Positions 1 to 64,000 of a DNA stretch of 64,000 bases are shown one piece after another (within the stretch, counting starts at the first letter, position 1; the number at the start of each line of letters is the position of its first letter). The notes beneath the pieces were generated by a model. That model made no database searches. It saw nothing but the letters and a program-made list of their open reading frames with translations, and was not told the origin of the DNA. The translations under genes were made by a program, and so were the position numbers. The stretch covers positions 1 through 64,000 of the forward strand of contig JAAYHQ010000063.1 of NCBI GenBank assembly GCA_012727425.1. Direction: 5' to 3'. This DNA comes from Bacillota bacterium (GTDB lineage Bacteria > Bacillota > UBA4882 > UBA10575).

Positions 1-8
1 ATTCCCAT
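1..8 (-). CDS. Start of a truncated minus-strand gene
   Basis: Only the first codons (Met-Gly) lie inside the window. On the minus strand a strong ribosome site TAAGGAGGAG at about 14-24 is followed seven bases later by ATG at 8-6, so a gene running off the left edge is likely. Nothing can be said of its function. It lies downstream on the same strand as the malG relic and the 1.7-6.1 kb sugar operon. Confidence 0.5.
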
Positions 9-187
9 TGCAAACTCCTCCTTAAAATTTAAATAGTTTTTTATTCCTGTTGTATAATATTTTTCTGATTTCAGTAGAAAAACGATGGTTCATCCCCTCG
101 CTGCTCCCAAAGGCCAGGACATGAACATATGGTAATAGTTTGGATATTTTCTACATTAGTAAAAATTTCCCTGCTTTTGGTAAGAGG

Positions 188-322
188 AGCATCGGCAGTT
201 CCAAAGCCACCTTAACCAAGATGACACTAAGCAGCGTATCGATCAGGCCCAGCTTCTGCCGGACACAATACACGGCAATCAGCCGCACCACACCGGGCCC
301 CGTAAACCACATGCAAAAACAC
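188..322 (-). pseudogene. Relic of a MalG-type sugar permease gene
   Basis: The minus strand encodes about 42 residues nearly identical to an internal part of the intact permease at 1716-2561, including the shared run QKLGLIDTLL and the end VKVALELPM. The matching DNA of the intact gene is at about 2092-2215. Both ends of the similarity are lost, with no start, no EAA loop and no second half, so this is a broken gene fragment. It is either a decayed duplicate of the neighbour or the residue of a second transporter. The remaining sequence between 9 and 402 is AT-rich with no other recognisable gene. Confidence 0.8.
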
Positions 323-402
323 AGTTAAAGACGGAACAAAATACTGCCGTTCATCGTCATTAACATATGTAACAGTCATTAAAGCAAGAAAGAAGTGATA
401 CG

Positions 403-1548
403 ATGAAAAATAAGTCCCTGAGCGTTACTTTTATTCTCACCGGAATAATCGTCCTTTTCCTCGCCCTTTTCTTAGGCCAAACATTCAAGCAAAGCGGTCC
501 ATTTACCCCTCCCGCGAAAGCGGAGCAGCCGAACTTCGCAGAGGAGCTGTTGGCGACCAGCGGTAATTGCCGGATTACAGAGGACAAGGTAATCTTCGAT
601 TTTGCATTAACCAACCACTCCAGTGAGGTAATGGAACTGCCCTTTGGCTCGGGGCAGCAGTTTGAGTTGGTGGTCAAAGACGAAAAGGGTAAAGAAGTCT
701 ACCGGTATTCCGACGGTAAATTCTTTACCATGGCCATAGTCTATAAACAGCTTAAACCGGGAGAATCCTTGCGCTGGCAAGACCAATGGGATCTAAGGGA
801 TAAAGAAGGAAACATGGTAAATCCGGGGCGTTACCGGGCGGAGATCGAGATCATGGTCATCCCGGAGGAAGACGGGGTTAAAATTGAGGATCATCAGTTA
901 AGAACCACCATCGAATTTACCCTTCCGGAACGTCAACAAGTGGATACGCCGGGAAGCAAAGAGCAGAACGCTGAGGAAATCGGTCGGGAAGAGTCGCCGG
1001 TGGCATCAGGTGATAAAGAAAAAGGAATCATCCCAAGCAGTGAGGCCAAAGCAATCATCGCCGACGTGGCCCATGCGGTCATGCAGGCGCTCAGCACCAA
1101 AGATGCGGAAAAACTGGCGCAATATGTTCATCCGGTCAAAGGGGTCCGGTTCACTCCGTACACCTACGTTGATACCGGGCGGGATCTGGTCTTTACCACG
1201 GATGAAATAAGGAATTTCTTTAATAACCAGCAACGCTACCTTTGGGGTTATTATGACGGCAGCGGTGAGGAGATCCTTTTAACCCCCAGCGAATATTACG
1301 CCAAATTTGTATACTCCGCCGATTTTATCAACGCCGAACAGATCGGCTACAACCAAGTCTTAGGCTTTGGGAATATGCTGGAAAACCAATTTGAGGTTTA
1401 TGACAATCCCATCATTGTCGAGTATTACTTTTCTGGGTTTGATCCGGTTTACGAAGGAATGGACTGGCAAAGCCTTCGTTTGGTGTTCGAGAAATACGAA
1501 GATGAATGGCGATTAACAGGGATTATTCATAACCAGTGGACGATCTGA
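403..1548 (+). CDS. Secreted or membrane-anchored BsuPI-domain protein
   Basis: This 381-residue protein starts with a hydrophobic segment (residues about 7-27), either an uncleaved anchor or a signal peptide. Residues about 45-170 look like the BsuPI (intracellular proteinase inhibitor) beta-sandwich domain: a run of hydrophobic strands with LTNHS, FELVVKD and LKPGESLRW, ending in a YRAEIEI strand. A charged low-complexity linker (about 180-215) leads to a C-terminal domain of about 165 residues, rich in Tyr and Phe, of a type seen in uncharacterised Bacillota lipoproteins. There is no lipobox cysteine. The ribosome site (AAGAAGTG) is modest. The gene stands alone and ends at a terminator shared with the opposite operon. 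Its function is unknown; an envelope or extracytoplasmic role is inferred from the anchor. Confidence 0.75.
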   Translation: MKNKSLSVTFILTGIIVLFLALFLGQTFKQSGPFTPPAKAEQPNFAEELLATSGNCRITEDKVIFDFALTNHSSEVMELPFGSGQQFELVVKDEKGKEVYRYSDGKFFTMAIVYKQLKPGESLRWQDQWDLRDKEGNMVNPGRYRAEIEIMVIPEEDGVKIEDHQLRTTIEFTLPERQQVDTPGSKEQNAEEIGREESPVASGDKEKGIIPSSEAKAIIADVAHAVMQALSTKDAEKLAQYVHPVKGVRFTPYTYVDTGRDLVFTTDEIRNFFNNQQRYLWGYYDGSGEEILLTPSEYYAKFVYSADFINAEQIGYNQVLGFGNMLENQFEVYDNPIIVEYYFSGFDPVYEGMDWQSLRLVFEKYEDEWRLTGIIHNQWTI

Positions 1549-1584
1549 GCGGATAACCGCGGGCCCTCGGTAAGGTATAAGATT

Positions 1585-1648
1585 AAAAAAGCGCAGTTTC
1601 GGCCCCTATCCCTGCAGGGATTTCGGCCACCGAACCTGCGCTTTTTTT
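1585..1648. terminator. Bidirectional rho-independent terminator
   Basis: The arms GCGCAG with TTTCGG and CCGAA with CTGCGC form a stem flanked by six A on the left and seven T on the right, so it can serve both the gene at 403-1548 and the minus-strand permease operon ending at 1716. Confidence 0.85.
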
Positions 1649-1715
1649 GCTCTTGGCCGCATTTCCAATTGCCGGCCCGTGTAGGGAGCCAAATTCCCAC
1701 CGCATACGCTTTCAT

Positions 1716-2561
1716 TTATTCCTTTAACCCACCAAAGGAGATTTGCATCAGCGTTTTTTGGGAAAAGACAAAGAACAAGATGACCGGAATCATATAAAAC
1801 AGTCCTGTAGCGCACAGCAGGTTGTAGTTTAACATTCGAAAGTCGCCAATCAGGTTTTTCAAGTAAACCGCCAAAGTGTAATTGGCCGGCGAATAAATAA
1901 AGGTATAGACGTAAATAAACTCCGACCAACCCGATATGAAGGAGAAGATGGCGATGGCGGCCAGGCCCGTTTTCATTTGCGGGAGAATCACCTTCCACCA
2001 GGCCTGAAAACGGTTGCAACCGTCAAGGTAAGCCGCCCATTCGGTATCCAACGGGATATTGTCGAAAAAACCTTTGATAATCCATGTGGCCATCGGCAGC
2101 TCCAAGGCCACCTTGACCAGGATGACCCCCAGCAGTGTATCGATTAGACCCAGTTTCTGCAGGACAAAATACATGGCAATCAGCAGCGCCACGCCGGGAA
2201 AAGCGTGTAAAAAGATGGTGGACTTCAATAAAAAACTTTTTCCGGTGAAGTTAATTCTCGACAACGCATAGCCGGTCAAAGACGCGATCAACACGACCAA
2301 TACGGTGATGCCACCGGCCAGCAAAACAGTATTGCCAACAATCGGCCAGACGCTTGGAAAGACATTGGCCCCAATTTTGACCTTGCGCCACAAAAAACTC
2401 CAGTTTTCAAGGGTGAAGCGCTGGGGAATCAGTCCCCAATAAACCCCTTTGGCCAGAGAATTTAATAATAGCCATAAATAAGGGAGGAGGATGGGCAAAG
2501 TAATTATGGTCATGATCGCAACCACCAGTTTTTCTTTGACCGCGCTCCGTTTTCCTTTCAA
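1716..2561 (-). CDS. Sugar ABC transporter permease, MalG type
   Basis: This is an inner-membrane subunit of a carbohydrate (CUT1) importer, 281 residues with about six membrane segments. The cytoplasmic EAA loop that contacts the ATPase is visible around residues 178-200 (AAYLDGCNRF followed by VILPQ). It is the last gene of a minus-strand operon: LacI regulator, binding protein, MalF-type permease, then this gene. No ATPase gene lies in the operon, so a shared MsmX/UgpC-type ATPase encoded elsewhere is inferred. The substrate is unknown, most likely an oligosaccharide. A near-identical fragment lies at 188-322. Confidence 0.93.
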   Translation of the reverse strand: MKGKRSAVKEKLVVAIMTIITLPILLPYLWLLLNSLAKGVYWGLIPQRFTLENWSFLWRKVKIGANVFPSVWPIVGNTVLLAGGITVLVVLIASLTGYALSRINFTGKSFLLKSTIFLHAFPGVALLIAMYFVLQKLGLIDTLLGVILVKVALELPMATWIIKGFFDNIPLDTEWAAYLDGCNRFQAWWKVILPQMKTGLAAIAIFSFISGWSEFIYVYTFIYSPANYTLAVYLKNLIGDFRMLNYNLLCATGLFYMIPVILFFVFSQKTLMQISFGGLKE

Positions 2562-2592
2562 TTTTGCAACGCCTCCTTCTTCGTATAGCCTG

Positions 2593-3519
2593 TTATGCGT
2601 TAAGTCTTGACGGATCCATCATGCGGTCAAACCCAAATACCTTTAGCATAAACGTGGTTACTAATATCCCGATGAGGACCAGGATCACCGCCAAAGCTGC
2701 CCCGTAGCCAAATTCCAAGTTCGAAAAGGCCTTATGGTACGAGTAAAGGGACAAGACTTCACTGTTAAACAACGGCCCGCCGTCGGTGATTAACATGATG
2801 TATTCGTAAGAGGTGATCAGGGACAAAATCTGCCAAACCGTTAAAAACATCAACGGCCACTTGACCAACGGTAGAATTATGTGGCGGATGATCTTGAAAT
2901 CCCCGGCCCCGTCGATCATCGCCGCCTTGTATAGTTCATCCGGAATCGATTTAATGGCCGAAGAAAAAATCACCATCCCCAGGGAAACCCCGATTAGGCC
3001 GTTGGCCAGAATCACGGTGGGCATTGGGTTATTAAGAATCCAATTCTGGGGCGGCCGGCCAAAGGCCCCCACAATGACATTCAGCATCCCTTTCTCCGTG
3101 GGGTCTAAAAACCACAACCAGAGCAAGGCATAGATAACCGGCGGCGTCATTCTGGGCAAGAGCCAAAGCGTCCGAAAGAACAAACCGATATTTTCATTTT
3201 TAATGAAATAAGTGGTGAGCAACGCCAGGATAAAACCGAACCCGACGTTAAGCAAACAGGTGAAAAAGACGTAAACCAAGGTATTATGCAAAATCTGCGG
3301 CAGCACGGAGTCGCTGAGAATACGGGCGAAATTCTTCAGCCCGACAAAATTAAAGCGCATAGTAAAGTCCATCCCGGTCCCGGATAACACGGCAGTTAAC
3401 AGAACCGGGACCAAATAAAAGAGAAAGACCAGGATGATAAACGGGGCAATAAAGGGAGCGCTCCGCAAAGACTGCATTAGCTTGGGTGACATTAGTGTTT
3501 TGTTGGTTGGCTTTCCCAT
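2593..3519 (-). CDS. Sugar ABC transporter permease, MalF type
   Basis: This 308-residue inner-membrane permease partners the MalG-type protein encoded 31 bases downstream. It has about six membrane segments and an EAA loop near residues 205-225 (KAAMIDGAGDF then HIILPL). The first helix begins after a short, basic N-terminus. It sits between the binding-protein gene and the second permease, all on the minus strand. The family assignment is secure, but the transported sugar cannot be told from sequence. Confidence 0.93.
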   Translation of the reverse strand: MGKPTNKTLMSPKLMQSLRSAPFIAPFIILVFLFYLVPVLLTAVLSGTGMDFTMRFNFVGLKNFARILSDSVLPQILHNTLVYVFFTCLLNVGFGFILALLTTYFIKNENIGLFFRTLWLLPRMTPPVIYALLWLWFLDPTEKGMLNVIVGAFGRPPQNWILNNPMPTVILANGLIGVSLGMVIFSSAIKSIPDELYKAAMIDGAGDFKIIRHIILPLVKWPLMFLTVWQILSLITSYEYIMLITDGGPLFNSEVLSLYSYHKAFSNLEFGYGAALAVILVLIGILVTTFMLKVFGFDRMMDPSRLNA

Positions 3520-3607
3520 GCTTCTTCCCCCTTTATCAAGTCATCGTTAAAAACGACGAGAGGCCGAAAGTGAGCCTCCCGCCGCTACAGGCATGTTCTA
3601 TTATGAT

Positions 3608-4996
3608 CTATTCCAAAATGAGCAATTGATCCCCGAGGTCATGCTTGAGTTGCTCCTCCATCCAGCCCACCGCTTCCTCCGGGGTTTGCTGCCCCAGTTC
3701 CACCGCCTGCACCGCTTTATACAAAGCGGTCGTAAAATTGTTCCAACGCGGGGTGTTGGGCTGGGTCATCGTGTATTCCAGCATATAGGCAACGGATTTA
3801 AAAAACGCATTCTCTTTGTAGAGAGGCTGTTCCGCGGCGTCCGGACTGATCACCATATGCCCGCTGTTTACAGCATGGAGGGCGTTGTATTCCGGCTGCG
3901 AAGCCAGAGCGACCAGGGCAAAGGCCAAATCCGGGTGCTTGGTTTTGCTGTTAATCATATAGACAAAGGGATTGGTTAAGGTGACCGGGCGGCCCCCCTG
4001 TTCGACCGCGGGGAACAAGGCGTAACCCATGTTGGCAAACATGTAATCCTCGGTCAATTCCCCCAATGTGCTGTGGTAGGGCACCTGCTGGTACTCGCCC
4101 CAATGCCATGTCCCGCCAAGCCAGAAGAGGACATCCCCTTCGACCCAGACCTGGTGCAAATTCCGCCACTCCATAATGGTCATCCCTTCCGGGGTAATCT
4201 TCTCCTCCTGGGTGATACGGCGGAAGAAGGCCAATGCTTTGGTCAGTGCCTTTTTGTCAAGGACAATCTTGTCTGCCTCCGCATTATATACTTCACCACC
4301 GAAAGCCCGGAGAATCATGGTAAAGGCGGGACCGTTGGTCGGCCGGTGGTAGAAGCCCCAGTCCACCAGTTTTTGCTCCTGCGCCTGCTTACCCAGGGCG
4401 ATCATATCCTCCAGGGTAAACTGGCCCTCTCTGATTTTTTCCGCCAGATCGGCAATTTCCTGTTCACGCCAGCCCATTTGGGCGAGGACATCCTTGCGGT
4501 AAAAAAGGACGCGCGCCTCCGCATCCTGCGGAACAGCGTAAATTCGCCCCTTATATTTCGCCGCCTCCCATAAATTATCATAAATCCCTTCTAGAAGGGA
4601 ACCGAACTCCGAAGTTTTGATCAGCTCGTCCAAAGGCAAAGCATAATTGCCTTCGGCATAAAGCGCCACATTACTATGGGGCAGGGCAATGATATCCTCC
4701 GCATGCCCACTGTGCCAAGCCAAAAAGAACCGCCGGTTCGTTTCATTATCATCGGTCCCGCTGGAGTCGTGAATATGTTCGACCTTCACTCTTCTTTTGT
4801 CATTCTTCTGGGCCAACCAGCGATTCAACTCTTCCGCCGCCCGGACAAGATTTTGCCCGCGGGCCACATCAGCGGCCGAGCCTTTGGAACTAACGCGGAT
4901 AATAACGGTTTCATACTCTTCCGAGGCAAAACCGACGATTGTCATTCCCAACACCAGCAAAAAGATGAAAAAAAGGTTTAAAGCTTTTTTCATCAT
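3608..4996 (-). CDS. Sugar-binding protein of ABC transporter (family 1)
   Basis: This 462-residue protein binds the substrate outside the inner membrane and delivers it to the two permeases encoded downstream. The signal peptide covers residues 1-24, with a hydrophobic core and a likely cut after GFA. There is no lipobox cysteine, so the mature protein should be soluble, which suits a periplasm rather than a Gram-positive wall. The body has the MalE-like pattern (ILFYRKDVL, EGDVLFWLGGTW, FVYMINSKT). A run of strong Shine-Dalgarno-like sequences (AAGGAGG) precedes the start. A short hairpin lies in the 88-base gap before the permease gene. Confidence 0.92.
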   Translation of the reverse strand: MMKKALNLFFIFLLVLGMTIVGFASEEYETVIIRVSSKGSAADVARGQNLVRAAEELNRWLAQKNDKRRVKVEHIHDSSGTDDNETNRRFFLAWHSGHAEDIIALPHSNVALYAEGNYALPLDELIKTSEFGSLLEGIYDNLWEAAKYKGRIYAVPQDAEARVLFYRKDVLAQMGWREQEIADLAEKIREGQFTLEDMIALGKQAQEQKLVDWGFYHRPTNGPAFTMILRAFGGEVYNAEADKIVLDKKALTKALAFFRRITQEEKITPEGMTIMEWRNLHQVWVEGDVLFWLGGTWHWGEYQQVPYHSTLGELTEDYMFANMGYALFPAVEQGGRPVTLTNPFVYMINSKTKHPDLAFALVALASQPEYNALHAVNSGHMVISPDAAEQPLYKENAFFKSVAYMLEYTMTQPNTPRWNNFTTALYKAVQAVELGQQTPEEAVGWMEEQLKHDLGDQLLILE

Positions 4997-5118
4997 TAAA
5001 CCTCCTTCTTTCTTCTTTGCTGATTTGGCTAAAAATTATCATGTGCTAAGAAAACCTCCTCTCACCTCCTTTTTATGATAATGTTTTTTATTTGAGATTG
5101 ATTGAGAGCATATCACCT

Positions 5119-6117
5119 TTATTTACAGGTCTCCCTGATCATCAGCTTGGTCGGGAGCACGTTTTCCGCCGACACATCTGTCCTTCCCGCCATCAGCTCG
5201 TTCAAGATTTGAAAGGCTTTAACCCCCATTTCCGCTTTGGGGGCATAGATCGTTGACAAAGCGGGGATCATCAGTGCGGCCGCTTCGATATCATCAAAAC
5301 CCATAATTTCGATGTCATCAGGAATCTTCAATCCGGCCTCATAAATCGCACGCATCGCCCCAATGGCCATCATATCACTGGCGGCAAAAACCGCGGAAGG
5401 AAACCGGCCGCTGGACAAGAGGCTTTTCGTTTTTTCATAACCGGTCAGATAAGTGGAAGGACCGAATTGGATCAGTTCCGGTTCCGGCTTAAGCCCCAAT
5501 TCGGTGGTGGCGGCAATATAACCCTCATATCTTTTCAGCGACCAACGGGCGGTCAATGGTCCACCCAGGTATAAGATCCGCTGATGGCCGTTGTGGATGA
5601 TTCTTTTTACCCCTTCATAGACCCCCTGGAATTCATCAAAAACAATATAGGGGACTTCCGGATGATTGCTTACATTGTTTACTAACACCACCGGGATTTG
5701 TCTTTCTTGAAACCGGCGAAGGACACTCGTCCCCACCGTACTGATGAGGATGACCCCATCCACCCGCCGGTCAATCAAAGTGCGTACGGTTGGGGTTTCG
5801 GTTTCGCCATCCGTTAAAACAAACGAGCCATAGTTGTTCTGTTTTGCCTCCTCGAGAATCGCCTCCACAATTGGTATGTGGAGAGAGTTTACCCCTTGTC
5901 GGTCATGTTCGTTATGGACAATAACTCCGATATTGCCGGTCTTTTTGGTTTTAACCGCTCTCGCCAATAGATCCGGCGAATAATTCATTTCCTCCGCCAA
6001 CTTAAGAATTCTTTGCCGGGTTTCCTCTTGGTGAACCGCTTTCCCCGAAAGCACCCGCGAAACGGTTGTTCTTGACACCCCGGCCGCTTTGGCGATATCA
6101 TTCATCGTCACTTTCAT
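5119..6117 (-). CDS. LacI-family transcriptional regulator
   Basis: This 332-residue repressor has an N-terminal helix-turn-helix (VTMNDIAKAAGVSRTTVSRV at residues about 2-21) followed by a hinge helix and a periplasmic-binding-protein-like sensor domain. I chose the ATG at 6117 because GGAGT lies seven bases upstream and the HTH begins there; a longer frame to 6180 would add residues foreign to the family. It heads a sugar ABC operon and is probably its local regulator, responding to a sugar. Dimerisation and ligand binding are inferred from the family. Confidence 0.92.
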   Translation of the reverse strand: MKVTMNDIAKAAGVSRTTVSRVLSGKAVHQEETRQRILKLAEEMNYSPDLLARAVKTKKTGNIGVIVHNEHDRQGVNSLHIPIVEAILEEAKQNNYGSFVLTDGETETPTVRTLIDRRVDGVILISTVGTSVLRRFQERQIPVVLVNNVSNHPEVPYIVFDEFQGVYEGVKRIIHNGHQRILYLGGPLTARWSLKRYEGYIAATTELGLKPEPELIQFGPSTYLTGYEKTKSLLSSGRFPSAVFAASDMMAIGAMRAIYEAGLKIPDDIEIMGFDDIEAAALMIPALSTIYAPKAEMGVKAFQILNELMAGRTDVSAENVLPTKLMIRETCK

Positions 6118-6215
6118 CGGGTTACTCCATTCTGCACTGTACTCGATTACAGTCATATATACCCTCTTGTCCGTGAACATCCCTGCTTTTTTACCGTCTT
6201 TTTTCCATTTTTTAA

Positions 6216-6229
6216 TGTTATCGTGTACA
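6216..6229. promoter_or_regulatory. Possible LacI-type operator
   Basis: TGTTATCGTGTACA resembles the imperfect palindromes with a central CG that LacI/CcpA-type repressors bind. It lies about 100 bases upstream of the LacI gene start. A perfect ATCGT-C-ACGAT palindrome lies just to its right near 6239-6249. Which of them is bound is not determined. Confidence 0.3.
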
Positions 6230-6369
6230 TTTTTTGCGCATCGTCACGATAAATCCGGTGAACACCACGCTATTTCCCGCCAACGGCAACTTCCACCACG
6301 AAGGAAGGAGCAAGGTATATTTCCGTCTATTGCGAAGGAACCACGAAGCGCGGCCCAGCCAATTTCCAT

Positions 6370-6398
6370 TTGCTAAATTACCAATAATATCATATAAT
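6370..6398 (+). promoter_or_regulatory. Sigma-A-type promoter for the symporter gene
   Basis: TTGCTA at 6370-6375 and TATAAT at 6393-6398 are separated by 17 bases, about 95 bases before the start of the sodium symporter gene. Confidence 0.7.
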
Positions 6399-6493
6399 TT
6401 ATCTCATAATTTACTATTTTTTCTAAAGCCGTTCCAAACCATAGGCGGGAAAACAATTGGCGTTGTTTTTTATGCCATGAAGGAGGTTATAAA

Positions 6494-7864
6494 GTGGAAA
6501 AAAGAGAACGGTTTGCTTCCCGGTTGGGCTTCATTTTAATCTCAGCGGGATGCTCCATCGGCTTGGGTGACGTGTGGCGTTTCCCCTACATCACCGGCAA
6601 GTACGGCGGCGGCATCTTTGTCCTCATCTATCTGCTCTGCATCATCGCACTGGGGATCCCGATCATGACCATGGAGTTGGCGGTCGGGCGGGCCAGCCAA
6701 AAAAGCATTGCCACTTCCTTTCGGGTGATGGAACGCCCGGGGCAGAAGTGGCATCTGATGGGGTACGCCGGGATCGCCGGCAATTATCTCCTGATGATGT
6801 TTTACACCACCGTTGCCGGCTGGATGCTGGCTTACTTCTTCAAATTCATGGTTGGGCAGTTTAACGGGCTCAATCCCCAGCAGGTGGGGCAAGTTTTCGC
6901 TGATTTTATTGCCAACCCGTTCGCGATGGTCCTTTGGATGGTCGTCACCACCGTGTTCTGTTTTGGCGTCTGCTCCCTCGGTTTGCAGAAGGGCGTGGAG
7001 AAGGTGACCAAAGTGATGATGACCTTGCTGTTCGTCCTCATAATGATCTTGATCCTCAAAGCGGTCACCCTGCCCAACGCCGGAGAAGGCCTTAAGTTCT
7101 ACCTGCTTCCCGATGTAAACCGCATCCAGGAAACCGGACTCTGGGAGACCATTTTCGCCGCGATGAGCCAGGCCTTCTTCACTTTGAGTCTGGGGGTTGG
7201 CTCGATGGCAATCTTCGGGAGCTACATCGGGAAAGAACGGAATCTCTTCGGCGAAGCAATCAACATCGCCACCCTGGACACTTTAATCTCGCTCCTGGCG
7301 GGGCTGATCATCTTTCCGGCCTGCTTTGCCTTTGGGGTGAACCCCGGTGAAGGTCCCGGCCTGGTCTTTGTGACCCTGCCCAATATCTTCAACGCGATGG
7401 GCGGTGGACAGATCTGGGGAGCCCTCTTCTTCATCTTTATGACCTTTGCCGCCTACTCCACGGTGATTGCGGTCTTTGAAAACATCATTGCCTTCGGCAT
7501 GGACCTTTGGGGCTGGAGCCGGCCGAAATCGGCCTTCATCAATACCTTTTTAATGATCCTGCTCGCGCTGCCCTGCGGCTTAGGGTTTAACGTGCTCAGC
7601 GGTTTCCAGCCTTTTGGCGAGGGAACAAGCGTCTTGGACCTGGAGGATTTTATCCTCAGTTACAATCTTCTGCCCATCGGTTGCCTGGTATACTTGCTTT
7701 TCTGTGTGACCCGTTACGGTTGGGGCTTTGACCACTTCCTGGCGGAAATCAACACCGGTCAGGGCATCAAGATGCCCCGCGCGTTCAAACCGTATTTCCA
7801 GTGGGTCCTGCCGGTGATCATCCTGATCATCCTGATTCAGGGGTATATTAACTTTTTTAGCTAA
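6494..7864 (+). CDS. Sodium:neurotransmitter symporter (NSS/SNF) family transporter
   Basis: This 456-residue membrane protein has about 11-12 helices and the NSS hallmark N-terminus: an unwound first helix with SAGCSIGLGDVWRFPY (residues about 16-31) and the GGG that follows. It should import an amino acid or related amine with sodium, as LeuT and MhsT do. The start is GTG at 6494 with AGGAGG upstream. It is followed after only 15 bases by the DUF4097 gene, so the two are probably co-transcribed. The substrate is not predictable from sequence alone. Confidence 0.93.
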   Translation: MEKRERFASRLGFILISAGCSIGLGDVWRFPYITGKYGGGIFVLIYLLCIIALGIPIMTMELAVGRASQKSIATSFRVMERPGQKWHLMGYAGIAGNYLLMMFYTTVAGWMLAYFFKFMVGQFNGLNPQQVGQVFADFIANPFAMVLWMVVTTVFCFGVCSLGLQKGVEKVTKVMMTLLFVLIMILILKAVTLPNAGEGLKFYLLPDVNRIQETGLWETIFAAMSQAFFTLSLGVGSMAIFGSYIGKERNLFGEAINIATLDTLISLLAGLIIFPACFAFGVNPGEGPGLVFVTLPNIFNAMGGGQIWGALFFIFMTFAAYSTVIAVFENIIAFGMDLWGWSRPKSAFINTFLMILLALPCGLGFNVLSGFQPFGEGTSVLDLEDFILSYNLLPIGCLVYLLFCVTRYGWGFDHFLAEINTGQGIKMPRAFKPYFQWVLPVIILIILIQGYINFFS

Positions 7865-7879
7865 GGGAGAGATAAAAAA

Positions 7880-9274
7880 ATGCGAATTCGCGCGTTTTTA
7901 ACCCGCGGCTTCGTCCTCGGGCTGCTTTTGTTGGTTTTCTTTTCCCCGCAGGGGGCCAATGCGGCAACCGACTCTTACTACACAAAAGAGTCCTTCCTGC
8001 TTGCCCCGGACGGGACCGTAGTGGTGGAAGCGGCCTTTCAGGAGGTGGAAGTGATCCAGACAGCTGACCCCACGGTTGAGGTTGAGGTCAGCATGACCTT
8101 CCAGGCCTCCTCCCGACCGAAGGTGGAAATATTAATCGACGAATACCGACCGGTCTTTACCGTCGACGAGCAGCGCCTGGAGATTCGTTCCTCCACGAAA
8201 GCCCCGGGCATTTCCACCATGTTCGCACAGGCCTCCGGAAAGATAAGGATCAAGGTCCCGGCCAAAACCAGCCTAATAATTAATACCGCTTCTGGGAGCT
8301 GTACCTTCCAGGGCTGTTTCGACGCCGACATCACCGCAAATTCGGCCTCCGGCGATGTTTCTTTCCGCGGCGAAGTGAAATCCTTTTCCGTCAGTACTGC
8401 TTCCGGCGAGATCCGGGCCGACTTTGAAGGGCCGGTCGCCCGGGTGGAAGCCCACTCCGTCAGCGGCTCGATTTGGCTAAGCGGCCCGGTCCAAACCGCC
8501 CAGCTCCATACCGTTTCCGGCGACATTAACCTTCACGGCTCCGACGGCGGAAAACTCATCGCCTCAACGATCTCCGGCAATCTTATCGCCACCTGGGAGA
8601 CCCTCTCCGCGCCTGTTATCATTACGGCGGAATCGGTCTCGGGAAATCTCCGCTTTTTCTTCCCCGCGGACGCAAAAATCCGGGGTGAACTCAAAAGCCG
8701 TTCCGGCCGGATCACTTCGGAGTTCTCGGGGCTGTTCTCCGGCGAGGTCAATACCCACTTCCTGCATGATGACGCGGCCGATGTGCAGATCGCGGCGACC
8801 ACAACCAACGGTGCAATTGATCTACGCACCCTGAATCATTCTTCCGACCAGTCCGTAACGGCCAAAACCACCAAGTCCCGGCCTGACCGGCCTGGGGACC
8901 ACCCTTTTACCTTTCCTCCGAAAAGACCGGGGCCGGCGGCTTTTCTCAATATCTACCGTTACGAAAAGCGGTGGGCACCCGGCTTAAAAATCCGGCTCTA
9001 TCAGGATCGCTTCTACCTCACCGGAAATCTTGAATACTCCTACCGGAATCGGGATTTAAATGCCCAATTCGGAACCGTTTATTTCCTAAATTCTTCTGCT
9101 TCCTGGTTTTCGTTTTACGGCGGCGGTGGTGCCCATTTCTCCAACAAGAACGGTTACCAATACCCCTATCTCCTGGTGGGGACCGACTTTCTCTTCTTAT
9201 TCTACGAGCTGGTCTACCCCTGGGCGGAAGAGGAAGCACCACAACACCGGTTTGGCTTAAGTATTAAATTATAA
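7880..9274 (+). CDS. Secreted DUF4097 beta-strand protein with barrel-like C-terminus
   Basis: This 464-residue protein has a clear signal peptide (residues 1-29, ending ANA). Residues about 120-320 form a DUF4097-type repeat of short strands, each with a SGS/SGD/SGN turn (for example TASGSC, SASGDV, TASGEI, SVSGSI, TVSGDI, TISGNL), predicted to coil into a right-handed beta-solenoid. After a Pro/Lys/Arg-rich linker (about 325-355), the last 110 residues are alternating aromatic strands (YLTGNLEYSY, SFYGGGGAHF, LLVGTDFLFL) ending in FGLSIKL, as in small outer-membrane barrels. The family has no firm function. The C-terminal barrel is my inference and would need a diderm envelope. Confidence 0.8.
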   Translation: MRIRAFLTRGFVLGLLLLVFFSPQGANAATDSYYTKESFLLAPDGTVVVEAAFQEVEVIQTADPTVEVEVSMTFQASSRPKVEILIDEYRPVFTVDEQRLEIRSSTKAPGISTMFAQASGKIRIKVPAKTSLIINTASGSCTFQGCFDADITANSASGDVSFRGEVKSFSVSTASGEIRADFEGPVARVEAHSVSGSIWLSGPVQTAQLHTVSGDINLHGSDGGKLIASTISGNLIATWETLSAPVIITAESVSGNLRFFFPADAKIRGELKSRSGRITSEFSGLFSGEVNTHFLHDDAADVQIAATTTNGAIDLRTLNHSSDQSVTAKTTKSRPDRPGDHPFTFPPKRPGPAAFLNIYRYEKRWAPGLKIRLYQDRFYLTGNLEYSYRNRDLNAQFGTVYFLNSSASWFSFYGGGGAHFSNKNGYQYPYLLVGTDFLFLFYELVYPWAEEEAPQHRFGLSIKL

Positions 9275-9291
9275 GCCATAAGTAGGCACGG

Positions 9292-9335
9292 AAAAAAAGA
9301 AAAACGCCCAGCCACTTTTCACGAAAGGGCTGGGC
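9292..9335 (-). terminator. Terminator of the metF operon
   Basis: On the minus strand the stem GCCCAGCC/GGCTGGGC is followed by a T-rich run (GTTTTTCTTTTTTT). It lies just past the metF stop and may also halt transcription from the DUF4097 gene on the plus strand. Confidence 0.8.
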
Positions 9336-9365
9336 AACAATGGTCATGATCAACGTAGCCGGTCG

Positions 9366-10250
9366 TTACGCTTCCGCCTTTAGATGTTTCCGGATCCCGG
9401 TGATCTGCGCAAAGATCTGCTTGGCCACTTCCGGCCGGTTCATCGTGTACAGGTGGATGCCGTCCACCCCGCTGGAGAGCAGATCGATGATCTGTTCCGT
9501 GGCGTAAGCGATCCCCGCTTCCTTCAACGCCTCGGGATTGTGTTCGTAGCGGTCCAGAATCCGCCGGAACTTCGGGGGGATGCTGGCTCCGCAAAGGCTG
9601 GTAATCCGCTCGATCTGCTTTTTGTTCAGCACGGGCATAATCCCGGCCGCGACCGGTACCCGGATCTGCATCTTCGCCAGTTTTTCCTGAAAAGCATAAA
9701 AAAGGTTATTATCCAAAAACAACTGCGTAATGAGAAAATCCACGCCCGTCTCGACCTTGATTTTCAGGTTACGCAGATCGGCCTCGGCGCTCTCGGCTTC
9801 GGTGTGGACCTCCGGGTAGCAGGCAGCGCCGATACAAAAATCCGCCGTACTTTTGATGTATTTAATCAGGTCGGAGGCATATTGAAAATCGGTCGCCAGG
9901 GGGGCTGCCCCCTGGTCGGCCGGCCGGTCGCCCCTTAACGCCAAGATGTTCTCGATCTTGGCCTTTTGCAACCGGTCCAGGATCGCCGCCACCTCTGCTT
10001 TGGTCGAGTTGATGCAGGTCAGGTGGGCAAGGGCTTCAATGCCGTATTTGTTTTTGATGGTATCGGCAATCGCAACCGTATGGGACCGGCTCCCCCCGGC
10101 GGCGCCGTAGGTGACACTGATGAAATCAGGCCGCAGAACAGAGAGGGCATCAATGGTCGCCATGACCCCATCCAGTGGCGACCCGGGTTTGGGGGGAAAG
10201 ATCTCCAGCGAAAAGACGGGTTTGTTTTGGTAATACTCCTTGATCCGCAT
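9366..10250 (-). CDS. metF: Methylenetetrahydrofolate reductase
   Basis: This 294-residue FAD enzyme reduces 5,10-methylene-THF to 5-methyl-THF, the methyl donor for methionine synthase. The TIM-barrel pattern is complete: FSLEIFPPK near the N-terminus with the catalytic Glu, the SVTYGAAG loop, ALRGDRP, and DFLITQLFLDN near residue 180. It is the last gene of the SAM-riboswitch operon and starts one base after the UPF0280 gene ends, so translation is likely coupled. Length matches the family. The methyl product would feed the MetH at 18359-20740. Confidence 0.96.
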   Translation of the reverse strand: MRIKEYYQNKPVFSLEIFPPKPGSPLDGVMATIDALSVLRPDFISVTYGAAGGSRSHTVAIADTIKNKYGIEALAHLTCINSTKAEVAAILDRLQKAKIENILALRGDRPADQGAAPLATDFQYASDLIKYIKSTADFCIGAACYPEVHTEAESAEADLRNLKIKVETGVDFLITQLFLDNNLFYAFQEKLAKMQIRVPVAAGIMPVLNKKQIERITSLCGASIPPKFRRILDRYEHNPEALKEAGIAYATEQIIDLLSSGVDGIHLYTMNRPEVAKQIFAQITGIRKHLKAEA

Positions 10251-10251
10251 T

Positions 10252-10986
10252 TCATCCCTCCTTTCCGGGCCTGGTTAAATTTATATTACCATAGGCGCCC
10301 ATTTTATCACCGACAATGATCAAAACTCCTTCCACGCCGGGAATGGACTTTCCTCTTTCCAACCCCTTTTCGATCTCCTCCGCCCGCGTCACGACGTTGC
10401 CGACGGCGGTGGCCGCCGCATCGGCCAGCGCGGCGTCCCGGGCAACGACAACCGCGGCATCGGTCCGGCCAAAGCTCAAAGCATGGCCGACGGTGCCGCT
10501 GGAGGTGCAGATCCCCCACGGCCGGCCGTCACCGGGAATTAACAGAGCCACCCGGTTCGAAAAGGGAGAAGCCCCGGCGTAGATCAGGACCTTCCGTTCC
10601 GTGTTGGTCACCACGAAGAGGTCGCCCCCGTTTTCAATGATCAGCTCCCGGCTCTTCTTTAACAAAGAAAGCCCCACATACTGGGCGAGGGCGCCCGCCA
10701 CCGCCGCCATCGGTCCCACCTTGGCCGCGACGGCCGCTTGGCACATAGTCTGAATCAGCGCCGGACTATCCGGCAGTGGTTCCACCGGAACCAGACTATG
10801 GCGGAAGGCCGGTTGTCGCCGGATCTGCTCCGTAAGCTGCTGCCGGTAATAACGCAAGGCCCGGCGGGCTTCCGCGGTCAAATCGGACTCCGCCGCGATC
10901 TGCAGGTCCGACTCGCCTTCGGTCACATTGAAGGAGCATAGACCAGCGGCCGCCATCAGTTCACGGTAAAACCGGGGTTCAGGCAT
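10252..10986 (-). CDS. UPF0280 (COG2122) protein, homocysteine-pathway associated
   Basis: This 244-residue protein matches the UPF0280 family, which is distantly related to ApbE-type flavin transferases. Visible marks are ENGGDLFV (about 130), the GICTSSGT segment (about 170) and the Ala-rich DAALADAAATAVGN helix (about 195). I placed the start at 10986: its ATG overlaps the ferredoxin stop by eight bases (ATGCCTGA), a classic coupling, while longer frames read through ferredoxin codons. The family is tied to anaerobic homocysteine synthesis together with DUF39 and a ferredoxin. The biochemical role is not settled. Confidence 0.88.
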   Translation of the reverse strand: MPEPRFYRELMAAAGLCSFNVTEGESDLQIAAESDLTAEARRALRYYRQQLTEQIRRQPAFRHSLVPVEPLPDSPALIQTMCQAAVAAKVGPMAAVAGALAQYVGLSLLKKSRELIIENGGDLFVVTNTERKVLIYAGASPFSNRVALLIPGDGRPWGICTSSGTVGHALSFGRTDAAVVVARDAALADAAATAVGNVVTRAEEIEKGLERGKSIPGVEGVLIIVGDKMGAYGNINLTRPGKEG

Positions 10987-11185
10987 ACAGCCACCGGACG
11001 GACGTGTTGACCTGAATCGCCCGCAGGGGGCAGGCCTTGACGCAACTGCCACAGTCCTCACAGTTGTTTTCGTCGTAGACAAGGGTGCACCCGTCGTCTC
11101 CAAACCGGAGCGCGGCCGGAGTGCAAACCGCCGTGCAAGCCCCGCAGTGCACACATTTTTCCGGATCGAAATTGATCTTGGCCAT
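10979..11185 (-). CDS. Small 2[4Fe-4S] ferredoxin
   Basis: This 68-residue protein carries two cluster motifs: CVHCGACTAVC (the following Pro replaced by Thr-Pro) and CEDCGSCVKACP. It shares a base with the DUF39 stop upstream and overlaps the UPF0280 start downstream, so the three genes are tightly coupled. In methanogens a ferredoxin with an added NIL domain works with DUF39 in making homocysteine from aspartate semialdehyde and sulfide; this one has only the ferredoxin part. Electron or sulfur transfer to the DUF39 protein is the likely job. Confidence 0.92.
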   Translation of the reverse strand: MAKINFDPEKCVHCGACTAVCTPAALRFGDDGCTLVYDENNCEDCGSCVKACPLRAIQVNTSVRWLYA

Positions 11186-12357
11186 CAGTCAAACCCTCCC
11201 TTGCGGTTGATCTCCAGCGTCTTGAGGGCCGAAACCTTCGGGAACGGTGCGATCGGTTCTTGCAGGGTAAAGCCCTGTTGCACCCATCTTTTGAGTTCGG
11301 CCGCAATCTGTCTTGCCTTCTGCAGACTGGAAAGGGGCGCGGTCTTGATCCGCTTCCCTTCAAGGGTAATCTCGCCCGACCGCAGCTCGGCGTAGCTACA
11401 CTGCCCCAGCACCGGCCGGGAGCGGCTGGGCACACTGTAATCAACAATGCTGGTATAGATGTCCTTGTTCTCGGTGGCCAGATTGACGAGCAGGTCCTCA
11501 TCCAACACTGGGATGGGGATCCCGATACCCACGAACAAGGAGGTGCCGTATTTTTCAAAGACCGCCGGCTGCAGATAGGCGGTGCTCATCTTCTTCAAAT
11601 CGCCGATCACCGCCAGGGTACCGGCGGGTGATAAGGGAATGCCCTTGTCATTACGGGGTTTTTCGGTGACGAACTGGGTTCCCTGCCAAGCCACATAACC
11701 GGGGGCTCCGGCCAGGAAGATCTTGGTCCCGATCCCGATCGTCCGGAGGTACGGATCCTTCAGCAAGGGGCTTAGCTCACCGGAGGTGGAGTAGTTGACG
11801 TTGCCCATCCGCGGTTTTAAGACACCCATGTAGGTATAGAGCGTCCGGTCGGAGGTATTCACCGCCGCCGCGTAGTTCTGGTAGCAGTTTCTAGGGTTGA
11901 AGAGGTAGGCTTCGTTCAGGGCGTCAAGGGTGATGTAGGTGTCAATCTCCTTCCGGGGGTAACAATCGGTCCCGGGGGAAGTGGCTTTCAGGCGGACCGG
12001 CTTCCGTGCCACCAGATCGCAGATGACATGGGCCCCGCCATACTCGATCCCCCGGTCCACGGAAGGTTCAGTCGCACCGAGGTAGGTGTCCACCGCCGCT
12101 AGGCCCCCGTAGGCGTGAACGTTGTTCAACAGGATCTGGCTCATCTTAATGGGTGGTTCGGCATGGCCGAAGTTGAGGAAGGCACCGGACGAACACATGG
12201 GCCCAAAGGTACCGGTGGTCACCACATCCACATATTGGGTGGCCGCTTTTACTCCTTTTTCTTTCGTAATTTCAATGACTTCCTCCGCTGTGACCACGAC
12301 GGCGTGGCCGGCACGGATCCGGGCGTTAATCTCTTCATAACTTTTTTTGGTCCCCAA
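11185..12357 (-). CDS. DUF39 (COG1900) homocysteine biosynthesis protein
   Basis: This 390-residue protein belongs to the DUF39 family, implicated in inserting sulfide into an aspartate-semialdehyde-derived intermediate to give homocysteine in anaerobes. Typical stretches are VVTTGTFGPMCSSGAF (residues about 45-60, with the conserved Cys), SPGTDCYPRKE near 130, and GVLKPRMGNVNYSTSGELSPL near 180 in pieces. It is the first gene behind the SAM-I riboswitch and its terminator, so it should be expressed only when SAM is scarce. No CBS domains are appended, unlike some archaeal relatives. Confidence 0.92.
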   Translation of the reverse strand: MGTKKSYEEINARIRAGHAVVVTAEEVIEITKEKGVKAATQYVDVVTTGTFGPMCSSGAFLNFGHAEPPIKMSQILLNNVHAYGGLAAVDTYLGATEPSVDRGIEYGGAHVICDLVARKPVRLKATSPGTDCYPRKEIDTYITLDALNEAYLFNPRNCYQNYAAAVNTSDRTLYTYMGVLKPRMGNVNYSTSGELSPLLKDPYLRTIGIGTKIFLAGAPGYVAWQGTQFVTEKPRNDKGIPLSPAGTLAVIGDLKKMSTAYLQPAVFEKYGTSLFVGIGIPIPVLDEDLLVNLATENKDIYTSIVDYSVPSRSRPVLGQCSYAELRSGEITLEGKRIKTAPLSSLQKARQIAAELKRWVQQGFTLQEPIAPFPKVSALKTLEINRKGGFD

Positions 12358-12404
12358 TCTCAGCTCTCCTCCTTCTCTGCATCCGATCGCGATAAGGCCG
12401 AAGC

Positions 12405-12439
12405 GAAAAAAAAGCTGCTTTCGATAAGAAAGCAGCTTT
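12405..12439 (-). terminator. Riboswitch-controlled terminator
   Basis: AAAGCTGCTTTC and GAAAGCAGCTTT form a 12-pair stem with a GATAA-type loop, followed on the minus strand by eight T. It lies between the SAM-I aptamer and the DUF39 start and is the expression platform. Confidence 0.92.
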
Positions 12440-12475
12440 TTGGGCTAAAGCAATTGATGCTTCGCACCTGCGCGT

Positions 12476-12590
12476 TTCTTATCTTTCAGGGTTAAACATT
12501 AACCCTGCAGGAATTGACACCGCTGCATTCGAATGGGAATGCCGGTTGTCGGGTTTCATCGGGCCAGTCCCTCCACCTCTCTCGATAAGA
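12476..12590 (-). ncRNA. SAM-I (S-box) riboswitch
   Basis: On the minus strand the leader begins TCTTATCGAGAGAGGTGGAG and continues with GGACTGGCCC, then the kink-turn GATGAAACCC, a P3 hairpin with GGCATTCC, and a closing GATAAGA that pairs with the first TCTTATC to make P1. This is the classic S-box core in order. Binding of S-adenosylmethionine stabilises P1 and lets the terminator at 12405-12439 form, turning off the DUF39-ferredoxin-UPF0280-metF operon. Confidence 0.96.
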
Positions 12591-12626
12591 CCAACTATTC
12601 AACTGTGCGATCTTTAATTAAATTAA

Positions 12627-12655
12627 AGTCTAAGGTAAACCGGAGCAATTGTCAA
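12627..12655 (-). promoter_or_regulatory. Promoter of the SAM-riboswitch operon
   Basis: On the minus strand TTGACA (12655-12650), 17 bases, then TAGACT (12632-12627). It overlaps the stop codon of the gene at 12630-14795 and would start RNA about 30 bases before the S-box aptamer. Confidence 0.8.
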
Positions 12656-14795
12656 GGGGAAAATTTTGCAGCCGTCGGGGACCGGAACGGATTTTCGAAC
12701 TGACAAAAGAAGGAAACTGTGTTACTAAGATGTAGTCGATATTACCTTTCAGGTAGGCAATCTGCTCGACCGGAAACAGGAGCTCGGCTTCGCCAAACAA
12801 TTTGATGTAGTTTTTCTCCTCGATCTTATCGGTGTATTGCACATTACCCAAAACGTAGTTCACCCAACCAAGGGGTCGGGTCTTCCCTTCGAAAAAGACC
12901 CGGTTGTACTCCCGAACATTTTTGTCCTCAAGGATGTTTCCATCATAGAATTTCCAGCCGTCAGCCGCAGTAATGTCGTGTCTTTCCACATTCCCTTTGA
13001 CGTAATCCAGAAAACGAACCGGTTGCGGGAAGTCAAAGCCAAGATTGGCCCCGTAGCCAAAATGATCGAAATCATCATAGTAGCCCTGATAATATCCGTT
13101 GAAGATCAGCTTCAGGTCATTGGGCAACGGGTAGTAATAGGTGCTCAGATAAGCTTTGCTGAAGCCGGTATCCCGTAATTTGTACAACTCATCCACGGCA
13201 ACCGGAAGGTAGGTCCCGTCCGCTAGGGCTTTGTAACCAAGGGTGACACCGAATTTATAAGCGTCGCCACCAACCCGGAAGCTCCGCCGCGGGTCGAAGA
13301 GGCGGTAACTCGCTTCAACCATGTAAGATTGACCGTCTTGCTTAATCGGAATATCTTCTGCGGTTTGGCCGACGATCAAATCGGCCCCGCCAGCACCGAC
13401 GTGTCCGTTTTGCCCGCATTCGTGCCCATCATCCCAGGTGTCACTGTCAAAGATGAACTTGTAACCCTTGCCTTTGTCAATGCTGGTTTTCGGAATGAAA
13501 ACTTCCCAAAGGCCATCCTCGATTTGGGTCATGGCATAGGTTTTATCAGCCGGATTCCAGTTGCCGGCGCCGGCTTTGAAATCGCCAACGACGTGGACTT
13601 CTTCGATCGCCGCGAAGGGCTTAATCTCCTCAATGTCAGGATACTCATATACATTAAAGACAAACCGCCAGTACTCGTCATTATAGTCATAAGCTCCGGT
13701 GACACTCTCGTTAATATCACCCGTCGGCAGATGGGCATACTCGGCCCGGATGATAAAGCTGTCCGACGGCATATAGGAACCGAAGATTGCCCCACTCAGC
13801 GCCACGTCTTTTGCTTCGCCAAGCACAACCGGCTGGTAGACCAGGCCCGTAAAGCCGACTTCGCCCACTTTATACCCGGTGCGGTGGTGCCGGAAGTCCT
13901 TTTTCAGATTAAGACTGCTGTAATATTTCTTGACGGAAGAAGCCTTCGTGATGTCATAGGTGTACTTCGCAAAATTGAAATGGTAGTCCCAATCGGAGGA
14001 GGTCCCGCTCCCGGGGGTAATTTTGATCCGGACATTATCACCGGAATCATTGACATTGTAGTTATCCCGGTCGTCCTTGGAGGTTTGTACGTCGATAAGC
14101 CCAAGATAATCAAAGGAATTGGTCTCATCGGCCATATTCCCCTGGAGTGAAGTATTGGCGTATTTCTGAAGAAGCGTCAGGTTAAACCTGTTCAAATAGA
14201 TATTGTCCACGGTATAATAGGCTTGGGAACCGGAAGTGTTTGCCACGTCTTTAATCTTATTTTCCGCGAATATCTCCGCCATGTACGCAAAGCGGTCGGT
14301 TGCTTGCCCGTCCTTTACTGCCTGTAAAGTCCCTTCAACTTGCAGCTTCAAGTCGTTGTTGAAGGCGATGGCGCCTTGATCAACCTGAATCAATTCGTTA
14401 TTCAGCTCACCCTTGAACCTAACTTCCCCCACAGTACTCCCCGCACTGAGCGTGGCAACAGAGTTGCCGAAAGGCGGAACCGTGTCCGGGTTCTCCGGAT
14501 CGGCTTTCCACTCGCCATCGGCGTAAAACTTATACTCATAAGTTCCCTTCGCCAACTCGATGGTTATTTCGTAAACACCTTCGGTGTTTCTCTTCATCTT
14601 GTAGTCAGGGTTTTTCGTGTTCCAATCGTTAAATTCCCCAACCAGGTAAACTTCACTGGCCGCCGACGGATAAGTAAAGGTGACCGCGAATTTCCCGTTA
14701 GGGAGCTGTTCAAAGGTATAGGCTCCCCGGGCCGGCCTGACCCATAGGACCAAAGCCATAATCAGGGTCAAGAAAAGAATGGCTTGCCTTCGCAC
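12630..14795 (-). CDS. Secreted beta-rich protein with starch-binding-like domains (putative outer-membrane barrel)
   Basis: This 721-residue protein has a signal peptide (residues 1-24, ending ARG-A). Residues about 27-110 match the CBM48/AMPK-glycogen-binding fold (VYLVGEFNDWN, then YEYKFYADGEWKADPEN). A second E-set domain of the same kind lies at about 398-470 (VHVVGDFKAG, GKGYKFIFDSD). The remainder (about 125-390 and 480-695) is alternating amphipathic, aromatic-rich strands (for example YLSTYYYPLP, LIFNGYYQGYYDDF) as in outer-membrane barrels. The last 20 residues do not look like a barrel end, so a frameshift or late stop is possible. It lies 93 bases after the pullulanase gene on the same strand. 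A role in starch or glycogen binding or uptake at the cell surface is inferred. Confidence 0.75.
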   Translation of the reverse strand: MRRQAILFLTLIMALVLWVRPARGAYTFEQLPNGKFAVTFTYPSAASEVYLVGEFNDWNTKNPDYKMKRNTEGVYEITIELAKGTYEYKFYADGEWKADPENPDTVPPFGNSVATLSAGSTVGEVRFKGELNNELIQVDQGAIAFNNDLKLQVEGTLQAVKDGQATDRFAYMAEIFAENKIKDVANTSGSQAYYTVDNIYLNRFNLTLLQKYANTSLQGNMADETNSFDYLGLIDVQTSKDDRDNYNVNDSGDNVRIKITPGSGTSSDWDYHFNFAKYTYDITKASSVKKYYSSLNLKKDFRHHRTGYKVGEVGFTGLVYQPVVLGEAKDVALSGAIFGSYMPSDSFIIRAEYAHLPTGDINESVTGAYDYNDEYWRFVFNVYEYPDIEEIKPFAAIEEVHVVGDFKAGAGNWNPADKTYAMTQIEDGLWEVFIPKTSIDKGKGYKFIFDSDTWDDGHECGQNGHVGAGGADLIVGQTAEDIPIKQDGQSYMVEASYRLFDPRRSFRVGGDAYKFGVTLGYKALADGTYLPVAVDELYKLRDTGFSKAYLSTYYYPLPNDLKLIFNGYYQGYYDDFDHFGYGANLGFDFPQPVRFLDYVKGNVERHDITAADGWKFYDGNILEDKNVREYNRVFFEGKTRPLGWVNYVLGNVQYTDKIEEKNYIKLFGEAELLFPVEQIAYLKGNIDYILVTQFPSFVSSKIRSGPRRLQNFPLDNCSGLP

Positions 14796-14888
14796 ACTCC
14801 ATACCTCCTTATATCTTTTGGGTTCGAACAGTCCGTACTCCCCGAGCCACCTCCTTATCCATGAACTTCAGACGGCATTTAGGCCGTT

Positions 14889-17453
14889 TTATTTTTTTAC
14901 AACAACGGCGGTTAATGGATCAATAATGACGGCGCGCGCCGTTATTCTTACGCTGGAAACTTTGGTTACCGGGGTGACACCGGCTTCATCGGAATCGACC
15001 AGAATGATCCCGTCCCGGAGGTCCTCGCCGATTCTGATGCGCCGTCGTTTCGTATCGGCATTGATCAAGACATAGTAGGTGTCGCCGTTGGTGGCCCGAC
15101 AACTGTAGGCAATCACCGTGTCAACGCCCCCGATATCCGGGCTTTTGATCAACTGCACATTGGCGTTAACCAAGTCGCGGCTCCCCAGCCGGAAGGCGTC
15201 GGTTGAACGCCGTAAGGCAATCAGACCTTTGGTGTATGCCATGGTGTCCCGGTGAATTCCGTCGTTCGTAACTTTATTCCAGTCAAACATGTTGATCGCA
15301 TCGGTCGCATCATAGGAGTCGTGGATGAAATAGGGATGCTTGAATCCTTCGACCACTGTGTATTTATCCTCGGGCACCCCCTCAGCCCGCCATTGTTTCG
15401 TCCGGCCGTACTCTTGTCCGGCATGGAGGAAAGCAATCCCCTGACTGGTTAGAATGAGCGCATTTCCCAGACGGATCCGTTTTTGGATCTCTTCCTGGTT
15501 CTTGCGAACGGAGGGGTCCTTGCGCAGGGAATAGGCAATAACATCATGTAAAGTCAAGTTGTCATGGGCCGCAATGTATTGCACCACATCGCCTGGATCG
15601 TCAGCCGTCATATTACTGGGCTGCCCTTTGATGTTGGCAAAGAGCAACTGAATGTTTCGCTTCCCGCCGGTAATAAAACGGGGTTCACCTTCACAACCGA
15701 ATCCGGATTTAACTTCGTTGCGGATTTCGTCGGAGAAACAGGCGACATCATCGGTTTGGTCCATCCAGCGCTGATCGGCCGGCACCCGCCGGTCGCCGTC
15801 ATCACCCACATATGTGAGCCAGCCTTCGCCAAGCAGCAAAATGTCGGGGTTCAACGCTTTCGCCGCCTCACAAGCCATCTGTACGGTCTCCGCATCCATA
15901 TCACCCATCAGGTCGAAGCGGAAACCATCGACCTTATACTCCTCAACCCAGTAGGTAATGGAGTCCAGAATCAGTTTTCTGGTCATCGCATGGGTAGTCC
16001 CCAGTCTCCCTCCCCCATAGCTGCTCTTGGGGTTGCCTTGTGCGTCCATGAAGTGGTAGTAACCGGGCACGATATCCTCAAGGATCGCCATCTTGGCCGT
16101 ATGGTTATAGACAACATCCAGGATGACGCCCATGCCCCGTTCGTGAATAGCCTGGATTAACTCTTTCAATTCCTTGATCCGTAACTCCGGATCGGTCGGG
16201 TCGGTGGAGTACATCCCTTCCGGGGTGAAATAGTTGTGCGGATCGTATCCCCAGTTGTAGTTGTTACCCTGCGCTGAATACTCCAGTTCCCGCACCCCGT
16301 TGGCCAGCTCGTTTCCGTAGTAATAATTCAAAACCGGAAGCAGTTGGATGTGGGTAACACCCAATTCTTTGATGTAATCAAGTTTCTCGATAAAAGCCTT
16401 GTATGTACCGAACGGCGCCTCGGTTTCGAGGCGCGGATCGGAAGTAAAATCCCGCACGTGAACCTCCCAGATGATCGCATCTTCACGTTTTTCATAACCG
16501 TCAATCCGGGCAAAGCTAAGTTCCGGTCCGATCGCGGAAGGATCGACAATCGCCCCTTTCCCCACCGGATCTGAACCATCATCGGAAAAAGCCGCCATTG
16601 ATTTGGCGTAAGGATCGAGCACCGTTTTGGTTTCACCGTTCCGCACCACTTGGTACTGGTAGAACTGCCCACGCAAATCGCCTTCAACGGTCAGTTCCCA
16701 GACCCCCCGGTCCTTTGGCGCCATCGCTATTCCTTGGTACGGTTCCTTGTCATCCCCATTGGCAAAGAGGAGAAGCCGAACCGCGGAAGCCAGTGGCGCC
16801 CAAAGCCGGAAAGTGGTCCGGTTCTTTTCGTAAAGTGCACCCAATTCACCATCGTAGGCAAATGCATCGTCAATAACCTGCCAGGAGAGGGTGGTATATC
16901 CCGTCATGCCGCCACACTCCACTTTATATGTTTTGTTATAGTCCAGCTCCCTCTGGAGAGTCAGGAAGTATTGTGGCTCTTGCGCAGTGTCCAGCTTCGC
17001 CAGCGGAACATAGCGGTCGCCGTCACGGATATAGATGGGGGCTTCAATCGGCGCGCGGAACTCGACCAGTATTTCTTTTGGCCCCATAATGGTCGCGCGC
17101 ACCACCTTGTTCCCGGCGGCCTGGATTGCTTCTTCTTGGCTCAAGTAGACTTTGACTTCACCGGAGACCGCCCAGATCTCTTTATTGTGATCCGGGTCCG
17201 GAAAGGCCCGGTCCGGTTCGGGGTCTTTAAGATCCCCTTTATGGATAATGAAGTTTAAATCGCCGACACCCAGGTGATAAGGAATATCCCAGTAGACCCC
17301 GTAGTCATCCACACCATCAAAAGGTACCGCCGCCGACCAAAGAACCGGGGGACCGGCGTAACCTTCGCCCCAAAGGTGCAAACCCCAACCTGCGTAATTG
17401 CCGTCTGGACGCCGATAATAAAGCCGCACATAACCGCCGGCGAAAATCGGCAA
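14889..17453 (-). CDS. pulA: Type I pullulanase (GH13 debranching enzyme)
   Basis: This 854-residue enzyme cuts alpha-1,6 branches in pullulan, amylopectin and limit dextrins. Order: an N-terminal CBM41-like domain (YYRRPDGNYAGWGLHLWGEG, about 9-28), further sandwich domains including CBM48 (FRLWAPLASAVRL, about 210), then the GH13 barrel with YNWGYDP (about 400), DVVYNHT, the nucleophile Asp in GFRFDLMGDMD (about 510), the acid Glu in LLLGEGW, and the stabilising Asp in AAHDNLTLHD. The start is TTG at 17453 with AGGGAGGAG upstream. There is no signal peptide, so it acts in the cytoplasm, presumably on dextrins imported by the neighbouring ABC system. Confidence 0.94.
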   Translation of the reverse strand: MPIFAGGYVRLYYRRPDGNYAGWGLHLWGEGYAGPPVLWSAAVPFDGVDDYGVYWDIPYHLGVGDLNFIIHKGDLKDPEPDRAFPDPDHNKEIWAVSGEVKVYLSQEEAIQAAGNKVVRATIMGPKEILVEFRAPIEAPIYIRDGDRYVPLAKLDTAQEPQYFLTLQRELDYNKTYKVECGGMTGYTTLSWQVIDDAFAYDGELGALYEKNRTTFRLWAPLASAVRLLLFANGDDKEPYQGIAMAPKDRGVWELTVEGDLRGQFYQYQVVRNGETKTVLDPYAKSMAAFSDDGSDPVGKGAIVDPSAIGPELSFARIDGYEKREDAIIWEVHVRDFTSDPRLETEAPFGTYKAFIEKLDYIKELGVTHIQLLPVLNYYYGNELANGVRELEYSAQGNNYNWGYDPHNYFTPEGMYSTDPTDPELRIKELKELIQAIHERGMGVILDVVYNHTAKMAILEDIVPGYYHFMDAQGNPKSSYGGGRLGTTHAMTRKLILDSITYWVEEYKVDGFRFDLMGDMDAETVQMACEAAKALNPDILLLGEGWLTYVGDDGDRRVPADQRWMDQTDDVACFSDEIRNEVKSGFGCEGEPRFITGGKRNIQLLFANIKGQPSNMTADDPGDVVQYIAAHDNLTLHDVIAYSLRKDPSVRKNQEEIQKRIRLGNALILTSQGIAFLHAGQEYGRTKQWRAEGVPEDKYTVVEGFKHPYFIHDSYDATDAINMFDWNKVTNDGIHRDTMAYTKGLIALRRSTDAFRLGSRDLVNANVQLIKSPDIGGVDTVIAYSCRATNGDTYYVLINADTKRRRIRIGEDLRDGIILVDSDEAGVTPVTKVSSVRITARAVIIDPLTAVVVKK

Positions 17454-17631
17454 CGGAGCCTCTCCTCCCTTGTCTCAGCAACCGTCACTTACTTAAATAG
17501 CGCTTCAAACCAAATTGCCAAAATCTTATCGCAACAAGCCATCAACCAACTGCTCTGGCCGGAAATAAAATGACAGGGTCCTCGCTTCAACAATCACCGG
17601 AAAGACGACCGCTGGAAAGTCGATTTGAATC

Positions 17632-17660
17632 TTGCTTTTATCTTTAGAAATGTGTACTAT
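17632..17660 (+). promoter_or_regulatory. Promoter of the metH operon
   Basis: TTGCTT (17632-17637), 17 bases, TACTAT (17655-17660), ending 22 bases before the start of the methionine-synthase activation gene. No S-box is seen here, so this half of the pathway is not under the same riboswitch. Confidence 0.55.
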
Positions 17661-17682
17661 ATTTAAAACTGGAGTGATCCGA

Positions 17683-18381
17683 ATGGAGATTCCACAACGG
17701 GAAGTTTTAAGATATTTAGGTTACCGAAACCAAAAACTAGATCAAGCCACGGCCCGATTAATCGAGGAATGCCGGGCGGAAGCAAAAGCCCTGCTGCGGA
17801 CGGGTGTGGTTTACCGGGTCTACCCCATCGCAAGAGAGGGGGACCAGATCCGGCTGCCGGCCACCACTTTGCGCTTGGCAAGCAAAGACCTCAGCCGGCA
17901 TCTGCGGCATGCGGACCGCTGTGTCCTTTTAGCCGCCACCTTGGGGCTGGCCCTTGACCAACGAATCGCCGCCTACGCCCGCCTCGACTTGACCAGAGCC
18001 GTCGTCTTGGACGCTTGTGCAACGGCCGCCATCGAAGCCTTCTGTAACCAGGTGCAAGCCCAACTGGGTGCCCAGGCGGCCCGGGAAGGTTACCGGCTCA
18101 CGACGCGCTACAGCCCCGGCTACGGGGATTTGTCCATCGTGTACCAAAAGGCTATTCTGGAGGCGCTCCAGGCTTACACCCGGATCGGCCTCACCGTTAC
18201 TGAAGACCATCTTCTGCTGCCCCGTAAGTCGGTAACGGCCTTTATCGGGCTGGAAAAAGGGGAAAAGAACACACCTGAAGAAAAAGCGGAAACAGGGGGG
18301 GCCCACGACCGGTGCCGCCGTTGTCCGGATCAAACTTGCCAATTCAGAAAAGGTGGGGATGGAGTTGAAACACAAGCTTAA
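17683..18381 (+). CDS. Methionine synthase activation-domain protein
   Basis: This 232-residue protein resembles the C-terminal activation region of cobalamin-dependent methionine synthase, which binds SAM to reset oxidised cob(II)alamin. The central run (CATAAIEAFC, then TTRYSPGYGDLSI at about 145-158) matches the family's RxxPGYG SAM-binding signature. A Cys cluster (CRRCPDQTC) at the C-terminus is typical of the stand-alone Clostridia-type version. The start at 17683 is chosen for GGAGTG seven bases upstream. It overlaps the metH start by about 23 bases, so the two are translated together and probably form one split enzyme. Confidence 0.88.
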   Translation: MEIPQREVLRYLGYRNQKLDQATARLIEECRAEAKALLRTGVVYRVYPIAREGDQIRLPATTLRLASKDLSRHLRHADRCVLLAATLGLALDQRIAAYARLDLTRAVVLDACATAAIEAFCNQVQAQLGAQAAREGYRLTTRYSPGYGDLSIVYQKAILEALQAYTRIGLTVTEDHLLLPRKSVTAFIGLEKGEKNTPEEKAETGGAHDRCRRCPDQTCQFRKGGDGVETQA

Positions 18382-20740
18382 TTTCGATGAATTTCTGATC
18401 TTTGACGGTGCCATGGGGACCACGCTCCAAAGCTACGGCATGAAAGCGGGCGAACTTGCCGAAAGCTACAATCTGAAAAGGGCGGAAGTCATTGCCGGAA
18501 TCCACCGCGCCTACATCCAAGCGGGCGCCCAGATCTTGACGACCAACACGTTCAGCGCCAACCGGTTTAAATTAGCCGGGACCGGGTTGAATCAGGCCGA
18601 TGTCATCTGCACCGCGGTGGAGATTGCCCGCTGGGCGGCGGAGGATAGATTGGTGGCTTTGGACATCGGCCCGTTAGGCCAGTTGATGGAGCCCTACGGC
18701 ACCTTAAGCTTTAACGAAGCATACGAAGCCTTTGCCGAACAGGTCCGCCTCGGCGCGGCCGCGGGGGCCGATCTGATTCTGATCGAGACCATGTCCGATC
18801 TTTACGAAGCAAAGGCCGCCATCCTCGCCGCCCGGGAAAACGCGGACCTACCCATCTTCTGCACGATGACTTTTCAAGAGGATGGACGGACACTGACCGG
18901 CGCCGATCCGCTGACGGTGGTCAACACCCTGCAAAGTTTGGGTGTCACCGCGCTGGGGATCAACTGTTCCCTCGGTCCCAAAGAGATCCTCCCCTTGGTG
19001 CAAGAAATGCTCAAGTACGCGCAAGTTCCGGTCATTGTCCAGCCGAATGCGGGCCTGCCCCAACTGGTCGAGGGCGAAACCGTCTTTCAAATTACACCCG
19101 CCGAGTTCGCCGCCTTCGGGCGGAAGATGGCCGCCGCCGGCGTGCGCATCCTGGGCGGATGCTGCGGGACCACCCCCGAACATATCAAAGCCTTGAACAA
19201 TATCCTGGCCGACGTCAAACCGGTGGCCGTCAAGGCCCCGCGGCTGACCGCCGCCAGCTCCGGCACGACCACCGTCATCTTGGGGGGGCCGGTCAAGATC
19301 GTTGGGGAACGGCTCAACCCCACCGGCAAGCGGCGGTTGCAAAAAGCCCTCCGCCAGGGGGATCTCGATTATTTACTGCGGGAAGCCGTCGACCAGCAGG
19401 ACCACGGGGCCCACATCCTCGACCTCAACGTGGGCTTGCCGGAGATCGATGAAAAAGCCGTCATGGTCCAAGCGATCAAGGAGATCCAAGGGGTTGTCAA
19501 CCTCCCTCTCCAGATCGACAGTGTCAATCCGGAAGTGATCGAAGCCGCCGTCCGGATCTACAACGGACGGCCGATCATCAACTCGGTCAACGGCGAAGCC
19601 CAGTCGCTGGCCGCCATTTTGCCGATTGTGAAAAAATACGGCTGCCTGGTGGTGGCTCTAACCCTGGACGAGCAGGGTATCCCGAAAACCGCCGAAGAAC
19701 GGCTGGCAATTGCGGAACGCATCGTCAAAGCCGCCGCCGAGCATGGCATCCCCAAAGAAGACATTATCGTCGACTGCCTGGTCCTCACCGCCTCCGCCCA
19801 ACAACGGGAGGTGCAGGAGACGGTGAAGGCCCTGCGGCTGGTCAAGGAAAAGCTCGGGGTCAAGACCACGTTGGGGGTGAGCAATGTCTCCTTTGGCCTC
19901 CCGGCCCGTAACCTCCTGAACCGCACCTTTTTGGCGGCGGCCCTGGCCGCCGGCCTGGACGCGCCGATCATGAACCCGTTGGACGCCGAGATGCGCGGGA
20001 CCGTGGATGCCTTCAATCTGCTTTGGAATCACGATCCGGACGGCAAAGCTTTTATCGGTACCTACTCGGCGCTGGAAGATAAAACAGTTGCTCCCCCGGT
20101 CCCGGAACAGAGAGATCTGACGAAAATTGTCATCGCCGGCCTGAAGGAGGAAGCAGCGTCCGCCGTGCGCGCCCTGCTCCAGGAGGAAGAGGGGTTGGCA
20201 ATCGTCGACCGTTACCTGATCCCCGCCCTGGATCGCGTCGGCGAAGGCTACGAAAAAGGGGAGTTGTTTTTACCGCAACTGATCCAGGCCGCCGAGACGG
20301 TCAAGCGGGCTTTTGCCGTGATCAAGGAGGATCTGGAGAAAAGTAAGACCGCGGCGGTGGGCAAAGGCAAGATTGTCATCGCCACGGTCAAAGGGGATAT
20401 CCATGACATCGGCAAGAACATCGTGAAAATCCTCTTGGAAAACTACGGTTTTGAGGTTTTCGATCTGGGCAAGGACGTGCCGATCGCGACCATTGTCGAA
20501 AAGGTCCAACAAGAAGAGGCGCCCTTGGTTGGTCTGAGCGCCTTGATGACCACTACCGTCAAGAATATGGAGGAAACGATCAAAGCCCTACGCCACGCCT
20601 GTCCCCAGACCAAAATCATGGTGGGGGGCGCCGTGCTCAATGCGGAGTACGCCGAAATGATCGGCGCCGACTTCTACGGGAAGGACGCCCGTGAAGCGGT
20701 GAAGATTGCGGAACGCGTTTTTCAGCCGTCTCATCAGTAA
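18359..20740 (+). CDS. metH: Cobalamin-dependent methionine synthase lacking activation domain
   Basis: This protein of about 793 residues moves a methyl group from 5-methyl-THF to homocysteine. Domains: homocysteine methyltransferase (about 1-290, zinc cysteines in GINCSL and GGCCGTTP), pterin-binding (about 310-570, GERLNPTGKRR), the cobalamin cap (about 595-680), and the B12-binding Rossmann domain with the axial His in GDIHDIGKNIV (about 680-793). The SAM-binding activation domain is missing and is supplied by the upstream gene. GTG at 18353 or ATG at 18359 could be the start. The stop lies one base from the stop of the convergent permease gene, with no terminator between. Confidence 0.95.
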   Translation: MELKHKLNFDEFLIFDGAMGTTLQSYGMKAGELAESYNLKRAEVIAGIHRAYIQAGAQILTTNTFSANRFKLAGTGLNQADVICTAVEIARWAAEDRLVALDIGPLGQLMEPYGTLSFNEAYEAFAEQVRLGAAAGADLILIETMSDLYEAKAAILAARENADLPIFCTMTFQEDGRTLTGADPLTVVNTLQSLGVTALGINCSLGPKEILPLVQEMLKYAQVPVIVQPNAGLPQLVEGETVFQITPAEFAAFGRKMAAAGVRILGGCCGTTPEHIKALNNILADVKPVAVKAPRLTAASSGTTTVILGGPVKIVGERLNPTGKRRLQKALRQGDLDYLLREAVDQQDHGAHILDLNVGLPEIDEKAVMVQAIKEIQGVVNLPLQIDSVNPEVIEAAVRIYNGRPIINSVNGEAQSLAAILPIVKKYGCLVVALTLDEQGIPKTAEERLAIAERIVKAAAEHGIPKEDIIVDCLVLTASAQQREVQETVKALRLVKEKLGVKTTLGVSNVSFGLPARNLLNRTFLAAALAAGLDAPIMNPLDAEMRGTVDAFNLLWNHDPDGKAFIGTYSALEDKTVAPPVPEQRDLTKIVIAGLKEEAASAVRALLQEEEGLAIVDRYLIPALDRVGEGYEKGELFLPQLIQAAETVKRAFAVIKEDLEKSKTAAVGKGKIVIATVKGDIHDIGKNIVKILLENYGFEVFDLGKDVPIATIVEKVQQEEAPLVGLSALMTTTVKNMEETIKALRHACPQTKIMVGGAVLNAEYAEMIGADFYGKDAREAVKIAERVFQPSHQ

Positions 20741-20741
20741 C

Positions 20742-21578
20742 CTAGTGGTTAATGCCGCCGGAAGATAGGCCGGAGACAAAATACTTTTGAAAGAATAAGA
20801 AACAGATGATGACCGGCAGGAGCGAAATCACCGACATGGCAAAGACATATCCCCATAAAGTGAAATTATGCTGCCCAAAAAAACCGGAGATGGTGATGGG
20901 TAAAGTTCTTTTTTCCAAATCATTGAGGACGGTCAAGGCCCAGGGGTACTCCTCCCAGGCGGTTAAAAAGTTGAAGATACTGACCGCGGCAATCGCCGGG
21001 CTGGCCAGGGGAAGAATGATGGTGCGGTAGACCGTAAAAGCATTGCCCCCATCCATGTAGATGGCTTCATCAAAATCCACCGGGATCCCTTCGATATAGC
21101 CTTTAATCATAAAGGTGGAGAACGGAAGCACCCAGGCGGTATAGAAGGGGATTAAGCCGCCTAATTTATTGACTAATCTTAAGGTAACCGCCAATTCGAA
21201 CTGGGGGATAATCAGGGTCATCCCCGGAATGATCATCGTGGCCATAATGGCGGCGAAGAGGAGCTTTTTCCCGGGAAAATCGAACCTGGCAAGGCAAAAG
21301 GCCAGACTTGAAGCGATCAAAGCCGACAAAACAACGGTCGTTAACGCCACAAACAAACTATTGAGAAAGCTGCGGTAAAAATCGACTTTAAAGAGGACAT
21401 AATGATAGTTTTCCAAAGTTATCCTGTTTGGCCATAGTTTTGGCGGGTATTCATAAAGGGAACCATTGGGCCGCAGCGAAGTACTGACCAAATAGAGCAT
21501 GGGGGTGGAAGTAATCACAACCCCGCAAAGCAAGAGCAGATAAACCAGAAGTTTATATCTTTTTGCTGTTCTCATCAT
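20742..21578 (-). CDS. Maltodextrin-type ABC transporter permease (MalG type)
   Basis: This 278-residue inner-membrane permease has six predicted helices and an EAA loop near residues 175-195 (DEAIYMDGGNAF, then IILPLASPA). It is the last gene of the LacI-GH13-binding protein-MalF-MalG operon and starts 16 bases after the MalF-type gene. Its association with a neopullulanase-type enzyme suggests linear or cyclic maltodextrins as substrate. The operon has no ATPase gene. Confidence 0.93.
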   Translation of the reverse strand: MMRTAKRYKLLVYLLLLCGVVITSTPMLYLVSTSLRPNGSLYEYPPKLWPNRITLENYHYVLFKVDFYRSFLNSLFVALTTVVLSALIASSLAFCLARFDFPGKKLLFAAIMATMIIPGMTLIIPQFELAVTLRLVNKLGGLIPFYTAWVLPFSTFMIKGYIEGIPVDFDEAIYMDGGNAFTVYRTIILPLASPAIAAVSIFNFLTAWEEYPWALTVLNDLEKRTLPITISGFFGQHNFTLWGYVFAMSVISLLPVIICFLFFQKYFVSGLSSGGINH

Positions 21579-21594
21579 GACACATCCTCTAAGT

Positions 21595-22533
21595 TTAAGT
21601 TAGTTTTCCAATCCTTTGCGCATGGTCCTTGGGAAAGTATTTAAAGAGCATAATGGTGATCAGCGTTATAATCATGGCCAAAATATAAGAAAGCGCAGCG
21701 GCGTATCCGAAATCACGGGCTTCAAAGGCTTTGTAATACATCCACGTTAAAGCAACTTCTGTTTGGTGGGCGGGCTTGCCGCCGGTCATCAATTGGATGG
21801 AAGTAAAGACATTAAAGGCCCCAATACTGAGCATCACCAACGCAAAGAGGATCGTATTTTTAATCATCGGTAAGGTAATATAGAAAAACTGTTTGATCTT
21901 TCCGCTCCCATCGATACTGGCCGCTTCATATAATTCGGGCGGAACCCCCTGCAAAGCGGCCAGAAAAACAACCATATTCCAACCGATCCCTTTCCAGATC
22001 CCCAGAAGCTGCGCGACAAACAGCCCGGTGGCGGGCCGGTCCAACCACGGAATATAATTCTCCGTAAGCCGGAGCAGATCGGTCAGCACGTAATTGAGGA
22101 AGCCTTCATTGTTGAAGATATACTTAAATACCAGCGCGGCAATGACCCACGACGTGATCACCGGAAGATAATACAAGACGCGGAAGGTGATCTTAAACCT
22201 TTTGATGCTATGAATTAAAACCGCCACGCCGAGACCGATCACGATCTGACTCGGCACGGTGACCAAGGCATAGATGAGGGTATTTGAGATCGCCTTTCGA
22301 CAAATCGGGTCCTTAATCACTTGCAGATAATTCTTGAGACCGACAAAGACCGATTTTTGGCCAAAACCGATCTGCCAATCGAAAAAACTCATGACCAAAA
22401 GTTTCACGATCGGGTAGACGGTAAACAGGAGAAAGACTACAAGACCGGGGAGTAAGAGGAAGATAAAGGGGTAATTTACCTTTATCGTTTTCCTTTTCGG
22501 TATTTCTGGCATTTTTAGAACAGCTTGGGTCAT
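21595..22533 (-). CDS. Maltodextrin-type ABC transporter permease (MalF type)
   Basis: This 312-residue inner-membrane permease has a hydrophobic first segment at about 22-45 and an EAA loop near 210-230 (YEAASIDGSGK, then ITLPMIK). It follows the binding-protein gene after a 186-base gap that holds two stem-loops. It should pair with the MalG-type protein encoded next. Confidence 0.93.
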   Translation of the reverse strand: MTQAVLKMPEIPKRKTIKVNYPFIFLLLPGLVVFLLFTVYPIVKLLVMSFFDWQIGFGQKSVFVGLKNYLQVIKDPICRKAISNTLIYALVTVPSQIVIGLGVAVLIHSIKRFKITFRVLYYLPVITSWVIAALVFKYIFNNEGFLNYVLTDLLRLTENYIPWLDRPATGLFVAQLLGIWKGIGWNMVVFLAALQGVPPELYEAASIDGSGKIKQFFYITLPMIKNTILFALVMLSIGAFNVFTSIQLMTGGKPAHQTEVALTWMYYKAFEARDFGYAAALSYILAMIITLITIMLFKYFPKDHAQRIGKLT

Positions 22534-22580
22534 GTCCTCACCCCAATTGTATAATTTCAGACCGTATCCTGAGCGGAAGC

Positions 22581-22610
22581 GCTGTGCGCCAAACTGGGTT
22601 GGCGCACAGC
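22581..22610 (-). other. Perfect stem-loop after binding-protein gene
   Basis: GCTGTGCGCCAA and TTGGCGCACAGC form a perfect 12-pair stem with a six-base loop and no T-tract. It lies between the binding-protein and permease genes and probably protects the upstream mRNA or trims downstream expression. Confidence 0.75.
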
Positions 22611-22682
22611 AATTACCATCTCGAACTTGACAGAAATTGAATTACGGGCTATCTTTATTGCAGGGCGATCTTTTTTCTTGGT

Positions 22683-22714
22683 GGCTAAAAAGGGCATAAC
22701 GCCTTTCTTTAGCC
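22683..22714 (-). other. Second stem-loop after binding-protein gene
   Basis: GGCTAAA/TTTAGCC with an inner GGGC/GCC pairing forms a hairpin six bases past the binding-protein stop. The poly-T lies on the plus-strand side, where no plus gene ends, so on the minus strand it is not a canonical terminator. A role in RNA processing or stability is likely. Confidence 0.6.
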
Positions 22715-22719
22715 TTTTT

Positions 22720-23973
22720 TTATTGCCGGGCAAGCAAAAGATCGATCTTTTGTGCCGCTTCATCCAGGCATTCCTGGACCGGTTTTTCCCCTAAAATGCT
22801 AAGGGTTACGGCATAAGTTAATTCCTTGTCTATCTCCGGCCAAGTCGACACCGGGGGTCTTGGCCGCGCGGTTTTTATGGCCTCCAAGAAGGGAAGCAAG
22901 TTTTTATTGTTCCGGACCACACTGGACTCGAGCGCCTTTTTGTTGACGGGGATCTGACCGGCCTTCGCCATCTCAACTTGGGCAAATTCACCGGTCATGA
23001 ACTTCATAAACGCCCAGGCCGCTTCTTTTTGGGCCGTTTTAAACATGACGATGTCTTCCCCGCCCAAGACCTGGACCGAGCCGCCTGCGCCGGCCGGCAT
23101 CGGTGCCGTAGCCGGTTCGAACTGGGGATAGGAGACTTCCAACTCGGCAAATTTCCACGGTCCTTCCAGAATCATTCCGTACCGGCCTTGCGCATACCCG
23201 TCCGTTAAGGGGATTGCCCCCTGCGTAAATCCGGTCATCGCCCCGTCCCGGTAAAGATCGGCCAGTTTTTGGATGATTTCCACGTTTTGCGCGCTGTTCA
23301 GATAACCGGAAGCCACTTTATACTCGGGATCGGTAATCTCGCCGCCGTTGCTCCAGATGAAGGGGCAGATATTCCAGCCGGCTAAAGCAGGTTCGGCATA
23401 GCCCCAGACCGGACGGCCGGTTCTTTTCGAAAGCTTCCGTGCCACGGCGAAGAATTCATCCAGGGTCTTCGGCACACTGACCCCCGCGCTGTCAAACAAG
23501 GATTTATTGTAGAAGAGAATTTTGGTGTTGGTATTGAGAGCCAGTCCGTAATAATCCCCTTTAACACGGGCCGTAGCCATGGGGCCGTCGAGCAGGTCTT
23601 GTGCTACCGTTTGAAAATCGGCCATTTCTTTATTGAGGGGAACCAAGATATTGAGTTTTTGGAACTCGGGGACCCAGGCAATATCGGCCCTGGCCACATC
23701 GGGCAATTGATTGCTGCTGGTGCTGACCAGTATTTTTTTATGGAGCTGGTCCCATTCGTGGGGAACGGCTTTTACTTTAATATGGGGGTATTGTTTTTCG
23801 AAGGACGGAATAAGAACTTTGGTTAAGATTTCGTTCTCCGGCGACTGGGCATTGTAATGGTGCCAGAAACTGATCGTGACTTGCTCTTTGGCCGCCACAC
23901 CAAAAGCGGCCCCAAGCGCGACCACCAACAGGCCCAACCAGACAACTTTGACCACAAAAGCCTTTTTCAACAT
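22720..23973 (-). CDS. Maltodextrin-type ABC binding protein (family 1)
   Basis: This 417-residue protein captures the sugar for the two permeases downstream. The signal peptide covers residues 1-28 (hydrophobic core LGLLVVALGAAFGVAA) with no lipobox Cys, so it should be a soluble periplasmic protein. The MalE-like pattern follows: ISFWHHYNA, ILFYNKSLF near 150, and YGMILEGPWKF near 255. It is encoded 19 bases after the GH13 gene. The separation from the permease genes by hairpins fits the usual need for excess binding protein. Confidence 0.93.
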   Translation of the reverse strand: MLKKAFVVKVVWLGLLVVALGAAFGVAAKEQVTISFWHHYNAQSPENEILTKVLIPSFEKQYPHIKVKAVPHEWDQLHKKILVSTSSNQLPDVARADIAWVPEFQKLNILVPLNKEMADFQTVAQDLLDGPMATARVKGDYYGLALNTNTKILFYNKSLFDSAGVSVPKTLDEFFAVARKLSKRTGRPVWGYAEPALAGWNICPFIWSNGGEITDPEYKVASGYLNSAQNVEIIQKLADLYRDGAMTGFTQGAIPLTDGYAQGRYGMILEGPWKFAELEVSYPQFEPATAPMPAGAGGSVQVLGGEDIVMFKTAQKEAAWAFMKFMTGEFAQVEMAKAGQIPVNKKALESSVVRNNKNLLPFLEAIKTARPRPPVSTWPEIDKELTYAVTLSILGEKPVQECLDEAAQKIDLLLARQ

Positions 23974-23992
23974 TGGTTTTCCCTCCTAATTT

Positions 23993-25801
23993 TTAATTTA
24001 CCGTGATGATTTTAACCTGGTAAGGTTGGAGTGTTAAGCACAAAGCGCCCTGGTAGGAATGGAGATCGTCGTTATGGTAACGGTTATTCCCCGCCGGTTC
24101 GAGGAGGTGGCGTTCGCCACTCAATTGATCGGTGAGAAAACGGTGGTTGGCAGGCGCTTCCAAGACCGGGTAGGTGATCGCGGTCACACGGTCGGAGTTG
24201 TTAATCACCACGTAGACGCGGTCTCCCTCCCATTCCCGGTAGAAGCCGTAGACAAAATCTTCGGTTGCACAGTAATTACTGGCAAAGCGGCCAAACCGCA
24301 ACGGCTTCAGTTTTTTACGCAGAGCGATCAATCTTTGATGCCAGGCATAAAGCTCCCGCTTTGCGCTGGAGGGGGCCCAATCCATACACTTCCGGCAATC
24401 CGGATCGTTTTCGCCGGTAAGGCCTATTTCATCGCCGTAATAAATACCGGCGATCCCGGGGAAGCACAGCTGGAAAGCGCTGGCCGCTTTCAAAACCCGG
24501 TGATCTTCCTGACAGAGGGTAAGGAAGCGCGGTGTATCGTGACTGCCGAGCAAATTGTAAAGCGACAAATGGGCGGTGGTTGGGTATACCCCCAGGAACC
24601 GGTTGATTCTGGCGTCGAACTGGTGAGGAGTGATTTGCTTTTTGGCAAAGAAGTCGACCACGGCGTCCCGGAACAGGTAATTCATCACCGAATCCATTTG
24701 GTCGCCCCTCAACATCTCCCGGTTCTCCCGCCAAGTCTCCGCGAGAATGAAGCATTGCGGGTTGATGGCTTTAACCACCCGGCGAAACTCTTGCCAGAAG
24801 GTGTAATCCGCTTCGTCGGCAACATCCAGGCGCCAGCCATCAATCTGCGCTTCAGTCATCCAGAAGCGGGCGATCTCGAAAATGTACGCGCGTACTTCCG
24901 GGTTGCTCAACCGCAATTTCGGCATCCACCGGTAATAACCGGTGGTTTCGTAGTTTAAGTTCTCCGGGTCAAGGGGAAGCCGGTCGTACAAGAACCAATC
25001 CTTATAGCGGGAATGAACCCCGTTTGTCAGGAGATCCTGAAAGGGAGGGAAGAAATAACCGCAGTGATTGAAGACCCCATCTAAAATGACTTTTATTCCT
25101 TTCCCGTGGCAAAGCTGGACCAATCTTTTCAGATCCGCACTGGTACCAAAGGAAGGGTCGATCTGAAAGTAATCCACCGTATCATATTTGTGGTTCGATG
25201 ATGCTTTGAAGATCGGGGTCAAATAGAGGGCTTCGACACCAAGGTCTTCCAGATAATCGAGTTTGTCAATGATGCCCTGCAGATCACCGCCCAGATAATT
25301 CTCGCGCGTCGGTGTCGAACCCCAGGGTTCCGTGTTTTCCGGATCGTTGGCCGGATCGCCATTCCAGAACCGTTCGGGGAAGATTTGGTAAAAGACGATC
25401 CCTTGACTCCATAGCGGCGCTTCGTAGATGTCCTTTTCATTGGTGTAGAGGTACTCAAAAAAACCATCCGCCGGTTTTAACCCGGTCGCCCCATAGTAAT
25501 GGAAATAAATCCTTTGCCCTGATTTCGACAGTTGAAAGTAGTATTTGATGTACTTTGTCCTTTCTTGCGTATCGATGACGGTTTCGTAGTAATCAAAGAA
25601 TTCATCCCGGGCGTAACACCGCATCTCAGCAACCAGTTCGCCGGTGGTCGCTTTTTTAAAGCGGTTCCAGTACAAGAGTTGGCAAGAGTCGGCCACTTTC
25701 TTATTTACCTTTAACCTGATCGCCAATTTGCTTTTTGTTACGGGATAGACGTAATCACGCGTCGGTTCGTGAATAATCACCATTGCCTCCAATGTTACCA
25801 A
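23993..25801 (-). CDS. Neopullulanase/cyclomaltodextrinase-type alpha-glycosidase (GH13)
   Basis: This enzyme of 596-602 residues hydrolyses maltodextrins, cyclodextrins or pullulan. An N-terminal sandwich domain (about 1-120, typical of the GH13_20 group) precedes the barrel: GGDLQGIIDKLDYLEDLG (about 175), DGVFNHCG, the nucleophile Asp in GWRLDVADE (about 325), the acid Glu in ILAETW, and the third acid in LLGSHDTPR (about 425). The start is TTG at 25801 or ATG at 25783; the GGAGG sits between them, so neither is ideal. There is no signal peptide. It acts in the cytoplasm on sugar delivered by the ABC transporter of the same operon. Confidence 0.93.
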   Translation of the reverse strand: MVTLEAMVIIHEPTRDYVYPVTKSKLAIRLKVNKKVADSCQLLYWNRFKKATTGELVAEMRCYARDEFFDYYETVIDTQERTKYIKYYFQLSKSGQRIYFHYYGATGLKPADGFFEYLYTNEKDIYEAPLWSQGIVFYQIFPERFWNGDPANDPENTEPWGSTPTRENYLGGDLQGIIDKLDYLEDLGVEALYLTPIFKASSNHKYDTVDYFQIDPSFGTSADLKRLVQLCHGKGIKVILDGVFNHCGYFFPPFQDLLTNGVHSRYKDWFLYDRLPLDPENLNYETTGYYRWMPKLRLSNPEVRAYIFEIARFWMTEAQIDGWRLDVADEADYTFWQEFRRVVKAINPQCFILAETWRENREMLRGDQMDSVMNYLFRDAVVDFFAKKQITPHQFDARINRFLGVYPTTAHLSLYNLLGSHDTPRFLTLCQEDHRVLKAASAFQLCFPGIAGIYYGDEIGLTGENDPDCRKCMDWAPSSAKRELYAWHQRLIALRKKLKPLRFGRFASNYCATEDFVYGFYREWEGDRVYVVINNSDRVTAITYPVLEAPANHRFLTDQLSGERHLLEPAGNNRYHNDDLHSYQGALCLTLQPYQVKIITVN

Positions 25802-25852
25802 ACCTCTTTCTGCACGATAATACGGGGGCGATACGTAGTGTTTTTTCCTTTA

Positions 25853-26902
25853 TCAACTCCTTTCCCATGGTGCCGGCTGCTCCCGGCGGGCTCTTTCGCT
25901 GGTCCCTCGTTTGATCAGGCGAACCGATAATAGACTCTGTTGTTTGGTGGTTGAGGGTAATTGGATCTCCTGCAAAAGCATGGAAGCAGCCTGAATACCT
26001 AAATTGATTAGATCAATATCGACAGTGGTAATCGGGGGCTCGGATAATTCGGCCACCGGAAAATTATCAAAACTGACAATGCCGATCTCGTCCGGGATGC
26101 GCCGACCGTAGGCTTTGGCGGCAGACAGAGCGCCAAAGGCAACCAGATTATCCGTGAAAACAACAGCGTCGGGCGGATTTTGCCGCCCCATGAATTCAGA
26201 CATGAGCGCATAACCGTCCTCCTTGGAGAAAGCCCCTTCTTTGATCAGATCGGGGTCCGGGGACAGGCCATGTTTGGCCAGAGCGGTCAAGTAACCTTCC
26301 AGTCTTCGTTTATTAAACAGGTCCTTTTGGCTCCCGGAGACAAAGGCAATTCTTTGAAATTGATTCTCAATTAAATGGGTGGTGCTAATCTCACCCGCCA
26401 TCTTATTATTAACATCAACCCAGTTGGTATCGTAGCCGTTTTCCGGTTCGCCAATGATGACAAAGGGGAAATTTTGGTCTTCCATCTTTTTAACCAAATG
26501 CTTATTGAGTAAAGAGACGGGCAGGATCAGACCGTCGACCCTTTTTTCAAAAACCAGTTGACTAAAACCGGTGCCGCTGTGGTTCAAGGTATTCTCGTTG
26601 GCAATCATCAGATAATAGCCCTTGGGACAGATGTATTTTTCGATCCCATACTGGATTTGGTAAAAATACGGATTATTAAAGGCAGTTGGCTCTTCGATAT
26701 CGACTACCAAGGCAATGATGCAGGTGTTCTGATAGGCAAAACTCCGGGCAATATTATTGGGGAAATACCCCAGCTCGCGCATGGCGTTTCGCACTTTTTC
26801 CGCTGTCTGCGGCGAAATAAGCTTACTATTATTGAGCACACGGGAGACGGTCGCCGTCGAGACCCCTGCCGCTTTCGCCACATCTTTGATGGTTACACTC
26901 AT
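25853..26902 (-). CDS. LacI-family regulator of the maltodextrin operon
   Basis: This 349-residue repressor has the N-terminal HTH (VTIKDVAKAAGVSTATVSRV, residues about 3-22), the hinge, and a sugar-sensing domain. The start at 26902 follows AAAGGAG at a seven-base gap; the upstream GTG is less well placed. It is the first gene of the operon with the GH13 enzyme and ABC transporter. Two operator-like palindromes flank its promoter, so autoregulation is likely, with a maltodextrin as inducer (inferred). Confidence 0.93.
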   Translation of the reverse strand: MSVTIKDVAKAAGVSTATVSRVLNNSKLISPQTAEKVRNAMRELGYFPNNIARSFAYQNTCIIALVVDIEEPTAFNNPYFYQIQYGIEKYICPKGYYLMIANENTLNHSGTGFSQLVFEKRVDGLILPVSLLNKHLVKKMEDQNFPFVIIGEPENGYDTNWVDVNNKMAGEISTTHLIENQFQRIAFVSGSQKDLFNKRRLEGYLTALAKHGLSPDPDLIKEGAFSKEDGYALMSEFMGRQNPPDAVVFTDNLVAFGALSAAKAYGRRIPDEIGIVSFDNFPVAELSEPPITTVDIDLINLGIQAASMLLQEIQLPSTTKQQSLLSVRLIKRGTSERARREQPAPWERS

Positions 26903-26924
26903 GACCAAACTCCTTTACAAGGTA

Positions 26925-26940
26925 ATGTAACCGGTTGCAT
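26925..26940. promoter_or_regulatory. LacI-type operator, downstream copy
   Basis: ATGTAACCGGTTGCAT is a 16-base palindrome with one mismatched pair and the central CG typical of LacI-family operators. It lies between the promoter and the regulator start, where binding would block transcription. Confidence 0.7.
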
Positions 26941-26971
26941 AAAAAGTTAAAAAATAATTAACCCTATATTT

Positions 26972-27000
26972 ATATTAGGCTTAATATTTAATGCGGGCAA
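26972..27000 (-). promoter_or_regulatory. Promoter of the LacI-GH13-ABC operon
   Basis: On the minus strand TTGCCC (27000-26995), a 17-base spacer, then TAATAT (26977-26972). RNA would start near 26965, just before the downstream operator. Confidence 0.5.
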
Positions 27001-27146
27001 TCTCTATTTGTGGCTGATTATATTGATATATCGATGTTAGTTGTTGTGTACGGAATAATATAATGCTATTTCTAATGTTTTCTAGCGTTTTCTCAGTAAT
27101 CTTATCCTCTTTTGATTACGGTTTTATGGGGAGCCTCTACCGGTTA

Positions 27147-27160
27147 TGTATACGGTTACA
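27147..27160. promoter_or_regulatory. LacI-type operator, upstream copy
   Basis: TGTATACGGTTACA (minus: TGTAACCGTATACA) shares the TGTAACCG half of the downstream operator, centred about 221 bases away. The pair could support looping by a tetrameric or bridged repressor. The rest of 26941-27169 is AT-rich with no gene. Confidence 0.5.
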
Positions 27161-27169
27161 TTAATAGAT

Positions 27170-27207
27170 GTTAAAACAACCACCCGTTGCCGCGCGGTTG
27201 TTTTAAC
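27170..27207 (-). terminator. Stem-loop terminator after livF
   Basis: GTTAAAACAACC and GGTTGTTTTAAC form a perfect 12-pair stem around a GC-rich loop. The U-rich arm lies within the stem. It separates the liv operon from the LacI operon downstream. Confidence 0.65.
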
Positions 27208-27250
27208 GAACACGCCCTGATCGCAAAGAACCAAAGAAAGCAAGATTAGT

Positions 27251-27973
27251 TTATAGCCCCTTTCTTTTCCCCAGATAAGCCGCCTTCACCTGCGGGTTGG
27301 CCAACAACTCCCGCCCGGTGCCTTCCAGCACAATACGGCCGGTTTCCAGCACATACCCACGGTCGGCAATCCGTAAAGCCGCATTGGCATTCTGTTCGAT
27401 CAGGAGAATAGTCACTCCCTGCCGGTTAATCTCCTGGATGATCCGGAAGATCTCCTTGACCAGTAAGGGCGCCAGCCCCAGAGAAGGTTCGTCCATCATC
27501 AAGAGCCGGGGCCGGGACATGAGCGCGCGGCCCACCGCCAGCATCTGTTGCTCGCCGCCGGAAAGGGTCCCCGCCAGCTGCCAGGAGCGCTCCTGCAGAA
27601 CGGGGAAAAGGCTGAAGACCCACTCCAGATCGGCTTTGATCCCCTTTTCATCCCGCCGCGAGAAGGCCCCGATCTTTAAATTCTCCAGCACGGTCAGCTT
27701 GGGAAAGATCCGCCGCCCTTCGGGGACCAAAGTGATCTGGTGCCTGGCCATGTGATGGGTCTTCTCCTCCAGCAAGTTAAGGCCCTTAAACAGGACCCGC
27801 CCCCGGACCGGTTTCACCAGGCCGATCACCGTCCGCAGAGTGGTGCTTTTTCCCGCACCGTTCGCCCCGACCAAGGTGACGATCTGCCCCTCTTCCACCT
27901 CCAGGCTGATTCCTTTTAGCGCCTCAATTCCCCCGTAGGCCACGACTAAGTCTTCAATCTTCAGCATCTTCAT
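27251..27973 (-). CDS. livF: Branched-chain amino acid ABC transporter ATPase LivF
   Basis: This 240-residue ATPase powers a hydrophobic amino acid (HAAT) importer with LivG. It has Walker A GANGAGKSTT (about 35), the signature LSGGEQQMLAVGRAL (about 137), Walker B LLMMDEPSLGLAP, and a switch His region LLIEQN. It overlaps the livG stop by 20 bases and is the final gene of the livKHMGF operon. Confidence 0.95.
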   Translation of the reverse strand: MKMLKIEDLVVAYGGIEALKGISLEVEEGQIVTLVGANGAGKSTTLRTVIGLVKPVRGRVLFKGLNLLEEKTHHMARHQITLVPEGRRIFPKLTVLENLKIGAFSRRDEKGIKADLEWVFSLFPVLQERSWQLAGTLSGGEQQMLAVGRALMSRPRLLMMDEPSLGLAPLLVKEIFRIIQEINRQGVTILLIEQNANAALRIADRGYVLETGRIVLEGTGRELLANPQVKAAYLGKRKGL

Positions 27974-28730
27974 TAACCCCCAGATAGGCTTCGATCACCC
28001 TTTGGTTATTTTGCACCTCCGCCGGCTTGCCGCTGGCGATCGTCATCCCGTAGTCAAGAACATAGATCCGTTCGGAGATGTTCATCACCACATCCATATG
28101 GTGTTCGATGAGGAAGACCGTCAGCCCGAACTCGGCCTGGATCGCTTTAATAAACGCAGTCAAATCCGCCGCTTCCTTCGGGTTCATCCCCGCCGCCGGC
28201 TCGTCCAGAAGCAGCAACTTCGGCTCGGTGGCCAAAGCGCGGGCAATCTCCAGGCGCCTTTGCAGTCCGTACGGCAAGGCACCGGCTTGTTCATCCCGGA
28301 GCTCGAGCAGCCCTACCCTTTCCAGCAAGGCCAGGGCCTTTTCCCGCATCCGCCGTTCTTCCCGCCGGTAGCCGGGCAGTTTAAAGACGGCCGCCAGATA
28401 ATTCGCCTTAAGATGGAGATGGTTGGCGACCAGGACATTCTCCAAGACGCTTAACCCCTTAAACAACCTTATATTCTGAAAGGTTCTGGCGATCCCGGCC
28501 TTGGTAATCAGGTCCGGGCGCAGTCCTGTAATCTCCCGCTCTAGAAAGAAGACCCGTCCATGGGTCGGCTCATACACGCCGGTAATGATGTTAAACACGG
28601 TGGTTTTGCCCGCACCGTTCGGGCCGATCAGACCGACAATCTCACCGGGCGCCAGTTCCAGATGGAAATTCCGGAGCGCAGTGAGGCCGCCAAAGTTCAT
28701 AGTAACGTCCTGGATTTTCAGGAGGCTCAC
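27954..28730 (-). CDS. livG: Branched-chain amino acid ABC transporter ATPase LivG
   Basis: This 258-residue partner ATPase of LivF has Walker A GPNGAGKTTVFNIITG (about 37), the family's ARTFQNIRLF (about 82), a degenerate signature GLQRRLEIARAL (about 155), and Walker B LLLLDEPAAGMNP. It overlaps livM by four bases at its start and livF at its end. Confidence 0.95.
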   Translation of the reverse strand: MSLLKIQDVTMNFGGLTALRNFHLELAPGEIVGLIGPNGAGKTTVFNIITGVYEPTHGRVFFLEREITGLRPDLITKAGIARTFQNIRLFKGLSVLENVLVANHLHLKANYLAAVFKLPGYRREERRMREKALALLERVGLLELRDEQAGALPYGLQRRLEIARALATEPKLLLLDEPAAGMNPKEAADLTAFIKAIQAEFGLTVFLIEHHMDVVMNISERIYVLDYGMTIASGKPAEVQNNQRVIEAYLGVNEDAED

Positions 28731-29818
28731 CGGTCAACCCCCCTTTGTTGCAGGTTCTTGCGGAAAAGCGCGCGGGTCCGTCGACAAATCTTGCTCGCCA
28801 GGAGCCGGTCCCAGCTGAACTCCGTCTCCCCCATCAGACCATGCCGGTAAAAAAGGACGACAAACATGAGCAAAGCGGAGAAGACCACCGAACGCATCCC
28901 CACTTTTCCTTGGATCACCACAAAGCCCAGGTTGATCGACTCGTCCAAAAAGCGCAACACCTCGTTGGCAATGGTGACAATAAAGGCGGAGATGATCGAA
29001 CCGGTCAGGCTGCCCATCCCACCCAGGACCACAATCAAAAGAATGTTGAACGTAAACATCGAGCTGAACATCTTCGGGTCAATCGTCCCCAGCAGGTTGC
29101 CAAGGAGACCGCCGCCCACCCCGGCAAAGAAGGCACCAATCACAAAGGAAAGGGTTTTGTGTTTCGCCAGATTGATCCCCATACTCTCGGCGGCAATCTC
29201 ATCTTCCCGGATCGCCTTCAACGCCCGCCCGTAACTGCTATTGATCAGGGAGCGCAGGACGACCAGGGTAAAGGCGGCCGTGCCGAAACTCCACCACAGA
29301 TTGGTCAGCGCGGGGATGCCCTTGAGGCCCAAAGCGCCGTTGGTAATGGACTGGGTATTGGTGAAAACCACCCGGATAATCTCGGCAAAGCCCAAGGTGG
29401 CAATGGCCAGGTAATCCCCTTTGAGCCGCAGGACCGGCGCGGCGATCAACCCGCCCACGACGGCCGCCAAGAGGCCGGCAACGAACAGGGCTAACGGAAA
29501 CGCCAGGTTGATCTGGTCCAAGGGCTTCATCAGGGGCGCCAGGTAATAGATCTGCTTCTTCACCGCGGGCGGCATGGTCAAAAGCGCCGTGGTATAGGCC
29601 CCTACCGCCATAAAACCGGCGTGCCCCAGGGAAAAGAGCCCAGTAAACCCGTTGACTAGATTCATGCTCATCCCTAAAATCGCATAAATGGCACAGACAT
29701 TGAGAATCCGCACAATGTATAAATCCAGATAATTGTCGGCGAAATACAGAAAACCCACCAACAAGAGGACAGCGACCGTCGTCAAGATCCAGTTTCTGGT
29801 TTTGTTCTCCATACTCAC
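28727..29818 (-). CDS. livM: Branched-chain amino acid ABC transporter permease LivM
   Basis: This 363-residue inner-membrane permease has about nine hydrophobic helices and the LivM hallmarks GLFSLGHAGFMAVGAY (about 60) and LRLKGDYLAIATLGFAEI (about 130). A basic C-terminal tail of about 35 residues extends beyond the last helix. The start overlaps the livH stop by four bases. Confidence 0.95.
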   Translation of the reverse strand: MSMENKTRNWILTTVAVLLLVGFLYFADNYLDLYIVRILNVCAIYAILGMSMNLVNGFTGLFSLGHAGFMAVGAYTTALLTMPPAVKKQIYYLAPLMKPLDQINLAFPLALFVAGLLAAVVGGLIAAPVLRLKGDYLAIATLGFAEIIRVVFTNTQSITNGALGLKGIPALTNLWWSFGTAAFTLVVLRSLINSSYGRALKAIREDEIAAESMGINLAKHKTLSFVIGAFFAGVGGGLLGNLLGTIDPKMFSSMFTFNILLIVVLGGMGSLTGSIISAFIVTIANEVLRFLDESINLGFVVIQGKVGMRSVVFSALLMFVVLFYRHGLMGETEFSWDRLLASKICRRTRALFRKNLQQRGVDR

Positions 29819-30708
29819 ACCTTCTCTGCTGTTTTCTCACCTAAAATCCCCGTTGGCTTCGACATGAGAATCAGAATCAACAAAACAAAGGCAAAAGCAT
29901 CGCGGTACCCGGTGAGGTTGGGCAGAAAAGCGACCAGCATAATCTCGCCGATCCCAAGGATAAAACCGCCGATCACGGCCCCGGCAATATTGCCGATCCC
30001 GCCAATCACCGCCGCAATAAAGCATTTCAACCCGGGAATCACCCCCATCAGGGGTTGGATCTGGGGAAACTTCATGCCCCACATAATCCCGCCCACCGCG
30101 GCCAGGAGAGAGCCCAAGCCGAAGGTAAAGGCAATGGTCCGGTTGATGTTGATCCCCATCACCTGGGCGGTTTCATAGTCCATCGAGACCGCCCGCATCG
30201 CCATGCCGGTTTTGGTCCTATTAATCAAATAACCGAGGCCCAGCAGCGCAAGAATGGTCACCACCGGGATGTAGAAGGTCAGCTTCTGGATGGCAACCGT
30301 CCCGACCTGCACCACATCGGTGAAGAGCTTGGGGGCGGGAAAGGGCTTGGGGACTCCGCCAAAGAGGACGATGGTCAGATTCTCCAAGAAAAAGGAGGCG
30401 CCAATCGCGGAGATCAGAAGGGAGATTTTCGGCGCATCACGGAGTGGCCGGTACGCAACGGCCTCCACCCCCATGCCCAGCGCGGCAGTGAGCACCAGCA
30501 CCAAGGGGAAGGTGATGAACCAGGGAATCTGGAAAGTGGCAATCCCGAAAAAAGCAAAATAGGTGGCCATCATAAAAATATCGCCGTGGGCAAAGTTGAT
30601 CAGGCGCAGAATCCCGTAGACCATCGTATAGCCGATGGCAATCAAGGCGTATAAACTACCCAGGGAGATCCCGTTGCTGAGATGTTGGAGGAACAGATCT
30701 AAGGTCAT
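29815..30708 (-). CDS. livH: Branched-chain amino acid ABC transporter permease LivH
   Basis: This 297-residue permease has eight or so helices with the LivH patterns SLYALIAIGYTMVYGI near the N-terminus, INFAHGDIFM (about 37), and MRAVSMDYETAQVMGI near 170. It pairs with LivM. It is preceded by a stem-loop in the 78-base gap after livK. Confidence 0.95.
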   Translation of the reverse strand: MTLDLFLQHLSNGISLGSLYALIAIGYTMVYGILRLINFAHGDIFMMATYFAFFGIATFQIPWFITFPLVLVLTAALGMGVEAVAYRPLRDAPKISLLISAIGASFFLENLTIVLFGGVPKPFPAPKLFTDVVQVGTVAIQKLTFYIPVVTILALLGLGYLINRTKTGMAMRAVSMDYETAQVMGININRTIAFTFGLGSLLAAVGGIMWGMKFPQIQPLMGVIPGLKCFIAAVIGGIGNIAGAVIGGFILGIGEIMLVAFLPNLTGYRDAFAFVLLILILMSKPTGILGEKTAEKV

Positions 30709-30740
30709 CTTAACACCCCGATTTTTGTTTTCTATAAAGA

Positions 30741-30772
30741 CCTGCTTCCCCGGGAGTCCCGTAGGAAGCAGG
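30741..30772 (-). other. Stem-loop between livK and livH
   Basis: CCTGCTTCC and GGAAGCAGG form a nine-pair stem around a GC-rich loop, with a modest T-run (TCTTTATAG) after it on the minus strand. It could be a partial terminator or an mRNA-stability element giving more LivK than permease. Confidence 0.7.
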
Positions 30773-30786
30773 CCTTAAAGCTTGAC

Positions 30787-31932
30787 TTACTGTTGCGGTG
30801 CAATCGTATCCAAGTAGGTGAACTTCCCGTCCTTGACCACTTTGATCACGGCATTTTTGACCGCATCACCGTTTTCATCGAGGGTGATGATGCCAGCGGC
30901 GCCTGCGAAGTTTTTGGTCCGGGCGATCTCATCGCGCAGCTTGACCCGGTCGGTGGTCCCCGCCCGTTTAATCGCGTCCAGAATCAGGATGTAGGCGTCA
31001 TAGCCAAGGGCCGCCACGGCCGCCGGTTCTTTGTTGTACTCGGCGCGGTAAGCCTCGATAAACTTCGCCGATTCTGCGGTGATCGGTGTTTCGGTGGCAA
31101 AGAAGGTTGAGAAGACTGCACCCTCCACCGCCTCTTGCCCGATATCCAGGAATTCCTGGGTCTCCCAGGTGTCCCCGCCAATGAAGGGGCAGGTAATCCC
31201 CAGTTTACGCGCCTGACTAATGATCAAGGCCGATTCGGTGAAGTTACCGGGGGCAAAAATAACATCCGGGTTTTGGGCTTTCACGTTCGTTAACTGGGCG
31301 GAAAAATCTTGGTCGCCGGTGTTGTAGTTCGCCACCGCCACAATCGAATCAGGATCGCCGGTAAGTTCGCGGAAACTGTCCATAAAAAATTTGGCCAAGC
31401 CCACAGCGTAGTCGTTGTTCACCTCTTGAATAACCGCCGCTTTTCTGGCGTTAAGCTTGCTATAGGCGTAGTTGGCCATCACCGTGCCCTGGAACGGATC
31501 GATAAAGCAGACCCGGAAATAATAATCGTTCCCGGCCGTCACCAGCGGGTTGGTACAGGAAGCACCCACCGTGGGGACCTTTCCCTGCCGGACAATATCC
31601 CCGGCCGCCATCGAAAGGGAACTGCCCCAGCTCCCGATGATCGCCGTCACCTTTTCCTTCTCGACCAGACGGGCGGCGGCGGTAGCGGCCTCGACTTTAT
31701 CCGATTTGTTATCCGCAATCACCAGTTCCACCTTTTTCCCCAACACTTCCGGGTACAGCTTGTTGGCGAGTTTGATCCCTTCCACTTCCAACTGTCCGCC
31801 GGCGGCGTTGGCCCCGGTGATCGGCTCAAACACCCCAATCTTAATCACGTCGCTCTCTTTTTTACTGCAGCCGGTAACGGCCAGCGCAAGCAGGAAAATA
31901 AGAAGTAGAAATATTACCTTCCTTCCTCGCAA
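30787..31932 (-). CDS. livK: Branched-chain amino acid-binding lipoprotein LivK
   Basis: This 381-residue substrate-binding protein has a lipoprotein signal peptide: hydrophobic core and lipobox LAVTGC with Cys at residue 22. The type I fold shows IKIGVFEPITG at its start, then AIIGSWGSSLS and ALGYDAYILILDA near the end, as in Leu/Ile/Val-binding proteins. Unlike the two family-1 sugar-binding proteins in this window, it is a true lipoprotein. It is the first gene of the liv operon. The exact amino acid bound is not determined. Confidence 0.94.
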   Translation of the reverse strand: MRGRKVIFLLLIFLLALAVTGCSKKESDVIKIGVFEPITGANAAGGQLEVEGIKLANKLYPEVLGKKVELVIADNKSDKVEAATAAARLVEKEKVTAIIGSWGSSLSMAAGDIVRQGKVPTVGASCTNPLVTAGNDYYFRVCFIDPFQGTVMANYAYSKLNARKAAVIQEVNNDYAVGLAKFFMDSFRELTGDPDSIVAVANYNTGDQDFSAQLTNVKAQNPDVIFAPGNFTESALIISQARKLGITCPFIGGDTWETQEFLDIGQEAVEGAVFSTFFATETPITAESAKFIEAYRAEYNKEPAAVAALGYDAYILILDAIKRAGTTDRVKLRDEIARTKNFAGAAGIITLDENGDAVKNAVIKVVKDGKFTYLDTIAPQQ

Positions 31933-32068
31933 CTTGATTCCTCCTTTTTAAAGATCTGACAACTGTTTCGTCAATAATACTAAAACATTTTCGTTAAAAA
32001 GGTATAAATATCCTCTATTCTCTTTAGTAATCGGTGAAATTATTTCGCCGGGGCAGCAGACCGGGGAT

Positions 32069-32101
32069 AAAAAAAGCCCGCGGCGGGGTACACCGCGGGA
32101 C
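32069..32101 (-). terminator. Terminator after the aldehyde dehydrogenase relic
   Basis: On the minus strand CCCGCGG and CCGCGGG close a hairpin followed by seven T. It is intact although the gene it served is broken. Confidence 0.85.
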
Positions 32102-32117
32102 CAAAACCCTTGTTCCT

Positions 32118-32502
32118 TTAACCCAGAACGCGCTTTAAGAGCTTGAGTTTGTTTTTATAAGGCGGATAGCGCGGCGGCAGCGCGAAGCCACATGCATGAT
32201 GGTGTCGTTGATACAGCCCCCGCCATAGAGCAGGGTATTCACCACCCAGGCCTCCAGGTTTTGATCTTTGGTGAATAAGTATAGAGCCAGCGGTTTCGCC
32301 GCGCGCGGATGATCGCAACGGCTTCCGCCAGATCGTCATAGGCAAGGATCGGGAGGATCGCAGCTTGCAGCGCGGCAATAATCTAATCTTCCTTTTCCTT
32401 AATGGCCGCGGACAAAGTCTTCAGTTGTTGCACCCGGAAAGCATATGGTAGAGTCGCCCCCGAGTGAAAGAACGCCCGCTGTGCCGCTACGGTTTTGTTC
32501 AT
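32118..32502 (-). pseudogene. Collapsed aldehyde dehydrogenase gene
   Basis: The ATG at 32502 has a good ribosome site (GGGGGAGAGG) and opens a typical NAD-aldehyde dehydrogenase N-terminus (VAAQRAFF, then LKTLSAAIKEKED), which meets a TAG stop. After IIAALQ the reading jumps to a far later part ([14 protein letters not shown]), shifts frame to [12 protein letters not shown] and [11 protein letters not shown], then shifts again to the family's C-terminal end [18 protein letters not shown] family member has about 450 residues; only about 125 remain, so at least two internal deletions and frameshifts occurred. No active enzyme can be made. Confidence 0.9.
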
Positions 32503-32657
32503 TTCCTCTCCCCCGTCATGCCTAGGTTTATCCGCCCGCTGCTCCGCCCGCAGCCCTTCCTCCGCCGTCGTTTTTCCCGCACTTAACTTATTAGTCAAGG
32601 GGGGCCATGGCCCCCGGTCCTCTTGTCTTTAGGCGAAACGTTTGCGGCGCGCCCCTC

Positions 32658-33008
32658 TCATTCATAGAGAATCAAGGCAATAAACTCTAAAGGTTCGGTA
32701 CCGATATTCTTCAAGCCATGCCCTTCCCCGGCCCGGGTCAAGGTGACATCACCGGCCGTTACGGTGGTGATGGTCCCGTTATCGTTAAACTCACCGGTTC
32801 CGCTTAAAATATAATAGGCTTCACCTTCGTTCTGGTGGACGTGATACCCAAGGGAACATCCCGGCCCCAAGGTGTTGTGGGCAAAGGCCCGCCCCTTGCC
32901 GTACATCTCTTCCGGCCCGTTGAGCAGGTTCCGGATGGTAATCCCGCCTTCCCCCTGAAAGACGTTTTCCTTAAACGTAACTACCCTTTCGTCCTTTCTC
33001 CGTATCAT
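32658..33008 (-). CDS. Small cupin-domain protein
   Basis: This 116-residue single cupin has motif 1 GYHVHQNEGEAYYILSGTGE (residues about 53-72, metal ligands His, His and Glu) and motif 2 GDVTLTRAGEGHGLKN (about 85-100). Proteins of this kind bind a metal ion and often act on sugars or small metabolites; no substrate can be named. The gene stands alone on the minus strand between the aldehyde dehydrogenase relic and the macro-domain gene. Confidence 0.88.
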   Translation of the reverse strand: MIRRKDERVVTFKENVFQGEGGITIRNLLNGPEEMYGKGRAFAHNTLGPGCSLGYHVHQNEGEAYYILSGTGEFNDNGTITTVTAGDVTLTRAGEGHGLKNIGTEPLEFIALILYE

Positions 33009-33092
33009 GCGTGGTCCTCCTTTTTGGTTTAAATGTTAAAGACCCGGCCGGACAGACTCGGCGCGCTGTCGAACGCCTTCCCTGTAACCCGC

Positions 33093-33647
33093 CTAATGGC
33101 CGGCCTTCTTCAACTCGTTGATTTTGCTTTGGTAAATTTCATAGTTCTCCCGGTCAAAACAGACGAAGATTACCTTTTTAATCTGCGCATCCGCTTTCAA
33201 AAATTCCACCACTGTTTGCAGGGCAATCTCCGCGGCCTGTTCTTTGGGAAAGCGGTAAACACCGGTACTGATGTTGGGAAAGGCAATGGTCGTCACCGCA
33301 TTTTCCACCGCCAGCGCCAGACTGTTCCGGTAACAATTGGCCAGCAGCCGCGGTTCATCCTGACCGCCACCGCGCCAGACCGGCCCCACGGTATGAATCA
33401 CATATTTCGCCGGTAACCGCCCCGCCGTGGTGATCACCGCTTCCCCGGTGGGACAACCCCCCTGCTGTTCCCGGATCCTTTTACAAGCGGCCAGAATCTC
33501 CGGTCCGCCCGCCCGGTGGATCGCTCCGTCCACCCCGCCGCCCCCCAAAAGCGTACTGTTGGCGGCGTTGACAATGGCATCAACTTCCACCTTGGTAATA
33601 TCGCCCTGGATCACCTCGATCCGTTGGTCCATTGGTAAGGTCGACAT
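33093..33647 (-). CDS. Macro-domain ADP-ribose hydrolase (YmdB type)
   Basis: This 184-residue protein is a nearly pure macro domain: [19 protein letters not shown] (about 9-27), [16 protein letters not shown] (about 29-44), and the phosphate loop [12 protein letters not shown] (about 123-134). Family members remove O-acetyl-ADP-ribose or reverse ADP-ribosylation. The start is preceded by GAAAGGGGGA. No toxin partner (such as DarT) is adjacent. Confidence 0.93.
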
Positions 33648-33841
33648 CCTGATTCCCCCTTTCCTCTCGTCCCTGGCGCCTGCAGGCCGCGGGTTCCGGC
33701 CCCCAACGCCCGGAAAGTTTTAGCATGGTGCCGGTTTGACCCTTTAATTTTATATTATATTTTAACGGCAGGAAAAGGAAAAGCCGGTGTTGTATTTTAA
33801 CTGTGATGCCAATAAAACCAAAAAACAAGGAAGTGATCACG

Positions 33842-34480
33842 ATGAACCTGGGTTTAGGCCAAAACCCGTTGATCCTGTTTCAAGGCGACAGTATCACGGA
33901 CGCTGGACGGAACCGGGAAGACCCGGGAAGTTTGGGCACGGGGTATGCTTTGATGGTCGCCGGCTGGTGCCAGGCCCTCTTCCCGGAGTTCAATGCTACC
34001 TTCCTCAACCGGGGTGTCAGCGGCGACCGGGTCGCGGACCTCAAGGCCCGGTGGCCGGAAGACTGCCTGGCCCTCAAACCCGATCTGGTCTCCATTATGA
34101 TCGGGATCAACGACTGCTGGCGGCGGTACGACAGCAATCAACCGGTAACGTTGGCGGCTTTTGAAGCCGATTACCGTGCCATCTTAAAGCAAACCGCAAC
34201 ACTCGGAGCCAGGATCATCCTTTGTGAGCCCTTCCTCTTGCCGGTCCTGGAAGGCCAGGAAAAATGGCGCGAAGACCTGGACCCCAAGATCCAAGTCGTC
34301 CGGAGACTGGCCCGGGAATTTGACGCCCTCCTCATCCCGTACGACGGGATCTTTGCCCAAGCGGCCACCTTACAAGAACCCGCTTACTGGTTGCATGACG
34401 GCGTCCACCCCACCGCGGCCGGGCATGCCCTGATCGCCCGGGAATGGTTGCGGCGGGTTTTCAAACTTGAGCACCTGTAG
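33842..34480 (+). CDS. SGNH/GDSL-family esterase
   Basis: This 212-residue hydrolase has block I FQGDSITDAG with the nucleophile Ser (about residue 16), the block II Gly in NRGVSG, block III GINDCW with Asn, and the catalytic DGVHPT Asp-His pair near 190. It has no signal peptide. It lies 142 bases before the GH10 xylanase gene, so it may deacetylate xylo-oligosaccharides inside the cell; this is inference from context. The start at 33842 is chosen over an upstream ATG because the GDSL core begins there and AAGGAAG precedes it. Confidence 0.9.
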   Translation: MNLGLGQNPLILFQGDSITDAGRNREDPGSLGTGYALMVAGWCQALFPEFNATFLNRGVSGDRVADLKARWPEDCLALKPDLVSIMIGINDCWRRYDSNQPVTLAAFEADYRAILKQTATLGARIILCEPFLLPVLEGQEKWREDLDPKIQVVRRLAREFDALLIPYDGIFAQAATLQEPAYWLHDGVHPTAAGHALIAREWLRRVFKLEHL

Positions 34481-34622
34481 GATTGGGATGATCGCTTGCT
34501 TGATCGGTACGGTCGAGCAACTGCACCCTTAACTTGGCCCGCCTTTTGCGGTCTTCGCGCGTCAGGTCCTGGCGCCGATTAACCCCCTGTCCACATCAAT
34601 CCTGAGAGGGAGGAATGGGGCG

Positions 34623-35876
34623 ATGGAAAAGTTGGACCCCCGGATTAAAGAACACCGGACTACCGAGGCGACATTGTTCATCACCAGAGCGGACGATAGT
34701 CCCCTCGCCGGGCAGGAAATTGAAATTGCCCAACTAAATCACCAGTTTCTCTTCGGCAGCAATGGTCACTTCCTTATCCCCCTGGTCAACAACGAGTTGA
34801 CCGCTGCGGAAAAGGAGCGCCACACGCGGATTACCGAACATTTCTTGGCCCTCATGAATTACGTAACCCTTACTTTTTACTGGGGACGGTTTGAACCGCA
34901 CCCGGGCTCTCCCGATACCGAACGGCTCCTCAAGGCGGCCCACTGGTGTGCGGAACACAAGATTCCGGTGAAAGGCCATCCCCTCTGCTGGCATACGGCA
35001 ACCGCCAAATGGCTTCTGCCGCTGTCCAATGCCGAGATCCTGCAGGCGCAGATCGGCCGGATTAAACGGGAGGTTTCGACCTTTGCCGGCCTCATTGACC
35101 GCTGGGATGTGGTGAATGAGGCGGTCATCATGCCAATCTTCGACAAGTACGATAACGGAATTACCCGGATCTGCAAAGAATTGGGCCGGATCAAGATGAT
35201 TAAGACCATGTTTGAAGCAGCCCGCGAAGCAAACCCGAAAGCCACTTTGCTCCTGAATGACTTTGACGTTTCGCCCGCCTATGATATCCTGATCGAAGGC
35301 TGTTTGGAGGCGGGTGTGGAGATTGATGTCATCGGGATCCAATCCCATATGCACCAGGGGTATTGGGGTGTGGAAAAGACCGAATGGATCTTGGAACGTT
35401 TCGCCCGCTTCAACCGGCCGATCCATTTTACCGAAACAACACTGGTCTCCGGCCACCTGATGCCGCCGGAGATTGTGGACCTCAATGACTACCAGGTCAA
35501 AGACTGGCCCAGCACCCCTGAGGGCGAAGAACGGCAAGCCGAAGAAACCGTACTCCACTATAAAACCTTGATGGCTCACCCGTTGGTCACCGCAATAACC
35601 TGGTGGGATCTGATCGACGGACAATGGCTCAATGCCCCCAGTGGTCTGTTGCGGGTTGACGGCTCGCCGAAACCGGCCTACCAAGAACTCCGGAAACTGA
35701 TCAAGGGTGACTGGTGGTTGCCACCGACCAGGTTCTACACGGATCCGGAAGGAAAGGTTAAATTCCGGGGCTTCCTCGGTGGTTATGAATTACGCTATGC
35801 CGGCCGGAGCATCCCGTTCCAACTGGCGGAGAAAGGAACGACCACAATCCGGCTTAAACTTGACCATAACACCTGA
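34623..35876 (+). CDS. Cytoplasmic GH10 endo-beta-1,4-xylanase
   Basis: This 417-residue enzyme has the GH10 barrel: VKGHPLCWHT (about 117-126), the acid/base Glu in DRWDVVNEAV (about 167) and the nucleophile Glu in PIHFTET (about 277), then ITWWDLIDG (about 330). A short N-terminal sandwich (about 15-50) comes first. It has no signal peptide, so it probably cleaves imported xylo-oligosaccharides. The ribosome site is GAGGGAGG. It follows the GDSL esterase gene, which may act on the same substrate. Confidence 0.92.
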   Translation: MEKLDPRIKEHRTTEATLFITRADDSPLAGQEIEIAQLNHQFLFGSNGHFLIPLVNNELTAAEKERHTRITEHFLALMNYVTLTFYWGRFEPHPGSPDTERLLKAAHWCAEHKIPVKGHPLCWHTATAKWLLPLSNAEILQAQIGRIKREVSTFAGLIDRWDVVNEAVIMPIFDKYDNGITRICKELGRIKMIKTMFEAAREANPKATLLLNDFDVSPAYDILIEGCLEAGVEIDVIGIQSHMHQGYWGVEKTEWILERFARFNRPIHFTETTLVSGHLMPPEIVDLNDYQVKDWPSTPEGEERQAEETVLHYKTLMAHPLVTAITWWDLIDGQWLNAPSGLLRVDGSPKPAYQELRKLIKGDWWLPPTRFYTDPEGKVKFRGFLGGYELRYAGRSIPFQLAEKGTTTIRLKLDHNT

Positions 35877-35898
35877 CTAAGAAATCTTGACCGCATGG

Positions 35899-35926
35899 AA
35901 AAAACCCGCGTGCACCGCGGGTTTTT
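35899..35926. terminator. Bidirectional terminator
   Basis: CCCGCG and CGCGGG pair around a short loop, with six A on the left and five T on the right. It separates the xylanase gene from the convergent phosphoglucomutase gene. Confidence 0.85.
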
Positions 35927-35940
35927 CTTCCTTCCGGAGA

Positions 35941-37587
35941 TTAATCCAGCCCCAGATAAGCACCGATCTCCTCCGAAGCTTTACGCGCCGTGGCTAGAGA
36001 CTCGCCCTGTTCCTCCCGGTAATCCTTGATGATGTTCTCGGTGCCGGAGGCCCGTTTCAGGACCCAGACGCCGCCGGACAACACCACTTTAATGCCATCC
36101 CCGATCACCAACCGCTCAATTGTCCGGCCGGCCACCTTCTTTCCGGCAAGAAGCGCCTTCACCTGGTTCGGGTCGGCCGCCAGTTGCCTGAGCCGGGCCT
36201 TCTGCTCCGGACGGGCCGGCTTGTCCTCCCGTTCATACTGATAAGGACCGTACTGCCGCTCCAACTCCCGGTAAAGGGTGCCAATATCCTTACCGGTGGC
36301 GGCCATGACCTCCATCATCAGGAGCACCGCGGCGATCCCGTCCTTCTCCGTCACCCAGAGGCGGCCGTCCCGGCGGGGAAAGGAAACCCCAGCGCTCTCT
36401 TCCCCGGCCAAGACGTATTTTCCGGCCCGCAAACCCGCCACGTAATGCTTAAAACCGACATTCACCTCATAGACCGGCCGGCCGTAGCGGGCGGCAATCC
36501 GGTCCAGCAGGTGGGTGGTGCCAATGGTGCGCCCCACCCCCATCGCCGCCGGAAAATCCCGCCGGGCGGCCAAGTAGTCAAAGAGGACACACAGTACATG
36601 ATTGGGGTTTAAGATCCCGGTCCCGTCTTCGCCCCCAAAGCGGTCCGCATCATTGTCATTAGCCCCGATAAAGGGCACCCCCAATTTTTCCCGGATCCCC
36701 TGCACCGCCATCATCACGTAGCGGGAGGAGGGGTCCCCGCGGAGCTTGCCGTCCCAATCGTAAGTCCGGTGGGAAGAGGTGGGGTCCGGCTCGGCAAGCA
36801 CCACTTCGATCCGGGTACCGTACAGCTCGTTGACCGCTTCATAGTAGCCATGGGCCGAGCCCCCCAGGGGGGTAACGGCAAAACGTTCCTGTTTAATCAG
36901 GTCCATATCGACCACTGCCCCCAGCTCCCGAACGTAAGGAGTGACCAGATCGACCTCTTCAACCAGTCCTCTTTCCACCGCCGTCCGGTAGGGCAGCCGT
37001 TTAATCTCGTCCCGATGTTCCAAGTAGTAGTTGCCCTTTTCATCAATCGGGGCGGTCCGGGTGTTGGGGCCGCCGTCCAACCCATTACTCTTATACCCCG
37101 CATCTTCGGGCGGGTTGTGGGAAGCGGTAATAATCACCCCTTCCACCTTTTCGCCCCGGGCGACGCGGGCCAGAATGGCATGGGAGACCACCGGGGTCGG
37201 GGTGCTCCGCCCGCCACGGTGGATTAAAACCTTCATGTCGTTTCCGGCAAAAACCTCCACCGCCGTTTGTTGCGCCAGGTCCGACGCAAAACGGACATCC
37301 TTGCCCATCACCACCGGGCCGAGGGGCTTATCCTTAAGTTCTTCCGGGAGCACCGGCCCAAAAGTACCCCGTTCGCGCCGGATATCCGCCAGCGCTTGGG
37401 TCATGGCCGCCACGTGGGCCTCCGCAAACCCCGTCCCGGTATGGCCCCGGTGCCCGGAAGTCCCGTTTTTGATGGGCTGCAAGGGCCCGTCGGGGTTCGT
37501 ATACCAAGCGGTAATCTGTTCCTTGGTATAGAGGTCCTCCGGCCGGGCCGGTTGCCCGGCCAGCGGATGAATGGATCGTTCAGCCAT
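35941..37587 (-). CDS. pgm: Phosphoglucomutase (alpha-D-glucose specific)
   Basis: This 548-residue enzyme interconverts glucose 1-phosphate and glucose 6-phosphate. The phosphoserine loop ITASHNPPED (about 145) is intact, as are the metal-binding loop GANDNDADRFGGED (about 300), the sugar loop LAGEESAGVSF (about 390), and the C-terminal phosphate-binding RASGTENIIKDY (about 515). Length fits the Pgm family. The start follows GGAGGAG. It would connect glycogen and maltodextrin phosphorolysis to glycolysis. Confidence 0.95.
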   Translation of the reverse strand: MAERSIHPLAGQPARPEDLYTKEQITAWYTNPDGPLQPIKNGTSGHRGHTGTGFAEAHVAAMTQALADIRRERGTFGPVLPEELKDKPLGPVVMGKDVRFASDLAQQTAVEVFAGNDMKVLIHRGGRSTPTPVVSHAILARVARGEKVEGVIITASHNPPEDAGYKSNGLDGGPNTRTAPIDEKGNYYLEHRDEIKRLPYRTAVERGLVEEVDLVTPYVRELGAVVDMDLIKQERFAVTPLGGSAHGYYEAVNELYGTRIEVVLAEPDPTSSHRTYDWDGKLRGDPSSRYVMMAVQGIREKLGVPFIGANDNDADRFGGEDGTGILNPNHVLCVLFDYLAARRDFPAAMGVGRTIGTTHLLDRIAARYGRPVYEVNVGFKHYVAGLRAGKYVLAGEESAGVSFPRRDGRLWVTEKDGIAAVLLMMEVMAATGKDIGTLYRELERQYGPYQYEREDKPARPEQKARLRQLAADPNQVKALLAGKKVAGRTIERLVIGDGIKVVLSGGVWVLKRASGTENIIKDYREEQGESLATARKASEEIGAYLGLD

Positions 37588-38374
37588 TTGCGCTCCTCCT
37601 TGAAAACTGCCGCTTAAACTAGACGGTTTAAGCAGATTAATCTAGTGTTTCCCGTTCGATCGCCGGTTCGAGAATTATTTCTTGGTCAACCAATTGATTC
37701 CTGCTGCCAAAATTCCCTCCCCCAATCCTGGACCGTTAAATTTTTTTAACGGAAAACAACCACTTCTTCAAGTTTATACCGCTTTTCCCATCTTTTCTTG
37801 AAAATTGTGAGAGGAAAAAAGGAGTTCGTGTTTAATAGTATATTATAATCAATAACGGAAGAAATAATTGGGTGAATCTCCACAAAAGTTTGGGTAAAAT
37901 CTCTGTTAACCTTCGCATTAACCATCCTTCACTTTTTTCTACTTCCGCACACCCCAACTGTCTAAACAGACGTGAATCTTTAGTCCGGCGCTTTACCCAA
38001 ACGTCCCGGAGAACCTCTTGCCGGATTGTTCTCAGCCAAACCCTTTGTCGAAAATTTTCGTCGCAGAAAAAGCACCAGCCGGTTTTTGCCGTCGCACTCA
38101 CCCGCAGCAAAGCAGGGCGGTCGTATGTACCGCTGCGAACACCCGGCCCCCTTTTGTCTGCCTGCGATGCCGGTTGGCCCCAGCACGGCGCGGCACCGGC
38201 AGTCTTTGCCGTGCGTAATTTGTACACCCGCGTGGGTGCAACTTCGGATCTACGCTGAAGCATAAAGTGTAGTTCGAAAAGGAAACGGGGGGTGATCACG
38301 GAGCAAAAACACTGCCGCATCTTTTCAATCTGCACCAACGGAAAATTTTCCAAAAGGAAAGGGGTAAATGCTGG
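37588..38374. other. Long non-coding region, partly structured leader
   Basis: This 787-base gap between divergent genes has no convincing coding frame. The first 280 bases are AT-rich and hold probable promoters (a TATAAT near 37847). The part from about 37980 to 38250 is GC-rich and full of inverted repeats: GTCTAAACAGAC, the perfect palindrome CGAAAATTTTCG near 38049, GCGG/CCGC, GCACGGC/GCCGTGC at 38183-38214, and CACCC/GGGTG. It lies upstream of the monosaccharide transporter and could be a long leader or an interspersed repeat. No known riboswitch was recognised. Confidence 0.5.
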
Positions 38375-39445
38375 ATGAAAAAACTTCTGCTCGTTTTGAT
38401 GGTTATTCTCCTTGTTTTCAGCGTAACCGGGTGTTTTAAAAAGAAAGCCGAAGAAAACTTGATCGGCGTCGCAATGCCCACCCAATCCTTGCAACGCTGG
38501 AATCAAGACGGTGCCAACATGAAGGCGAAACTGGAAGAAAAGGGCTACAAAGTTGACCTCCAGTACGCCAACAACGACGTGAACACCCAGATTCAACAGT
38601 TGGAGAACATGATTACGAAAAAATGTAAGGTGCTGGTCATCGCCTCGATTGACGGCTCGGCCTTGACCGAAGTCTTACGGAAAGCGGCCGAAAACGGCAT
38701 TAAAGTCATTGCCTACGACCGTTTGATCATGAACTCCGAACATGTTGACTACTACGCCACTTTCGACAATTTCAAAGTTGGCGAGATTCAAGGGAAATAC
38801 ATCGAAGAGAAACTCGGCTTGAAAGAGAACGCCGGGCCCTTCAATATTGAATTGTTCGCCGGTTCCCCCGATGATAATAACGCTTACTTCTTCCACGGCG
38901 GGGCGATGAGTGTTCTCCAGCCCTACATCGACGCCGGAAAACTGGTCGTCCCCAGCAAACAAACGGATTTCACCACCATTGCCATTCACAGCTGGGATTC
39001 GGCCGACGCCCAAGCGCGGATGGATAACCTGATTACCGCCCACTACGCCGGCGGCCGTAAACTTGATGCCGTTCTTTCCCCCAACGACAGCTTGGCCATT
39101 GGGATCATCACTTCCCTACGCAACGCGGGTTATGGCACTCCTGACAAGCCCTTCCCGATCATTACTGGTCAGGACTGTGATAAAGCCAACGTGATCGCCA
39201 TGATCAAAGGGGAGCAGTCCATGTCCATCTTCAAGGACACCCGGACTCTGGCGGCCAAAGTGGTCGAAATGGTGGAAGCCATTATGAAAGGGGAAGAGGC
39301 ACCGGTCAACGATACGAAAACCTACCATAACGGTGTCAAGCATGTCCCCTCCTACCTTTGCGAACCGGTTTACGCGGACGTGAACAATTATAAAGAGCTT
39401 CTCATCGACAGCGGATACTACACCGAAGCCGATCTTCAACTCTAG
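38375..39445 (+). CDS. Monosaccharide-binding lipoprotein (ChvE/XylF type)
   Basis: This 356-residue protein has a lipoprotein signal with lipobox FSVTGC (Cys at residue 20). The type I periplasmic-binding fold is clear: IGVAMPTQSLQRWNQDG (about 30-46), VLVIASIDGSAL, VIAYDRLIMNSEHVDYYATF (about 108-127), and TGQDCDKANVIAMIKGEQ near 264. It resembles the multiple-monosaccharide binding protein ChvE. Xylose, glucose, galactose or arabinose are likely ligands; the exact one is open. It is first in an operon with the ATPase and permease. Confidence 0.92.
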   Translation: MKKLLLVLMVILLVFSVTGCFKKKAEENLIGVAMPTQSLQRWNQDGANMKAKLEEKGYKVDLQYANNDVNTQIQQLENMITKKCKVLVIASIDGSALTEVLRKAAENGIKVIAYDRLIMNSEHVDYYATFDNFKVGEIQGKYIEEKLGLKENAGPFNIELFAGSPDDNNAYFFHGGAMSVLQPYIDAGKLVVPSKQTDFTTIAIHSWDSADAQARMDNLITAHYAGGRKLDAVLSPNDSLAIGIITSLRNAGYGTPDKPFPIITGQDCDKANVIAMIKGEQSMSIFKDTRTLAAKVVEMVEAIMKGEEAPVNDTKTYHNGVKHVPSYLCEPVYADVNNYKELLIDSGYYTEADLQL

Positions 39446-39519
39446 CCCATAGCAGGTAATCAACTCAGCAAGCCAAGGAATTCTCTGCGAATTCTTTGAC
39501 CACTAAAAACTCCACCGTT

Positions 39520-39556
39520 GTGCTGGGCAGATTCGCGCCACGAATCTGCCCAGCAC
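39520..39556 (+). other. Long perfect stem-loop between binding protein and ATPase genes
   Basis: GTGCTGGGCAGATTCG and its exact complement form a 16-pair stem closed by a five-base CGCCA loop, with no T-run. It sits mid-gap in the 148 bases between the two genes and resembles the processed, mRNA-stabilising hairpins known after binding-protein genes. Confidence 0.85.
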
Positions 39557-39593
39557 CTGTCTACTGTAGACCATGAGCAAAGGGCGGGATTGA

Positions 39594-41129
39594 ATGCAAA
39601 CGATCCTTGAGATGAGAAATATCACCAAATGCTTTGGCCCGGTCAAAGCGCTCAATAATGTCAACTTCAAAGTTAAAGCCGGCGAGATCCATGCCCTTGT
39701 CGGCGAAAACGGGGCGGGGAAAACCACGCTCATGAACGTCCTCAGCGGCGTACATCCCTACGGCACCTACAGCGGGGAGATTATTTACAAAGGAAAACAT
39801 TGCATCTTCCGAAGTATCCGGGACAGTGAAAAAAACGGGATAGCCATTATCCACCAGGAATTGGCCCTCATTCCTTACCTCTCCATCGGTGAAAACATCT
39901 TTCTCGGCAATGAACGGGCGAAATACGGCGTGATCGATTGGAACCAGACCTACCGGGACGCCACCAAGATTCTGCAAAAGGTCGGTCTCAAGGAAAACCC
40001 CCATATACTCGTTAAAGACCTTGGCGTCGGGAAACAGCAGCTGGTCGAGATCGCCAAGGCTTTGGCCAAAGATGTGCAACTGCTGATTTTGGACGAGCCG
40101 ACCGCCGCCCTCAACGAGGAAGATGCGGATAATTTGTTAAAGCTCCTCTTGGAGTTGAAAAAGACCGGGATTACTTCCATCCTCATCTCCCACAAACTGA
40201 ACGAGGTGATCAAAGTCGCCGATGCCATCACCATTCTCCGGGATGGCGCGACCATCGAGACGCTTCAGGTTGACCGTGGTGTGGTCAATGAGGACCGGAT
40301 CATCAAAGGCATGGTCGGCCGGGAACTGGTCGACCGGTTCCCCAAGCGTCAACCAAAAATTGGCGAAGTCTATTTTGAAGTGCGAAACTGGAATGTTGAT
40401 GACCCCTTAATTGAAGGCCGCAAGGTGATTAAAAATGTCAACATCAAAGTACATAAAGGGGAGATTGTGGGTATTTCGGGGCTGATGGGTTCGGGGCGCA
40501 CCGAGTTGGCCATGAGTATCTTCGGGAAAGCCTATGGCCGGAACATCAGCGGACAGCTCTTCAAGGCGGGCAAAGAGATTGAAGTCAACAACGTTCAACA
40601 AGCCATCAATCATGGCTTGGCTTATGTGACCGAAGACCGGAAAACCGCCGGTCTGATCGGGATTGAAAACATCAAGCGGAATATCTCCTTATCGAGCTTG
40701 AAAAAGATCAGTAAAAGATGGGTCATCAATGATGAGCAAGAGAACGCCGCGGCTATAAACTACCGGCAAAAGCTCAATATTCGGTCGTCAAGCATTTTTC
40801 AGAAAGTACAAGACCTCTCGGGCGGCAACCAACAAAAAGTGGTGCTGGCAAAATGGATCTTTGCCGCTCCTGATATTTTAATCCTGGACGAACCCACACG
40901 AGGCATAGATGTCGGTGCCAAATATGAAATTTATACGATCATTAATCAGCTGGCGGAAGAAGGTAAAGCGATCATTTTTATCTCCTCCGAACTACCCGAA
41001 ATCCTGGGCATCTGCGATCGGATCTATGTGATGAACGAAGGAAGAATCGTCGGCGAGCTTATGAAAGAAGAGGCGTCTCAGGAGAGTATAATGAAATGCA
41101 TTATGCAGAGTAATAGGGGGCGTTACTGA
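39594..41129 (+). CDS. Monosaccharide ABC transporter ATPase (GguA/MmsA type)
   Basis: This 511-residue protein has two fused ATPase domains, as in RbsA, XylG and GguA. Domain 1: Walker [11 protein letters not shown] (about 38), signature [15 protein letters not shown] (about 142), Walker [12 protein letters not shown]. Domain 2: a degenerate Walker [11 protein letters not shown] (about 296), signature [14 protein letters not shown] (about 406), Walker [13 protein letters not shown]. It energises the permease encoded next, sharing one base between stop and start (TACTGATGG). Confidence 0.95.
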
Positions 41130-42331
41130 TGGAAACTGGATACCCAAAACCGGCAAAGTTTGAATCGATTGGTTATACGTTAAAAAGCAATATCCGCCAA
41201 TATGCAATGCTGGTTGCGCTAATTGTGATCATGTTGTTCTTCCAGATCGCCACCGACGGTATTCTCTTGGTCCCGATGAATGTGACCAATCTTATCTTAC
41301 AGAACAGTTACGTGCTGATCCTGGCCATCGGCATGACCCTTTGTATTCTAACCGGCGGGAACATTGACCTGTCGGTTGGTTCGGTGGCGGCCTTCGTCGC
41401 GGCGATCATGGGGAAACTAATCATCCACCAGAAGATGGATGTCACCCTCACCGTTTTCCTTGGCCTACTGATTGGCGCGGTGATCGGATGCTGGCAAGGT
41501 TTTTGGATCGCATACGTACGGATCCCCGCCTTCATTGTTACCCTGGCCGGGATGCTTCTCTTCCGGGGCTTGACCAATACGATTTTAAAGGGGCTGACTT
41601 TGTCACCGTTTCCCCGGTCTTTTCAGGCGATCAGTTCTGGGTACATTCCGGACCTCTTCCCCTTCTTTGGCTCCCGGTTTAACCTTACTCCCATCGTGGT
41701 CTCCGTCTTAGCATCGATCATCCTCGTCTACATGCAGATCAAAAAAAGAAAAAAGAAGATCAAAAACGAGATGGAAGTGATTCCGCCTTCCCTGTTCATC
41801 GCCCAACTTCTCCTTGTCCTCGTGGCGATCAACCTTTTTGCCTACGCCTTGGCCGCGCACAAGGGGATCCCCATTATCCTGGTCATTCTGGGCGTTCTGA
41901 TCGGCGGCTACCACTTCTTCACCACCAAAACGGTTCCCGGGCGCTACATCTATGCAATGGGCGGCAATGAAAAAGCCGCTAAACTCTCGGGGATTGACAC
42001 CAATAAAGTTCTGTTCTTTGTCTATTTGAACATGTCAGTCCTGGCGGCCCTGGCCGGCATCGCCTTTGCGGCCCGGACCGATTCGGCCTTTCCGCTCCTC
42101 GGCACCAACTTCGAAATGGATGCCATCGCCGCCTGCTTCATCGGCGGCGCGTCGGCCACCGGGGGCATTGGTACCGTGATCGGGGCAATCATTGGGGCCT
42201 TGGTCATGGGGGTGCTCAATAACGGTATGTCCATCATGGGGATCGGCATTGACTGGCAGATGACGATTAAAGGCTTTGTCCTTTTGATGGCCGTCGCCTT
42301 CGATGTTTACTCGAAAAACAAATCTAAATAG
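41129..42331 (+). CDS. Monosaccharide ABC transporter permease (GguB/MmsB type)
   Basis: This 400-residue inner-membrane permease of the CUT2 class has about ten helices and the family motifs GNIDLSVGSVAAFVAAI (about 75) and FAARTDSAFPLLGTNFEMDAI near 311-331, in pieces. A longer loop with a basic run (KKRKKK, near residue 205) splits the protein, as in GguB. Its last codons and stop lie in the first copy of a tandem repeat. Confidence 0.94.
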   Translation: METGYPKPAKFESIGYTLKSNIRQYAMLVALIVIMLFFQIATDGILLVPMNVTNLILQNSYVLILAIGMTLCILTGGNIDLSVGSVAAFVAAIMGKLIIHQKMDVTLTVFLGLLIGAVIGCWQGFWIAYVRIPAFIVTLAGMLLFRGLTNTILKGLTLSPFPRSFQAISSGYIPDLFPFFGSRFNLTPIVVSVLASIILVYMQIKKRKKKIKNEMEVIPPSLFIAQLLLVLVAINLFAYALAAHKGIPIILVILGVLIGGYHFFTTKTVPGRYIYAMGGNEKAAKLSGIDTNKVLFFVYLNMSVLAALAGIAFAARTDSAFPLLGTNFEMDAIAACFIGGASATGGIGTVIGAIIGALVMGVLNNGMSIMGIGIDWQMTIKGFVLLMAVAFDVYSKNKSK

Positions 42332-42358
42332 TTCTGAAAACAAATCTAAATAGTTCTG
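42315..42358 (+). repeat. 22-base perfect tandem duplication
   Basis: AAAACAAATCTAAATAGTTCTG occurs twice in a row. The first copy includes the stop codon of the permease gene, so the duplication leaves the protein unchanged. Replication slippage is the simple explanation. Confidence 0.9.
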
Positions 42359-42421
42359 ACCGGCCATAAGGCATCAGGCGGATGCCGACCGCAGCAGAAG
42401 AAAATCCGGGCTTCAGCCTGT

Positions 42422-42456
42422 AAAAAACCCGGCGGTTGCAAAACCCCGGGTTTTTT
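42422..42456. terminator. Bidirectional terminator
   Basis: AAAAAACCCGG and CCGGGTTTTTT pair around a GC-rich loop, between the monosaccharide transporter operon and the convergent SIMPL gene. Confidence 0.85.
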
Positions 42457-42469
42457 CATGCTGATTCGC

Positions 42470-43183
42470 TTATTTCAGTTTAAACGTAACATGGGCCGTC
42501 ACCCGGATCTGTTGCCGGCGGGTTGATGTGTCATGGATCCCATAGGCTTCAACCCGGGTGGAATGGGGTTCGGTGATCTGAAACACGCCGGAACGGACGG
42601 AAATGATCTTGCCCACTTGCACCGCAGTCTGTTCCACCATTTTCTCCGCCCGCTCCCGGGCATTTTTGGTTGCTTCCCCCACCAGTTCTTTTTTGAGCTC
42701 ATCGATGCCGGAATAGAAGTATTCCAAAGTCGAGTTGATCGTCCCCCCGTCCAGCAGCGCCACCGGATCAAAGGCCAGGGCCTCCACCGCATCCACCTGG
42801 TCGGTAATTACGTAAATCGTCTGTTGAAACTGGTAACCCCGAAAAACCCGGGCGTTTGTGGTGTAATCATACTCTTTATAGACGTGGGCCGGTTTCATGG
42901 TGATACAATCGCGTCCGATCCCTTTTGTTTCAAGTAAAGCGAAAATTTTTTCCCGGACCGCTTGCAGTTTGACGTAACCGGCCGTCAGGTTGTCACCCAA
43001 AACCTCCTCTTCGATATTGAGCGTCCACTTCACCTGATCGGCCTCAAAGTCCCGGGAGGCCGCCCCAACCACACTGATGGTCTGCCCCGGACTTTGCGCC
43101 TGATAAAAATAGGAACCAAAGATGACCGCCGCGATGATCAGTGAGCAACCAAGGATGAAGCCTACTTTAATTCCGGAATTCAT
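42470..43183 (-). CDS. SIMPL-domain (DUF541, YggE-like) envelope protein
   Basis: This 237-residue protein has an N-terminal membrane segment or signal (about 6-28) followed by a SIMPL domain: ISVVGAASRDFEADQVKWTL at about 36-55 and, after a strand-rich middle, the long helix ATKNARERAEKMVEQTAVQVG near 184-204, in parts. Family members act at the envelope, some in oxidative-stress tolerance; the precise function is unclear. The ATG at 43183 is preferred (GGGGGGAACA upstream). It stands alone. Confidence 0.85.
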   Translation of the reverse strand: MNSGIKVGFILGCSLIIAAVIFGSYFYQAQSPGQTISVVGAASRDFEADQVKWTLNIEEEVLGDNLTAGYVKLQAVREKIFALLETKGIGRDCITMKPAHVYKEYDYTTNARVFRGYQFQQTIYVITDQVDAVEALAFDPVALLDGGTINSTLEYFYSGIDELKKELVGEATKNARERAEKMVEQTAVQVGKIISVRSGVFQITEPHSTRVEAYGIHDTSTRRQQIRVTAHVTFKLK

Positions 43184-43437
43184 CACTGTTCCCCCCTTAA
43201 ATTCAAAAAACGATGATTATCCCGCTCTTCCTTCCTAAAAGTACATGATCGGGCCGCCTTTTCCTTCAGTCATTTTCTGGAAGAATAGATATTCCTTCAT
43301 AAACTAGGCACCGGTCGGGGCAATCCCGAAAGGAAATTGGGGGAAAGGAATGAACACAATAGGGAAAGAGAAAATTTTCTCCGCGCATTTGAACCGGTGG
43401 TCACCGAAACCCACCACAGTAATGAACAAAGGAGCTG

Positions 43438-44067
43438 TTGGCTTTGGGGAAGAAAAACTTTCTTCATATGGCCATTACCCTCTCCGTACTCTACGTTGCC
43501 GCCCAGATGTTGTCCGACATTTCCAGTTTAAAAATCATTTCCCTGTTCGGCTTGAGCATGGATGCGGGTACTTTAATTTACCCCATTACCTTTACTTTAC
43601 GGGATCTTGTCCACAAAGTAGCCGGTTTGAAAGTGGCGCGCCTGCTCATTTTCCTGGCCGCCGGAATCAACCTCTTCATGGCCGGACTGTTTTGGCTGGT
43701 CGCGATCTTGCCTCCCGATCCGTCCGTTGGTTTGCAAGCCGAATTTGGCCTGGTTTTATCCCCCGTTTTCCGCATTACGCTCGCTTCCATCATTGCCGAA
43801 GTGGTTGCGGAGTTAATTGACGGACAGATCTATGAAAGCTGGGTCAAGAAATTTGGGCCCCGCTGGCAATGGGGACGGGTGTTAGCCTCCAATCTGGTCA
43901 GTGTGCCCGTGGATTCGCTGATCTTTGCGAGCGTTGCCTTTTTTGGGGTCCACCCCTTTCCGGTGCTGATCGCCATCTTTGCGTCCAATGTGTTCTTAAA
44001 ACTGTTGGTCGCCGTCTTGTCGATGCCCGCCATTTATCTTGTCCGCGACACCAAACCAACCTCTTAG
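43438..44067 (+). CDS. Queuosine-precursor transporter (VUT/YhhQ family)
   Basis: This 209-residue membrane protein has about six helices and family marks such as LSDISSLKIISLFG (about 25-38), DAGTLIYPITFTLRDLVHK (about 41-59), and a C-terminal SVPVDSLIFASVAF. Members import queuine or preQ0/preQ1. The start is a TTG at 43438 or a few bases later, after AAAGGAG. I looked for a preQ1 riboswitch in the 250 bases upstream and saw none. The rest of 43184-43437 holds no recognisable gene. Confidence 0.9.
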   Translation: MALGKKNFLHMAITLSVLYVAAQMLSDISSLKIISLFGLSMDAGTLIYPITFTLRDLVHKVAGLKVARLLIFLAAGINLFMAGLFWLVAILPPDPSVGLQAEFGLVLSPVFRITLASIIAEVVAELIDGQIYESWVKKFGPRWQWGRVLASNLVSVPVDSLIFASVAFFGVHPFPVLIAIFASNVFLKLLVAVLSMPAIYLVRDTKPTS

Positions 44068-44093
44068 CCAGGCTTCGTCGGCGAACCGGCCAG

Positions 44094-44118
44094 AAAAAAA
44101 CTCCCGCCCGGCGGGAGT
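44094..44118 (-). terminator. Terminator after the ger remnants
   Basis: ACTCCCGC/GCGGGAGT with a short loop is followed by seven T on the minus strand. It sits between the transporter gene and the gerC relic. Confidence 0.8.
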
Positions 44119-44124
44119 CTCGTT

Positions 44125-44582
44125 TTACCGGAATACACCGTAGTTGTCCATTTTGAACTCGACCTTTAAGTCGATGGGAATCTGCGGGTAAAGCCGTTCC
44201 CAAGCGGCGGCTTCCCACGTCAACGGATTATACATCCGGTACACTTCCCCAAGGGCCAAAAGGTCCGCACCATAGTCTTGTAGTTTTTGGAGGGTCCGGC
44301 GCATCTCCCGTTCCAGATGGGCACCGATAGCATGGTTAATCCGCCGGCGGTCTTCCCGGTTTAGCTTTAGCGCCGTTTGGGTCGCTTGTTCACCTGGGGG
44401 CTTCCAAAGATCGGCAATATTTCCTCCACAACCGGAACCTGTAGCGACAACCGGAGCCGCCCGTTCGCCACTTGGTCCACGCCGGCCGCCAAGACAATAA
44501 TCCGGTCGTTGATCTCTTCCGCACTCCAGCAACCCATCAGGAACAAGGGCAGCAGCCAGATGAGCAGCGCCTTCCCTTTCAC
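44125..44582 (-). pseudogene. Remnant of a spore-germination lipoprotein gene (gerC type)
   Basis: On the minus strand the reading frame from 44582 begins with a GerC-type lipoprotein start (lipobox LMGCW, then SAEEINDRIIVLAAGVDQV). After about 55 residues it shifts frame, and the sequence continues with a C-terminal GerC-like end (AIGAHLEREM, then PQIPIDLKVEFKMDNYG). A normal Ger(x)C protein has about 380 residues; here some 240 internal residues are gone. It starts four bases inside the end of the fused gerA'-gerB gene. It cannot make a working germinant-receptor subunit. Confidence 0.82.
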
Positions 44583-45823
44583 CGTCCGCCCTCTCCTTTC
44601 CGCCTCAGCAAAGCGCAGAGATAATAGAAGACGGGGAGCCCAAAGAGGGGGATTAAGCTGTAATCCTTGGCATATTGGAACAATTCCTTCGTCGCACCCG
44701 TGTCTTCCGGGTACATCAACAGCAAGAATTTAACCGGAAGTAAGAACCAGACCAGCCGTTTATAGTCGTACACACCCAGAATTTGCGTAAAGCCCAAAGC
44801 CACCACGTAATAGATAAACCCGGACCCCACCAGCGCAAGGGTATTCCAGACAATAATCAGAAACAACCCGCTCTGTTCGAGAAAGAGGTAGGGATACTCC
44901 ATCGCCCGTACCACCTCGAGAGCGGGATAAGCATAACGCCGCCCATACTCACTACCAAACGTCCCGATCACCCCCACCGTAAACAACATATAGAAAAAGA
45001 CCAGAACGAGCAGGGCGCCCCCGGTATAACGGGGGATTTTGCCGTGTATCCCTTGGAGATAAGGCGTGATCAAGGCAAAGACCGCCAGCGGCGAAAAGGC
45101 ATAAAGCACCGCAAACCCACCCGGCAGATAACGCTTGAGTTCCGGGTGGAAGACCGGCCGGAGGCGGTGCGGATTAATCTCCGGCAAGATCCCAACAGCC
45201 AGCAAGAGAAGGACGATAATGATCGGGAGAACGACAAAGGAAGCCAGCCGCGCGATGGTTTCCAGACCACGGGAGGCAAGATAGGCGGCGCTAAAGAGAT
45301 AGGTGGTGACTAAAACCAGCAACGGGGTGTTGGGTAACAGATAATCTTTGACCAGATTGATCCGTTCGCGGGTGAATAAAGCCAAAAGCAAAAGAAGGAC
45401 GGTCAGGTAACCCAACCCGCAAAGGCGTCCCCAAAATGGACCGGTGAGCTTTACCCCGGCTTGGAGCAGATTCAAGGTGGGAAACCTTTTCATCATCCGG
45501 TAGATGGCCACGAGCGGCGGGAGCGCCAAGACCACCCCGACGACCACCCCCAAAGTTTGCCCCACCGCTCCGGGGAGCCTTAAGCCGGCCTCCCGGAAGA
45601 CTTCAACGGCGATCTCCCAGATAAAAAGCTCCGTCACTAGCGGCACCGGAACCCGGATGCGCGTCCCCGCAATCACCAAAGCCAGCTTGGTGGGGAGGAG
45701 TTCCGGATGGAAGCCGGTCACCGCGATATAAAGACCGGGCAGGGCCACCGCCAAATTGTTCCCCAGCAACCGGATCAGGCGGAGAAAGGAACCAAGCCAA
45801 AAGCTTAGATAGTAATCTTTCAA
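44579..45823 (-). pseudogene. Fused remnant of gerA and gerB germination genes
   Basis: The 414-residue frame joins two proteins. Residues 1-105 match the C-terminal membrane part of GerA (LGSFLRLIRLLG, FHPELLPTKLAL, FREAGLRLPGAVGQTLG). From about residue 107 on it matches the amino-acid-permease-like GerB (RFPTLNLLQAGVKL, then GLETIARLASFVVLP), but GerB's first helices are missing. The TTG start has no ribosome site. A deletion that removed most of gerA and the start of gerB explains this. A functional chimaera is possible but unlikely, as the GerC partner is also broken. Confidence 0.82.
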
Positions 45824-45923
45824 AGGAAACTATGCCCCCGTAAAAAAACCTTGCGCATGCCGCCTTGTGAACCAAGCCCGCCCCTACCGCGCAGCCGGGC
45901 GGTTCCCGGCCGGCCGCGCGCTT

Positions 45924-46193
45924 TTACAGATCCAGTTCAAAGTTTTCAACCAGTTCCACCAGGGCGTCCACGGCTGCTTCCGCATCGGGCCCTTCCGCCG
46001 CGATCTCGATGGTGGTTCCTTTTTCCACCCCCAGGGTCAGAATGCCCAAGATACTCTTCCCGTTTACCGGCTCCGCTCCCGGACGCGCCAAGTAGACCGC
46101 ACTGGCAAACTGTTGCGCCTTTTCCATAAAGAGCGCGGCGGGCCGGGCATGCAACCCTGACTTGTTGCGAATAGTGACCGTTTTTTTGACCAT
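45924..46193 (-). CDS. ptsH: HPr phosphocarrier of the fructose operon
   Basis: This 89-residue PTS carrier has the active-site His in SGLHARPAAL (about residue 15) and the regulatory Ser in GKSILGILTLG (about 46). It takes phosphate from enzyme I and passes it to the EIIA. The start at 46193 follows GAGGTGG. It lies 77 bases after the fructose EIIC gene. A second HPr is encoded at 58159-58422, so this one may serve the fructose system or act as a regulator. Confidence 0.94.
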   Translation of the reverse strand: MVKKTVTIRNKSGLHARPAALFMEKAQQFASAVYLARPGAEPVNGKSILGILTLGVEKGTTIEIAAEGPDAEAAVDALVELVENFELDL

Positions 46194-46270
46194 CGCTTCC
46201 ACCTCGACTGACTACTCCGGCGAACAGCATAAAGCTGCTCGCCGGTCTAACGGATCCAAGCCGCCGTCGC

Positions 46271-47302
46271 TTACCCGCTAACGCCCGTTCCTTCGGCCAC
46301 CTCCTGGTTGAGCGCGGGCTTCAACGCATTAACCACCAGCGCTGTCACGATCGTTCCGGCGACTAGAGCCACCAAATACAGACCAAAGTTGCCAATCATG
46401 GGGATGACAAAAATCCCGCCGTGGGGCGCAACAAGGGTACATCCGAACAACATAGACAGCGCCCCCGCCACGGCCGACCCGATCATGATGGACGGAATCA
46501 CCCGGAAAGGATCGGCGGCGGCAAAGGGGATCGCCCCTTCGGTAATAAACGAGGCACCCATGATCCACGCCGCTTTCCCCGCATCAATCTCCCGTTTAGT
46601 ATATTTATGCGGGGCCAGCACCGTGGCCAAGGCTAAACCCAACGGTGGGGTCATCCCCGCCGCCATAATCGCCGCGTGGGGCTCAAGGATGTTTTCCGAG
46701 ATCATCGCCAGCCCAAAGGCGTAGGCGACTTTATTCACCGGTCCACCCATGTCAAAGGCCATCATTAAGCCCAAAATAATCCCCAGGACCACCGAACTGC
46801 CGGTGGACATGCCCCGAAGCCAGGTCGTCAAAGCATCCATGATTCCTTTGATCGGTAAGCCGATGACCACGACCATCAATAAACCGACAATGGCCGATGA
46901 CAACAACGGGATAATTAAGACCGGCATCAGTTTCGAGAGGGACTTGGGCACCGGCCAGTTTTTAATCCAAAGGGCCACATAACCAGCCAGGAGACCACCG
47001 ATCAAACCGCCCAGAAAGCCCGCCCCAATGTTGGCCGCCAGCATGCCGGCGATCATCCCCGGGGCAATGCCGGGGCGGTCAGCAATAGCATAAGCAATAA
47101 AGCCAGCCAAAGCAGGAACCATCAGCCCAAAGGCCGTACCGCCCACTTGGTTCAGATAACCGGCGAAGGTCCCACTTTCCACCTGGTAACCGCCGATCAA
47201 AAAGGATAACGCAATGAGAATACCGCCAGCCGTCACAAATGGAATCATGTACGACACGCCGGTCATCAGGCTGTTCCGCACACTTATTTTCGTTTGAGCC
47301 AT
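46271..47302 (-). CDS. PTS fructose-specific EIIC
   Basis: This 343-residue inner-membrane channel of the fructose PTS has about nine helices, beginning [20 protein letters not shown] (about 8-27) and with [14 protein letters not shown] (about 94), [18 protein letters not shown] (about 193), and [13 protein letters not shown] (about 253). It imports and, with EIIB, phosphorylates fructose to fructose 1-phosphate. It overlaps the EIIB gene by 19 bases. Confidence 0.95.
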
Positions 47303-47727
47303 CCAAACAACACCTTCCTTTTTTCTTTTTCCTCCTTTTCCGTATCACGGGAGGTCGTCCTTGGTTGCCCGGACTCTCCGGGTTTTACCGTAGCTGTCTG
47401 TTCCGATCCACCCCCTCCTTTCTCCACCAGTTCGACCGCCGCCAGAATGGCCTCCCGTGGATGTTTAATCACTTCCGAGACGCCTCTGTTCAGAATCGGT
47501 TTACCGGCAAACCGGTCGGCACGGACCACCGACGTATCCACCGCAAAAATGACCGCATCGGCGGCGGCAATCTCCTCCGGAGTCAACTCATTTTCGATCC
47601 CCATTGAACCCTGGGTCTCTACTTTTAGCTCATGGCCGAGCTCTTGCGCCGCCATCTCCAGCGCTTCGGCCGCCATATACGTATGGGCTACCCCTGTCGG
47701 GCAGGCGGTTACACCAACAAATTTCAT
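47284..47727 (-). CDS. PTS fructose-specific EIIB
   Basis: This 147-residue cytoplasmic domain has the phosphorylated Cys in [14 protein letters not shown] (about residue 9) and the family's [10 protein letters not shown] (about 40). A charged C-terminal linker of about 40 residues, as if it once joined EIIC, ends the protein. In many bacteria EIIABC are fused; here they are separate overlapping genes. Confidence 0.95.
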
Positions 47728-48200
47728 GGGGTCACCTCCTTTCCAGCCTTTTCGTCACGCCTCTGTAGCGCGGCCAAAACCTCTTCTTCCGAAGTAGCCT
47801 GGGCCAGCTTGGCCCGGACTTCCTCATGAATTAACATCCGGGACAGCTTGGCCAGAATCTTTAAATGGTGGTTATCCGCATTTTCCGGGACCGCGATCAA
47901 AAAGATTAAATGGGCGGGTCCGTCCGGACCGCCAAAATCAACACCGGGTGTGGATTTGCCAAAGGCGACACAAGCCGCGCGGACGGCTTTGGCTTTGCCG
48001 TGGGGAATGGCCACGCCCATCCCCACCCCGGTACTGCCGATGGCTTCCCGTTCCATCACCGCGGCGATATACGCCTCGACATCGTCGAGAAAACCGGCGG
48101 CCGCCATCAAGGCCGCCAATTCGCGAATAACTTCCGCTTTTGCCGCCGCCTTTAGTTCCAGAGTGATCAGTTCCGGACGCAGAAGATCGCCAATTTCCAT
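47724..48200 (-). CDS. PTS fructose-specific EIIA
   Basis: This 158-residue protein of the fructose/mannitol EIIA type has the active His in GVAIPHGKA (about residue 62) and the later [20 protein letters not shown] (about 92-111). It passes phosphate from HPr to EIIB. The start at 48200 is chosen for the AAGGAG just upstream; a longer frame begins at 48248 without support. It overlaps the EIIB start by four bases. Confidence 0.94.
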
Positions 48201-48250
48201 CCGGTCTCCTTCCCTCCCGTGATTAGAATTCCTTCCTATTGTGTCCAAGC

Positions 48251-49204
48251 CTAGTCCAACCGCTTCAACTCGACTTTTTCCGCCATCGCCAGCACCGCTT
48301 CGAGCCGGGGTTTGGCCACGGAAGTGGCTTGATCAACCACCGCTAAGGTCCCCGCGGCAACCCCCAACCGCAAACACTCGGCCAGAGCCTGTTCGGCGAC
48401 CATTCCGTAGATAAAACCGGCAACCAAACTGTCCCCGGCGCCGACCGTGTTTTCCGGCTTGACCTTCGGGGGAACAGCATGGAAGGTCCCCTCTTTACTG
48501 GCCATCACCGCACCAAGCGCCCCCAGGGAGACCACCACCACGGCAATGCCAGAGGCCTGACCCAACTGGGCGGCGGCTTCGGCGGCCGCGGCCGGGGTCG
48601 CAATCTCCCGCCCCAAAAGCTCCGCCAGTTCATGCTGGTTCGGCTTGATCAGGTAGGGCGCGGCTTTAACCCCTTCACGCAAAGCCAGGCCGGAGGTATC
48701 CAGAAGCGTCTTACAACCGTGCTGGTGGGCGGTGGCAATTAGTCCGCGGTAATAATCGTCCGGACAGCCCCGGGGTAAACTCCCCGAGAAAACCGTATAG
48801 CCACTTTGTCCCGCGTAGGCGGACAGATACTGTTCAAGCTGCTTCTGCTCCTCGGTGTCGACATGGGGCCCCGGCTCATTGATCTCGGTCTCTTCCCCAT
48901 TGGTCAGGTCCATGATTTTCGTGTTGGTTCTGGTGTTTTCCGCCACGAAGACCGGAGTGATCGCCACCCCTTCCTTTTCTAACATGTGAATTAATTCCCG
49001 GCCCATGATGCCGCCAAAAAAACCAAGGGCGGCCACTTCCAGACCGTATCCCTTGAGGAGCCGGGCAATATTCAAGCCCTTTCCGCCCGGATCAACCCGG
49101 ACCCGGCTCACCCGGTTTTGTCGCCCCGGTTGCAACCCTTCCAACCAGTAGGTCTTGTCAATGGCGGGGTTCGGGGTGATCGTGGTCACCAGCCGTTTCT
49201 GCAC
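48251..49204 (-). CDS. fruK: 1-Phosphofructokinase
   Basis: This 317-residue PfkB-family kinase converts fructose 1-phosphate to fructose 1,6-bisphosphate. Marks: ITPNPAIDKTYW at the start, GGKGLNIARLLKGYG (about 40), and the ATP/base motif NTVGAGDSLVAGF (about 246) with the catalytic Asp. It lies between the regulator and EIIA genes, completing the fructose path. Confidence 0.96.
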   Translation of the reverse strand: MQKRLVTTITPNPAIDKTYWLEGLQPGRQNRVSRVRVDPGGKGLNIARLLKGYGLEVAALGFFGGIMGRELIHMLEKEGVAITPVFVAENTRTNTKIMDLTNGEETEINEPGPHVDTEEQKQLEQYLSAYAGQSGYTVFSGSLPRGCPDDYYRGLIATAHQHGCKTLLDTSGLALREGVKAAPYLIKPNQHELAELLGREIATPAAAAEAAAQLGQASGIAVVVVSLGALGAVMASKEGTFHAVPPKVKPENTVGAGDSLVAGFIYGMVAEQALAECLRLGVAAGTLAVVDQATSVAKPRLEAVLAMAEKVELKRLD

Positions 49205-49231
49205 TTTCCACCCTCCTCCACATAACCCGTT

Positions 49232-50017
49232 TCATTCCGCGATGACCACCTGAATGCCCATCTGTTCCAGTTCTTTCCGGAATGTTTTGTCGATGCCGTC
49301 ATCGGTCACAATCACGTCGATCTGGCTGAGGGGGACAATCGTGGTTAGACTGACCTCCCCGAACTTACTGTGATCCAAAACGGCAATCACTTGGGAGCCG
49401 GCTTTGACCATCGCCCGTTTCGTAAAGGCTTCCGTCAAGTCCGGCGTGGTCAACCCTTCCGCCAGCGTACAACCATTCGCGGCGATAAATACTTTATCCG
49501 CGTGAAAGTTCCGGAGATTTTCCTCCGCCAAGGGGCCCACCAAAGCCCGGGTGCTAAAACGGTAACGCCCGCCAATGACCACCAGATCCAGTTCCTCACT
49601 GGCTGCCATCTCTTCAATGATGGTCATCGCGTTGGTGATCACCGTGATGTTCTTTTTCTTCTTCAAATGTCGAACCATCTGTAAGGTAGTGGTTCCCGCG
49701 TCCAGGATGATGGTTTCCCCGTCTTCCACCAGTTCAGCAGCGACCCGCCCAATCTTCTGTTTCTCGGCTAAAAAACGGTCCTTTTTTGCGGTGTAGGTCG
49801 GTTCAAACTTGCGCGGGGAAGCAAGCAGGGCACCGCCGTGGGTCCGTCGGATCACCCCCAATTTTTGCAGTTCGTTTAGATCCCGGCGGACCGTCGCTTC
49901 ACTGACCCCTAAGCGTTCCGCCAGTTCGCCCACGGACATGCTGAAATGTTGCTCCAATGCTGCGATCAATTTCTGCCGCCTTTCTTCCGGAAACAAAAAC
50001 AACTCCTCCTGTTTCAT
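49232..50017 (-). CDS. fruR: DeoR-family regulator of the fructose operon
   Basis: This 261-residue repressor has an N-terminal winged HTH (MSVGELAERLGVSEATVRRD, about 27-46) and the DeoR sugar-phosphate sensor domain (ETIILDAGTTTLQMVRHL, about 98-115). It is first in the fru operon, so fructose 1-phosphate is the likely inducer, as known for FruR. The upstream region (50018-50205) is AT-rich, with A/T-runs and CAATCAAAATCAA repeats that may be its operator. Confidence 0.92.
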   Translation of the reverse strand: MKQEELFLFPEERRQKLIAALEQHFSMSVGELAERLGVSEATVRRDLNELQKLGVIRRTHGGALLASPRKFEPTYTAKKDRFLAEKQKIGRVAAELVEDGETIILDAGTTTLQMVRHLKKKKNITVITNAMTIIEEMAASEELDLVVIGGRYRFSTRALVGPLAEENLRNFHADKVFIAANGCTLAEGLTTPDLTEAFTKRAMVKAGSQVIAVLDHSKFGEVSLTTIVPLSQIDVIVTDDGIDKTFRKELEQMGIQVVIAE

Positions 50018-50205
50018 CCTGGCTTGGATTCATTATTGTAACAATACGACACGTTTGCGCATATTCCTTCAAATCCAAGCATATTTTTTGCTTGATTTTG
50101 ATTGTATTTTACGAAATTGTAAATTACCACTTCCTGGTAGGGCTTACCCGGTGCCACGGACCCCTTGGCCTTGAAGCAAACGCGCCTGGAAAAGAAAATG
50201 CCGAA

Positions 50206-50235
50206 CAAAAAGGAGCCGGTCTGGCCACCGGCTCC
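50206..50235 (-). terminator. Terminator of the yjbQ-type gene
   Basis: GGAGCCGGT and ACCGGCTCC form a nine-pair stem, followed by five T on the minus strand. Confidence 0.88.
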
Positions 50236-50261
50236 CGCTTGTTTTATGCCCCAAAACACTG

Positions 50262-50681
50262 TTATTCACCAATAATCTTGATCAGTACCCGTTTCCGCCG
50301 CCCACCGTCAAACTCGCCGTAAAAGATCTGCTCCCACGGGCCAAAATCCAGTTTCCCGTCGGTCACAGCCACCACCACTTCCCGACCCATGATCTGTCTT
50401 TTCAGATGGGCATCGCCGTTGTCTTCCCCGGTGCGATTATGGCGGTACTGACCGATCGGTTCGTGGGGGGCCAATTTTTCCAGCCAATCCCGGTAATCCT
50501 GCCATAACCCCGGCTCGTGGTCGTTGATAAAGACACTGGCCGTGATGTGCATCGCATTGACCAGACAGAGGCCTTCCTTAATCCCGCTTTCCCGCACCGC
50601 GGCCGCCACTTGGTCGGTGATGTTAATCAACTCGACCCGGTTTTGGGTGTTGAAGACCAGTTCCTTACGGTAAGATTTCAT
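50262..50681 (-). CDS. UPF0047/YjbQ-family protein
   Basis: This 139-residue protein is a complete YjbQ-type enzyme: [20 protein letters not shown] (about 39-58), the [19 protein letters not shown] run (about 80-98) with conserved His, and [13 protein letters not shown] (about 114-126). Some members show thiamin-phosphate synthase side activity; the true role is unsettled. It has its own terminator and is not part of the neighbouring PTS operons. Confidence 0.92.
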
Positions 50682-50772
50682 TGGATCACCTCATCTTTTT
50701 ATGCTATTTTCACTTCGTCCCTCCCATAACCTTATCTTATTTCAATTCGAGGCCGGAATCAATCGCCAACGC

Positions 50773-50798
50773 AAATAACCGCCTTTCGGCAGGCGGTT
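50773..50798 (-). terminator. Probable terminator of the nag operon
   Basis: ATAACCGCCT and AGGCGGTTAT form a ten-pair stem around TTCGGC-type bases; on the minus strand a weak T-run follows. It lies about 100 bases after the EIIA stop. Confidence 0.5.
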
Positions 50799-50899
50799 AT
50801 CTTCCGCAAAATCCTATCTGGCTTGCGTAGGGCTTTGCCGTGCCGGCTTGACGGCAAACCGGCTTCCTTAACCAGCTTCCTGACTGATTCCGGCAAACG

Positions 50900-51376
50900 C
50901 TAGATCTTCACCTTCATTACCGTGGTCCGCGGCGTCACTTTTCCCAAGTAGCACTTAAGCTCCTTGACCATGGACATATTGGTGATCAACAGCGGGCTGA
51001 GCGTGGACTTATCCTTGGCGGTAATCAGATCTAAATCAAACGCCAACAGCTTATCACCGGCTTTGACCCACTGGCGGGGCTGGACGAAGCTGGTAAAACC
51101 CTCCCCCTGCAGCTCCACCGTATCAATGCCGATATGGATCAATACTTCCAGTCCTTCCTGGGTCCGCAGTCCGAGCGCGTGTTTGGTCGGGAAGACCTGT
51201 ACCACTTCACTGTTGACCGGGGCGTAAAGGACACCCTCCTCCGGTTGAAAAGCCAACCCGTCGCCCACCATTTTACTGGCAAAGACCTGATCCGGAACAA
51301 CTCCAAGGTCAACGGCCTCACCACGGACCGGCGCTTTAAATTCGATTATTTTATCCTTCTTGAAGAGGCCCAGCAT
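50900..51376 (-). CDS. PTS glucose-type EIIA (Crr-like) of the nag operon
   Basis: This 158-residue EIIA of the glucose family has the first His in VNSEVVQVFPTKHALGLRT (about 65-71) and the phosphorylated His in EVLIHIGIDTVELQG (about 81). It is the last gene of the nag operon and should phosphorylate NagE, which lacks its own EIIA. The 179-base gap upstream contains a stem-loop and no gene. Confidence 0.94.
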   Translation of the reverse strand: MLGLFKKDKIIEFKAPVRGEAVDLGVVPDQVFASKMVGDGLAFQPEEGVLYAPVNSEVVQVFPTKHALGLRTQEGLEVLIHIGIDTVELQGEGFTSFVQPRQWVKAGDKLLAFDLDLITAKDKSTLSPLLITNMSMVKELKCYLGKVTPRTTVMKVKI

Positions 51377-51507
51377 TTCTCTTCCTCCTTCTTTGCTTGA
51401 AAAACTTCCGGATTGCCTCCGTCATTATCCCACCCGCGATCCGATCCCAGAACAATCTGCTCGATACTCGTCACCGACCAAGAACGCACAGGCCCAATCT
51501 TCGGCTC

Positions 51508-51545
51508 AAGTCCGGCACTGCACCCCAACGTGCCGGGAAGGACTT
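51508..51545 (-). other. Stem-loop between nagA and EIIA genes
   Basis: CAAGTCC with GGACTTG, and inside them GGCAC with GTGCC, form a bulged stem with a GC-rich loop. It lacks a T-run. It lies just after the nagA stop on the minus strand. Confidence 0.5.
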
Positions 51546-51555
51546 GCCCTGCATG

Positions 51556-52695
51556 TTACCGGTCCGTATAGACGGTTTCCCCCGCCACAATCGTCATTAA
51601 AACGTTAAACTCCTTATCCCACAACACCAGGTCGGCATCCAACCCCGGGGCGATACGCCCCTTCCGGTTTTGCAACCGCAGAATCCGGGCCGGGTTTAAA
51701 GTAGCCATCTGTACCACCGTCGCCAGGGGAAGCCCGGTGTTCCGGTGGAAATTACGCAACGCGGTGTTCATCACCAGGGTACTCCCGGCCAAAGTACCAT
51801 CCTCGAGGCGGGCCTGGCCCTGTTTGACCCGGACCACCAACCCGCCCAAATCATACGTGCCATCCGCCAGGAGGCAAGCCCGCATCGCATCGGTCACCAA
51901 CACCAGCTCTGCTGCGGGTTTGATCTTGGCCAGCAGTTTTTGAACCTCCGGAACGATATGAATATTATCGGCGATCACTTCACAGGTTACCGCATGTAAT
52001 AAGGCGGCCCCAACCACCCCCGGTTGGCGGTGGTGGAGGGGTGTCATGGCGTTAAAGAGATGGGTAATATGGGAAGCGCCGGCCGCGATTCCCTTGCTCG
52101 CCTCTTCATAGGTGGCTTTGGTGTGCCCCAGCGCCACAGCGACCCCGGCCGCGGTCAGGCGCCGAATAAAGTCGAGCGCACCGTCGATCTCCGGTGCGAC
52201 GGTCAACACCCGGATTACCCCCAGATAAGGCTGGAGCCACTCAAAGTCGGGCCCGCTCAGATAGCGTTCATCGTGGGCCCCTTTGTTTTCCCGGCTGAGA
52301 AAAGGCCCTTCCAGATTACCGCCTAAGACTTGCGCCCCTTGGCCCGGCGCTTTCGTCATCGCCGCGGCGATCCGGTCCAAAGCCCGTTCAATCCGGGCGC
52401 GGTCCATCGTCATCGTGGTGGGGAGAAAACCAGTCACCCCGGTGGCGACCAAATGGCCGGCCATGGCCTGCAAAGCCCGATCATCCTCATCCATGGTGTC
52501 ATAACCGGCGCAACCGTGAATATGGAGGTCGATAAAACCCGCGGAAAGGTAAGCACCGCCTCCGTCAATGACCGTACCACCGGCGGGCAGTTGTTCTTCC
52601 GGGATAATCTCCCGGATCCTTTGGTCATAGACCACCGCCTGGTCTTCTTTAATCCCTTCCGCGGTTACTAACTTGATGTTTTTAATTGCTTTCAT
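51556..52695 (-). CDS. nagA: N-acetylglucosamine-6-phosphate deacetylase
   Basis: This 379-residue amidohydrolase makes glucosamine 6-phosphate. Marks: the metal site FIDLHIHGCAGYDTMD (about 54-69), NLEGPFLSRENKGAH (about 127-141), LGHTKATYEEA (about 193), ITHLFNAMTP (about 215), and the catalytic Asp in VLVTDAMRA (about 270). It sits in the nagE operon and acts on the product of the PTS import. No nagB deaminase is in the window. Confidence 0.95.
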   Translation of the reverse strand: MKAIKNIKLVTAEGIKEDQAVVYDQRIREIIPEEQLPAGGTVIDGGGAYLSAGFIDLHIHGCAGYDTMDEDDRALQAMAGHLVATGVTGFLPTTMTMDRARIERALDRIAAAMTKAPGQGAQVLGGNLEGPFLSRENKGAHDERYLSGPDFEWLQPYLGVIRVLTVAPEIDGALDFIRRLTAAGVAVALGHTKATYEEASKGIAAGASHITHLFNAMTPLHHRQPGVVGAALLHAVTCEVIADNIHIVPEVQKLLAKIKPAAELVLVTDAMRACLLADGTYDLGGLVVRVKQGQARLEDGTLAGSTLVMNTALRNFHRNTGLPLATVVQMATLNPARILRLQNRKGRIAPGLDADLVLWDKEFNVLMTIVAGETVYTDR

Positions 52696-52754
52696 GGAGC
52701 CAAACCCCGCAATCGCTTGTTGATTAAGATCAGTCTTGTTCGATCATGCGCAAC

Positions 52755-53654
52755 TCACCGGTTGATGGAGCAGGCCATCCGCCGGTAGGTGTGCCGGCGG
52801 CCCCGGATCGCAATGCTGTAGGCGATAATGTTTTCCGGCACCGCAATCCCGGGGTAACCCGCATCACCAAGGTGGTGAAGGTCGGTTCCAGTCATCTTGG
52901 CCAGCAGCGCAATCTCCCGGATCGTCTGCTCATCGGCCCCCTCCTGGGAAGTCCCGACCGTGGTCATGGTTAAAACCCCGCGGGCATGAGCCAACTGCAC
53001 CAGACCCTTGATGTACTCCACGGTAATTCCGGGTACCGTCCCCGGCGCGGGCAGCAAAATAATGTCACAACCGGCCTGGATAAACTCCTCCACGTCCTGG
53101 GCGGTAACCAACCGCTCCCCGCTCTCGCTGCGGACACCGGCGGCGTGCATCTTCCCGGCGGCAATGATCAGTTCGTCCCCGACCTCCTGGTCAATTGCGG
53201 CCAGGACGTTACTGATCACCCGGTTGGAAGCAGCCGTCCCCGGATTACCGGTCAGGACGATGAAGTCCGCCCCCATCTCCCGCGCCTTCCGGGCGTTTTG
53301 CGCAGAAGCCCGCCGCCCCGGAGGCAAAGTGGTTGTTTCATCCACTGCTTCCAGATTAACCCCGATTAGCCTCCCCGTCAACCTTTTTATGACCCGAATG
53401 ACTTCGCCCGGCGCATGGGGGGGCAGTCCGAAGTACTCCGGCTGGTCCAGATCCAGCATGTTGAGGAGGATCAGGTCGGCGCCACAGGCGGCCACCAGTT
53501 CGGCGTTGCTGATGTCAAAGAGTAACGGGGGCAAAGCGCCGATCACCTCACTGACCAGTACCCGCCCTTCACTGGCCGCAATGGCGGCCAAGATCTCTTT
53601 TTTCGTCATCTTTTGCCAATCCGAGGTACTACAGTCCAGTAATCTTTTTCCCAT
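52755..53654 (-). CDS. DUF7916-type TIM-barrel-like protein in the nag operon
   Basis: This 299-residue protein is uncharacterised. Its pattern of beta-alpha units (DLILLNMLDL, LIGVNLEAVD, GADFIVLTGNPGT, ELIIAAGKMHAAG, CDIILLPAPGTVPG, VLTMTTVGTSQEGADEQTI) suggests a TIM barrel that binds phosphate near GTVPG and GTSQEGA. Relatives occur beside PTS genes and are sometimes annotated as phosphonomutase- or HAD-like. Its place between nagE and nagA points to amino-sugar-phosphate metabolism, but the reaction is unknown. Confidence 0.75.
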   Translation of the reverse strand: MGKRLLDCSTSDWQKMTKKEILAAIAASEGRVLVSEVIGALPPLLFDISNAELVAACGADLILLNMLDLDQPEYFGLPPHAPGEVIRVIKRLTGRLIGVNLEAVDETTTLPPGRRASAQNARKAREMGADFIVLTGNPGTAASNRVISNVLAAIDQEVGDELIIAAGKMHAAGVRSESGERLVTAQDVEEFIQAGCDIILLPAPGTVPGITVEYIKGLVQLAHARGVLTMTTVGTSQEGADEQTIREIALLAKMTGTDLHHLGDAGYPGIAVPENIIAYSIAIRGRRHTYRRMACSINR

Positions 53655-53687
53655 CTTCTCCTCCTGACCTTTATTGGTTTATAAGGA

Positions 53688-53713
53688 CTGCAGGAGCCGG
53701 ACGGCTCCTGCAG
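53688..53713 (-). other. Perfect stem-loop after nagE
   Basis: CTGCAGGAGCC and GGCTCCTGCAG form an 11-pair stem with a four-base loop in the 85-base gap between nagE and the next gene. With no T-run on the minus strand, it probably affects mRNA stability rather than ending transcription. Confidence 0.75.
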
Positions 53714-53739
53714 TTTACTAGAGGGGTTCTTTCATTGTA

Positions 53740-55134
53740 TTACTTGGCGGACATCACTGCTTTCATGTGCGTCACCAACGGGTCGGCCATCGTTCCGACC
53801 ACAATCTGGAAGTTGTTGCCCGGCAGTTTCAGAACGGCCGTCGCCCCCAGTTCCTTCAGGCGGGCTTCATCCACCTGTTCGCCGGCGTGTACGGTAACCC
53901 GGATTCTGGTGACACAGGCGTCAAGCACTTTAATATTATCGTTTCCACCCAGCGCCGCCAAGATATCCGCCGCCCGCGCCCGCAGTTCGGCCCCGCTTAA
54001 GCTGGACAGCACGGCCGACTCTTCCGCAATCCGGCCCGGGGTCGGGATATTCAGTTTCTTGATGAAATAGACGAAGGCGAAATAGTAGACAACACCGAAG
54101 ATGACACCGACCACCAGCAGACCAACGGGCCGCGAGGAGATCCCGAAGTTGAGCACGTAGTCAATAAGCCCGGCCGAGAAACCAAAGCCGCAGCGCATGC
54201 CCAAAGCGGTGGTCACCGCCAGGCTGATCCCGCTCAACAAGGCATGCAGGACGTACAGGACCGGGGCCAGGAACATGAAGAGGAACTCAATCGGCTCGGT
54301 GATCCCGGTGAGGAAAGAGGTGAAGGCCACACCCAGGAGCATACCGGCAACCGATTTCCGGTTCTCCGGTTTGGCCGTGGCGATCATCGCCAGACAAGCG
54401 GCGGGCAGTCCGAACATCATGATCGGGAAGAAACCGGTCATAAAGACACCGGCGGTTGGGTCGCCCGCAAAGAAGCGGGAGAGATCCCCGGTAATGGTTT
54501 GCCCGGCCGCATTAACAAACTCCCCAAACTGGAACCAGGCGAAGGAGTTGATCACATGGTGCAAACCAAAGGGAATCAACAGGCGGTTGAGGAAACCGAA
54601 GAAAAAGCCGCCAACCGCACCCGAGGTCGCGATCACATTACCGAACGCGCTGATGTAATTCTGGATCAACGGCCAGACATAACCGGCGATCACACCCAGG
54701 ATTAAGGCACAGAAGGAAGTGACGATCGGCACAAACCTTTTTCCGCCGAAGAAGCCGAGAAAATCGGGGAGGCGGATGGCTTTGTACTTGTTGTACAATA
54801 CGGCAGCAATAATACCAGCAATGATACCGGCGAGGACACCCATGTTGATGCCCGCATCAAAGGTGGTGGCAACATTTGTCAGCACCCAGTAGCCAACAGC
54901 CGCGGCCAGCCCGGCCACCCCGTTGTTCTCATCGGCCAGGCCAATGGCAATCCCGATGGCGAAGAGCAGCGGCAGGTTGTCAAAGATGGCGCCTCCGGCA
55001 TTGGCCATCCAGGGCCAGTTAAGAACATCCTCAGCCCCCAAGCGCAGCAATAACGCCGCGGCCGGCATCACTGCCACCGGGGTCATCAAGGCCCGCCCCA
55101 GACGTTGCAGTTTACCCAAAAAGTTTCCTTTCAT
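53740..55134 (-). CDS. nagE: PTS N-acetylglucosamine-type EIICB
   Basis: This 464-residue membrane protein has an EIIC channel (about 1-365: LMTPVAVMPAAALLLRLG, FGLHHVINSFAWFQFG, FLTGITEPIEFLFMF) and a C-terminal EIIB (about 385-464) with the phosphorylated Cys in VLDACVTRIRV. It lacks an EIIA domain, which the Crr-like gene at the operon end supplies. N-acetylglucosamine is inferred from the family and from nagA in the same operon. Expression is controlled by a leader terminator upstream. Confidence 0.93.
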   Translation of the reverse strand: MKGNFLGKLQRLGRALMTPVAVMPAAALLLRLGAEDVLNWPWMANAGGAIFDNLPLLFAIGIAIGLADENNGVAGLAAAVGYWVLTNVATTFDAGINMGVLAGIIAGIIAAVLYNKYKAIRLPDFLGFFGGKRFVPIVTSFCALILGVIAGYVWPLIQNYISAFGNVIATSGAVGGFFFGFLNRLLIPFGLHHVINSFAWFQFGEFVNAAGQTITGDLSRFFAGDPTAGVFMTGFFPIMMFGLPAACLAMIATAKPENRKSVAGMLLGVAFTSFLTGITEPIEFLFMFLAPVLYVLHALLSGISLAVTTALGMRCGFGFSAGLIDYVLNFGISSRPVGLLVVGVIFGVVYYFAFVYFIKKLNIPTPGRIAEESAVLSSLSGAELRARAADILAALGGNDNIKVLDACVTRIRVTVHAGEQVDEARLKELGATAVLKLPGNNFQIVVGTMADPLVTHMKAVMSAK

Positions 55135-55167
55135 TCCTCTACCTCCTATTTTCTCTTTTGGGACAAA

Positions 55168-55199
55168 AGAAAAAGAGCCGAAGGAAAACCCTCCAGCTC
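55168..55199 (-). terminator. Leader terminator of the nag operon
   Basis: On the minus strand GAGCTGGAGG and CCTTCGGCTC form a ten-pair stem (two G-U pairs) around GTTTT, followed by TTTTTCTTTT. It lies between the nagE promoter and its start, so an antitermination step is expected. Upstream bases 55200-55240 contain further imperfect inverted repeats (GTTACAC/GTGCAAC) that may form an antiterminator, less clear than the one before ptsI. Confidence 0.85.
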
Positions 55200-55265
55200 A
55201 TGCCCACAGGTTGCACGCTGTTCCAGGTGTAACAGGTGTTATAATTTATTTTAATATTCAATTAC

Positions 55266-55294
55266 AGTATAGTTAATTGGAGGTCAGTTGTCAA
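55266..55294 (-). promoter_or_regulatory. Promoter of the nag operon
   Basis: On the minus strand TTGACA (55294-55289), a 17-base spacer, TATACT (55271-55266): a near-consensus promoter. It overlaps the stop codon of the antiterminator gene and starts a leader of about 125 bases. Confidence 0.85.
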
Positions 55295-56129
55295 GAGCAT
55301 TTTTTAATCTTTCGATATGGAGCGTCAGGTAACCCAGTTCTTCCGGGGGGACCTCCGCATAGAGCTCCTCCTCCATCATCTTGCCCACCAACCGGGCCAA
55401 ACGATAGGATTCCTTATAGGTTTTCTTGATGGCGGGCAAGAGTTCGTTTTTGATCGGTTTGCCCTTGATGATTCTCTCGACCGCATAGCGAATATGCGAG
55501 GCAAACCGCGCGTAATCCAGGGACTTCCGGTCCACTGCCATCCCCAGCTCATCCTCGATAATCTCCAAGGCTGAATTACAGATATAAGCATATTTTACTG
55601 TATTGGAGAGTTGGTCCTTTGTTTTCAAGGAGTAAATATGCAGGGCAATAAACCCGGCTTCATCCTCCGGAATCTGTAGGTCAAGGGCCTGCTCCAGCAT
55701 TTTGATGGCTTCCTTGGCCAGGGCCAGTTCCTGGGGGTAGAGGGTCTCGATCTCGATCATAAATGGATTGACAATCTGATCGTTGTTTTGCAGACGGAAA
55801 ACGGTGAAGGCAATGTGGTCGGTTAAACGCACGTGGAACTCTTCGTCGAAGGGTTCACCGGTGGCCGACGAGATCATGTGTAAAATCTCCTCACAGACCC
55901 CGACCAGTCGACCGTCAACCTCCGCAATCAACTGCTTGAACTGCTGGCTGGTTTCGGGGTTCTCGATCACAAAGACCCGCTCAAAATCGGTATCGGCCGG
56001 AATCCGGTCGCCCGGTTTGGCGCCAAAACCGAGGCCTTTCTTAATCAAAATCTTTTCCGTGCCTTGGTGCTCAGCCAGGACCACATTATTGTTGAAGGAT
56101 TTAATCACCTCGTATTCGGCCGGCATCAT
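55284..56129 (-). CDS. BglG/GlcT-family transcription antiterminator
   Basis: This 281-residue RNA-binding regulator has an N-terminal CAT domain (about 1-58: YEVIKSFNNNVVLA, ILIKKGLGFGAKPGD) and two PRDs with conserved His (about 70-170: RLTDHIAFTV, FIALHIYSLK; about 180-281: FASHIRYAVER, YLTLHIERLK). PTS phosphorylation of the PRDs decides whether it binds RAT hairpins and blocks terminators. It lies between the nag operon and ptsI, both of which have leader terminators, so both are likely targets. The start after AGGAGGTG is 56129 or 56126. Confidence 0.93.
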   Translation of the reverse strand: MMPAEYEVIKSFNNNVVLAEHQGTEKILIKKGLGFGAKPGDRIPADTDFERVFVIENPETSQQFKQLIAEVDGRLVGVCEEILHMISSATGEPFDEEFHVRLTDHIAFTVFRLQNNDQIVNPFMIEIETLYPQELALAKEAIKMLEQALDLQIPEDEAGFIALHIYSLKTKDQLSNTVKYAYICNSALEIIEDELGMAVDRKSLDYARFASHIRYAVERIIKGKPIKNELLPAIKKTYKESYRLARLVGKMMEEELYAEVPPEELGYLTLHIERLKNALDN

Positions 56130-56290
56130 TTGCACCTCCTGCCCTTTCTCCACCCGACCCTAATCTATAAGCACCCGGGTTTATGCGGGTTGTGTTTAAC
56201 AACATTATAACATAATAACATAAAATTGCCTCAACTAAGTCTTTAGGGCAAAAAAAGGGACCATCCCCAAAAGCCTACTTTAATTTTTTG

Positions 56291-56319
56291 TTGCAAAACT
56301 CCCCATTCTTGGGTAAAAT
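56291..56319 (+). promoter_or_regulatory. Promoter of the ptsI operon
   Basis: TTGCAA (56291-56296), 17 bases, TAAAAT (56314-56319), starting a leader of about 115 bases before ptsI. Confidence 0.7.
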
Positions 56320-56340
56320 AAAACTACAAAAAGATATGAA

Positions 56341-56373
56341 CAGGTGTGTTACTGGTGAGCCCAGGCATTAACC
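56341..56373 (+). promoter_or_regulatory. RAT antiterminator hairpin of ptsI
   Basis: The leader contains GTTACTG, a short loop, then CAGGCATTAACC: this matches the ribonucleic antiterminator (RAT) consensus, whose core is GTTACTG...CAGGCA..AACC. Its right arm is the left arm of the terminator that follows, so the two structures exclude each other. The GlcT-type protein encoded divergently is the likely binder. Confidence 0.85.
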
Positions 56374-56414
56374 TAAGCATGAAGTTTGACGGTTAATGCC
56401 TTTTGTTATTTTTA
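56364..56414 (+). terminator. Leader terminator of ptsI
   Basis: GGCATTAACC and GGTTAATGCC form a perfect ten-pair stem, followed by TTTTGTTATTTTT. It stops ptsI transcription unless the RAT hairpin forms. Confidence 0.9.
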
Positions 56415-56442
56415 TTACTTTGACTTAAGAAGGTGATCGCAA

Positions 56443-58152
56443 ATGTACAAAGGAGTTCCTGCTTCCCCCGGCATCGCCATCGGTCCGGCGCTGGTCCTCC
56501 CGAAAAAACAGTTTCAACTGGAAAAAAGGGTGATCCAGGATGTCACCGCGGAAAAGAACCGTTTTCATCAAGCGCTGGCCGCGGCGAAATCCCGGATCGA
56601 TGATCTCATCGCCTCAGCGCAGGCACAAGGACAAACCGAAACCGCCAAAATCTTTGAGGCCCACCGCTTGATGCTGGAAGATCCGGAGTTAATCGCCGGC
56701 GTCGAAAAGCGGATCGCGGAAGAAAAGGTCAACGCCGAATTTGCCCTGGAAACAACCGTGAATTTCTACATCAACCTGCTGGCCCAGGCCAACAGTGACT
56801 ACCTGCGGGAAAGGGTGGCCGACCTTAAAGACGTGGCCGGCCATGTTCTCCAACTCCTGGCGGGGGACGGGTTACAAACACCCCACATCAAGGCGGATTG
56901 TCTGATTGTCGCCGCCGAACTCACCCCTTCCGATACCGCCCTCCTGCCCTTGGATAAAGTACAAGGTTTCATCACCGAAGTCGGCGGGGCCACGTCCCAT
57001 ACGGCCATCATCGCCCGCTCCCTGGAATTACCGGCCGTCGTCGGGGTGAAAAAGATCACGTCTGCCGTCCAAAATGGTGATCTCCTGATCATCGACGGGG
57101 AACAGGGCGCGGTTTTGGTTAACCCGGACCCCGGCACCGTCGAAGCATACCGCCGGAAACAAGCAGTCCTCCACCGCCAAAAAGAAGAGCTGGCCCGGCT
57201 AAAAGGGGTCGCCGCGCAAACAAAAAGCGGCAAAACAATCCGGCTCCTGGCCAATGTTGGCGAACCCTGGGAACTGCCGAAAGCCCTGGAGTACGGGGCC
57301 GACGGCATCGGCCTCTTCCGTACGGAGTTTTTGTTTTTAAACCGGGAAACGCTGCCCACCGAAGAAGAGCAATTCCAGGCTTACAAAGAAGTTCTGGTCA
57401 AAATGGAAGGAAAACCGGTCGTCATTCGCACCTTGGATATCGGTGGCGATAAGAATCTGCCGGCGCTCAACCTGGAACCGGAGATGAATCCCTTCCTGGG
57501 TTGCCGGGGGATCCGCTTGTGCCTAAAGGACAAAGCATTGTTCACCACCCAATTGCGGGCCCTTTACCGGGCTTCGGTCTATGGTCAGCTGAAAATTATG
57601 TTTCCGATGATCTCCAGCCTTGAAGAGTACCGGGCGGCCGTAAAGTGCGCCGAAGAAGTAAGGGCCCAACTGATCGAAGAGGGGCATCCCGTCAGTAGTC
57701 ATGTTCCCATCGGGATCATGGTCGAGGTGCCTTCTACGGCCCTCATCACCGACCTTTTTGCCAAAGAAGTGGATTTCGTCAGCATCGGTACCAACGATCT
57801 CATCCAGTATACCCTGGCCGTTGACCGGATGAATGAACAGATCTCGCACCTCTATACCCCCTTCCACCCCGCGGTTTTACGGCTGATCAAGATGGTGATC
57901 GAGCAAGCCCGCAAAGGGGGGATCGAAGTCAGTATGTGTGGAGAGATGGCGGGCGACCCCCGGTTTACCCCCCTCCTGATCGGTCTTGGCCTTGAATCCT
58001 TCAGTATGAGCCCCTCCGCCTTATTGGCGGTCAAAAAACAGATCCGGACGCTTAAAAACAGTACCGCCAAGGCCTTAGCCGAAAAAGTGCTCGCCCTTCC
58101 CACCGCGGAGCAGATCAAAGCGGTTTTAGGAAACGAGGAAAATAAGGAGTGA
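56443..58152 (+). CDS. ptsI: PTS enzyme I (phosphoenolpyruvate-protein phosphotransferase)
   Basis: This 569-residue enzyme passes phosphate from PEP to HPr. The N-terminal domain has the phosphorylated His in GGATSHTAIIARS (about 188); the C-terminal PEP domain has FRTEFLFLNR (about 292), VEVPSTALITD (about 427), and the catalytic Cys in SMCGEMAGDP (about 500). A RAT/terminator leader controls it, and an HPr gene follows after six bases. Confidence 0.97.
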   Translation: MYKGVPASPGIAIGPALVLPKKQFQLEKRVIQDVTAEKNRFHQALAAAKSRIDDLIASAQAQGQTETAKIFEAHRLMLEDPELIAGVEKRIAEEKVNAEFALETTVNFYINLLAQANSDYLRERVADLKDVAGHVLQLLAGDGLQTPHIKADCLIVAAELTPSDTALLPLDKVQGFITEVGGATSHTAIIARSLELPAVVGVKKITSAVQNGDLLIIDGEQGAVLVNPDPGTVEAYRRKQAVLHRQKEELARLKGVAAQTKSGKTIRLLANVGEPWELPKALEYGADGIGLFRTEFLFLNRETLPTEEEQFQAYKEVLVKMEGKPVVIRTLDIGGDKNLPALNLEPEMNPFLGCRGIRLCLKDKALFTTQLRALYRASVYGQLKIMFPMISSLEEYRAAVKCAEEVRAQLIEEGHPVSSHVPIGIMVEVPSTALITDLFAKEVDFVSIGTNDLIQYTLAVDRMNEQISHLYTPFHPAVLRLIKMVIEQARKGGIEVSMCGEMAGDPRFTPLLIGLGLESFSMSPSALLAVKKQIRTLKNSTAKALAEKVLALPTAEQIKAVLGNEENKE

Positions 58153-58158
58153 TTCTTC

Positions 58159-58422
58159 ATGCGCGTCTTAACCGCCACCATCAAAACAAAAACGGGCTTG
58201 CATGCCCGCCCGGCCGCCCTTTTGGTCAATACAGTCGCTCAATACAAGAGTGAGGTTAAAATCGCCAAAAATGGCCAGGAGGCCAACCTGAAAAGCCTGC
58301 TCGACCTCCTCAGTCTAGGGGCCGAACAAGGCGACCGGATCACCATCACCGTCGATGGCACGGACGAAGACGAAGTAATCGCCGCACTGCAACGGTGCGC
58401 CATGGAGAATGAGCTCTGGTAA
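58159..58422 (+). CDS. ptsH: HPr phosphocarrier of the ptsI operon
   Basis: This 87-residue HPr has the active His in TGLHARPAALL (about 15) and a Ser in LKSLLDLLSLG (about 46) for possible HPr-kinase control. It follows ptsI, the reverse of the common ptsH-ptsI order. It differs from the HPr at 45924-46193 (VNTVAQYKSEVKIAKNG against MEKAQQFASAVYLARPG), so the two may have different tasks. Confidence 0.94.
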   Translation: MRVLTATIKTKTGLHARPAALLVNTVAQYKSEVKIAKNGQEANLKSLLDLLSLGAEQGDRITITVDGTDEDEVIAALQRCAMENELW

Positions 58423-58484
58423 GTTGCTTTGCCCTTTTGCGCGGTCGCGTGACCACCCTTTTGCCCCTTCACCCTTCCCCCGTC

Positions 58485-58516
58485 AACCGGCCCCTCCTGG
58501 TGGCCGGTTTTTTATT
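58485..58516 (+). terminator. Terminator of the ptsI-ptsH operon
   Basis: AACCGGCC and GGCCGGTT pair around a short loop, followed by a run of T. The rest of 58423-58757 is C- and T-rich with no gene seen. Confidence 0.88.
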
Positions 58517-58757
58517 TTCCCCTTTTTCCGGTTTTCCGTGCTGCGCTCCGCTGTTCCTTTCCCACTTGCCGTCCCCCCTTTCCCCGTGAACCCTTCTCAC
58601 CCCGGCGTCCCGCCCCGCCCGTCCGTTTTTGGCCCTTGCCGACAGGGCGGAAAGAAAAAATGGTAAATTTTGTTTTTTTAAGTATCATCTTTTCCCCGCA
58701 AACATACAATGGTAATAACTTGTTTGCCAAAATAACTTCGGCCAACGGAGGATGCCC

Positions 58758-59597
58758 ATGAAAAAGCGTGCTCCCGTCCTTTGTTTCCACCTGGTTCTGC
58801 TTGCGGTTTTTCTGACTATACCGGCGGCGTTTGCCCACCCCAACCAGCCGTTAATTATCGATTTCCGGCCGGTCGCTCCCGTCGAAAAAATGAGTCTTTC
58901 CTTACCCTTTACCCTGCCGGTGGCCACCGCGGAAGTGGTGCGGTTTGAAGGTACCGGGCTTTGCGCGGTAAAAACCGGCCACCGACTGCCAATGGATCGT
59001 CTTACTTTTACCGTTGACCAAACAACAGAGCCCGGTGGGAAATTAACCGTCTTTCAACTCCGGATCCAACTGTTGCCTTCCGATCCCCCCGGCGCCTACG
59101 AAGGCTTGGTTTACGCGGTCTGTCCCGACGCCAAAGAGCGCCCACCCCTGCCCATTCTGGTTAAGGTCAGGGTTTTACCCTGGATCCGCCTCGAACCGGC
59201 CACCGTTGATCCACTCCTGACCATCGCCGACACGCCCTTTTTCACGGAAGATTTTTTACCGGCCCGCGCCCCGGTCAAATTATTACTGGCTTCCAATGCT
59301 CCTTGGCGCCTCTCGCTGCGGGTCGGCAGTAGAACTCCATTCCGTCCACCGCCGTTTCCACTCCAGATTAGCATCGGAAAAACCCTAAACACCACGGATT
59401 TTAAAGCAAAAATAATGCCTAGCGGCGAGTTTTATCCCGTCGCCTTTGGTGCCCCCACGGTGGTTGGTGAGGGTGCGCGCGCCACCGATTACTGGACCGA
59501 ACTCTACGTTACTGTTTCCATTCCCAATTGGTACCATTACCCCGCCGGGGATTATGACTTTCGCCTGTTTTTGACGGCCGAAACACTGGGCCCCTAA
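58758..59597 (+). CDS. Secreted protein of the chaperone/usher-like cluster (candidate subunit)
   Basis: This 279-residue protein has a signal peptide (residues 1-26, ending AFA). The mature part is beta-rich with two apparent sandwich halves: an N-terminal one (IDFRPVAP, then FQLRIQLLPSD) and a C-terminal one with VKLLLASNAPWRLSLRV (about 172-188) and the final strand motif YHYPAGDYDFRLFLTAE. A closing PAGxY strand of this sort is seen in subunits of archaic chaperone-usher (spore-coat-U-like) systems. GGAGG fits the ATG at 58758 best. It is first of four co-oriented genes leading to the usher-like protein. Its subunit role is inferred from context and shape. Confidence 0.65.
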   Translation: MKKRAPVLCFHLVLLAVFLTIPAAFAHPNQPLIIDFRPVAPVEKMSLSLPFTLPVATAEVVRFEGTGLCAVKTGHRLPMDRLTFTVDQTTEPGGKLTVFQLRIQLLPSDPPGAYEGLVYAVCPDAKERPPLPILVKVRVLPWIRLEPATVDPLLTIADTPFFTEDFLPARAPVKLLLASNAPWRLSLRVGSRTPFRPPPFPLQISIGKTLNTTDFKAKIMPSGEFYPVAFGAPTVVGEGARATDYWTELYVTVSIPNWYHYPAGDYDFRLFLTAETLGP

Positions 59598-59676
59598 AAA
59601 AGCCAGTGGTTACACTCCGGTAGAGGCGCGTGGATACCGGATTGTAATAAAAAAAGAACTAGCGAGGTTGGATAGG

Positions 59677-60492
59677 ATGAAAAAAATAACTTTGTTCTTT
59701 ATCACCCTGGCCCTCCTTTCCCTTGCTGCGGTCACGGTCGCCGGTGGCTACCCCGGGGAACTGGCCCCCGAATATCCTTGGTGGGAATACAACAATGCAA
59801 TCGATGACACCGATAAGCTGGCATACATGTTCGCCAACTTCTGGCATGACGGAAAAGTCACTTGGAACAAGACCGGCGATCAGTATACCAACATCGACTG
59901 GATTAACCGGACCGATTACGTTTTCGACGACAAGCACGTAGACGGGCAAACGGTGGAGATGACCCTGGAGGCCCGGGCTTTCATCCCCTGCTACCTTGAG
60001 ATGAAGGTCACCGGCAACAGGGGCCAGACCGGCTTGCGAAGCTACGGGCCGGGCATTAACACCAAAGCTTCTGCTTCCGGTTATCTCCTGGTCTTCGACA
60101 ATGAAATCGGCGGCTTCGTCGACGAAAAATGGAATATGCTTGGCCATAATCCCCACACCGAATTTGATTTCGACGAAGATAAGGTCTTTATTCAAGGCTG
60201 CGACATCTTTAAAGTGGAAGTTTATGCCAACGATCATTACAAGTATGAAGTTGAAGCCGGACCCTTGGTTTCCGAAAAGGGTTCTTTGCCGCTCCATATG
60301 CGCAGTGGTTACAGCATGCAACGCTTTGGCGGTACTTTCGTCTTCGATGAGGATGGCAAGATCTTTGAGGTTGCCGAAAAGGACGCTTGCGAGACATTAA
60401 CGGTCTACCACCAGTTTAGAGTCCCGTACACCCGCAATATTGCCCAGGGCCGCTATGATGGCCGGGTAATCTTCCGCGCGTATACCCTCTAG
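59677..60492 (+). CDS. Secreted protein of the chaperone/usher-like cluster (candidate main subunit)
   Basis: This 271-residue protein has a signal peptide (1-22, ending TVA). The body is strand-rich and acidic, with three Cys (IPCYLEMKV, IQGCDIFKVEV, KDACETLTV) and an end, IAQGRYDGRVIFRAYTL, with the GxYxxxVxxxxx pattern of secreted chaperone-usher subunits. It starts at 59677; a TTG nine bases earlier is less likely. A stem-loop right after the gene suggests it is made in excess over the chaperone and usher, as main subunits are. I find no other family match; the role is inferred. Confidence 0.65.
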   Translation: MKKITLFFITLALLSLAAVTVAGGYPGELAPEYPWWEYNNAIDDTDKLAYMFANFWHDGKVTWNKTGDQYTNIDWINRTDYVFDDKHVDGQTVEMTLEARAFIPCYLEMKVTGNRGQTGLRSYGPGINTKASASGYLLVFDNEIGGFVDEKWNMLGHNPHTEFDFDEDKVFIQGCDIFKVEVYANDHYKYEVEAGPLVSEKGSLPLHMRSGYSMQRFGGTFVFDEDGKIFEVAEKDACETLTVYHQFRVPYTRNIAQGRYDGRVIFRAYTL

Positions 60493-60520
60493 ACTCTCCT
60501 GCCATGCCGAATCCGAACGG

Positions 60521-60543
60521 GCTGGTGGACGCGCCCCACCAGC
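60521..60543 (+). other. Stem-loop between subunit and chaperone genes
   Basis: GCTGGTGG and CCACCAGC form an eight-pair stem without a T-run in the 90-base gap, a likely stability element lowering downstream expression. Confidence 0.6.
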
Positions 60544-60582
60544 TCTCTTTAATTGCCAATACCGACAAGGAGGAAACAGACC

Positions 60583-61383
60583 ATGTTCAAACCAACCCAA
60601 CGCCAAGTTTTTATCTGTCTAACCGTTGCGATCTGTTGCGCTTTGCTCTGCGCCCCCGCCGCCCAGGGCGTGGCCCGGGTCGAGCCCAGCAAGTTCATTT
60701 TTACATTGCCGCCGGGGGGCCGGATCACCGACGCGATCAAAGTCACCAACACCCGAGATACGGAGGTGGAATTTACCGCCGTCATTTACGACTGGACCTT
60801 AGACCAAGAAGGCCGCCTCGTCACTTTCCGCGCCGGCGAACGGGCGGATACCCTCGACGGTTTGATTAAATTTAACCCCCGCCGGTTCAAACTGGCCCCC
60901 GGCCAAAGCCAGTATGTCCGCTTCACCTTAACCGCACCCAAAAGCGGCGACTGGCTGGAAAGGAGGGGGATCATCTTTTTCGAAGAAAGCCGCCCATCCT
61001 CCGACCCGCTGGGTTCAACCATGGTTTTCCAGGTTGGGACCACAGTTTATCTCTCCTTTACCGAAACCGTTCATTCCTTCCGTTTATTGGGGGTAAAGGT
61101 GGAAGCAACGCCGCATGGTCCGCCGGCGATCCTGCTCGGTGTGGCGAACGAAGGACAAGCGCACATCCGCTACCAGATTGCCTACCAAATCAGCGGCGAA
61201 GACGGAACCCCATATGCCGAAGGCGCCGGGGACGAACAACTGATCCTTCCGGACAGCCGCGGCCTGCTAACCTTGCCGATCCAGGCCGATCTGCCCGCCG
61301 GTAACTACCGGTTGTCGTTAAATCTAAGTTTTGCGGGGACAACCGAAACACTCACGTCCGAAGTCCCCTTTATCATACCCTGA
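60583..61383 (+). CDS. PapD-like periplasmic chaperone
   Basis: This 266-residue protein has a signal peptide (about 1-30, ending AQG) and then the two-domain immunoglobulin-like layout of pilus chaperones. Domain 1 (about 31-155) opens with VEPSKFIFTLPPGG and the strand AIKVTNT, and carries the G1-like donor strand IKFNPRRFKLAPGQSQYVRF (about 105-124) followed by ERRGIIFFEE. Domain 2 (about 160-266) ends with the strand pattern AGNYRLSLNLSF. The start at 60583 follows AAGGAGG. It lies between the candidate subunits and the usher-like gene. In chaperone-usher systems it would fold subunits and bring them to the usher. Confidence 0.82.
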   Translation: MFKPTQRQVFICLTVAICCALLCAPAAQGVARVEPSKFIFTLPPGGRITDAIKVTNTRDTEVEFTAVIYDWTLDQEGRLVTFRAGERADTLDGLIKFNPRRFKLAPGQSQYVRFTLTAPKSGDWLERRGIIFFEESRPSSDPLGSTMVFQVGTTVYLSFTETVHSFRLLGVKVEATPHGPPAILLGVANEGQAHIRYQIAYQISGEDGTPYAEGAGDEQLILPDSRGLLTLPIQADLPAGNYRLSLNLSFAGTTETLTSEVPFIIP

Positions 61384-61426
61384 ATGGTCTTTTCTTTAAG
61401 CCGGAAGAAAGGGGGGAATTAAGATA

Positions 61427-64000
61427 ATGTGGAAAAGAAGCAGGAACCGGGTTCACCTTAACTTACTGCGGACCGTAGTTTTCTGCAGCTTAATCTCTCT
61501 TTTCGCCGGAGGACCGGCGACCGCCCAGGACCCCGACGCCTTGGCCACCAATGTTGTCCTCTTATTAATCAAAACTGAAGAGGCCACGGTCCTTCAAGAT
61601 CCCTTCTTTGACCTCCTCCCGCTGGGTGAAGAGCTCTTGGTCCCGGTCAACCGGCTGACCACCCATCTTCAGTTGGAAGTCTCCTACTTCCGGCGGGAAG
61701 AGAAGGTGGTGTTGACCAATAAAACCCACGGCAAATGGGGCGAGATTTATCTGGAAGAGAAGATTTACCGGCTCGACGGTCAATCCTTTTTCAACAGTCC
61801 ACCGCCGGTCCTCTTCAATGGCGAGATCTATGTCGGGATCCCTTTTTTAGAATCTTTGCTTGAAGCGACGATCGACTGGGACTTCCGTTACCAGGCCTTA
61901 ACCGTCAACGTGGACGCGGCCTTACTGAAACAAAGTCCCGCCCCGGTCCGGCCCGAAAAACCCGTCACCAAACCGGATCAAACACCGTCACCACAGGAAG
62001 GTCCACCCTTTGCCCTCAGTACCATCCGTTACCAACTCGGCGTCGAACACCGGAAGGAAGCAGGCGAGCACGAAGCGTTAATGAGCTTCTTTAAACTCCG
62101 GACCGACGGCTATGCCGGGGAGTGGGCAATCTCCGCAGCCGGCGGCGTAGATTACGATTTTCATCACCATTCTTTTGCCCCCGAACTGACACTGCTCCGC
62201 GGTAAATACCAGAAGGATGGCGAACTGATCATCATCGGTAATACCACCCTTGACTTGGAAAACACCATCATGGAACGGGATCTCTGGGGCATACTCTACA
62301 TGATCCCCGACGAACAGTTCCGGAGTGAATTAGTTGCCTACACCGACGTTTCCGGCCCCGCCGGCGCCGGCGACCAAATTTTCCTTTATGTGAATGACCG
62401 TTTGTGGGAGACCCAGCAGTTCGCAGCCGACGGGACGTACCTTTTCCGGGATGTCCCGCTCCAGATCAACCGGGTTAACCAAATCCGGGTCGTCACGCAG
62501 AAAACCAACGGCGAAACCTTCGAAACGACGCAAAAGATCGCCGCCTCACCCCGCCTGCTGAAACAGGACGGGAATGAACTGCTAACCACCGTCGGTCTGT
62601 ACAAACCAACCACAGTCACCACGTGGGAAGGTGTTTTGGTCGGTTACCGGCAACGGCAAGCCGTCACGGAACATCTCACCTTTGAACAAGAGACCACGGT
62701 CTCCGCGCCCTTTGTCGACTTCCCCGATTTGAGTTACATCGGTTCTGATACGGGCGTGGCTTTCCGGATCAACGATCACCTGATCTATACCCTGGATTGG
62801 CTGGTCGGTGGGGAAATCCGCTCGGTGGTCCGCACGGGCTTCGAGTCTTCGCTCTTGTATTGCTTGGAAAACGGGTATTTTGAAGGGGTTATCTTCTATA
62901 TTCCCACCGCCGTTTCCCTAGGGGTCAACAGCCAACCCGGCCAGGGGGGAAAGATCCTTTCCGAACTTGAACTCAGAAAAGATTTACTGCTCACCACCGA
63001 AGGATATCTTTTGGAGGCAACGCCGGACGCCCGCCCCTGGTCGTCGGATGGGGCCAATTTGACGCTGACCAAGCGCTTTGGGCGCTACAACCAGAACAGT
63101 CTGGCCGGCGGAATCGGGAAAGAATGGAAAACCGAAACGGGAAGCCAGGGCCGGCTCGAAACGGAGGAAACCAGCTTCAATTTAAAACATATCCAGCGGG
63201 AAAGAACGGTCGGTACCAGCACCAAAGTGGAGTTTGTCCACGTCGATCTCTTCCTTGACCAGGAAGGCCCTTTCAACGTGCAGAAACTTTATTTCATAAC
63301 CGACCTGACCTTTGCCCTCACCCGCGACCTCCTCTTCGGGGTGGCTTTGGATACAACCAACACCTGGCGAGAACAGCGCTATACCGGACTGAACTTGAGC
63401 GGCGAGGCCAATACCAAATGGAATGTGACGCCCAATACGTTGCTCATGAGCGATCTTTTCCTGCGCGGAAACAAGGAAGATCCGCCGGACGCAGCCTTCC
63501 AGATTACCGAGCTGAAAACCGGTCTTGCCCTTTATTGTTTCCTCTCCCGGGAGCTGACCCTCTTTGCGGACGTCAAACGCATCCGGGAACTGCCCTTCGC
63601 CGCCGCGGCAGAAGACTATAATTATACCAATGCCAAACTGGGCTTGAATTATCACACCTTTGACGGTAAATGGCAGATCAACGGCAACCTGGGGTACCGT
63701 TCACCGGTAAGCACCCGGGAGCACCCCCAATGGTCCTATAGTTTGAGTGTACAACGATACCTCCCGTCGTCTTTCCTGTGCACGCTGGATCTTAAGCGGC
63801 TCTATGACACGCTGTGGGATGAAGTCCCGGAAGATGTAATCCAGATCTCCGTCAGCCGCGCCCTTGGGTTTGCCGACGGGATGTGGCGACCGTTCCGCTA
63901 TACGGAAGAAGACAACGTCGCCAGCATCAGCGGGGTGGTTTATCTGGACACCAACGCCAACGGCCGCTTTGACGCCGGGGATCAACCCCTTTCCGGCATC
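61427..64000 (+). CDS. Usher-like outer-membrane protein, incomplete at the window end
   Basis: The frame is open from the ATG at 61427 to the last base (858 codons seen). Order: signal peptide (about 1-36); an N-terminal region with two similar units (LLPLGEELLVPVNRL and FNGEIYVGIPFLESLLEATI, about 55-160); a Pro/Lys linker (about 168-195); then a long run of barrel-like strands (about 200-830). A plug-like insertion at about 315-352 (DQIFLYVNDRL, YLFRDVPLQINRVNQIRVV) matches the usher pattern of a name-like sandwich within the barrel. At the edge begins a C-terminal domain, SGVVYLDTNANGRFDAGD (about 835-852), with a Ca-binding-like DxNxNGxxD loop as in archaic ushers. The neighbours (chaperone, two secreted proteins) support an usher. 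It requires an outer membrane. Confidence 0.78.
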   Translation, partial: MWKRSRNRVHLNLLRTVVFCSLISLFAGGPATAQDPDALATNVVLLLIKTEEATVLQDPFFDLLPLGEELLVPVNRLTTHLQLEVSYFRREEKVVLTNKTHGKWGEIYLEEKIYRLDGQSFFNSPPPVLFNGEIYVGIPFLESLLEATIDWDFRYQALTVNVDAALLKQSPAPVRPEKPVTKPDQTPSPQEGPPFALSTIRYQLGVEHRKEAGEHEALMSFFKLRTDGYAGEWAISAAGGVDYDFHHHSFAPELTLLRGKYQKDGELIIIGNTTLDLENTIMERDLWGILYMIPDEQFRSELVAYTDVSGPAGAGDQIFLYVNDRLWETQQFAADGTYLFRDVPLQINRVNQIRVVTQKTNGETFETTQKIAASPRLLKQDGNELLTTVGLYKPTTVTTWEGVLVGYRQRQAVTEHLTFEQETTVSAPFVDFPDLSYIGSDTGVAFRINDHLIYTLDWLVGGEIRSVVRTGFESSLLYCLENGYFEGVIFYIPTAVSLGVNSQPGQGGKILSELELRKDLLLTTEGYLLEATPDARPWSSDGANLTLTKRFGRYNQNSLAGGIGKEWKTETGSQGRLETEETSFNLKHIQRERTVGTSTKVEFVHVDLFLDQEGPFNVQKLYFITDLTFALTRDLLFGVALDTTNTWREQRYTGLNLSGEANTKWNVTPNTLLMSDLFLRGNKEDPPDAAFQITELKTGLALYCFLSRELTLFADVKRIRELPFAAAAEDYNYTNAKLGLNYHTFDGKWQINGNLGYRSPVSTREHPQWSYSLSVQRYLPSSFLCTLDLKRLYDTLWDEVPEDVIQISVSRALGFADGMWRPFRYTEEDNVASISGVVYLDTNANGRFDAGDQPLSGI

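Follow-up and report, generated by a model that had tools for sequence, protein, structure and literature searches.

Among the textbook adhesins of Gram-negative bacteria, E. coli included, are the fibres built by the chaperone-usher pathway. The classical ushers FimD and PapC are barrels of 24 strands, with a plug inserted after strand six. Classical and alternative systems have been described from beta- and gamma-proteobacteria, and the archaic (sigma) system, which has the widest known distribution, from Proteobacteria, Cyanobacteria and Deinococcus-Thermus (PMC4654587). A further point of comparison is provided by the WxL-interacting proteins (WxLIPs, DUF916/DUF3324) of Gram-positive Bacillota, which consist of two perpendicular Ig-like domains (PMC10599100). 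The locus analysed here resembles the classical systems (FimC-FimD, PapD-PapC) in combining secreted putative subunits, a two-domain periplasmic chaperone and a plugged usher-like barrel within a single operon, and differs from them in domain composition and in coming from a phylum for which no earlier report of the pathway was found. It lies at the end of the window, that is, the whole stretch of 64,000 nucleotides that was analysed, and consists of the following features.

58758-59597, + strand: orf1, a secreted 279-residue protein, probably with two beta-domains; inferred to be a minor or tip subunit
59677-60492, + strand: orf2, a secreted 271-residue protein; inferred to be the likely major fibre subunit
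60519-60545, + strand: stem-loop with a 10-bp GC-rich stem in the gap between orf2 and the chaperone gene; possible stabiliser or attenuator (function inferred)
60583-61383, + strand: chaperone-like periplasmic protein of 266 residues, with two Ig-like domains according to sequence profiles
61427-64000 (part within the window; the gene runs to 64498), + strand: usher-like outer-membrane protein of 1023 residues
Domains of the usher-like protein (approximate residues): N-terminal domain, 40-161; barrel, 195-816; plug, 303-372; two SdrD_B-like C-terminal domains, 833-1021

The four co-oriented genes recognized by the first-pass annotation are confirmed, with the qualification that the window end cuts the usher-like ORF (61427-64498), which continues on the contig (66,764 bases, contig 26 of a 2.18-Mb draft genome). 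Judged by eye, Shine-Dalgarno-like sequences back all four starts (58758, 59677, 60583 and 61427). Two hairpins, also identified by eye, flank the operon: a terminator-like one at about 58485-58520, behind PTS genes and 5' of the operon, and a strong one with a T-rich tail directly 3' of the usher stop. Since a pattern scan of the operon region found no excess of promoter-like or terminator-like sites over shuffled sequences, neither flanking terminator is claimed as demonstrated. The genes past the usher, which by eye encode a HAD-type hydrolase and a sugar hydrolase, are on the opposite strand; given this and the hairpin after the usher stop, the operon appears to contain only the four genes. 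The check proposed for the sequence beyond 64000 concerned the usher end and a tip adhesin gene; the former was found at 64498, and the latter is absent after the usher. Elsewhere in the window, a SAM-I riboswitch is located at 12476-12591 on the minus strand.

The usher-like protein escapes the current family models. No usher family of Pfam or NCBIfam matches it; the only Pfam match in its window part is Cu_amine_oxidN1, in the N-terminal domain, and its full-length homologues carry SdrD_B/CarboxypepD_reg tails. The Pfam Usher family (PF00577) did not exceed its curated cut-off in any of the 29 genomes of the class or the 399 genomes of the phylum, with the E. coli control being detected. Because the window end truncates the window's own protein, an AF2 model was made of an orthologue that is 77% identical (L066 8001-11069), using an alignment of 18 sequences (mean pLDDT 82.2, pTM 0.60). 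The model predicts, in order, an N-terminal domain, the first six strands of the barrel, an insert of six strands (residues 303-372), the remaining strands and two beta domains, so that the putative plug is inserted after the sixth strand (between 6 and 7), as it is in FimD and PapC. When this model was compared with 350,542 PDB chains using Foldseek, ranks 1-18 were all occupied by FimD or PapC, with E-values from 8.7e-28 to 7e-10 and alignments spanning up to about 1070 columns; the best non-usher was LptD (2.6e-8). The usher-like barrel with a plug anticipated from the window is thus borne out, as far as a predicted structure of an orthologue can do so. TM-scores to FimD are modest (0.34-0.58; 0.40-0.58, by target length, for those full ushers that scored best), which would be expected if the barrel of this family were larger: in the secondary-structure list of the model, residues 195-816 contain 30 barrel strand segments (6 + 24). 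A barrel larger than that of FimD and PapC is therefore possible, but neither its closure nor its strand number has been verified.

Profile comparison points in the same direction. The families were aligned with hhalign to 74 E. coli K-12 proteins, comprising 51 unrelated proteins (including BamA, LptD and FhuA) along with chaperones, ushers and subunits. The five best matches of the usher family were the classical ushers HtrE (3.3e-6), FimD, YehB, ElfC and SfmD; BamA, LptD and FhuA were not close, and no relation to the alternative usher EcpC was detectable in this set. Once the tail had been removed, the family aligned with five K-12 ushers taken together over 595 columns (E 6.4e-9). A protein from the same phylum, G219, matches both the usher family (1.7e-84) and, below the cut-off, Pfam Usher (1.6e-4).

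The two ends of the protein are less canonical. PapC_N gives no match, and the N-terminal domain reads instead as Cu_amine_oxidN1. The C-terminal half of this domain (window 61427-61910) aligns with the FimD-type usher N-terminal domain, an alignment that hints, at the level of sequence, at a relationship between the two domain families. At the other end, the usual usher C-terminal domain predicted by the first-pass annotation did not materialize, its place being taken by two SdrD_B-like domains. The similarity to SdrD was considered as evidence for an MSCRAMM adhesin and rejected, the match being limited to the C-terminal tail.

For the chaperone-like protein, hhalign against the same 74 proteins placed fimbrial chaperones in all of the top five positions, the first being EcpB (4.8e-8, 189 columns), a chaperone of the alternative (alpha) systems. 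The family profile run against PDB sequences retrieved EfmWxLIP1 (7e-7) and EcpB (5e-5) and nothing else significant, and a homologue from a Halothermothrix MAG (L130) exceeds the Pfam PapD_N cut-off (28.9 versus 23 bits, 1.2e-6). Possession of two Ig-like domains of the PapD superfamily, the criterion for a chaperone of this kind, is met on sequence profiles only; these profiles, which included non-chaperone controls, support the PapD-like two-domain chaperone originally suggested at 60583, without a model of its own structure. In the hhalign alignment to FimC-type chaperones, Lys37 occupies the Arg8 position, which is K or R in about 19 of 25 homologues inspected by eye, and Tyr156 occupies the Lys112 position. 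Hence the classical Arg8/Lys112 anchor pair is not kept, and archaic chaperones likewise lack it (PMC4654587). The conserved Arg128 and Tyr242 sit in plausible strands, no more than that; no CsuC sequence was aligned, and the CsuC anchor (Arg89/Tyr196/Arg174) could not be placed with certainty.

The subunit roles of orf1 and orf2 are inferred, as is the assembly mechanism. Neither protein has a significant family match in Pfam, and profile comparison with E. coli pilins gave nothing significant. The N-terminus of orf1 is signal-peptide-like; orf1 is the first gene in 15 loci, Halanaerobiales included, and hhalign relates its N-terminal half to small subunits of a second cluster in the same genome (sB3, E 1.1e-6; sB2, 2.1e-6). 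Homologues of orf2, again including those of Halanaerobiales, share a conserved FRVP(Y/F)...G.Y motif at the C-terminus. In the AF2 model of orf2, residues 18-102 are disordered and residues 106-271 form a beta-sandwich, with pLDDT mostly 78-94 over 171-271. CfaB pilins of the alternative CFA/I system (CfaA-CfaB) occupied ranks 1-3 in Foldseek, with a best E of 2.7e-3 and no match at 0.001; the top 43 also included CS17 pili, the CFA/I tip complex, CsuC-CsuE and PapE, all below threshold. On this model and these sub-threshold matches, orf2 resembles a pilin that lacks its donor strand. The suggestion of spore-coat-U subunits found no support: there was no SCPU match to orf1 or orf2, the best value (0.16) being confined to the second cluster.

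Folding of 12 relatives gave a strong hairpin in the orf2-chaperone gap of every one; in Halanaerobiales the stems differ. The stem-loop occurs as a single copy in the genome, which ruled it out as a repeated element. A MAFFT alignment showed only weak covariation, owing to misalignment of the loops and a core stem that hardly varies; the claim of conservation rests on single-sequence folds. By inference, the stem-loop may stabilise the mRNA or act as an attenuator, and so make orf2 the abundant product.

The order orf1-orf2-chaperone-usher is kept across the class, in three Halanaerobiales MAGs and in one other Bacillota MAG, and since these homologues are intact, the four-gene set is not a product of chance. 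An operon of subunits, chaperone and usher, a further criterion for a chaperone-usher system, is met by this conserved order, with the subunit role of orf1 and orf2 remaining an inference. Of the 29 class genomes, 13 contain close homologues, some of them split over contigs; these are G020 and 12 genomes belonging to the window's family. Full-length homologues that are more distant occur in G009 and G018. In the rest of the phylum, homologues are restricted to a minority of genomes; 81 of 399 phylum genomes match, many only through shared N-terminal or SdrD domains. More distant pairs of a chaperone and a large protein are found in Omnitrophota and Gemmatimonadota, and the cores of the Gemmatimonadota large proteins match the usher family (E 4.4e-11). 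In the Halothermothrix MAG (L130 4238-8600), the PapD_N chaperone lies between two pilin-size DUF4402 proteins and an usher-like protein, an arrangement that suggests that DUF4402 may be a pilin family; the literature search found no papers on DUF4402. The same domain is also present at a Gemmatimonadota locus (L113).

The second cluster (L044 501-6342, G000:C47) encodes a related chaperone and four pilin-sized secreted proteins, together with a convergent 896-residue protein that shares only the SdrD tail with the usher. The latter was considered as a second usher and discarded, its core not being detectably usher-like. Genes named by eye as csaB-like and SLH/OmpM-like lie near this cluster.

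The nearest named relative of the source organism is a MAG labelled Hydrogenispora sp. (L066). Hydrogenispora, an ethanol-making bacterium, is a Firmicute with an outer membrane, and is classed in Bacillota by NCBI. As the draft genome encodes LpxC (E 5e-91) and two Omp85 proteins, an LPS-containing outer membrane is very probable, on gene content, in the source organism itself. The proposal of a diderm Bacillota bearing a PapD-like chaperone and a plugged usher-like barrel is therefore supported.

Could the resemblance to ushers be fortuitous? An unrelated large outer-membrane barrel of the LptD, TonB-receptor or TamA type might simply stand beside generic Ig-like proteins, and the absence of usher HMM matches and the commonness of Ig-like folds would both allow this. 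Yet LptD and TonB receptors reach only about 1e-8 to 1e-6 in Foldseek, against 9e-28 for FimD, and the control proteins rank under the ushers in hhalign, so that this explanation appears very improbable; a wall-anchored or otherwise unrelated barrel is rejected on the same two grounds. Hardly more credible is a WxL-type surface system fitted to a second membrane, in which orf1/orf2 and the 60583 protein would be a diderm counterpart of the WxL/WxLIP pair and the barrel a porin-like anchor. What lends it some substance is that the chaperone profile matches WxLIPs over both domains: besides the PDB match given above, WxLIP genes of G087, from the same phylum, score 38.7 bits (hhalign 6.4e-9 over 232 columns), the loci concerned being L157 1357-3102 (38.7 bits) and L161 385-1425 (27.1 bits), and in L157 a WxL protein gene lies directly 5' of the WxLIP gene. 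However, Pfam detects no WxL domain in the source genome, the 60583 protein lacks the C-terminal membrane helix that WxLIPs have, and the barrel is specifically usher-like.

A secretion machine without a fibre, in which what the chaperone and usher deliver would be individual surface proteins or a coat, is harder to dismiss, although still unlikely. Repeated pilin genes are absent here, orf2 is large (271 residues) with an unusual N-terminal half, and SdrD_B domains stand in for the usher C-terminal domains that hand over subunits. Against these points, a plugged usher with a single chaperone and two substrates fits the pattern of a minimal fibre operon, and two to four pilin-sized genes are found in the Halothermothrix cluster and in the second cluster, which is related.

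The system is most probably homologous to the chaperone-usher system, and I consider it highly likely that this operon of a diderm Bacillota codes for a chaperone-usher system, divergent and of non-classical type; the subunit roles, donor-strand complementation and an adhesion or biofilm fibre are inferred. This reading draws on the conserved gene order, the outer-membrane gene set, the distant homology that links usher and chaperone to E. coli chaperone-usher proteins and the usher fold with plug of the predicted model. It has to accommodate the lack of an usher HMM above cut-off, the modest TM-scores, 30 strands versus 24, an orf2 Foldseek E above 0.001, the likeness to WxLIPs, Tyr156 and the absence of experimental data. 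In such a system, orf1 and orf2 would enter the periplasm as subunits with an incomplete beta-sandwich, to be kept there by the two-domain chaperone; the N-terminal domain of the usher would receive the chaperone-subunit complexes, and the usher would open its plugged outer-membrane barrel and thread out a fibre in which orf2 predominates and orf1 is a minor or tip subunit. Such a surface fibre may serve adhesion or biofilm formation.

The subclass cannot be assigned, the system failing those classical and archaic criteria that could be examined. Compared with the classical systems, it lacks PF00577 and PapC_N, and has a Cu_amine_oxidN1 N-terminus, an SdrD_B C-terminus and Tyr in place of Lys112. 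With the alternative systems it shares EcpB as closest E. coli chaperone and the CfaB pilins as top, if sub-threshold, structural matches of orf2, whereas EcpC has no detectable sequence relation to its usher and gene content differs. Like the archaic system (CsuC-CsuD) it has a non-classical chaperone, but it is without spore-coat-U subunits; no archaic usher was compared directly. An open-access full-text search found no report of an usher or a chaperone-usher system in diderm Firmicutes, Halanaerobiales or Bacillota, and a structural paper limits archaic systems to other phyla (PMC4654587). The description of the system as possibly undescribed consequently stands, although such an absence is not proof of novelty.

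The chaperone appears, by profile scores, as similar to WxLIPs, over its full length, as to EcpB, even though WxLIPs act at the peptidoglycan and have no usher. A bridging role of this family, whereby WxLIPs would have an ancestor in common with the periplasmic chaperones that serve chaperone-usher pili and the WxL clusters would be a remnant of a chaperone-usher-like system after outer-membrane loss, or its source, is a possible but less likely than not hypothesis. Common ancestry rests on the 60583 family as the bridge, since WxLIPs alone do not match E. coli chaperones in hhalign, and generic Ig-fold similarity is not excluded, though other Ig proteins of the PDB scored nothing significant. 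With this similarity, a concrete evolutionary link between the surface systems of Firmicutes with one membrane and those with two can be put to the test. More broadly, a divergent form in diderm Firmicutes, missed by current family models and standard annotation, would extend the chaperone-usher pathway to a new phylum. If true, there would be a second type of outer-membrane fibre in these bacteria besides type IV pili, and the finding would bear on whether, in Bacillota, chaperone-usher systems date back as far as the outer membrane.
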